From positions 1 to 26,245 of the IMG/VR virus record IMGVR_UViG_3300042691_029036: a stretch of DNA of 26,245 nucleotides; one strand, given 5' to 3'. A program made the translations under genes and the position numbers. The notes under the pieces were generated by a model. It made no database searches. It saw only the letters and a program-made list of their open reading frames with translations, and was not told the DNA's origin. The stretch is from a virus. Shown here one piece after another: positions 1 to 26,245 of the stretch (its first letter is position 1; every line of letters begins with the position of its first letter).

Positions 1-571
1 GACCAGCAACACCTGCACTACCGTACACGTGTTCGTTGATCTTGACTACCACCACGGCATTAGTGCCGAAATCATTGTTGACATCGTTGTACAAGCCAAC
101 AACCTTCAAGTTCAATGCTGCTGTTGTTGCCAACGTGCTAGAGTTTAACTCCATGGTAGAGATACCAGTAGTAGTGCTGCCGCCGGTGCCAACAACATCG
201 GCATTATTGCCAACGTTAGCTGCCACAAATCCTGCATCACACTGAACCAAGAACAACTGATTGGGATCATCTATTACATCAGCAACAATTTTACCTGCTG
301 TGATGTTGACAGAGCCCGGATAGAAGTTCTTAAAAGTTGGTTTGCCTGTAGTGGGATCAATATAGTTGCAACCATTGAACACGCCTACCGCAGCAGTGTG
401 TGTAGCTGGAAGAAACCGAGTAATGAATCCACTTGCAAGGGCTACCAAGTCACCCTGAAAAATTGTCCCGGCCTGATTATCAGCAATCTCATAGCCATAC
501 TGCTTTTGAGCACCAGTAGCTGAAAGATTACCAATAGCACGCAGACCAAAGGCTTTATCGATATTAGCCAT
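1..571 (-). CDS. Phage head protein (capsid or decoration type), 3' end cut by window
   Basis: The reading frame starts with ATG at 571 and stays open to the left edge, so about 190 N-terminal residues are visible and the C-terminus is missing. The protein begins MANIDKAFGLRAIGNLSATG, is rich in small, Thr, Val and Asn residues, and has no Walker or catalytic motif. This opening style is common in abundant head proteins of environmental tailed phages. An AGGAG SD site lies a few bases before the start. It is the last visible gene of the portal, scaffold, structural protein series, which is where a coat or head-decoration gene is expected. I cannot tell major capsid from decoration protein without the missing part. 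The virion role is inferred mainly from position and composition. Confidence 0.6.
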   Translation of the reverse strand, partial: MANIDKAFGLRAIGNLSATGAQKQYGYEIADNQAGTIFQGDLVALASGFITRFLPATHTAAVGVFNGCNYIDPTTGKPTFKNFYPGSVNITAGKIVADVIDDPNQLFLVQCDAGFVAANVGNNADVVGTGGSTTTGISTMELNSSTLATTAALNLKVVGLYNDVNNDFGTNAVVVVKINEHVYGSAGVAG

Positions 572-603
572 TTAAATCTCCTAAAGAATTGAAGTTATCA
601 GTC

Positions 604-1077
604 TTACGACTGACGGAATGTTGTGCGAGAACTCCGTTCTGGAGCCTGAAGCCGCATTGAAGAGTGTGCGTTTTCACGCATCATCTCATTGTCCACCGCA
701 TGTAACTGGTCCTGTGCCTTTTTACGGAAATAAGCATTTCTCTCGTCAGCCGTTTCATCAGGAATCCTAGCGAGTAAAAGTCCTCCAACAGCAACAACTC
801 CGGCATGTTTGCCGTCGTCCATCGTTGGGAGCATACCTCGATATTCCTCAGGAAGATCTTCAAGACGGACAAGTTCATATCCCTCACGAAGCTTGCTGTA
901 AATGTTTTGGTTGTCAAAATTTCCATTGACCTCTGCGCGAAGCCAACGGTGCTTATACCCCTCAGGGGCAGGTGGTGCATCTAAGCGAGAAGGGGGACTC
1001 CAAGGCTTGCGACGAGTTTCTTTTTCCCGAGTTTCGGAAGAACGAGCGGCTCTATCGATAGTAACTTTTTCAACCAT
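604..1077 (-). CDS. Conserved phage structural-module protein, unknown function
   Basis: 157 residues. The N-terminal 35 residues are basic and Arg/Pro/Ser-rich. The core contains PAPEGYKHRWLRAEVNG, NIYSKLREGYELVR and an LPEEYRG/GGLLLARIP stretch, a pattern I associate with an uncharacterised protein placed between scaffold and coat genes in environmental podoviruses (recalled, not searched). The C-terminal third is a charged probable helix followed by a Ser/Arg-rich tail. The start ATG is preceded by AAAGGAG. It lies 3 bases after the scaffold gene and 32 bases before the head-protein gene, so it is almost certainly co-translated with head morphogenesis genes. A minor virion or assembly role is inferred. 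Confidence 0.6.
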   Translation of the reverse strand: MVEKVTIDRAARSSETREKETRRKPWSPPSRLDAPPAPEGYKHRWLRAEVNGNFDNQNIYSKLREGYELVRLEDLPEEYRGMLPTMDDGKHAGVVAVGGLLLARIPDETADERNAYFRKKAQDQLHAVDNEMMRENAHSSMRLQAPERSSRTTFRQS

Positions 1078-1080
1078 GAC

Positions 1081-2019
1081 TTACTCCTTTACGTACTTAG
1101 CATACTCTTCAAGAGGTACACCCAATTTTTTTGCAATGGCAACCTGACTCGGCGATAACCGGACAGTTCTGCGCGCACTATTAATTCCGGAACTCCGGCT
1201 GGCAGGGGCAACAGCAGGCGCGGCACGCTGTTGTCTGATTTGAGAAGCAGAACCTGAGTTCTGAAAACGACTTGGAAACTCCGTTTGGAGCCTCCGATCA
1301 AGCTCAGTATAGTATTCATCAGAATTAGGGTCAACCCCCTCTTGACTCACCAACGTCTCGTGTATGCCCCATGCTGCATAGGTCATTACACGGTCTTGGC
1401 CAAACCAAGGATTGCGCTCTGCCCATTCTTCCGCTTGAGGGCTAGGAACGGCCCGTTGAGGCGGCTGATAAACCGGTGCTGGCTGCTGATAATTCTGTTG
1501 CTGTGGCTGTTGCTGATAAGCTTGAACCTGCTGCTCCTGACTCTGTAACCATCCAGCAACTTGACGCTGCTCCATGGTCAAATCCGTCAAACGTTGGTTG
1601 GCTTCCGTCTCTGTATCAATGTCGCCCTCTTCACGGGCCTTGCGAATAATAGACCTTAACGCCGTCTGCTGAGTGTCAAGCCGTGTTTTGGCTTCATTCA
1701 GTCGGCTGTAGTCCGTGTGAACCAGTTTTTGTTGAAGCGTCTGAGTCTGTGTTTGCAGTCCTTTGGCATATTCCACCGCAGCTTGTTCACGGCGCTCGGC
1801 CTCCCGCATGCGGGCGGTAAGCTTGGAGATACGCTTTTGGACGTTATCGCTGATAGTTTCCAGCTCTTCACGATTAGAAGGAACAGCGTTTTGTTCCTCA
1901 CTGCTGGAGTCAGATGTTTCAAAAACTTCTGTTTTATTGGTCTCTGGGAAAGAAACGTCCGTTTCAACCTCGTTTTCACCTAGATCAAACTCTAATTGTG
2001 TGTCTGTTGCTGTTGCCAT
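1081..2019 (-). CDS. Probable capsid scaffolding protein
   Basis: 312 residues. The N-terminus is acidic, residues about 50-170 form a long Gln/Glu/Lys/Arg-rich probable coiled coil, then comes a Gln/Pro linker (QQPQQQNYQQPAPVYQPPQ region), and the C-terminal part is basic and ends near LPSPSQ/VAIAKKLGVPLEEYAKYVKE-type helices. An acidic N-terminus, central coiled coil, low-complexity linker and small basic C-terminal helix match phage scaffolding proteins, whose C-terminal helix contacts the coat protein. It sits between portal and head-protein genes, as in P22-like gene orders. GAGGT precedes the ATG. The call rests on architecture and position. A minor virion protein is the alternative. 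Confidence 0.65.
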   Translation of the reverse strand: MATATDTQLEFDLGENEVETDVSFPETNKTEVFETSDSSSEEQNAVPSNREELETISDNVQKRISKLTARMREAERREQAAVEYAKGLQTQTQTLQQKLVHTDYSRLNEAKTRLDTQQTALRSIIRKAREEGDIDTETEANQRLTDLTMEQRQVAGWLQSQEQQVQAYQQQPQQQNYQQPAPVYQPPQRAVPSPQAEEWAERNPWFGQDRVMTYAAWGIHETLVSQEGVDPNSDEYYTELDRRLQTEFPSRFQNSGSASQIRQQRAAPAVAPASRSSGINSARRTVRLSPSQVAIAKKLGVPLEEYAKYVKE

Positions 2020-2027
2020 TAATTACC

Positions 2028-2480
2028 TCACATGTGCAGAATGTCTTCTGGGTCGTTTATTGTGGCTAAAACCTCGTCATCGTTAAGAATCCGGATTTCA
2101 CCCCCGTCAATGGCCATACGCGCACCCGCGTAACGGCCAAAAATAATCCAATCCCCCTTCTTGCACCAAGCGCCAGTAGGGAATTTGACTTCGTCCTTGT
2201 AGGCCAATGGGCCAGTTGACAAAACGTAAGCACATGTGGTCGTAAGTTGTTGGCGGTCAAGCGTTTGATCCGATAGTTCAATTCCGCCTTTGGTTTTCCG
2301 CGCTCCACGGTACGGTAAAACAATCACCCGCCAACCCGTTGCCACAGGAAGGTGTTTTGAAATAGTTTCAACTTGATCTTGACGGTCTTTTTTGGCCTTA
2401 GACAATGCAAGCGCATTGGCAGCCTCATCTTCTTTGGCAGCTTGTGCCCATTTTGTTTCTAGCGCAGTGGTTTCTGTCAT
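2028..2480 (-). CDS. GroES-like co-chaperonin with N-terminal extension
   Basis: About 150 residues from the ATG at 2480. A longer form could start at 2492, but GAGGG lies 5 bases before 2480 whereas the 2492 start has no good SD site. The first ~45 residues are a charged, Ala-rich probable helix. The rest matches the co-chaperonin fold: GWRVIVLPYRGARKTKGGIE carries the GGI mobile-loop signature, followed by VLSTGPLAYKDE, CKKGDWIIFGRYAGARMAIDGGEIRIL-type strands and a short tail. GroES is about 97 residues, so this is an extended form. Co-chaperonins cap the GroEL ring, and phage versions (T4 gp31 is the classic case) help the host chaperonin fold coat protein. Its place next to portal and scaffold genes supports this role. 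Confidence 0.85.
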   Translation of the reverse strand: MTETTALETKWAQAAKEDEAANALALSKAKKDRQDQVETISKHLPVATGWRVIVLPYRGARKTKGGIELSDQTLDRQQLTTTCAYVLSTGPLAYKDEVKFPTGAWCKKGDWIIFGRYAGARMAIDGGEIRILNDDEVLATINDPEDILHM

Positions 2481-2488
2481 GTTGGCCC

Positions 2489-2674
2489 TCATTGATTGGA
2501 ATTCTTGCTAAGAAGCTCTCTTACAGCTTCCTCAACAAAACGAAATCCCTCTAGACGGCCCATCAAAAACCTGTACTGCTCCATATCCCGCACTGAACCA
2601 GACAAAATCATATCGCCCGTTTGTTTTTCAAGGCGACGAATTGCTGTCAACACAGTTTCTGAAAACTCAAGCAT
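2489..2674 (-). CDS. Small conserved phage protein beside portal gene
   Basis: 61 residues, largely helical and charged: an N-terminal TAIRRLEKQ helix, a central GSVRDMEQYRFLMGRLEGF segment and a C-terminal FVEEAVRELL helix. The pattern of Tyr/Phe, a short turn, then GRLEGFRFVEEA resembles small proteins that sit beside portal genes in many podoviruses, with no known function. GGAG lies before the ATG at 2674. It is followed 8 bases later by the co-chaperonin start. Confidence 0.65.
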   Translation of the reverse strand: MLEFSETVLTAIRRLEKQTGDMILSGSVRDMEQYRFLMGRLEGFRFVEEAVRELLSKNSNQ

Positions 2675-2740
2675 GGATTACTCCAATGAAGCAGACAATA
2701 AGGCCCTTGTCCGAGGGGTGTACTTGCATTATGCACCAGA

Positions 2741-2884
2741 TTACGTAATCTTTACCTTGTTAAAAGCGTCTTTTCTGTAAATAAATGTAGGTCCCGGTTG
2801 TTTTTTTGCCTTTGGAGGCACCTTAGGCATGGGACTTTGTGGTTTTTGCATCATTTTTTGTGGCATTTTTGGTTTATTGCGCAT
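2741..2884 (-). CDS. Small Lys/Pro/Met-rich basic protein
   Basis: 47 residues, starting MRNKPKMPQKMMQKPQSPMP and ending FIYRKDAFNKVKIT. AAGGAG lies 6 bases before the ATG, one of the best SD sites in the head module. The start overlaps the last codons of the portal gene by 11 bases, so translation is probably coupled. It is strongly basic, with no predicted membrane segment. The unstructured N-terminal half with repeated Lys-Pro/Met-Pro steps suggests a nucleic-acid or portal-contact tail, but the function is unknown. It is easily missed because it is short. Confidence 0.6.
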   Translation of the reverse strand: MRNKPKMPQKMMQKPQSPMPKVPPKAKKQPGPTFIYRKDAFNKVKIT

Positions 2885-5249
2885 TTCTGGCTCCTTGATT
2901 TGACATTTTTGCAAGATCAGCCTGCATTTTTTGAGTTTGCAGCATTAATTTAGCCTGACTTTCTTGTTGATCAGCCTGTTCTTTCTGTTGTGAAAGCTGC
3001 AACTCTGCTTGATCTAGCCCGCTCTTAGCCTGATCGCGCTTAGCAGACTGCTCCAACTCTTGTTTCTTGAGCGCAATCAATGGATCCTCTTGATTGCCTG
3101 CCCCTGACAGCTCTTCTCCCAATTTTTTAACTTCTTGGAAGCCTTGCGCCACCTTCACAGCAATCATTGCCTCACGTTGTAGTGCAGAAACTATTCTTTC
3201 CGGATCAGTACCATATTGCTTAAACAACTCTGCCTCTATGTCCTCTTCCGCCTTCAGTCGGATGTGGTCAAAAATATGTTTTTGCAAACTCACAGCAACG
3301 TTTGGCATCCCCTGCATCAAAGGAGACATTCCAAACAAAAGATGGGTCATGATGTGCGCATCATGCTGCTGACCAGCAAACGCTTTAAGCGGAGAACCGT
3401 CCAGCGCCTGTGAGTTTTCACTTGCGGGATCCTTAGGCTTATCCACATTCTGTGTGTTTAAAATCTGATCGATATCTCGCACACCAATTGCCTCATACAT
3501 ACGGCGATAGGCTTCGTACATATTGTGCATCTGTGGTGCGCTTTGTGCTAACTGCAACTGGGTCTGCGCCATAGTGATGCGCTGAGCAACAGAGAAAATA
3601 TTGGGGTCAGAAACAGGCAACACATCGATGCGATCATCGAAGTCCATCCTCTTAATAACACGACTCTCGCCCGGTACATCGTACGGATACTCATCGGGTA
3701 GAAAATCTGCAAAGCCCTTGGCGAGCAGTTGAAACTCCAGCTTTTGGCTGTAGTGCAACCGCTTGTGGATGGCCGACATGACCGAGCTGCCCTTCTCAAG
3801 CAACGCAATCGTCGTTCCCACAGCAGCATTTTGATTGCTGTCACCAACCTGCATGTCCGTAATGCTCGCCATGCGCTGACCAGCAGTAACGCAAAAACCA
3901 AGCAACGTCATTAACGTTTGGCTAGGCTCCTTATACGGCAACGGCAGCAAAGATGATTGCAACTCCATGCCGCCCGCGTCCATGTCCCGCCACTCACCCG
4001 GCTGAATCGGCACATCATCGTTCATGATCCGTGCGCCTTTAGCCTTGAAGCCCGCAGGCAGATTCACCAACGTACCGGCATCGAGCAATTGTTGCAGTGC
4101 AGCAGTAGCGGTTTTGGACAGGTTACCAACCAAGTGCAAGAAACCAAGACCGTACGCGCCAAGCCCCTGCACCAAACAATAGTGGACATAGTACTGCTTG
4201 CGAATAAACAGCTTGTCGCCTTCATTCCAGTTACGACGAATGCCAACTACATCCCCCGTGCCCTCATCTACAGTAATGATGTACGGCTGCGCAATACCAG
4301 TTATCTCACCATCCTCATCCTTATGCTCAAACCCCATAATCTCATAATCTAACTGGAACTCCAAAAGGCTAATCTCCTCCTCTTCATCCGTAGGAGACAT
4401 GCCCGTTGCCTTGTCTACAGCTTTTCTGATCGTGCTCTCGCTCATGTTGCCATAAGACTGTGGCTGAGCAGCATCTAAATACTGACCACGGGCCACGGCT
4501 TTTTTGTATTCATTCGTGGTCATGGGAACGCGGTGAATAATTCGCTCGCATTCGCTCATCACCGAGCTGCCCTGATACGGGATATACAAGTTGTCTGGCA
4601 GCACCAAGGCACTTACCATGCGCCCTTTGTTCTCGTCGTAGTACACTTTCTTAAAGGTAGAGCCGCCGTAGCCGGTGTAGAAAAGCAATTGGTCAAACTC
4701 AGGCGTGTACTCTTCCATCACCGAAGTGATCTGGTAGTTCATAAAATCGCGCACGCGGTTGGCCTGCATTACCTTTTCACGTGTTTCCTTACCCAGCACT
4801 CGCGTGCGCACGGGGCCGTCCGATGGCATCAACTCTTTTAGTGCGGTAGCCTGAAACTGCACAATGCTCTCGGTAAGCAGTGGATGGCTCACGCCGCTTG
4901 CGCCCTTAAACGGTTTGGTGCGCTCTTCCATGCTGAAGCCCAGCAACTTCATGCCCTTGCTGTACTGGTCTTCCCAGTCTTTTCTAGAAGACTTGTCCGC
5001 CTCAAACAACAACATCAAATCGCTGCTGATCAACGTAAGCACGTCGGTATCAACAACTTCAGCCAAGTTGGCATCAAAGGGCACATCTGCGTCTGCTTGG
5101 TCGCCAATGTTTACCACGACCTCGCCGGTCGCTGTGTCAAACTCAATCTCAATTTCAGGCATTTCTTCCAGCATTTCCTGTGCAGAAACTTCTACGTCTA
5201 CTCCGCCTTCGGGGTAGTCATCGCCTGTGATGCGTTTTTCAATTGGCAT
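2874..5249 (-). CDS. Portal protein, P22-like
   Basis: 791 residues. An acidic N-terminus is followed by the portal core, with recognisable segments FKGASGVSHPLLTESIVQFQ (about 115-135), EYTPEFDQLLFYTGYGGSTF (about 178-198), VLPDNLYIPYQGSSV and a long C-terminal Gln/Lys/Ala-rich coiled coil. These segments fit the large portal family typical of P22-like podoviruses (P22 portal is 725 residues). The protein forms the dodecameric ring at one capsid vertex through which DNA is packaged and ejected. AAGGA precedes the ATG at 5249. It lies 9 bases after the 1436-residue gene and overlaps the small basic gene. Confidence 0.9.
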   Translation of the reverse strand: MPIEKRITGDDYPEGGVDVEVSAQEMLEEMPEIEIEFDTATGEVVVNIGDQADADVPFDANLAEVVDTDVLTLISSDLMLLFEADKSSRKDWEDQYSKGMKLLGFSMEERTKPFKGASGVSHPLLTESIVQFQATALKELMPSDGPVRTRVLGKETREKVMQANRVRDFMNYQITSVMEEYTPEFDQLLFYTGYGGSTFKKVYYDENKGRMVSALVLPDNLYIPYQGSSVMSECERIIHRVPMTTNEYKKAVARGQYLDAAQPQSYGNMSESTIRKAVDKATGMSPTDEEEEISLLEFQLDYEIMGFEHKDEDGEITGIAQPYIITVDEGTGDVVGIRRNWNEGDKLFIRKQYYVHYCLVQGLGAYGLGFLHLVGNLSKTATAALQQLLDAGTLVNLPAGFKAKGARIMNDDVPIQPGEWRDMDAGGMELQSSLLPLPYKEPSQTLMTLLGFCVTAGQRMASITDMQVGDSNQNAAVGTTIALLEKGSSVMSAIHKRLHYSQKLEFQLLAKGFADFLPDEYPYDVPGESRVIKRMDFDDRIDVLPVSDPNIFSVAQRITMAQTQLQLAQSAPQMHNMYEAYRRMYEAIGVRDIDQILNTQNVDKPKDPASENSQALDGSPLKAFAGQQHDAHIMTHLLFGMSPLMQGMPNVAVSLQKHIFDHIRLKAEEDIEAELFKQYGTDPERIVSALQREAMIAVKVAQGFQEVKKLGEELSGAGNQEDPLIALKKQELEQSAKRDQAKSGLDQAELQLSQQKEQADQQESQAKLMLQTQKMQADLAKMSNQGARNAQ

Positions 5250-5258
5250 GTTGTGTCC

Positions 5259-8200
5259 TTAAATATATCTAGCAGTGCTGGTCTGGCGTTCTACCATACC
5301 ACCTTTGGCAAAGCCACCAAGGGGACCAAAAATATTTTCATATGCTTGTTGAACAAGGGAAGTGGCATCTTTTTTTTCTCCTACTACGTATTGAGAACCG
5401 TTATTTAGTCTAACCGCTTCTTCTCTGACATCTTTAAAAAAGCTTTTTAAATCTAGTGCTTGGCCCAATGGTACGGAGTCTGCCAACCATTTTGGAGTGC
5501 TTTTTGGAATTTCTACCATTCCCAATTTGTCAAGCGCATGAATCCCCTTAAAACCACCGTATTGATTTTCAAGCAATTTAACTTGTTCTTGAATAGCTGG
5601 AAGTGCGCGATTGGTTAAAAAGTCTTCCTTGTTGTCTTTTTCTTTTATGTCAGTAATAGAGTACTCTGGTCGGCCAGCAGAGTCTTTTCCTATTTGTTCT
5701 ACACTAACTTGAGCAACGGGCCTTGCATTTTTTTCTGTTCCAGTGACCAGTACATGCAGTTGGCTTTTTCCACTGCCATAGCTTAAAGCATTAACTTCTT
5801 GTGACGTGCACCACCCGCCATCACATCCTACATCAGTAATAAGAGATTTATATTCTGGGTTTTTAACAGGGTCAGGAAGCGCGACACTTATATACTTTCC
5901 ATCCTGCAAAGAATTTCTTGTCAGTCGTGGGTCTTCACGTAAAGCTGACGTAGCCATGCGTGCTCTAGTCTCATCTTCCCATCTTGTAAATCGAGCTACA
6001 CGATTAGAAACTTCTGCAAGATTAAACCTCGGTAAAAGATCATCGGGAAGCGTAAAGTCTCTAGGTATCGCCTGAGCAGGTTGTCCATAGGCTGAGTATT
6101 CCGGGCCTATTTGTCGAATGCGCAACATGTCTTTACGCAACTCAGAAAGCTTTAAAAGTTTGTCTGCGGCTGGAGCAATTTCGCTGGCCCGCGCTTCAGG
6201 GTTGGTTTTTAAAAACTTCACTAAACTTGGGGGAATCTGATAATCTAGGGCGATATCTTGTATTTGTAAAGGATAAACGCTCTGGTCTATTATATCTTCA
6301 ATGCGCTTTCCATACGGTGTTTTTGCTTCGCCTTGAGTAGAAAACCCCTCTGACCCTCGTACAGCCTCTACATATCTCCTATCGCCCTCTTCTGTTTCTC
6401 CTTTTTTTGATTCAAAGTGCAACAGCTTGCCCTGATCTGCTGCTTTTACAAGCTGATCTTCTGGTGTTGCAAAATCTTTACGAAGATATCTAGGAATGGT
6501 TTTATTAAACCATTCCCCTACTATTGGATCATTCCTTAAATTTTCCATAGCGGCTGTTCCGGGAACCGGACGCATTTCATACCTAACCAATTGCTCAGGG
6601 TCGTCTATGGGCCTGATAAAGTTTTTGTACTCTTCTGTGCCCTGCATTGCTCTATCATCAAAGAAATTAACGTCTGGATATTTTTCTCTAAAAGCTGCTT
6701 TTTCGGCCTTACTCATTTCATCAATAAACCCATCAACTGATGTATCAGGCCTTTTTGTCATAACAAAAGGGGTGCCTTTGTTTCGGACAGCGTACGATAC
6801 GTCCGCTGGACCAAGGGCTTGGTTGTACGCTTGAAAATCCTCGGCCAACATCTGCGCTGCTTTTTTACCCTTAGTAACCGCCTTCACACCCGAACGCACA
6901 GCACTAGCAGGATTCACGACACTTGAGCCAAACTCACCCATCATGTAAAAACCTGCGTCCCGGGGGTCCGTGGGAGGAGCAGGGCGAATACCTGCTTCAG
7001 TAGCCAACCGTTTTAATTGCGCACTGCCCCCCGTAGGCTCCTTGGAATCAAGACCAAATGGCATCAACGCCAAATTACCTATGTCCGCCGCACCTCCAAC
7101 TACGTTGTATGGGGTTTCCGTTACGCCTTGCAAAATATTCTTAAGGTTGCGAGCCGCGCCAGCGCCCACTTCCTTCAGCGCTTGCAACGCCTCCGCTGCC
7201 TTGAATTCTTTGCCCTTTGATAGCGTATCTGAAGTAACAGGACCACTATCGGGCACGCCAAAAGGGTCTTGGAAATATCCTACCTCGCCTGTTTCAGGGG
7301 AACCTTTAGCGCGTTTGATTGGGAAAGGACGATAAGAGGTGCCGTACTCGTTCTCTCCAGTTAGGTTTTTTTGGATAAAACGAAGTGCAGGGTTTTGCTG
7401 ATACGTGTAGGAAGGAACAGGCGTGTGTGGAGGCAGGTCGCGTGCATCCATGCGGGTTTGACGGGGCCCGGTCAACGCGTCATAAACCGCCATCATCCTT
7501 GTATTGGGAAACAATTCCCGCATCTCCGGGTCTTGCGTCAAGAACTTACCCGTGGTTTGCTCCAAGGCAGACAACGAAGCCAACTGCTCACTGAACATGG
7601 CTTTGGTTTTGCCTAACTTTTTTAATTCATCGTACGAATCTTTGCGGAAATAAGCGTTGTCCACAGGTCTGCCAAAAAACTTTTCCAGCTTTTCACGGTT
7701 GTCCACCATGTTTTTAACTGTTGCTGTTATAGGACTCCAATCATCGCCCATCAAGCTGTAAGCACGGTAGTTGTTGTCCATGCCGCCCATCAAAGCAAAG
7801 TTGGGACGACCATATATGTCCCCGCCCTTCGCATCCATGCTGTGTTCCAACTCATGCAACGTGGTAATTTCCCGCTCCGCAGGAGTTAGCCTAAAGTTTA
7901 AATTAAGGGTGTCCGGGTTACTCGGTGTTATGTACCCACGCGTGTCAAACCCCAAATTGCCAGTGACCGATTTAACAGCAGGATTCATTGCTTCCGTGTA
8001 TGCTTTTAGTTCTTTTGCGCTGCGGGAAACGGGGATATCCAAGCCCTCCACCGACGCTGCCCTGTCTTCCATAATCTGCGGGTCACCGCTTTCTACCTGC
8101 CCGCCTTCGGCAAAAAACTTATTTATGCTCAGACCATAAGCTTTAGGGTCCATGGCAACGCTTAACGCTATCTGCCGTCTTCCTGCGTCCGCCTTGGCCG

Positions 8201-9569
8201 CTGCCATTTTGGCGTTGTATGCCTCCTGACTAACCGCCGGACCAGTTGGAGCTTTTTGCGCAAACTCCGCTGGCTTTGTAGGCACTAGCCCACTAAACTC
8301 AGCCGGAGCCGTCGGGGTCGCCATGCTAAATTCTTTTGGCGCTACCGGAGCCGCCATGCTAAATTCTGCTGGCGCTACAGGAGCCCTTGCAACAAGGTTC
8401 TGATATTCCCTTGACATGACATACGAGGTTGGCTTAGGTGTCGCAAAAACACTAGCATATTCCGCGTCATATTTCTTCTTCGCAGCTTCATATGGAGCAT
8501 AAACATCTGTGTTGTACTTATTCAACGCCGTATTGTATGCATCTACCTGAGTTTCATACGGGGCATAAACATCCGTCTTGTACTTATTCAACGCAGCGTT
8601 ATACGCATCAATTTGCGCTTGATACGGAGCAAAGTTTTCAGTTTTGTACTTCTCCAACGCAGCGTTATACGCATCTACCTGTGTTTGATACGGTTTGTAC
8701 ACGTCCGTGTTGTACTTCTCTAAAGCCGTGTTGTACTCCGCCACCTTGGGCGCAAACGCATCATATTCCGCTTTAATCGCATCCAACTCCGCACGGGCAG
8801 AAGGACGCACCGAAGCAGTGGGAGCAAAAGGTAACCCGCCCGCCGCCATGCGAACAGGACGCAAAAAAGATACCTGCTTGCGAGTAACCGGCGCAGCCTG
8901 CGCCTGTACCTCAGGAAAAGGCGACTGATAACCTAAATCTAACTCAACAGGCTTAGAAACTGTCGCTGCCAACATCCTCTCGGATTCACTCGGCGCATCC
9001 TCATCCTTGCCCTCTTTCTCCCCCTCGTCCGCTAACAGCGATACAGCAAACGCCGCCTGATAACTTGGTCCGAGCTGCGCGAACATGGGATTTTGCGCAG
9101 GGTTAAACGCCGTCTTCTGCACCTGCGCCTTAACAGGAGTTGCCTTGGGTGTCGCCTGCGCCAACTTGGTAGAACCAAGCGAGCCAGTAATCTTGGTTAC
9201 ATAGTTCCGCGTCTCCGCCGGTAACTTATTAAAGTCACCACCCTTATCCAACCACTTGTCCGTGTTCCCCGGCCCCCAGTTATAAGCAACCAAGGCAGTC
9301 TTCGTGTCGCCATACCGCTTGACCATGGCATCCAAATAATCTCTACCCACCCGGGCCCGCTCGTCAGGACTGTCATCCTTGGCAGGCTTGACCCCAAAAC
9401 CGGGATCCTTGTTCGTCATGTCCAAAACCTGCATCTCGCCCTTAGCAGTACCATACTTGGTCTGCGGGCCCTCAAGCAAAGTCTTACCATCCGCCTTATA
9501 ACGACGGCCTCCGCTTTCTTGCTGCTTGACAGCTTCTAATAGTTCTTTGGAAGACGGTTCTTGGGCCAT
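5259..9569 (-). CDS. Giant multidomain protein: lytic transglycosylase plus HExxH-type domain, probable ejected virion protein
   Basis: 1436 residues. Residues 1-130 look like a soluble lytic transglycosylase: catalytic Glu18 in QQESGG, GEMQV near 44-48 and ALVAYNWGPGNTDKWL at 92-107. Residues 279-366 hold four 22-residue repeats and residues 397-440 four 11-residue repeats. HELEH at 572-576, after an ITTL strand, resembles a zinc metallopeptidase motif. Residues about 800-900 are Gly/Ala-rich and hydrophobic (TPYNVVGGAADIGNLALMPF), a possible membrane-inserting part. Near 1245-1290, DVGCDGGWCT...LHVLV...PVAQVSVE resembles PcfJ-like or other large-polyvalent-protein domains (weak). Polyvalent proteins are known phage and plasmid toolkits delivered with DNA. 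A place between large terminase and portal, instead of with tail genes, is unusual. It has its own predicted promoter, and GAAGGA lies 9 bases before ATG. Transglycosylase is likely, metallopeptidase plausible, delivery inferred. Confidence 0.75.
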   Translation of the reverse strand: MAQEPSSKELLEAVKQQESGGRRYKADGKTLLEGPQTKYGTAKGEMQVLDMTNKDPGFGVKPAKDDSPDERARVGRDYLDAMVKRYGDTKTALVAYNWGPGNTDKWLDKGGDFNKLPAETRNYVTKITGSLGSTKLAQATPKATPVKAQVQKTAFNPAQNPMFAQLGPSYQAAFAVSLLADEGEKEGKDEDAPSESERMLAATVSKPVELDLGYQSPFPEVQAQAAPVTRKQVSFLRPVRMAAGGLPFAPTASVRPSARAELDAIKAEYDAFAPKVAEYNTALEKYNTDVYKPYQTQVDAYNAALEKYKTENFAPYQAQIDAYNAALNKYKTDVYAPYETQVDAYNTALNKYNTDVYAPYEAAKKKYDAEYASVFATPKPTSYVMSREYQNLVARAPVAPAEFSMAAPVAPKEFSMATPTAPAEFSGLVPTKPAEFAQKAPTGPAVSQEAYNAKMAAAKADAGRRQIALSVAMDPKAYGLSINKFFAEGGQVESGDPQIMEDRAASVEGLDIPVSRSAKELKAYTEAMNPAVKSVTGNLGFDTRGYITPSNPDTLNLNFRLTPAEREITTLHELEHSMDAKGGDIYGRPNFALMGGMDNNYRAYSLMGDDWSPITATVKNMVDNREKLEKFFGRPVDNAYFRKDSYDELKKLGKTKAMFSEQLASLSALEQTTGKFLTQDPEMRELFPNTRMMAVYDALTGPRQTRMDARDLPPHTPVPSYTYQQNPALRFIQKNLTGENEYGTSYRPFPIKRAKGSPETGEVGYFQDPFGVPDSGPVTSDTLSKGKEFKAAEALQALKEVGAGAARNLKNILQGVTETPYNVVGGAADIGNLALMPFGLDSKEPTGGSAQLKRLATEAGIRPAPPTDPRDAGFYMMGEFGSSVVNPASAVRSGVKAVTKGKKAAQMLAEDFQAYNQALGPADVSYAVRNKGTPFVMTKRPDTSVDGFIDEMSKAEKAAFREKYPDVNFFDDRAMQGTEEYKNFIRPIDDPEQLVRYEMRPVPGTAAMENLRNDPIVGEWFNKTIPRYLRKDFATPEDQLVKAADQGKLLHFESKKGETEEGDRRYVEAVRGSEGFSTQGEAKTPYGKRIEDIIDQSVYPLQIQDIALDYQIPPSLVKFLKTNPEARASEIAPAADKLLKLSELRKDMLRIRQIGPEYSAYGQPAQAIPRDFTLPDDLLPRFNLAEVSNRVARFTRWEDETRARMATSALREDPRLTRNSLQDGKYISVALPDPVKNPEYKSLITDVGCDGGWCTSQEVNALSYGSGKSQLHVLVTGTEKNARPVAQVSVEQIGKDSAGRPEYSITDIKEKDNKEDFLTNRALPAIQEQVKLLENQYGGFKGIHALDKLGMVEIPKSTPKWLADSVPLGQALDLKSFFKDVREEAVRLNNGSQYVVGEKKDATSLVQQAYENIFGPLGGFAKGGMVERQTSTARYI
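8250..8381 (-). repeat. Four 11-residue (33-base) Pro/Ala repeats inside the giant protein
   Basis: Residues 397-440 read as PVAPAEFSMAA, PVAPKEFSMAT, PTAPAEFSGLV and PTKPAEFAQKA, followed by a degenerate PTGPAVS. A Pro-x-x-Pro-x-Glu-Phe core is kept in every copy. This looks like a flexible linker or repeated short binding motif between the helical repeats and the HELEH region. Confidence 0.9.
8472..8735 (-). repeat. Four 22-residue (66-base) repeats inside the giant protein
   Basis: The units start YNTALEKYNTDVYKPYQTQV, YNAALEKYKTENFAPYQAQI, YNAALNKYKTDVYAPYETQV and YNTALNKYNTDVYAPYEAAK, and cover residues 279-366. The Tyr-Asn...Lys-Tyr...Pro-Tyr spacing is constant and the substitutions are mostly conservative, so the array is maintained as protein. 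A helical hairpin or coiled spacer is likely. Confidence 0.9.
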
Positions 9570-9619
9570 GGTCCGGGGTCCTTCATATACCAGCTATGCC
9601 GGTTTGTAAGTAATGCTCG

Positions 9620-9647
9620 ATTCTACTGATGCCGGTCAAGGTGTCAA
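9620..9647 (-). promoter_or_regulatory. Predicted sigma70-type promoter for the giant protein gene
   Basis: On the minus strand: TTGACA (9642-9647), 16-base spacer, TAGAAT (9620-9625). Predicted start near 9613. The leader then forms a stem-loop at 9589-9603 (6-pair stem with one G-U, 3-base loop), followed 4 bases later by GAAGGA (9579-9584) and the ATG at 9569. Confidence 0.6.
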
Positions 9648-9650
9648 CAC

Positions 9651-11120
9651 TCAATAATACTCGTACCTGTTTTCTGCAACCGCAGGCTCATCATCCTCGT
9701 CATCAGCCAAAGCAATAAAGTTGCCCTGACGAAAACGCATCCAAGCCATTACCGCTGAGTCCACCTGATCATCATGCGCCCCATTAGGAAAAGCAGCACA
9801 CTCCTCAACCAACTCCTCCGCCCACTCTACATCTTCCGGGTACCAAATCATCCCCGACTCAAGGAGCGGAGCAACAGCATTGGCACGACTTACCTTGTCC
9901 TGACCACTCCTCCTGCCTCCCGGGCTGTACATCGTCACAGGAATTCCAATCTTACGCAACTCCTGCTGTAACGGCGTGCCCGTTGCCTTCGCCTCAATCA
10001 AGACATTGTCAGGATTCCAATACACATACTCCGCCTTGGCAATGCGCTTGAGCTCCGGGAAATCCCACCGGCCCTTTCTTACCCCTAACAAAATTAAATT
10101 AGGACCGGAATCCGAATCAGGCACAAACACACCCCACGTACTGATCACAGAAAAATCAGCACTCTCCTTCTTACTGTACGCCGTGTCATACGTCTGTATC
10201 AAATACTCACAAGACGGCGGCTCCTCAGACTTCCACTTGCGCCACCACTCACGCTTTAATATGGCTCCCTCATCATTCGTCGGGGCCTGCTGCCACTGCG
10301 CCTGCCACTTCTTCATGCCAATGGAAACCTTGACCTTCTCTAACTCATCAAGGCTCCAGTACCCGGGCCACAAAGGGTTTCCACTGGGCAAAATGGCAGG
10401 GAACTCGATCACCTCCCACTGGTCCGACTTCAACTGACCCTGCTGGCGAAGTAAACGACCACTTAGGTCATCCGTTTTCCAACGTGTATTGATGACGATG
10501 ATTGAGCCGTTTGGCTGTAACCGCTGACGAGGGCCCGACGTGTACCACTCCCACGTGTTCTCCATGGCAGTATCTGACAACGCATCCTGCTCATCCAAAA
10601 TATCATCAAGGATCACGATATTACCGCCACGACCGGTCATCGCGCCGCCCTTACCGATGAAAAAGGCTTCACCACCACCCTTCGTGTTCCACCGACCAGC
10701 AGCCTTAGAGTCAGCAGACAAACCAACAGTTGGGAAGAGTTCTTTGTATCTGTCCTCGTCTACCAGATTACGGATCATGCGACCGAAGCGCTGCGCAAGT
10801 TCCGCCGTGTGCGAGCCAACAATGAGCTTGCTGTCGGGGATTTTTCCCATGACATAGGCCGGGAAGAGGTAGCTCCCAAGCTGGGACTTCCCATGCCGAG
10901 GAGGCATAGCAATCATTAAGCGCTTGCACTTGCCAGCAATGACGCGGTCAAAGGCTTGCGCAATAATTTTATGGTGTTCCCCAACGAGCATCTCGGGCCA
11001 GACGTACTTGCAGAAATCAAGAAAGCTGGTGGTGGCTTTTTCTTGGGCCTCCAGTAGCTGGAGGCGTAGTTCTAATCGGAGGCGCTCGGCTTCGACATCT
11101 TGTTGTTGCGTGTTACTCAC
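9651..11120 (-). CDS. terL: Terminase large subunit (packaging ATPase/nuclease)
   Basis: 489 residues, GTG start. The ATPase domain has Walker A PPRHGKS (73-79), Walker B IVILDD (168-173) and a motif III-like NTRWKTDD. The C-terminal RNase H-like nuclease has Asp312 in YIQTYDTAYSKK, Glu377 in VLIEAKATG and the HDDQVDSAVMAW motif (449-460). This is the full-length family size. It translocates DNA into the prohead through the portal and cuts the concatemer. AAGG lies before the GTG. The usual small-subunit partner is not adjacent: it is encoded about 4.7 kb upstream at 15849-16508. The gene has its own predicted promoter. Confidence 0.95.
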   Translation of the reverse strand: MSNTQQQDVEAERLRLELRLQLLEAQEKATTSFLDFCKYVWPEMLVGEHHKIIAQAFDRVIAGKCKRLMIAMPPRHGKSQLGSYLFPAYVMGKIPDSKLIVGSHTAELAQRFGRMIRNLVDEDRYKELFPTVGLSADSKAAGRWNTKGGGEAFFIGKGGAMTGRGGNIVILDDILDEQDALSDTAMENTWEWYTSGPRQRLQPNGSIIVINTRWKTDDLSGRLLRQQGQLKSDQWEVIEFPAILPSGNPLWPGYWSLDELEKVKVSIGMKKWQAQWQQAPTNDEGAILKREWWRKWKSEEPPSCEYLIQTYDTAYSKKESADFSVISTWGVFVPDSDSGPNLILLGVRKGRWDFPELKRIAKAEYVYWNPDNVLIEAKATGTPLQQELRKIGIPVTMYSPGGRRSGQDKVSRANAVAPLLESGMIWYPEDVEWAEELVEECAAFPNGAHDDQVDSAVMAWMRFRQGNFIALADDEDDEPAVAENRYEYY

Positions 11121-11150
11121 GGGCAGACCTTCAGGTTCTGAATTTTTTAT

Positions 11151-11179
11151 ATATTACCCCACCCTAAGCCTTTTTACAA
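11151..11179 (-). promoter_or_regulatory. Predicted sigma70-type promoter for terL and the head operon
   Basis: Minus strand: TTGTAA (11174-11179), 17-base spacer, TAATAT (11151-11156). Predicted start near 11144. The first transcribed bases form a small stem-loop at 11130-11142 (TTCAG-AAC-CTGAA) whose 3' arm runs into the terL SD site. Confidence 0.55.
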
Positions 11180-11197
11180 ACAAGGGGGGCCTTTTGT

Positions 11198-11228
11198 GGG
11201 GAAAGGGGGGTGGGGGTGTGGCTGGGGG
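11198..11228 (+). other. G-quadruplex-type G-tract cluster
   Basis: Four G runs of 4, 6, 5 and 5 bases separated by loops AAA, T and TGTGGCT, with another six-G run just upstream at 11184-11189. This fits the usual G-quadruplex rule (four runs of three or more, loops of 1-7). It lies on the strand opposite terL transcription, just upstream of the predicted terL promoter. Confidence 0.65.
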
Positions 11229-11360
11229 TCAGACTTTCAAAAGCTTTTTGTTTGGCTGAAATACGGCCTGCGTCTTCCGCTGCTGCTAACGGTACCCAAA
11301 ATGGCCCCTCCCCCTCCTCTAAAACCTACAGACAAACTGACAGACAGGTGTTCCGGCGTG

Positions 11361-11391
11361 CCCACCCGCCCCCGCCACCACCTTTAGGGAA
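11361..11391. repeat. C/G-rich box, copy 1
   Basis: Imperfect copy of 12819-12850. Both read CCC(A/G)CCCGCCCCCGCC, then a CACC-type stretch ending in TTAGGGAA or TTTAGGGAA. In both places it lies just downstream, in the minus-strand sense, of a GC hairpin terminator, so terminator and box may have been duplicated or moved together. Confidence 0.7.
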
Positions 11392-11425
11392 CACATGAGA
11401 AAAATTTTGTCAAGTGAAAAAAAAC

Positions 11426-11447
11426 AATCGGCGCGGTCGCGCCGATT
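11426..11447 (-). terminator. Intrinsic terminator (second of tandem pair)
   Basis: Perfect 10-pair stem AATCGGCGCG/CGCGCCGATT with a 2-base centre, followed on the minus strand by G then eight T residues. Confidence 0.8.
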
Positions 11448-11496
11448 AACTTTGCCTATGATTCTCTAAGCTGTTGATTTATAAGGGGAAAGTAAA

Positions 11497-11524
11497 AAAG
11501 CCCAGACTGTACAGTCTGGGCTTT
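11497..11524 (-). terminator. Intrinsic terminator (first of tandem pair)
   Basis: Perfect 28-base palindrome with 14-base arm AAAGCCCAGACTGT, running into T residues on the minus strand (about six Ts, then ACTTT). It lies 38 bases beyond the stop of the gene at 11563-12024 and ends that transcript before the terL control region. Confidence 0.8.
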
Positions 11525-11562
11525 GGGGTTCGGCTGCCGACGGCTGCCGACCAGTGCGCGGA

Positions 11563-12024
11563 TCAATCACATACTAACTCGTACTCTTCGACCTCTTGCA
11601 CTGTTACACCAACCTTTACCTTTCGGCATGTTGGACTGTCGGATCGGACATATGCCGATATGTTGATATACACATCTTCCAACTCGAAACTGTAATCACG
11701 GTTCATCCAGTTTGCATAGTCCCTGCTGGACATGTTGGTGGTCCGGTCTGTTAAGAAATCTAACAGTTTGATTAACTGTTCGTCCTTAAAACTTTCCAGT
11801 TTGTTCAAGCACACTTCGATTGTGGGCTTGTAGTAACCAGTGCGCAAATACAAGTTATGCACTGATAGATCTAGATCTTTAAAGATCGGTGAATAGTTGA
11901 CTCTAATTTTCATACGCAATTGATCGAGAATCTTTGCTTTCTCAATCATTTCGTGGGCTTCCCTGCGGGTCTTGCTGGATGCTTCATTAATCGCGTGGAT
12001 CAATGGATTTGCTTTGCGTTTCAT
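11563..12024 (-). CDS. Unknown accessory phage protein
   Basis: 153 residues. The N-terminal third is basic and helical (KTRREAHEMIEKAKILDQLRMK). The C-terminal half alternates Val/Ile and polar residues (VKVGVTVQEVEEYELV), suggesting beta strands. No motif was recognised. It is a self-contained cassette: its own promoter (12074-12103), a stem-loop at the predicted 5' end (12046-12069), an SD site GAAAGGAATAG, and two tandem terminators behind it. That arrangement resembles moron genes, which are added to phage genomes as independent units. Function unknown. Confidence 0.75.
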   Translation of the reverse strand: MKRKANPLIHAINEASSKTRREAHEMIEKAKILDQLRMKIRVNYSPIFKDLDLSVHNLYLRTGYYKPTIEVCLNKLESFKDEQLIKLLDFLTDRTTNMSSRDYANWMNRDYSFELEDVYINISAYVRSDSPTCRKVKVGVTVQEVEEYELVCD

Positions 12025-12045
12025 AACTCTATTCCTTTCTAAGTT

Positions 12046-12069
12046 GCACTGGATCGGCTGATCCAGTGC
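12046..12069 (-). other. Stem-loop at predicted 5' end of the 11563-12024 transcript
   Basis: Perfect 10-pair stem GCACTGGATC/GATCCAGTGC with a 4-base loop. On the minus strand no T run follows, so it is not a terminator for the upstream gene in that direction. It begins at the predicted transcription start and ends 6 bases before the SD site, which fits a 5' stabiliser or translation-control element. Confidence 0.65.
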
Positions 12070-12073
12070 TTGT

Positions 12074-12103
12074 ATTTTAATTGACTATTACGTTAAATGT
12101 CAA
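12074..12103 (-). promoter_or_regulatory. Predicted sigma70-type promoter for the 11563-12024 gene
   Basis: Minus strand: TTGACA (12098-12103), 18-base spacer, TAAAAT (12074-12079), lying across the last codons of the upstream gene. Predicted start near 12067. Confidence 0.6.
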
Positions 12104-12535
12104 ACTATTTTTAATAACTGATTCCACTTCATCTGCCAAATTATTTGAGATCCACTCTCCGATCTTATCGTCCACCACATCGTCCACGTTGTAGTCGTTG
12201 ACATCAAAATTGTCGGACATCCACTCGCTGATCAGATTGTCATGGTCAACGTTGCTGTCCATCCAGTCGCTAATCTGCTGGTCGATGTTGCTCGCGCTGG
12301 CCGCGATCCGTTCATCGATCAACTCGATCAATGCTAACTTTTCGGGACTGCGCGAGCCGAGGATCTGATCCACTGCGCCGATCACAGTATTGAGCAGCAC
12401 ACGTGCTGCGGTCTGCACTGCTACTGGGTCGCTGCTGGCGCTGGCCAACTGATCCACGTATTCGAGCGCTGCGCCCACGTCCACGCCACGGCTGCCGAAT
12501 AATCCACTGCGATATTGATCTAAAGGGTTTTTCAT
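12077..12535 (-). CDS. Unknown acidic accessory phage protein
   Basis: 152 residues. The first half is Ala/Leu-rich and helical. The second half is very acidic, with recurring ISDWMDSNVDHDNLISEWMS, DNFDVNDYNVDDVVDDKIG and EWISNN segments, i.e. a W-M/I-D/S-N pattern repeated about three times. No family was recognised. The acidity might suggest DNA mimicry, but that is a guess. The start at 12535 uses GAAAGGATAG, whose TAG is also the stop codon of the small gene just upstream, so the two are translationally linked. Confidence 0.7.
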   Translation of the reverse strand: MKNPLDQYRSGLFGSRGVDVGAALEYVDQLASASSDPVAVQTAARVLLNTVIGAVDQILGSRSPEKLALIELIDERIAASASNIDQQISDWMDSNVDHDNLISEWMSDNFDVNDYNVDDVVDDKIGEWISNNLADEVESVIKNSLTFNVIVN

Positions 12536-12539
12536 TTCT

Positions 12540-12695
12540 CTATCCTTTCAATAATTGGTTGCGTTCTTCTTCTGTTGTGAACCACTCGACATGGGTAACC
12601 TCGTCACCTTCCTTATCGTTGGAATACTCAATGCCCCAAATGTAGGGGGCATGTTCTAGGTCTTCACACGGGAATTTATACTGCTCGTCTGTCAT
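12540..12695 (-). CDS. Small acidic protein, unknown
   Basis: 51 residues, MTDEQYKFPCEDLEHAPYIW followed by an acidic stretch and VEWFTTEEERNQLLKG. GAAAGGATAG lies 3 bases before the ATG. A hairpin (12715-12731) and a 20-base palindrome (12745-12764) lie just upstream. The stop codon is inside the SD motif of the next gene. The aromatic-rich centre (YIWGIEY...VEWF) suggests a small folded domain. No function recognised. Confidence 0.65.
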   Translation of the reverse strand: MTDEQYKFPCEDLEHAPYIWGIEYSNDKEGDEVTHVEWFTTEEERNQLLKG

Positions 12696-12714
12696 TTTCT
12701 ATCCTTTCTGAGTG

Positions 12715-12731
12715 CGGTCTAAATCAGACCG
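12715..12731 (-). other. Stem-loop at predicted 5' end of the 12540-12695 transcript
   Basis: Six-pair stem CGGTCT/AGACCG with a 5-base loop. It starts where the extended -10 element at 12739-12744 predicts transcription to begin, and ends 6 bases before the SD motif. Confidence 0.55.
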
Positions 12732-12738
12732 TGATTGA

Positions 12739-12764
12739 ATTACACCACGGACCATGGTCCGTGG
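12739..12764 (-). promoter_or_regulatory. 20-base palindrome in the spacer of an extended -10 promoter
   Basis: A perfect palindrome with half-site CCACGGACCA occupies 12745-12764. On the minus strand it is directly followed by TGTAAT (12739-12744), and the last bases of the palindrome provide the TG of an extended -10. No good -35 is visible. A dimeric regulator bound here would cover the promoter spacer, so this is a candidate operator. Confidence 0.5.
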
Positions 12765-12818
12765 CTAATGAATTGTTTCTATCAAACCAGCGCCAGCAAT
12801 AGATCTTTCCGCGTCGAG

Positions 12819-12850
12819 CCCGCCCGCCCCCGCCGCCACCAATTAGGGAA
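12819..12850. repeat. C/G-rich box, copy 2
   Basis: Imperfect copy of 11361-11391 (see that entry). It lies immediately beyond the T run of the terminator at 12859-12883. Confidence 0.7.
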
Positions 12851-12858
12851 AAAACAAA

Positions 12859-12883
12859 CGCGGTTCGCGCTGCGCGAACCGCG
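12859..12883 (-). terminator. Intrinsic terminator ending the DUF932 transcript
   Basis: Perfect 11-pair stem CGCGGTTCGCG/CGCGAACCGCG with a 3-base loop, followed on the minus strand by TTTGTTTTTT. It is the last of four hairpins between 13048 and 12859. Confidence 0.8.
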
Positions 12884-12986
12884 AGCCAAGGCCCACGCGC
12901 CAGCAACCGCGCACCGGCTGCCGCCGGTGCGCGAGCCAAGGCCCACGCACCGCGCCACGTGTTGCAGAGACGGCGCGCCAAGGCCC
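12881..12986 (-). repeat. Direct-repeat boxes alternating with hairpins
   Basis: GCGAGCCAAGGCCCACGC occurs at 12881-12898 and again exactly 50 bases on at 12931-12948. A third, divergent copy, GCGCGCCAAGGCCC, is at 12973-12986. In the minus-strand sense each of the two perfect copies is directly followed by a hairpin of different sequence but like size (12908-12933, 12859-12883). Confidence 0.75.
12908..12933 (-). other. GC hairpin in the DUF932 3' region
   Basis: Eleven-pair stem CGCGCACCGGC/GCCGGTGCGCG with a 4-base loop. No T run follows, so it is structural and not a terminator itself. Confidence 0.7.
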
Positions 12987-13048
12987 GGGGGCAGGTTTAC
13001 CCCGGGGAAATTAACGGGGGAATAATCAAATAATTTGACGATTCCCCC
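12984..13048 (-). other. Two further hairpins after the DUF932 stop
   Basis: GGGGGAAT/ATTCCCCC (13016-13048, 17-base loop) is followed in minus-strand order by CCCGGGG/CCCCGGG (12984-13006, 9-base loop). With the two downstream hairpins they make a run of four stems within about 190 bases of the 3' untranslated region. Confidence 0.65.
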
Positions 13049-13075
13049 TCGGCAGCGTGCAAAAAAATCGATTAG

Positions 13076-14032
13076 TTAAGCCGCGAGCAGCTCCATGGCA
13101 CGATTTTTAATGGCTGCACCCGTGCCGAACCACGCCGATTCGAGCCTTGTATTGTCACTGCGTCCGCGTTCGTGGTCTACTAATTCTGTTACCGCGTTAA
13201 GCATTCCCCAGCGCGTGCCGGTGACACCCGCAATATCCGAACCGATAGCCGAACCTTCAAATAATTTGATTATTCGTTTATATGCCCGTGAATCGGTGAT
13301 ATCTATTTTGCCCGTATGGTAAGGCTTGAGCAGCTCGGCCACAAACGCGTCCGCGTCATCCGCGCCCATGGTTACGCCCGCCAGCCTGCGCGAGTCAACT
13401 AAAAAGCGCTCAAAATTATTGGCCACAATGCCCAGCTCTAGGCGCACCGCGTCCGCGTCGAATCGTTCGCTGTGCAGCACGCGAACAGAGGCCGTATTGT
13501 CCCCCAGCGCGGCCGTGATAGTGTTATTGCATACCACGCGCACCGTGGTGAATTTTGCCACTGTGGCCATTGTTCCATCATATGACGTACCCAGCAACAA
13601 ATAAGGCTTGACGGTGTCACCGTCCACAATGTCCGCGCCAGCGCCAACGGATGCCAGCGCCCAAACGCGCCGCCCGTAACTCAACGCGCCCGCAGTTTCC
13701 AATTGAAACCCGCCAAGCTTTACCAAGTTGTCAAAAAACCCCATAACCTCCGCAGGCTGCACCACGTGGTAACCGTCCGAAACAACGGCCAAAGGTGCGC
13801 CGGTGTCGCTACGGTGTAAAACCTTCCGGCCTTTGAACACCTCCGGCGCAGTAGCGGAGGGGTGACGGAATAAAACCGGACTCTCGAGCACTGTATAAGC
13901 CAAACCGGCTTCGCGTGTCCAAGTTGTGATATCCGCATCCGCGCTTAAAGCTTGGCCTAAACCGTGCCAAGGTGTTTTGCCTGCATATGCAATTGCATTT
14001 GTGCCGGTGGTGTTATCTATCATGTGAGCCAT
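13076..14032 (-). CDS. DUF932-family phage/plasmid protein
   Basis: 318 residues. The N-terminal NAIAYAGKTPWHGLGQAL signature (about 13-30), VSDGYHVVQPAEVMGFFDNL (about 84-103) and VRVVCNNTITAAL with FERFLVDSRRL later are typical of the DUF932 (phage/plasmid-like TIGR03299) family. The family occurs on phages and plasmids and its biochemical role is not established. The length is normal. ATG at 14032 follows the weaker motif GAAAGAATAG. It is a separate transcription unit: promoter at 14090-14117, leader stem-loop at 14061-14080, terminator array at 12859-13048. Confidence 0.88.
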   Translation of the reverse strand: MAHMIDNTTGTNAIAYAGKTPWHGLGQALSADADITTWTREAGLAYTVLESPVLFRHPSATAPEVFKGRKVLHRSDTGAPLAVVSDGYHVVQPAEVMGFFDNLVKLGGFQLETAGALSYGRRVWALASVGAGADIVDGDTVKPYLLLGTSYDGTMATVAKFTTVRVVCNNTITAALGDNTASVRVLHSERFDADAVRLELGIVANNFERFLVDSRRLAGVTMGADDADAFVAELLKPYHTGKIDITDSRAYKRIIKLFEGSAIGSDIAGVTGTRWGMLNAVTELVDHERGRSDNTRLESAWFGTGAAIKNRAMELLAA

Positions 14033-14060
14033 TTTGCTATTCTTTCTTTAAAGGTTGAAT

Positions 14061-14080
14061 CAGTAGCCGCCCGGCTGCTG
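14061..14080 (-). other. Leader stem-loop before the DUF932 gene
   Basis: Twenty bases, CAGTAGCCG/CGGCTGCTG arms with one T-G mismatch (a G-U or C-A type pair depending on strand) and a 2-base centre. The predicted start is near 14083, so the stem-loop forms the 5' end of the mRNA. The SD motif begins 14 bases later. Confidence 0.55.
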
Positions 14081-14089
14081 ATGTGTTGA

Positions 14090-14117
14090 ATTCTAGTCTA
14101 TTGTGCGTGCCGGTCAA
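14090..14117 (-). promoter_or_regulatory. Predicted sigma70-type promoter for the DUF932 gene
   Basis: Minus strand: TTGACC (14112-14117), 16-base spacer, TAGAAT (14090-14095). The -10 sequence and spacer length are the same as in the promoter of the giant virion gene. Confidence 0.6.
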
Positions 14118-14149
14118 TTGAATTATTTCTATCAGTTCAGGGCTTTCGA

Positions 14150-14221
14150 TTACTTATCTAAATAATCCAATAGCCAACCTAACAATAAAAAAAGTACAAA
14201 AGCCACAAGTAAAAATATCAT
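14150..14221 (-). CDS. 23-residue single-pass membrane peptide
   Basis: The peptide begins MIFLLVAFVLFLLLGWLLDY and ends LDK: an almost pure hydrophobic helix with a short charged C-terminus. The ATG overlaps the TGA of the upstream cysteine-rich gene (ATGA). CGAGGTG lies 6 bases before it, inside that gene, so translation is probably coupled. The peptide is too short for most gene finders. Small phage membrane peptides can be lysis, superinfection-exclusion or stress factors, but nothing here decides among these. Confidence 0.5.
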   Translation of the reverse strand: MIFLLVAFVLFLLLGWLLDYLDK

Positions 14222-14919
14222 GCGGCCACCTCGCGCCCAATATCCCCCGCGATATGGTGCCGCAGCATCGAGCCCACGGGCAGCGCCCGAGCAAAGTCGC
14301 GCACCGTTTGCGCATCATTTGCATGCCCGGTTTTGCGCGTACCGTGCCACTGTATCGCCACCGGACCACTGGCAGCGTAGCAGCCGCCCGGGTCATCCGT
14401 GCCTACTCGTTTTTTACCCGTGCCATGGGCAACAAAAACCACAACAAAATCACGATCACCACGTGCGCACAATGGGGAACCGTTCCCACAATCCGCACAT
14501 GTAAATGATTCGGCCAATTCAGCGGGACAACGGGCAAAAGTAACCCCGTGAATTTTACGCGGCCAAGTGTCGGCAGTGTCCACCGGTGCAGCGTAAACCG
14601 CCGGGCGGCCAAGCTCTACAGTGCGCACCGCGTCCGCGATAGTGTCGCAGCTCGCGTTAATTGTCGTTTTACCCGGTGCCGGTGTAGGCAGCGCCTCAGC
14701 GGGAAAATGAGAATAAGCCCAAGCCATACCGCGCCGGGGTACCGCGTCATATACGGCAGCCAAATAATCCGCGTCTATATGATCCGTGCCGGTTTCGCTT
14801 TTCGGGTGAAGCGCACAAGTACGCGGGCACGTGCCATACGTCTCATGTTCGCCAGCGCGATAAGTTACCGCAATTGGACCGGTTTTTTTATTGGCTGATA
14901 TTGCAACAGTTTTTAACAT
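14218..14919 (-). CDS. Cysteine-rich phage protein of unknown function
   Basis: 233 residues. It opens with KTVAISANKKTGPIAVTYRA, then CPRTC (31-35). A later cluster FTCADCGNGSPLCARGDRDF (139-158) and C180 in GGCYAASGP give seven or more cysteines, and VVVFVAHGTGKKR follows. The CP..C / CADC..C / AHG pattern recalls an uncharacterised phage family I believe is called DUF7227; I could not check the name. The spaced CxxC pairs suggest metal binding. A GAAAGAATAG motif precedes ATG, and the start overlaps the preceding gene by 7 bases. Residues before the first cysteines look like a compact beta domain. Function not known. Confidence 0.7.
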   Translation of the reverse strand: MLKTVAISANKKTGPIAVTYRAGEHETYGTCPRTCALHPKSETGTDHIDADYLAAVYDAVPRRGMAWAYSHFPAEALPTPAPGKTTINASCDTIADAVRTVELGRPAVYAAPVDTADTWPRKIHGVTFARCPAELAESFTCADCGNGSPLCARGDRDFVVVFVAHGTGKKRVGTDDPGGCYAASGPVAIQWHGTRKTGHANDAQTVRDFARALPVGSMLRHHIAGDIGREVAA

Positions 14920-15158
14920 AACTCTATTCTTTCTTTGTTGGTGAAGCGGCCAGTGTAGGCCAACTCCGGCACAATTCCCAATTGATTTTTTAAATAATCG
15001 AGCCGTTCCGATAGCTTGGCTTTATTAATTGGTTCGACAATAAAAAGCCCGTCGAAATTATCGCGGCCCCACTGTAGCGCCTCGCGTTTTAATCTGAAAA
15101 TTTTCGAGGGATCCTCTCGGCGGGCGTGCGCCCAATAAACGCAAACGGGTTTTCTCAT
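14913..15158 (-). CDS. Unknown small protein
   Basis: 81 residues, starting MRKPVCVYWAHARREDPSKI. The alternating VCVYWAH strand, Arg/Lys-rich helix, FDGLFIVEPIN strand and later helices suggest a small alpha/beta fold. Not recognised. ATG overlaps the stop of the upstream gene (ATGA), with GGGGGAA before it, and its 3' end overlaps the cysteine-rich gene by 7 bases. Confidence 0.7.
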   Translation of the reverse strand: MRKPVCVYWAHARREDPSKIFRLKREALQWGRDNFDGLFIVEPINKAKLSERLDYLKNQLGIVPELAYTGRFTNKERIELC

Positions 15159-15358
15159 ATTTTCCCCCTAACGGCAGCCGCAACACTTTGCGCCAAACGG
15201 GTTAAATATTGAGGGTTCGACACTTCCCCCTCTTCAAACGTGCATGCCTGCTCATTAACGCACAAGGTCGCATACTCTTCGATATGCACAAGGTCGCCAA
15301 GCGTCTCTTCAATGCAATCAATATCGCCAGCAACAATTAAAACAATGTATGTGTTCAT
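15155..15358 (-). CDS. Unknown small protein, first gene of its transcript
   Basis: 67 residues, MNTYIVLIVAGDIDCIEETL and an acidic central part, ending in an Ala/Val helix. Not recognised. GAAAGGATAG (15363-15372) lies 4 bases before ATG. Upstream are a stem-loop (15378-15393) and a predicted promoter (15401-15429), so it leads the unit that continues through the two following genes. Confidence 0.7.
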   Translation of the reverse strand: MNTYIVLIVAGDIDCIEETLGDLVHIEEYATLCVNEQACTFEEGEVSNPQYLTRLAQSVAAAVRGKI

Positions 15359-15377
15359 TTCTCTATCCTTTCTGTTC

Positions 15378-15393
15378 GCTGAATTATCTCAGC
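15378..15393 (-). other. Stem-loop at predicted 5' end of the 15358 transcript
   Basis: Five-pair stem GCTGA/TCAGC with a 6-base loop, beginning at the predicted start near 15394 and ending 5 bases before the SD motif. Confidence 0.5.
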
Positions 15394-15400
15394 AACCTCT

Positions 15401-15429
15401 ATTTTGCCAAACCGGGGCAAAATGTCCAA
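15401..15429 (-). promoter_or_regulatory. Predicted promoter with inverted repeat in its spacer
   Basis: Minus strand: TTGGAC (15424-15429), 17-base spacer, CAAAAT (15401-15406). An 8-base inverted repeat ATTTTGCC/GGCAAAAT (15401-15423) covers the spacer and the -10, so it could act as an operator. Confidence 0.4.
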
Positions 15430-15442
15430 TTGTTTTTTTCAA

Positions 15443-15865
15443 TCAATCTGCCGGAATCAATAGCTCATCCCTAAGGTCTTGCCAAACCATACCCCGTGAT
15501 GGCCAATCAGCCAACGGCGGCAGCCGAAGGCCCTCTTCAGCAAGGGCAACAGCATCGCGCCCATGGTAAAGCAAAATCCGCTCGGGCTTGAGCACTACAC
15601 CCCCCGCACGCAAGACAAGCACAAAGCAAGGCCTGCCCTTGGCTGCATGCCGGGTCAAGAAAGCAATTTGATGCGGGCGCAATTTTACTTTCAAGCCACT
15701 TTGCACCACTTTCAATTCTAAGGTGACAAAGCGATCCCCCACGCCCACCAACATATCGGACACGCCAAGGTTCACACGGTTTTCAATCCGCTCAATATCG
15801 CAGCCCAAAGCCTTGAGCCCGTCTCGCACACGTGCAGAGAATCGCGCCTCAGGTGTCGTCGCCAC
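15443..15865 (-). CDS. PD-(D/E)XK nuclease, VRR-NUC/resolvase-like
   Basis: 140 residues, GTG start. The core NLGVSDMLVGVGDRFVTLELKV (about 32-53) has the Asp of GVSD and the Glu-x-Lys of ELK in the spacing of PD-(D/E)XK enzymes. KLRPHQIAFLTRHAAKGRPCFVLV follows, as in VRR-NUC and Holliday-resolvase-like phage nucleases, where HQ..FL..H often lines the site. It would cut branched or single-stranded DNA in recombination or before packaging. It overlaps the small-terminase gene by 17 bases, which fits a role near packaging. The SD site is weak, so it may rely on coupling. Confidence 0.8.
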   Translation of the reverse strand: MATTPEARFSARVRDGLKALGCDIERIENRVNLGVSDMLVGVGDRFVTLELKVVQSGLKVKLRPHQIAFLTRHAAKGRPCFVLVLRAGGVVLKPERILLYHGRDAVALAEEGLRLPPLADWPSRGMVWQDLRDELLIPAD

Positions 15866-16508
15866 GGTCTATCTCAAAAACGTCCAGCGGAGGATCCGGT
15901 ATGCCTGCATCAAACTCCGGGTCTTTCTCCCGGTCAGTGCTGGCCAACACCTCGCCCGTGCTCGCGTCAATCAAAGCAGTCGGGGGAGGGCCACCGTACA
16001 AACGCTTAAGTTCATCTAACTTCCGCTGCACTTCCTCTTTTGACATCGAGTCAATTGTCCCGTGCCTGATTTCTTTGCGTTCCACGTAAATCGTGCCCAA
16101 TGCTTGACCTCGCCGGTATTCGGCCTGCACGGCAGCAGCAAACGCGCCAGCAGTCAAGGCCTTGTCCCGGATCTCTTGCAAGTCTTTCATGTGGCGTTCG
16201 TACGAAGTGTTGTACTTCGATGCCAATTCGGCTCGATAAGCTTGGATCGCGGCCACCACATGGGGATATTCTTTCGGGTTGGTCAACTTCCACGCCATCA
16301 CCGAAGCAGAGCCCTCTTTGTACCCAGCACGCATCGCGGCCTCTTTCAGGGTCACTCGGCCATCCCCTGACACGTATTCCTGCACAAATTTCCATTCCTT
16401 GGCATTCAGGACCTTTTGCTGCCTTAGGGGTTTGACTTCGCTCGCAAGCCTCTGCTTGGCCTTATCAGGCACCACTGGGGGCACGTTCCAAACATCCCGC
16501 TTGGTCAT
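15849..16508 (-). CDS. terS: Terminase small subunit
   Basis: 219 residues if started at 16508, my preferred start: GGAGG lies 6 bases before it and the ATG overlaps the upstream TGA (ATGA). A longer frame from 16529 has no such support. The N-terminal part has LNAKEWKFVQEYVSGDGRVT followed by LKEAAMRAGYKEGSASVMAW, the DNA-binding helix-turn-helix of Terminase_2-type small subunits. The middle is the oligomerising helical segment (YERHMKDLQEIRDKALTAGA), and the C-terminal tail is acidic. It recognises the packaging site and recruits the large subunit. The large-subunit gene is not next to it but about 4.7 kb downstream, after accessory genes. Confidence 0.85.
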   Translation of the reverse strand: MTKRDVWNVPPVVPDKAKQRLASEVKPLRQQKVLNAKEWKFVQEYVSGDGRVTLKEAAMRAGYKEGSASVMAWKLTNPKEYPHVVAAIQAYRAELASKYNTSYERHMKDLQEIRDKALTAGAFAAAVQAEYRRGQALGTIYVERKEIRHGTIDSMSKEEVQRKLDELKRLYGGPPPTALIDASTGEVLASTDREKDPEFDAGIPDPPLDVFEIDRGDDT

Positions 16509-16720
16509 GCAGTCCTCCACAAGCGCCAACCGTCTTCTACACGGCGCATAGAGAAGGTCCAGCCGGGCCTGTGGACCTTGGCAAAGCGTATAGCCGCTAC
16601 CCTAGCCGAGGCAGCCTGCTTCTCGTCCTTAAACAGGATGCTATCGCCCGTCTCCATGTCCCGAAAAGGGTAGGTCGTGCGATCTTCAGGGATAGGTATG
16701 TTTGCTTCGATTTGTATCAA
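16505..16720 (-). CDS. Small conserved phage protein
   Basis: 71 residues from a TTG start, supported by GGGAG 7 bases upstream; the first internal ATG, at residue 22, would remove the conserved N-terminus. The sequence IPIPEDRTTYPFRDMETGDS and the end AKVHRPGWTFSMRRVEDGW match a small protein pattern often seen near phage regulatory and packaging genes (strand, MxxGDS turn, then a Gly-Trp and basic C-terminus). DNA binding is plausible but not shown. It is the first gene of the leftward transcript from the promoter at 16760-16788. Confidence 0.65.
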   Translation of the reverse strand: MIQIEANIPIPEDRTTYPFRDMETGDSILFKDEKQAASARVAAIRFAKVHRPGWTFSMRRVEDGWRLWRTA

Positions 16721-16759
16721 GGATTAACTCCCGTAAAAGAAAAAACCAATTAACAACGG

Positions 16760-16788
16760 AGTATACATAAAGTAACGCTACCTGTCAA
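16760..16788 (-). promoter_or_regulatory. Consensus sigma70-type promoter, leftward
   Basis: Minus strand: TTGACA (16783-16788), 17-base spacer, TATACT (16760-16765). Five of six -10 bases and all -35 bases match the consensus. Predicted start near 16753 leads into the TTG-start gene at 16720 and then the terS operon. Confidence 0.75.
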
Positions 16789-16809
16789 GGCAAGAGTCAA
16801 TTCGAGTGC

Positions 16810-16831
16810 TCCCTATAGAGGATTTTGGAGG
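16810..16831 (-). promoter_or_regulatory. 22-base motif, leftward copy
   Basis: On the minus strand: CCTCCAAAA, four variable bases, CTATAGGGA. It is identical to the copy at 17005-17026 in 18 of 22 positions and points the opposite way. It ends 21 bases before the leftward -35. See findings for interpretation. Confidence 0.6.
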
Positions 16832-17004
16832 AGGAGTAGTAAAAAAAAAATCGTCTCCTCTAAACGTAGGGACACCCCAGTAAATTACACCGTTTCTTAC
16901 CCCGTAATGTACTGTAATCAGAAAAGTACTTGATTTCATTAACTTATTACACCATTACGTCTATCACGTCTATCCCCACAAAAAAAATAAAAAAAACACC
17001 TCTT

Positions 17005-17026
17005 CCTCCAAAAAGTCCTATAGGGA
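17005..17026 (+). promoter_or_regulatory. 22-base motif, rightward copy
   Basis: CCTCCAAAA, four variable bases, CTATAGGGA on the plus strand. It lies 89 bases before the rightward -35. Confidence 0.6.
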
Positions 17027-17115
17027 TACCCAAAATTGCATAACAAACCCTATTTTATATACCTAATATCATATATATGAGGGAAAACCCCTATAAAAAA
17101 CCCAACAAAATGTAC

Positions 17116-17144
17116 TTGACACCTATGTTTTGCTAACGCATACT
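17116..17144 (+). promoter_or_regulatory. Consensus sigma70-type promoter, rightward
   Basis: TTGACA (17116-17121), 17-base spacer, CATACT (17139-17144). Predicted start near 17151. The leader ends in GAAAGGATAG (17171-17180), the SD motif of the first early gene. A short, weak stem (17147-17159) lies at the start. Confidence 0.7.
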
Positions 17145-17186
17145 ACGTGTCCCTAACACATGTAATTCAAGAAAGGATAGCAGAGT

Positions 17187-17405
17187 ATGAGTATACAATT
17201 CCCCAATCAGCTACACACGGCTGATCTTTCTCTTAAACTTCCCGTTGAGGTTGATTACGGCCTTGATGAGCAAGGAGAGACAAAGATTAAAGCTGTACGC
17301 GTGGTCCATGGTCCGTTGTCCATGGACATAACTGCATTACTCACTGAGGATGACTTTTTTGACATCTTTGTTCAGTTGGATGATTGGTATCACGAAGTAT
17401 CTTAA
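17187..17405 (+). CDS. First early gene, unknown
   Basis: 72 residues, acidic: MSIQFPNQLHTADLSLKLPV, then VDYGLDEQGETKIKAVRVV and a C-terminal LLTEDDFFDIFVQLDDWYHE. A beta-strand-rich first half and acidic helical end can be inferred. Not recognised. It is the promoter-proximal gene of a 14-gene rightward operon and so probably the earliest made protein. GAAAGGATAG lies 6 bases before ATG. Confidence 0.75.
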   Translation: MSIQFPNQLHTADLSLKLPVEVDYGLDEQGETKIKAVRVVHGPLSMDITALLTEDDFFDIFVQLDDWYHEVS

Positions 17406-17415
17406 GGGGCACAGC

Positions 17416-17682
17416 ATGAATGATTTTGATGGACTTTTGTCGTATGACCATGTATTTGAGACGGGTGCGGGCGAGCGTTTGAAGCGTCACACGTTGAATT
17501 GCTGGTTGGAATTTGAGGCTGCGGACCCTAGTGTAGGTTTGCAGGAGGACTGGACGGTGTTTTATGCTTTTTTGAACGGTGTAGATATTTCTGAGATATT
17601 GTCGGACGAGGTCAGGGAGGAGATTATTTTGGGTGTTATGCAGTATTGTGCAGACGAGGCCGCGCAGGCCGCATATTTTTAA
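17416..17682 (+). CDS. Unknown early protein
   Basis: 88 residues from ATG 17416, chosen because AAGGGG lies a few bases upstream. A longer frame from 17350 would overlap the first gene and lacks an SD site. The protein is acidic, with LKRHTLNCWLEFEAADPSVG and a helical C-terminus ending YCADEAAQAAYF. Its DNA is unusually T/G-rich, with Leu mostly TTG, unlike the gene before it. No family recognised. Confidence 0.7.
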   Translation: MNDFDGLLSYDHVFETGAGERLKRHTLNCWLEFEAADPSVGLQEDWTVFYAFLNGVDISEILSDEVREEIILGVMQYCADEAAQAAYF

Positions 17683-17706
17683 TTTAACTTTTATTGGAGA
17701 AACAGA

Positions 17707-17931
17707 ATGAGCAAGAAGAAAGAGGTACCTTTGAATTATTTTGAAGTCAACACATGGATGGTTGATGATGCGTTGAACACGATGAATGAGGCAACGTCTA
17801 TTTTGGCGTTAATTGCCAAGTCTGCTGACCGTTCGATGAAACAGGCGTTGTATGGGGTGATAACGGTATTGATTAGTGCGGAGTTGACTTTGGGTGAGTA
17901 TTTAGATAAGCCGGAGGGGACAGATGTCTGA
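17707..17931 (+). CDS. Unknown early protein, helical
   Basis: 74 residues, starting MSKKKEVPLNYFEVNTWMVD. A long helix-prone stretch (DALNTMNEATSILALIAKSA and onward) looks amphipathic. It is not a clear membrane span because Lys and Asp interrupt it. GGAG precedes ATG. It overlaps the next gene by 8 bases. Confidence 0.7.
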   Translation: MSKKKEVPLNYFEVNTWMVDDALNTMNEATSILALIAKSADRSMKQALYGVITVLISAELTLGEYLDKPEGTDV

Positions 17932-18172
17932 TAACAACAAAGAGTTGCTCTCTTCGGAGGAGATAGCGCGTATACGGGATGAGGCGCAGGCTTGTGCGCA
18001 GGAGATTGCTAGGACGATGTTTAAGCATTCCAAGTCACCTAAGGTTTCTGTGTTGGCGGCCATGTTGGTAGCGGCGGGCGGTGCGCGGGCCTCGGGTGTT
18101 GATAAGCATATGGCGTTGGATATGTTTTTAACTTTTTACAATGATGCAGATAATTTTATGATGGAGGAATGA
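17924..18172 (+). CDS. Unknown early protein, helical
   Basis: 82 residues. LSSEEIARIRDEAQACAQEI is a charged helix; VSVLAAMLVAAGGARASGVD is a Gly/Ala-rich hydrophobic segment, too short and charged for a sure membrane span. GGAGGGG lies before ATG inside the previous gene. Confidence 0.7.
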   Translation: MSDNNKELLSSEEIARIRDEAQACAQEIARTMFKHSKSPKVSVLAAMLVAAGGARASGVDKHMALDMFLTFYNDADNFMMEE

Positions 18173-18423
18173 TGAGCACTCAAAAAGTTATTGCTAGTAC
18201 CCTTGGAATGGATCAAGCTGAGTTGTCAGATTACCGGTATCAGCCAACACGAACCAAACAAGCAATTTATGCAATTGGAGATAGATACTTTGCTTGCGGG
18301 AAAAAGGCCCCAAAAGATGAAGTTGGACGGGACTGGATGGTTGAAACAGACCAATTCTTTGCCAAGCTAAGCGGGACTGTCTTATGGTCATCCGCCCAAT
18401 GCACTGCACAGGAGGTGGCGTGA
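18172..18423 (+). CDS. Unknown early protein
   Basis: 83 residues. Of two adjacent ATG codons the second (18172) is preferred, since GGAGG is 4 bases before it and only 1 before the first. It shares one base with the previous TGA. The sequence contains ELSDYRYQPTRTKQAIYAIG and DRYFACGKKAPKDEVGRDW, possibly a small beta-rich DNA- or RNA-binding fold by composition. Not recognised. Base composition differs from the T/G-rich genes on both sides. Confidence 0.7.
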   Translation: MSTQKVIASTLGMDQAELSDYRYQPTRTKQAIYAIGDRYFACGKKAPKDEVGRDWMVETDQFFAKLSGTVLWSSAQCTAQEVA

Positions 18424-18424
18424 T

Positions 18425-18649
18425 ATGGAACAGGTTAAATATTTGGAGTTAGAGGTAGCTGAGTTGCGCAAGTTGTTGGTGGAGTGCGAATTGCAGTTGC
18501 GGATCAGGTCGGACATGGTGATGAGGTTGCAGCGTGAGCCGTTGACCGAGGAGCGTGTTTATGCTTTGTACAGGCGTTCATTGGATTGGCGGGTATTGGC
18601 GCGGGATGTGGAGGCTGAGCATGGGGTGAATCCGGTGGGGGAGATATGA
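18425..18649 (+). CDS. Small coiled-coil early protein
   Basis: 74 residues. MEQVKYLELEVAELRKLLVE continues in a heptad pattern of Leu/Val to about residue 37, typical of a short coiled coil that would dimerise. The C-terminus (YALYRRSLDWRVLARDVEAE) is basic and helical. GGAGG precedes ATG. It ends at the overlapping ATGA of the next gene. A dimeric regulator is possible but no DNA-binding motif is clear. Confidence 0.7.
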   Translation: MEQVKYLELEVAELRKLLVECELQLRIRSDMVMRLQREPLTEERVYALYRRSLDWRVLARDVEAEHGVNPVGEI

Positions 18650-18864
18650 AGACCGTCATCCATGTGAACCAGCATGTTGTTAGAGCCAACGCAAAGAATG
18701 GTACTAACGACCCTGTGCTGACTATAAAGGACTATAAAAGCAACAGATACGCCCATTCTGTGAACATTAATGGCGTGAGCCGTGTGGTGTACAGCCCCGA
18801 CAAGCCGTTGTCATGCGGTGCGAAGGTGTGGATAGAAACGCAGGCCGAAGTGGAGGTGGTGTGA
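18646..18864 (+). CDS. Small conserved-looking phage protein
   Basis: 72 residues: MKTVIHVNQHVVRANAKNGT, then DPVLTIKDYKSNRYAHSVNI and PLSCGAKVWIETQAEVEVV. The strand-rich pattern suggests a small beta barrel or sheet. I recall very similar proteins in phages and prophages of Burkholderiales, with no known function (not searched). ATGA overlap with the gene before. Confidence 0.7.
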   Translation: MKTVIHVNQHVVRANAKNGTNDPVLTIKDYKSNRYAHSVNINGVSRVVYSPDKPLSCGAKVWIETQAEVEVV

Positions 18865-18983
18865 TGTGGGATGTAGCTGTAACTTTTATGTTAATGATGT
18901 TTGGTGCGTTCACTGTCATTGCATTCGGTGCGATTCTCATTTGGGCGTTGTATGTATTTCAAAAGGGAGTTGATGATGAATGA
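18864..18983 (+). CDS. 39-residue single-pass membrane protein
   Basis: MWDVAVTFMLMMFGAFTVIA continues as a hydrophobic helix to about residue 32, then FQKGVDDE. One long transmembrane span with a charged C-terminus. GGAGG lies 7 bases before the ATG, which shares its A with the previous stop. It overlaps the next gene by 8 bases. Unknown role; a lysis, exclusion or membrane-targeting early function would be reasonable but unproven. Confidence 0.6.
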   Translation: MWDVAVTFMLMMFGAFTVIAFGAILIWALYVFQKGVDDE

Positions 18984-19212
18984 AGAAGATGAAGCATTCA
19001 ATGAGATTGAGCGCAGAAGTGTAGCTAAGAAAGAAGCTGTGAAGGCAACGATGGCAATCAATCCTTATCGTGACCAAGTGATTGACGAAGTGTTGCAACG
19101 CATCAAAGAACTGCGCCCTGCTGTCATGCCGTTAGAGAGTATGGGCAGAGGCAAAGCCACACAAGAATGGTTTGATATTTTGGTAGAAGGTATTGAGGGG
19201 ATGAAGCAATGA
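18976..19212 (+). CDS. Unknown early protein, acidic/helical
   Basis: 78 residues from 18976; GGGAG is 6 bases upstream. A longer frame from 18901 would cover the membrane-protein gene and lacks an SD site. MNEEDEAFNEIERRSVAKKE is a charged helix, followed by a LRPAVMPLESMGRGKATQEW turn and helix. ATGA overlap with the next gene. Confidence 0.7.
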   Translation: MNEEDEAFNEIERRSVAKKEAVKATMAINPYRDQVIDEVLQRIKELRPAVMPLESMGRGKATQEWFDILVEGIEGMKQ

Positions 19213-19505
19213 CTTGCCCACCATGCACCAATGACTGTAACGAAGGTAGAACCTGTCTTGCAAGGAGTAAAAGCCAAGAACCTGTGGCATGGCATTACCC
19301 TGATGGCTCACCCGACCAATGCACAACAGACAAAGCCTACGCTGAGAAAGAACCCGCATGGACACCGATGTATTACAAGCATGAATGGGTAGGGCTGACC
19401 CCCGAAGAAATTTTAGATATGTTTGATGACACAAACGTCTATGGCAGTAAGTGGCTGGAATTTTCTAGAGCCATTGAAGCCAAACTCAAGGAGAAGAACA
19501 GTTGA
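19209..19505 (+). CDS. Cysteine-rich small phage protein
   Basis: 98 residues. The N-terminus MTCPPCTNDCNEGRTCLARS has four cysteines in about 15 residues (CxxC...C...C), which could hold a zinc ion. Then comes EPVAWHYPDGSP...WTPMYYKHEWVGLTP, a pattern I associate with widespread small phage proteins of unknown function. GG-rich SD, ATGA overlap before and TTGA overlap after. Confidence 0.7.
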   Translation: MTCPPCTNDCNEGRTCLARSKSQEPVAWHYPDGSPDQCTTDKAYAEKEPAWTPMYYKHEWVGLTPEEILDMFDDTNVYGSKWLEFSRAIEAKLKEKNS

Positions 19506-19705
19506 TTGACAAAATCATTCTCAGCGCGGTCCTTGGTACAGTGGGATTTAATGGATTGTTTCCTGAGCCGCCAGCGCCGCCCACGCCTTGGCAGCTTCAG
19601 GTCAAAGCAAAGGAAGCGTCAAAGAGCGCAGTGTGTGATAAAAAGAAGAAGCAGAGCAAAACGGTTAAACAACTATGTAAACGATGGGGGAAACACAATG
19701 ATTGA
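19502..19705 (+). CDS. Small basic protein with N-terminal hydrophobic segment
   Basis: 67 residues, TTG start overlapping the previous TGA, with GGAG upstream. MIDKIILSAVLGTVGFNGLF is a possible signal anchor, then a Pro-rich PEPPAPPTPW bridge, and a Lys-rich C-terminus (KKKKQSKTVKQLCKRWGKHN). The layout (membrane anchor, Pro bridge, basic tail) fits a small membrane-linked protein, but the anchor is weak. No lipobox. Confidence 0.6.
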   Translation: MIDKIILSAVLGTVGFNGLFPEPPAPPTPWQLQVKAKEASKSAVCDKKKKQSKTVKQLCKRWGKHND

Positions 19706-19859
19706 ACAAATCAAAACATTTTTTGGAAAGTTGCGGGGGCTACACGGTCAACGCAAAGTGGTAGTAGAGGAAGGCTTGATGTGGCGTTGTACCAAATGCC
19801 ATTTCATTTTTTTAACTAAGGAAGAAGGAGAAAAGCATGATAGTGAAAGAAATTGTTGA
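19698..19859 (+). CDS. Small zinc-finger-like protein
   Basis: 53 residues. C-x2-C-x12-H-x5-C near the C-terminus (RCTKCHFIFLTKEEGEKHDS then ERNC) is a good candidate zinc-binding knuckle; the N-terminus is basic. The true start is ATG 19698, after GGGGG; a longer overlapping frame from 19506 is a shadow of the gene before. Possible nucleic-acid-binding or adaptor protein. Confidence 0.65.
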   Translation: MIEQIKTFFGKLRGLHGQRKVVVEEGLMWRCTKCHFIFLTKEEGEKHDSERNC

Positions 19860-20016
19860 GAACGAGAACGGCACGATGACCATCATTTGTGACTTTGAAC
19901 CAGCAGAGGTACGCGCTTGCGTAGAGGTTGGGTTTTTGAAACTACTCAAAGACTATATAGATGAACACGCACCATTCCATCAAAGGAATATAGATGCTGA
20001 AGCCAAAGAAGCGTGA
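19837..20016 (+). CDS. Unknown small protein
   Basis: 59 residues, starting MIVKEIVENENGTMTIICDF. Beta hairpin then helix (PAEVRACVEVGFLKLLKDYI) and a polar tail. Good GAAGGAG SD site. It overlaps the zinc-finger gene's end by 23 bases and the next gene's start by 23 bases. Confidence 0.6.
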   Translation: MIVKEIVENENGTMTIICDFEPAEVRACVEVGFLKLLKDYIDEHAPFHQRNIDAEAKEA

Positions 20017-20161
20017 ACTGACCAAGAACGGAAGAAGCGTGAGCGCTAAACTGACTCAAAGTGAATACGAAGAGTGGGTAAAGCTCGGTAAAGGTAAATG
20101 GCTCAGATCGTTTTTGAAAGATAGTAGGTTTGAAAGAAAATTAAAAGACAAAGAGGCCTAG
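19994..20161 (+). CDS. Small basic ribbon-helix-helix-like protein
   Basis: 55 residues, strongly basic. RSVSAKLTQSEYEEWVKLGK followed by KWLRSFLKDS resembles the ribbon-helix-helix layout (a beta strand of alternating residues, LTxxEYxxW helix, then a GKWLR helix) used by small phage repressors and antitoxins. Arg/Lys-rich flanks would help DNA contact. AAAGGA lies 6 bases before ATG, and the start lies inside the previous gene. It is the last gene of the rightward operon, and its stop is inside the terminator stem. Homology not tested. Confidence 0.6.
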   Translation: MLKPKKRELTKNGRSVSAKLTQSEYEEWVKLGKGKWLRSFLKDSRFERKLKDKEA

Positions 20162-20168
20162 CCTCTTT
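20150..20168. terminator. Bidirectional terminator between converging operons
   Basis: Eight-pair stem AAAGAGGC/GCCTCTTT with a 3-base loop. On the plus strand it is followed by ATATAGTTATTTT, and on the minus strand by TTTGTCTTTT-like bases, so it can stop both the early operon and the polymerase transcript. Confidence 0.65.
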
Positions 20169-20174
20169 ATATAG

Positions 20175-22040
20175 TTATTTTGCCTCTCCCCAGCTCGGTC
20201 CGACTTCTACGTCACATCGGCTGGGGATTTCTAATGTTGCTGCTTGGGCCATGATCTCCGCAGCAGTATGCGCTTCCTCCCGATTCTTTACCGATAACGC
20301 CAGCTCGTCGTGTACTTGCAAGATAGGATCAAATCCCGCTTTAAACAGGGCCACCATGGCCGCTTTGGTCTGGTCTGCTGCTGACCCCTGTATGAGCCTG
20401 TTCAAGCCCTTGTAGGTGCCTGCACGCTTGATCCGTGGTCCGTATTCAATGACGGCTTGTTCACGGGGGAGTGCTTTGTTCACGCCCCATTCGGTAGGTT
20501 CCCACAGTGGGAACCGGCATTTGCGGCCAAGCAGGGTTCTGATTGCTCCGCCGGAGGCAGGGTGGTCAATGCGTTTCATGACGGCGTTGACGGTGCCTTT
20601 GAGAAAGGGCACGTTGGTGTGAAAGGTGTCGATCAAGGTGGAGGCTTCTTCTAGGGACAAGTCTAGCTGGCCAGCGAGCTTATTTTTGCCCATACCGTAC
20701 ATCAAACCAAGGCCAATGGTCTTGGCAGCTTTGCGATTAATCCCTGCCATGTCCGCCACCATCTGATGGAAATCGTTGTCAGGATTTTCCCTGTAAGCGT
20801 TGACCATCTTTTCTGCCCCGGGCAGGTCCAAGAGGCTTGCGTAATGCACCAAAAGTCGCGGTTCTTGGGAACTGAAATCGTTTGATGCCCATAATTCGCC
20901 GTTTTCGGGCAGGAAGAGGGATCGCACTAGCGGGCCAATGATTTCGTGGCGGATAGGAACTTGCTGTAAATTTGGATTGGCCATGGACAGACGACCCGTA
21001 ACTGTGCCACCATCATCACTGCGCATCTGATTAACGTGAGGATGAATCCTGCCTGTCTTTTGGCTAAAGTGCAGGTAAGGTTGAAGAAAGGTACTGTGGG
21101 TTTTGTTAGTTTCGCGTGCTTCCACGATCAACTTAGCCACAGGATGTTGACAATCTTCTAAGAACCCTTTGGTAAAGCTTGGAAGTCCTTTTTCTGTTTT
21201 GCCATAAGCTACTCCAAGGGTATCAAAGGCCACTGCAATGGACTGTGCTGCCCAAATGTCCACAGGTTTTCCACAGGCTGATTTTAGTTCTTGGTGGATT
21301 TGTTTTTCTCGTTGCATCAGTTGCAAGATTACTTGCTCTGCTTTATTGCGATCAAAGAGGATCCCGCGCTGGGTCATGTTTAGGAGGACAGGGAAGACTT
21401 CGGTCTCCAAGTTGAAGATTGATTCAACTTCTTCTTGTCGCAACTTTACTTTGAAGTATTGCCACAGTTTCAGGGTCAGCGCTGCATCTTGCTCGGCATA
21501 TTCCCCAACGTACATGGCGGGGAGTTTCCATAATTCTTTCTTGGGATGAACGCCAAAGTCGGCAGCAGCCTGTTTAAGCTCGGCCTCTGACTTGATCTCT
21601 TTAAGGTAATCAAAGCCAAGCGCATTAAGACTATAAGAAAAGCGGTTCTCATCGAGTACCGGGGCGGCAAGCATGGTGTCGAGGATTCTGCCGTTAATGG
21701 TGAATCCGTTGGCCCTGAGCCACCCGCAGTCGTACGCCGCGTTGTGCATAATTTTGTCAGCATCTGTAGCCAATACATCTTTTACCCACTTCTCAACAAG
21801 ACGTTTATCAAGATTGCCGCCGCCGCCGTGAGCAACAGGATAGTATCCACTCCAACCGTCCACAGCCACAGCGTAACCAACAATGAAGCCGTCATTACGG
21901 GGCCATCCCGGCCCAAAAGATTCCATATTTGGGTCACAGGTTTCAAGGTCAATTGCAATCTCCTTAGCGTTTGATAAATTAGGGAACGTGTCTGGTGGAA
22001 CCCATTCAGCAGGGTTGGGAAACATTGGAATTGTTTTCAC
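20175..22040 (-). CDS. DNA polymerase, family A, with 3'-5' exonuclease
   Basis: 621 residues, GTG start overlapping the helicase stop (GTGA), AAGGA upstream. Exonuclease: DLET (Asp31, Glu33), NAAYD (Asp104), YAEQD (Asp185). Polymerase: TGRLSMANPNLQQVPIR (348-364), motif A NDFSSQEPR (Asp388), motif B R436...K440...YG, motif C QVHDE (Asp578). Both active sites are intact, so this is a replicative, proofreading enzyme of the T7/PolI type; no 5'-nuclease domain is present. It is the last gene of the leftward replication operon and converges on the early operon. Confidence 0.95.
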   Translation of the reverse strand: MKTIPMFPNPAEWVPPDTFPNLSNAKEIAIDLETCDPNMESFGPGWPRNDGFIVGYAVAVDGWSGYYPVAHGGGGNLDKRLVEKWVKDVLATDADKIMHNAAYDCGWLRANGFTINGRILDTMLAAPVLDENRFSYSLNALGFDYLKEIKSEAELKQAAADFGVHPKKELWKLPAMYVGEYAEQDAALTLKLWQYFKVKLRQEEVESIFNLETEVFPVLLNMTQRGILFDRNKAEQVILQLMQREKQIHQELKSACGKPVDIWAAQSIAVAFDTLGVAYGKTEKGLPSFTKGFLEDCQHPVAKLIVEARETNKTHSTFLQPYLHFSQKTGRIHPHVNQMRSDDGGTVTGRLSMANPNLQQVPIRHEIIGPLVRSLFLPENGELWASNDFSSQEPRLLVHYASLLDLPGAEKMVNAYRENPDNDFHQMVADMAGINRKAAKTIGLGLMYGMGKNKLAGQLDLSLEEASTLIDTFHTNVPFLKGTVNAVMKRIDHPASGGAIRTLLGRKCRFPLWEPTEWGVNKALPREQAVIEYGPRIKRAGTYKGLNRLIQGSAADQTKAAMVALFKAGFDPILQVHDELALSVKNREEAHTAAEIMAQAATLEIPSRCDVEVGPSWGEAK

Positions 22041-23539
22041 AGTCGAAATCCTTTTTCAGTGTGTTTTGGGAGTACCAGATGAAGCGATTGCTTAGCACGG
22101 GTGACCCCGACATAAAACAAACGGTGAACGTTGTCCGCGTTGCTTGCATATTCTTTGGCAAACTTTGGGCTGAGATCCATGAGCAGCATAACGTTGTCCG
22201 CCTCCCCGCCTTTTGCACCGTGGATAGTTGATATACGTACTCTTGGAGCCTGTGAAAGTTTCACGCCCCTGCGTAGTAAGGAGATCAAATATTCTTTCTT
22301 GTCGTCTGCAATCTTGGTCATTGCTTCGTGCCAAATTGCATCGGTCAGCAGGCCGTGCTTTTCCTTTAGCTCATCAAGTGTGTACATACAAGCCGGGTCA
22401 CCGGTCTTAAAGGTTTTGTAGCCCCGGGCCACGGCGCGGGTATCGAGGTACCGGTATATTGTTTGAACGCTGGTGTAAACCACTGCTTTACCTTTTCGCA
22501 GGCGCTCCCATTCAACAACAGCTTGGGCGATCTGTGGGGACAGGCTGGGTACGCCGTTGCGCTCAAACAGTACGCCGATGGATTTAAGCCATTCGTGGAT
22601 GGGGTTGAGCATGTAATTGGTGCTGGCCATGATGAGCCATTGCCCCTCTTCTACGGGCACGTCTTCAAAACGGTGGTAGGTTTTGACAAGGCCCTCAAAC
22701 TCACGCGATTCCCATTCCTTTGGTTGCCGTTGTTGGATACGTCTGACAATATTGTTGGCCAAGCTATGGACCTTGGCGGGAACACGGTAGGACTGGTTGA
22801 GAATGGTAACGGTACCCTCAAAGGCAAGAAAGCTTTTTACGTCTGCTCCGGCGAAGAAGAAAATGGCTTGATCATCGTCACCGGCAAGAAACGTACGCTT
22901 TGATCGTACGGTTAAAGCTTCTACCATCATCCATTGCAAGCGGGAAAGATCTTGTGCCTCGTCCACGATCAGCACTTCCAACATGGGAAGACGTTCGGGT
23001 TCGCTGACTATTCTTTCCAACAGATCGGTAAAATCAAATAAGTCTTTGCTACGTTTGTAGTGGCGATAAGTACGTTCTACAAATTCAAAGTGATGCCACT
23101 CAATATCTAAGCCGCACTTGTTGTAATGGGTCTTTAAGTCTTCGCCCTTGATGCGGGCAATGTTTATTTCATTGAGGATGGGGTTGTCGGGTTTAACAAA
23201 ATCTATTTCTGCATCATGGGACAAGGCTAATTCAATGCCTGCTTGGGCAGCAAACTCTTTGAAGTGTTCTGCCTGCATGATGTCCTCGGTCCGTATGCCA
23301 AGGCACTGGAATGCCAAGCTGTGCAACGTGCGGAAGTACGGGAAATCGGTTTTGGCGTTGAGCTGGGGAAACTTTTGTATGGCCCTGTCCCGCGCTTCGT
23401 TAGCTGCTTTGCGGGTAAAAGAAAAGTAACCAATTTTTGTAGATGGAACTCCTGCTTCCAACTCTTGATCCACCACATTCAGCAGGTAAGTAGTTTTGCC
23501 ACAACCGGGCGGCCCAAAGATTTTATGGATGTCAGTCAT
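22037..23539 (-). CDS. Superfamily 1 DNA helicase, UvrD/Rep-like
   Basis: 500 residues from 23539. That start has GGGGA upstream and overlaps the preceding gene by 8 bases; a 12-residue longer frame has no SD site. Motifs: Walker A GPPGCGKT (9-16), IVDEAQD (191-197), GDDDQAIFFFAGAD (220-233), STIHGAKGGEADNV (437-450), RLFYVGVTRAK (473-483). This is a full SF1 set of about minimal size, giving 3'-5' DNA unwinding by analogy with UvrD. Next to a primase and polymerase it probably acts as replicative or repair helicase. No DnaB-like helicase is visible in the window. Confidence 0.9.
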   Translation of the reverse strand: MTDIHKIFGPPGCGKTTYLLNVVDQELEAGVPSTKIGYFSFTRKAANEARDRAIQKFPQLNAKTDFPYFRTLHSLAFQCLGIRTEDIMQAEHFKEFAAQAGIELALSHDAEIDFVKPDNPILNEINIARIKGEDLKTHYNKCGLDIEWHHFEFVERTYRHYKRSKDLFDFTDLLERIVSEPERLPMLEVLIVDEAQDLSRLQWMMVEALTVRSKRTFLAGDDDQAIFFFAGADVKSFLAFEGTVTILNQSYRVPAKVHSLANNIVRRIQQRQPKEWESREFEGLVKTYHRFEDVPVEEGQWLIMASTNYMLNPIHEWLKSIGVLFERNGVPSLSPQIAQAVVEWERLRKGKAVVYTSVQTIYRYLDTRAVARGYKTFKTGDPACMYTLDELKEKHGLLTDAIWHEAMTKIADDKKEYLISLLRRGVKLSQAPRVRISTIHGAKGGEADNVMLLMDLSPKFAKEYASNADNVHRLFYVGVTRAKQSLHLVLPKHTEKGFRL

Positions 23540-23783
23540 CCATTTCCCCGTAGAACGAATCGTACTTCCAAACAATTATTGGAGTGTCGGGACCTACATA
23601 AGCGCCCTCAATGTTGTACTCAATAAATTCGCGGGCTTCTTGAAAATCCATGCCATCTTTGTACATTAGATTTTCTCGAATAACCTCTGCGTCATATACC
23701 AAGATTTCAATTTGTTCCCCATCCTTGCCCCAAATAAAAGAAGAACCAATAATTGCATTTTTATGGCCATCAATTTGTCTCAT
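23532..23783 (-). CDS. Small unknown replication-operon protein
   Basis: 83 residues. MRQIDGHKNAIIGSSFIWGK then strands and helices including MDFQEAREFIEYNIEGAYVG. I recall this FEEA..YFE.NI.GAYVG pattern in many phage small proteins of unknown function. ATG shares a base with the primase stop; its end overlaps the helicase start. Co-expression suggests a replication link only. Confidence 0.7.
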   Translation of the reverse strand: MRQIDGHKNAIIGSSFIWGKDGEQIEILVYDAEVIRENLMYKDGMDFQEAREFIEYNIEGAYVGPDTPIIVWKYDSFYGEMDD

Positions 23784-25318
23784 CAGAATGGACTCCCTTC
23801 AGTGCGTGTGGTCTGGGTCTCAAACGGTGCATCTTGCTTACCAAAACTGGGTATGCGCCAACAACGTGTAGCTCTTCCTTTAAGGAAAAGAGACATAGGT
23901 TCGCCGTTCATGTCGCGCAATCGCTGAGCCATCTTTGGAGCGGTCAACCCTACAAAGTTGTTGCGCTTTAAGTGGCCTTCTAGATCTTTCATGCGGAAGT
24001 ACGTCTTGGCCTCATCCTCATCGCACCATGGTCGGCCCATGAGGATCTCATCCCTGTCCATTGCTTGCTGCATATGGGTAGTGAACTCTTCAAGCAGATC
24101 CATAAAACGTCCAGTCAGGCTTGTATCCTCACTTGCTTCAGCAATTTGTTCTGTCTCAACCATCTCTTTGAGCAGAGCATTGAGCATGTTCTCCCAGTCC
24201 TGCTTACGTAAGGTAGGAGGTAAGACGTTGAGCTTTTCTACACATGCTTTTTGGAATGCAGCCTGAGTGAAAAGACTTTCTGTTTCAAGCTCTACGCGTT
24301 TGCCGTTGACATCCAAGAACCACAAAGGTGGATCAGATGCATACTTAGAAAGTGATGCTATCTGAGGTGCATCAGGACCATTCGCTCCGATGCCAAATTT
24401 GCGCGTTCGACATAGGCCCGAATTGCAGAAGCTGTTGAGGGGCGCGTCTTTACATTTGTAAAGGTAGTCCTTCTTGCCGACCTGTTTGACAAGGACTTGC
24501 ACTTCATTATTCGGGAGAGGGGGAGCCACATGTTTGATGTTGTACTCCACCAGCTTGTCTTCCCAACTTCCGGGGAAGGCCCTTTTAAGATAGATACCAA
24601 TGTTGAATAATCCATTATTGCGCGTCCCCTCTGGGAAGCCTTGGGCGCATAAAGCCTGTAGGCAAGGCGGGCCGTCTTTGACTGGACTCTCCGCTTGTTT
24701 AGGCGCTTCCGGAAAATTAAGAGGGAGGCTTTGGACATTCGATTCATAAAGCCGAAAGAACTCCTCAAGAGTGGCCGCAGTCCCGTCGCCATTGAATGCA
24801 TACCTTGTTCCCGCGTCACCCCCAAAGTAGGGTAGGTTGAGGAAGTTTCCGGTGTCTCCTCTATCGACAAGAATCTCGGCTTGCTTAGGAAATATTTCTC
24901 TGCCCGCCTCGCCGAGAAGAGCTGATGCGTCTTTGAGGTATTGTTGAAAATCCCGTGCAGGTGCCGGTTCCCTTGTGAATAAGAATACATGTGCACCTCC
25001 TGATTTGCTACGACAAACAACAAGTGGCAGCTTCAACTGCGCAACTTTTTCTACGAGTCCTTTATGGTCCAAAGGATACTGGTCAATATCAATACATCCC
25101 CAGATGCATGAGTTATCCGCCCTGATTGGGATAATTCCCAAACTTGGCTCAATGCCTTCAAGGTGCTTTTTCCACAGGTCGTCTGTAGGCGCTTTTCTAA
25201 CAACTGTTGCTTTTCCTGCTTGTTTTCCATCGCCTCTTTCAGCCTTAATTACGTATGTCCCATAGGCAATATCCAGACCCCTGAATATGTCCTGAAATTT
25301 TTGTAGTTGGTCATCCAT
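23783..25318 (-). CDS. Archaeo-eukaryotic-type (AEP/PrimPol-like) primase
   Basis: 511 residues. The catalytic core at about 60-175 holds IWGCIDIDQYP (DID at 77-79), VVCRSKSGGAHVFLF (His110) and the GNFLNLPYFGG segment (157-167), characteristic of the TOTE-type/phage AEP primases. Residues about 215-320 include the ACxxxxxPEGTRNNGLFNIG element and two Cys clusters (YKCKDAPLNSFCNSGLC), a possible zinc or PriCT-like region. The C-terminal ~200 residues are helical, of unknown role. It starts primers, possibly DNA primers, for the family A polymerase. The SD site is weak. No fused helicase; the SF1 helicase two genes on may be the partner. Confidence 0.85.
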   Translation of the reverse strand: MDDQLQKFQDIFRGLDIAYGTYVIKAERGDGKQAGKATVVRKAPTDDLWKKHLEGIEPSLGIIPIRADNSCIWGCIDIDQYPLDHKGLVEKVAQLKLPLVVCRSKSGGAHVFLFTREPAPARDFQQYLKDASALLGEAGREIFPKQAEILVDRGDTGNFLNLPYFGGDAGTRYAFNGDGTAATLEEFFRLYESNVQSLPLNFPEAPKQAESPVKDGPPCLQALCAQGFPEGTRNNGLFNIGIYLKRAFPGSWEDKLVEYNIKHVAPPLPNNEVQVLVKQVGKKDYLYKCKDAPLNSFCNSGLCRTRKFGIGANGPDAPQIASLSKYASDPPLWFLDVNGKRVELETESLFTQAAFQKACVEKLNVLPPTLRKQDWENMLNALLKEMVETEQIAEASEDTSLTGRFMDLLEEFTTHMQQAMDRDEILMGRPWCDEDEAKTYFRMKDLEGHLKRNNFVGLTAPKMAQRLRDMNGEPMSLFLKGRATRCWRIPSFGKQDAPFETQTTRTEGSPF

Positions 25319-25405
25319 TATTCGTCTCTATGAGGTAGGGGTACTCGCTACGTCTACTCATGGATGAACCCATATAGTCGGTAGCATCCGCTTTCCCCCC
25401 GAAAA

Positions 25406-26170
25406 TCAGAACGGCGCTGAATTGCTTGGAGCAACCTCGTCATCGGTGTGCTTGACTTTGATCTCGCCAGAGCTTACAGATGCAGCAAATGTTTTTGCAG
25501 CTTGATACACGTTCTTATCCTCAATAGGACCCACACGTTCAACTTCCCATCCAAACCACTTGCCCTTGTCGTTTGATTCAGCTTGTGTGCTTAAACGATA
25601 AAGGTGTGAGTACATGGGAGGCGTGAATGGACCATTCGCACCCATCATTTTGGTAGACATCATCATGCTGTTCCACTTACGCGATTTTTTCAATTGCGTG
25701 GATTTCATGGTGATCAATGCAGCTTCAGGGAAGCCTTGATCGTTGATGACCATCACATAATGATTGGCCGTGTTCTCGATATAGTTTCCAGTGTCGAGAT
25801 AGTCTTTGTTGTCGCCCGGTTCGCGGTGCGTGCGGCTCAAAATGTCAGACGTGGCTGGGTAGATAGCGATGGGTGCGCCACTGCCGCTACCACGTGGTGC
25901 CCACTCGATGTACTGACGCACATACGCACAGGGAATCACGATGATGCCTTTTTTACCGTCATACAGTTCGCTGGTAACTGAGTTGTAGACCATGCCGGGC
26001 AATGCGCCTTCAACTTCACCTACCTCGGGTGAGGTGTTGGTAAGTAAGCGCAGGAATGGAAGAGCAAAATCTTCCTGACCCATGCCGTCAAAACCACCAC
26101 TGTCTTGTTCAAAATCATTTGTCAAGACTAATTCACCGTCTTTTTTCACTGCTAGTTCATTTTTTGCCAT
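25406..26170 (-). CDS. Probable ssDNA-binding protein
   Basis: 254 residues. An acidic start, then FALPFLRLLTNTSPEVGEVE and YDGKKGIIVIPCAYVRQYIE, later WNSMMMSTKMMGANGPFTPP and LSTQAESNDKGKWFGWEVER. The beta-rich middle and aromatic residues fit phage ssDNA-binding proteins encoded with AEP primases and family A polymerases. The end, HTDDEVAPSNSAPF, is an acidic tail with terminal Pro-Phe, like the protein-docking tip of bacterial SSB. AAAAGGA precedes ATG. The call is by pattern and operon; a homologous-recombination helper is an alternative. Confidence 0.55.
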   Translation of the reverse strand: MAKNELAVKKDGELVLTNDFEQDSGGFDGMGQEDFALPFLRLLTNTSPEVGEVEGALPGMVYNSVTSELYDGKKGIIVIPCAYVRQYIEWAPRGSGSGAPIAIYPATSDILSRTHREPGDNKDYLDTGNYIENTANHYVMVINDQGFPEAALITMKSTQLKKSRKWNSMMMSTKMMGANGPFTPPMYSHLYRLSTQAESNDKGKWFGWEVERVGPIEDKNVYQAAKTFAASVSSGEIKVKHTDDEVAPSNSAPF

Positions 26171-26186
26171 GATTGATTTTCCTTTT

Positions 26187-26245
26187 TCATGCTGATTTGA
26201 TGGATGCTCTTTGGCCTATGTATACGCCAAACAGCTCTGTGGGGA
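26187..26245 (-). CDS. 3' end of an upstream gene cut by window
   Basis: A frame open from the right edge reads PTELFGVYIGQRASIKSA and stops with TGA at 26187-26189, 16 bases before the ssDNA-binding gene. That spacing fits an operon partner, but 18 residues are too few to identify it. An accidental frame is possible. Confidence 0.4.
   Translation of the reverse strand, partial: PTELFGVYIGQRASIKSA

What the first reader, a model, noticed from the sequence alone, without database searches (positions are those of the whole stretch)
5259..9569. 1436-residue polyvalent-type protein between terL and portal
It joins a lytic transglycosylase, two unrelated repeat arrays, an HELEH metallopeptidase-like motif, a hydrophobic Gly/Ala part and a C-terminal GGWCT domain. 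Phage polyvalent proteins are known to combine effector domains for delivery with DNA. Its location before the portal, with its own promoter, is unlike usual ejection proteins grouped with tail genes. Unassigned stretches (440-560, 600-800, 900-1430) may hold undescribed domains.
Basis: partly seen in the sequence, partly recalled or inferred. Interest (0 to 1): 0.62.

Follow-up and report, generated by a model that had tools for sequence, protein, structure and literature searches.

The report
Mosaic phage protein with shared tail
A large protein of an uncultured aquatic bacterial virus is a chain of swappable enzyme-like modules, probably carried in the virus particle and injected into the host, and it belongs to a family whose otherwise unrelated modules are bounded, and usually capped, by the same short glycine-glycine tag, which suggests a shared delivery signal that can be tested.

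Summary
The 1436-aa ORF between terL and portal is real. It is one allele of a dedicated, highly mosaic 'polyvalent' locus in a large group of uncultured podovirus-like phages; the nearest named relative is phage DSL-LC04. The N-terminus is an SLT transglycosylase. Residues ~486-763, including HELEH, form a zincin metallopeptidase: HExEH and Glu661 are invariant in 36 relatives, and the model is closest to IrrE/PprI, ArdC and lethal-factor-type zincins. In other phages this module is a separate gene between terL and portal. Residues ~1005-1412 (GGWCT) are a divergent PcfJ-like region whose core is predicted to be GNAT-like.

New here: a motif, [FRYM]AxGGxV, occurs between modules and as a C-terminal tail (FAKGGMVERQTSTARYI). 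In 145 distinct locus proteins, 104 end in this kind of tail, against 0 of 408 controls; the tail follows several unrelated domains. About half of homology breakpoints lie within 10 residues of the motif, versus ~3% expected.

Best reading: a virion-delivered multi-effector protein, with the tail probably acting as a packaging or docking tag. Presence in virions, protease activity and the tag function are all untested. I class it as a new variant of a known kind (polyvalent proteins).

The parts
5259..9569 (-). Mosaic polyvalent-type protein, 1436 aa
   Evidence: homologous locus in relatives
9620..9647 (-). Sigma-70-like promoter box TTGACA-16-TAGAAT in the 81-bp gap after terL
   Evidence: similar box at the same place in many relatives
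9174..9569 (-). Residues 1-132: SLT lytic transglycosylase domain (QESGG...GEMQ...AYNWGPG retained)
   Evidence: Pfam PF01464 E 1.7e-10; in 22 of 37 diverse locus proteins
8829..9173 (-). Residues 133-247: conserved follow-on segment ending in motif copy MAAGGLP (241-247)
   Evidence: module A2 HMM; motif
8490..8717 (-). 22-residue repeats (about 285-360)
   Evidence: TRF
8235..8387 (-). 11-residue Pro/Ala/Glu/Phe repeats (about 395-445)
   Evidence: TRF 8319-8385; extent read from the translation
8094..8114 (-). Motif copy FAEGGQV (486-492) at the start of the metallopeptidase module
   Evidence: a homology breakpoint maps next to it
7281..8114 (-). Residues ~486-763: zincin-type metallopeptidase module, ending in a degenerate motif copy RAKGSPETGEV
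   Evidence: alignment A3; model pLDDT 80 with core above 90; fold matches
7842..7856 (-). HELEH (572-576), HExEH invariant in 36 sequences
7587..7589 (-). Glu661, candidate third metal ligand, invariant
   Evidence: (E176 of A3) in helix 172-188 of the model
6894..7154 (-). Gly/Ala-rich linker module (about 806-892), most widely shared internal segment
   Evidence: not a membrane helix by hydropathy
5334..6557 (-). Residues ~1005-1412: divergent PcfJ-like region; core 1206-1412 predicted GNAT-like
5805..5819 (-). GGWCT (1251-1255); Cys1254 invariant, aligns with CxGG[WY]C of PcfJ-like proteins
5262..5312 (-). C-terminal tail FAKGGMVERQTSTARYI (1420-1436), shared with proteins of unrelated domain content

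Best explanation
This is a polyvalent effector protein made with the head genes, most likely packaged in the virion and injected with the DNA. The N-terminal transglycosylase would help breach peptidoglycan. The zincin would cut either the polyprotein itself or a host target. The PcfJ-like, GNAT-like C-terminal region would act on a host factor. The locus is an exchange slot: phages swap modules at short [FRYM]AxGGxV linkers, and the conserved C-terminal copy (FAxGGMVERQ..DNRRYL or FAxGGxV..KLI) most likely works as a tag that docks or packages whatever protein is encoded there. Shown by computation: the domain architecture, the zincin signature and fold, the PcfJ relation, the mosaicism, the tail conservation and the breakpoint-motif association. 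Inferred: virion location, injection, enzymatic activities and the role of the tail (tag role alone: about 0.45).
For: SLT domain. HExEH and Glu661 invariant in 36 sequences; zincin fold with the layout described for polyvalent MPTases, i.e. helix, three strands, HExxH helix, then a Glu helix (PMC5512222); nearest structures IrrE/PprI Z 6.8, ArdC Z 6.7, lethal factor Z 6.4. GGWCT region versus HSVGGY-type slot proteins: hhalign prob 97, E 9e-11; versus the DSL-LC04 'PcfJ-like' protein: prob 99.4, E 5e-21. GNAT-like core: the top-50 VIA rows are GNAT-type folds, HAT1 Z 8.6. Slot in terL-X-portal relatives with interchangeable modules. Tail on 104 of 145 slot proteins versus 0 of 408 controls, on several unrelated upstream domains, and on both proteins where the slot is split in two. 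Purifying selection on the tail: pN 0.25, pS 0.65. 51% of 39 non-redundant breakpoints within 10 aa of the motif versus 3% expected, maximum 15% in 1000 draws. Internal motif: 151 in 127,860 aa versus 3 in 186,542 aa of controls.
Against: No proteomics. 27 of 145 slot proteins have no such tail, including the DSL-LC04 protein and most PcfJ-type ones, so it cannot be an essential signal in all. The motif could be only a flexible linker or a recombination hotspot next to a conserved gene. Some related phages (CRP-901, Caulobacter RW) have no gene in the slot. The zincin match by sequence is weak: Pfam M78 and M90 only at E about 0.003, in some members.
Confidence: 0.66

Rival explanations
1. The motif is a processing site: the polyprotein is cut at [FRYM]AxGGxV between modules, by the zincin or another protease, before or after injection, and the tail is simply trimmed off.
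For: Copies lie at module borders. Self-processing by zincins is the proposal for polyvalent proteins (PMC5512222). In fused proteins the zincin ends in RA[DNG]GGEV exactly where the stand-alone version ends in FADGGAVERQ..YL*.
Against: Many slot proteins carry the motif but no HExEH module (e.g. L051). The tail has extra conserved end residues (ERQ..RYL or KLI) that a cleavage site would not need.
Confidence: 0.2
2. The protein is an assembly factor, with the zincin acting as a head-maturation protease. It acts in the infected cell and is not a delivered effector.
For: A stand-alone HExEH protein lies between terL and portal in a second phage group, and no separate prohead protease gene was seen between portal and the major capsid gene.
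Against: The zincin is missing from many slot proteins of close relatives and the slot is empty in others. Fusion to a transglycosylase and to exchangeable effector-like domains does not fit an assembly enzyme.
Confidence: 0.12
3. The tail and motif are by-products of recombination: the 3' end hitch-hikes with the conserved portal gene, and the motif DNA is just where crossovers happen.
For: 90 of 97 tail-bearing ORFs directly precede the portal gene.
Against: Third codon positions of the tail vary widely while the protein sequence is kept. Seven tail-bearing ORFs do not directly precede the portal gene; in the cases read, a second tail-bearing ORF lies between.
Confidence: 0.15

Closest known systems
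Polyvalent proteins of phages and conjugative elements (Iyer et al. 2017, PMC5512222)
   Same: Several unrelated enzymatic domains in one chain, zincin-like metallopeptidase, lysozyme-type domain, neighbourhood of head and packaging genes, extensive domain shuffling.
   Different: Zincin has the form HExEH with a conserved TGxRQTRxDxRDL segment; the C-terminal effector is PcfJ-like, a name absent from that paper's main text; module borders and ends carry the AxGGxV motif.
Phage P1 DarB/DdrB antirestriction proteins (PMC9024508)
   Same: Very large head-packaged proteins; darB lies next to the portal gene; a short terminal signal directs packaging.
   Different: DarB's signal is N-terminal (first 30 residues); P1 is a contractile-tailed phage with a prohead protease; no sequence relation was tested.
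Phage T4 internal proteins with capsid targeting sequence (PMC9026906)
   Same: A short tag shared by otherwise divergent injected proteins.
   Different: The T4 tag is N-terminal, about 10 residues, and is removed by gp21; here the tag is C-terminal and no cleavage is known.
PcfJ-like protein of phage DSL-LC04 (OR003939, WJZ48068.1)
   Same: Same locus between terL and portal; homologous to the GGWCT region over 355 columns.
   Different: 825 aa, no SLT or zincin module, no C-terminal tail; three AxGGxV motifs at its N-terminus instead.
IrrE/PprI (M78) and ArdC zincins
   Same: Among the closest solved folds to the metallopeptidase model (Z 6.8 and 6.7).
   Different: No significant sequence match in the PDB search (IrrE only at E 1); different context.

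Membership tests
Polyvalent proteins | Two or more domains with disparate activities in one polypeptide | tested here: met
   SLT, zincin, PcfJ-like/GNAT-like
Polyvalent proteins | Phage versions encoded near virion or packaging genes | tested here: met
   Between terL and portal
Polyvalent proteins | Domain shuffling, with typical effectors such as MPTase or ART in the set | tested here: met
   one slot protein (L091) matches ART-PolyVal at E 8.9e-6, just under the Pfam cut-off
Polyvalent proteins | Delivered into the host together with DNA | not testable with these tools
   No virion proteomics available
Zincin-like MPTase | HExxH helix after a three-stranded sheet, third ligand Glu in a later helix | tested here: met
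Zincin-like MPTase | Metal-dependent proteolysis | not testable with these tools
   Needs a biochemical assay
SLT lytic transglycosylase (PF01464) | Pfam score above the curated cut-off | tested here: met
   41 bits versus 21.3
PcfJ-like (PF14284) | Direct Pfam match | tested here: not met
   P0001 has no PF14284 match up to E 1
PcfJ-like (PF14284) | Profile-level homology to members | tested here: met
   hhalign prob 97-99; BFVD hits are PcfJ-like proteins, E 1e-14. Because the direct Pfam match fails, it is called a divergent relative, not a member
GNAT acetyltransferase fold | Overall fold | tested here: inconclusive
   Foldseek prob 0.99-1.0 but E about 0.005; VIA Z 8.6, top-50 rows GNAT-type
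GNAT acetyltransferase fold | Acetyl-CoA motif Q/RxxGxG/A | tested here: not met
   The corresponding place reads ITDIKEKDN in this protein; PcfJ-type relatives read QxKGxxN; read by eye

The most novel reading that the evidence does not exclude
The [FRYM]AxGGxV..(ERQ..RYL or KLI) tail is a transferable C-terminal capsid-loading tag, comparable to T4's N-terminal targeting sequence or encapsulin cargo peptides, and it lets a large phage group load any effector module encoded between terL and portal; in addition, PcfJ-like domains, found in conjugative plasmids too, are GNAT-like transferases.
Probability: 0.35. Interest if true: 0.78.

Novelty: new variant of a known kind. Interest (0 to 1): 0.6.

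Why it matters
How phages choose which proteins to load into the head is known for only a few tags, such as T4's and P1's, both N-terminal. A short tail conserved on unrelated cargo next to the portal gene gives a direct, simple test of C-terminal loading, a way to mine metagenomes for injected effectors by their tail alone, and a structural hypothesis for the uncharacterised PcfJ family.

Tried and rejected
Whole-protein tblastn against isolated phages lists only SLT-domain matches; a stand-alone zincin relative and the GGWCT region have no tblastn match there. phmmer of the protein against PDB: nothing useful; profile searches with PcfJ-type and zincin alignments: no significant hit. PADLOC hits (LmuB over the repeat array, HEC-01B) were weak and judged chance. 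A genome-contig scan with the zincin alignment gave one match, a 3.4-kb contig binned with a Rhodothermales MAG; with the GGWCT alignment it could not run. A transmembrane reading of the Gly/Ala part was rejected on hydropathy. Apolipoprotein and scaffold Pfam hits on the repeats (E 0.1-0.2) were judged coiled-coil-like noise. No library paper linked PcfJ with GNAT, and no paper on DSL-LC04 was found.

Full report
OBSERVATION. The ORF at 5259-9569 (minus strand, ATG, 1436 aa) is real. It sits between terL (9651-11120; phrog_38) and portal (2874-5249; phrog_1216). An identical copy lies on a 49,235-b viral contig, which also carries capsid-like, tail-type and other large genes elsewhere. Pfam sees only the SLT domain. 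Both repeat arrays are confirmed by TRF. HELEH is at 572-576 and GGWCT at 1251-1255.

THE PHAGE AND THE LOCUS. A portal-based scan gave 80 related loci. Named relatives by portal are phage DSL-LC04 (64% identity), Pelagibacter phages HTVC027P and HTVC023P, Roseobacter CRP-901 and Caulobacter phages. In CRP-901 and RW no large gene lies between terL and portal; in DSL-LC04 the slot gene is annotated 'PcfJ-like protein'. In uncultured relatives the slot usually holds a protein of about 600-1800 aa built from alternating modules. Of 114 sufficiently complete, distinct slot proteins, 60 have the SLT module, 64 the zincin, 72 the Gly/Ala linker, 45 the GGWCT type and 10 another PcfJ type, in many combinations. 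L004 keeps the zincin at 78% identity but has a different N-terminus (DUF4214 repeats) and a different C-terminus. Other slot proteins show weak ART-PolyVal (L091) or GNAT (L077) matches, both just under the Pfam cut-offs.

PROMOTER. The 81-bp gap after terL holds TTGACA-16-TAGAAT. A similar box, most often TTGAGT-17-TAAAAT, lies at the same place in many relatives; no good box was found where the slot gene overlaps terL by 4 nt, with one exception of 9 of 12 matches. This is pattern evidence only.

METALLOPEPTIDASE. An alignment of 36 diverse modules keeps H572, E573, E575, H576 and E661 invariant, with a conserved TGxRQTRxDxRDL segment. The model (pLDDT 80, core above 90) shows a helix, three strands, the HExEH helix and a later helix with E661, the layout described for polyvalent MPTases (PMC5512222). 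The closest solved folds are zincins or their relatives: the M. tuberculosis regulator 6cyy 7.2, IrrE 6.8, ArdC 6.7, lethal factor 6.4. These Z values are middling and Foldseek alone was not significant, but the invariant motif, its position in the fold and the agreement of the top hits point the same way. In a second phage group the module is a separate gene of about 250-280 aa between terL and portal.

GGWCT REGION. An HMM of this region, grown on slot proteins, reached the PcfJ-like proteins of DSL-LC04 and L074. Separate profile comparisons agree: GGWCT rows versus HSVGGY-type slot proteins prob 97, E 9e-11; versus the DSL-LC04 protein prob 99.4, E 5e-21 over 355 columns, aligning GCxGGWC with HCVGGYC. 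The model is good (pLDDT 86). Viral fold matches are PcfJ-like proteins (E 1e-14). PDB matches to residues ~1206-1412 are GNAT acetyltransferases (Foldseek prob 0.99-1.0, E ~0.005; HAT1 Z 8.6). The usual acetyl-CoA motif is not present in this protein, so catalytic competence is open, and I treat the GNAT assignment as likely but not settled.

TAIL AND LINKER MOTIF. Nearly the same tail, [FRK]AxGG[MSA][VI]ERQ..DNRRYL or RYI, ends slot proteins whose preceding domains are unrelated. In the second phage group the tail is FAxGGxV...KLI. Among 145 distinct slot proteins, 89 have the first form, 15 the second, 14 another GGxV within the last 30 residues and 27 none; among 408 controls (terL, portal, downstream ORFs) the counts are 0, 0, 21 and 387. 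Where the slot is split into two ORFs, both carry the tail in the cases read. Tail codons differ mostly at silent sites (pS 0.65, pN 0.25). Inside the proteins the motif occurs 151 times in 127,860 aa, against 3 in 186,542 aa of controls and about 9 in shuffled slot proteins. In this protein it lies at 241 and 486, with a degenerate copy at about 753-763 at the end of the zincin. Homology breakpoints between slot proteins fall within 10 residues of the motif in 49% (n=112) or 51% (n=39 after stricter redundancy removal) of cases, against 3-4% expected.

MECHANISM. The most economical reading is a virion-delivered polyvalent protein: cell-wall cutting by SLT, then release and action of the zincin and PcfJ-like modules in the host. 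The motif marks module ends. As the C-terminal copy has extra conserved end residues and is carried by unrelated proteins, I favour a docking or packaging tag over a cleavage site, at modest confidence. The precedents are N-terminal: T4 internal proteins (PMC9026906) and P1 DarB, whose gene lies next to the portal gene (PMC9024508). Against universality, the DSL-LC04 protein and most PcfJ-type proteins lack the tail; DSL-LC04 carries three copies of the motif at its N-terminus instead.

LIMITS. All relatives but a few are metagenomic fragments, and several loci are the same contig fetched twice; duplicates were removed by C-terminal identity. The motif was recognised on these proteins before it was counted, so the control comparison, not the raw count, carries the weight. 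Breakpoints were placed by BLAST ends and a 12-residue identity rule. I know of no wet-lab data for any member, and none was found in the library searched.

Noticed in passing
L151, L153, L158, L163, L166-L170, L172: A second phage group encodes the HExEH protein alone between terL and portal, with a C-terminal FAxGGxV...KLI tail.
   Followed up: partly
L174:2948-3730: A further 260-aa protein between the metallopeptidase and portal, apparently unrelated to it, also ends in FGGRVKLI, as if it shared the tail.
   Followed up: no
window 2028-2492 (-): GroES-like co-chaperonin gene in the head gene cluster (phrog_3188, E 2e-16), also present in named relatives.
   Followed up: no
window 11425-11524 (-): Two strong intrinsic-terminator-like hairpins upstream of terL, which would separate the head operon from the upstream genes.
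   Followed up: no
window 13076-14032 (-): DUF932 protein (E 2e-55) inside the stretch between small and large terminase genes.
   Followed up: no
L095:9379-11856 and L004:1526-6628: In these slot proteins AxGGxV motif copies cluster at the N-terminus, and the usual C-terminal tail is missing.
   Followed up: partly
L217 (JAURGV010000253.1): A 3.4-kb contig binned with a Rhodothermales MAG encodes the zincin module at 54% identity; probably phage DNA, host link uncertain.
   Followed up: no
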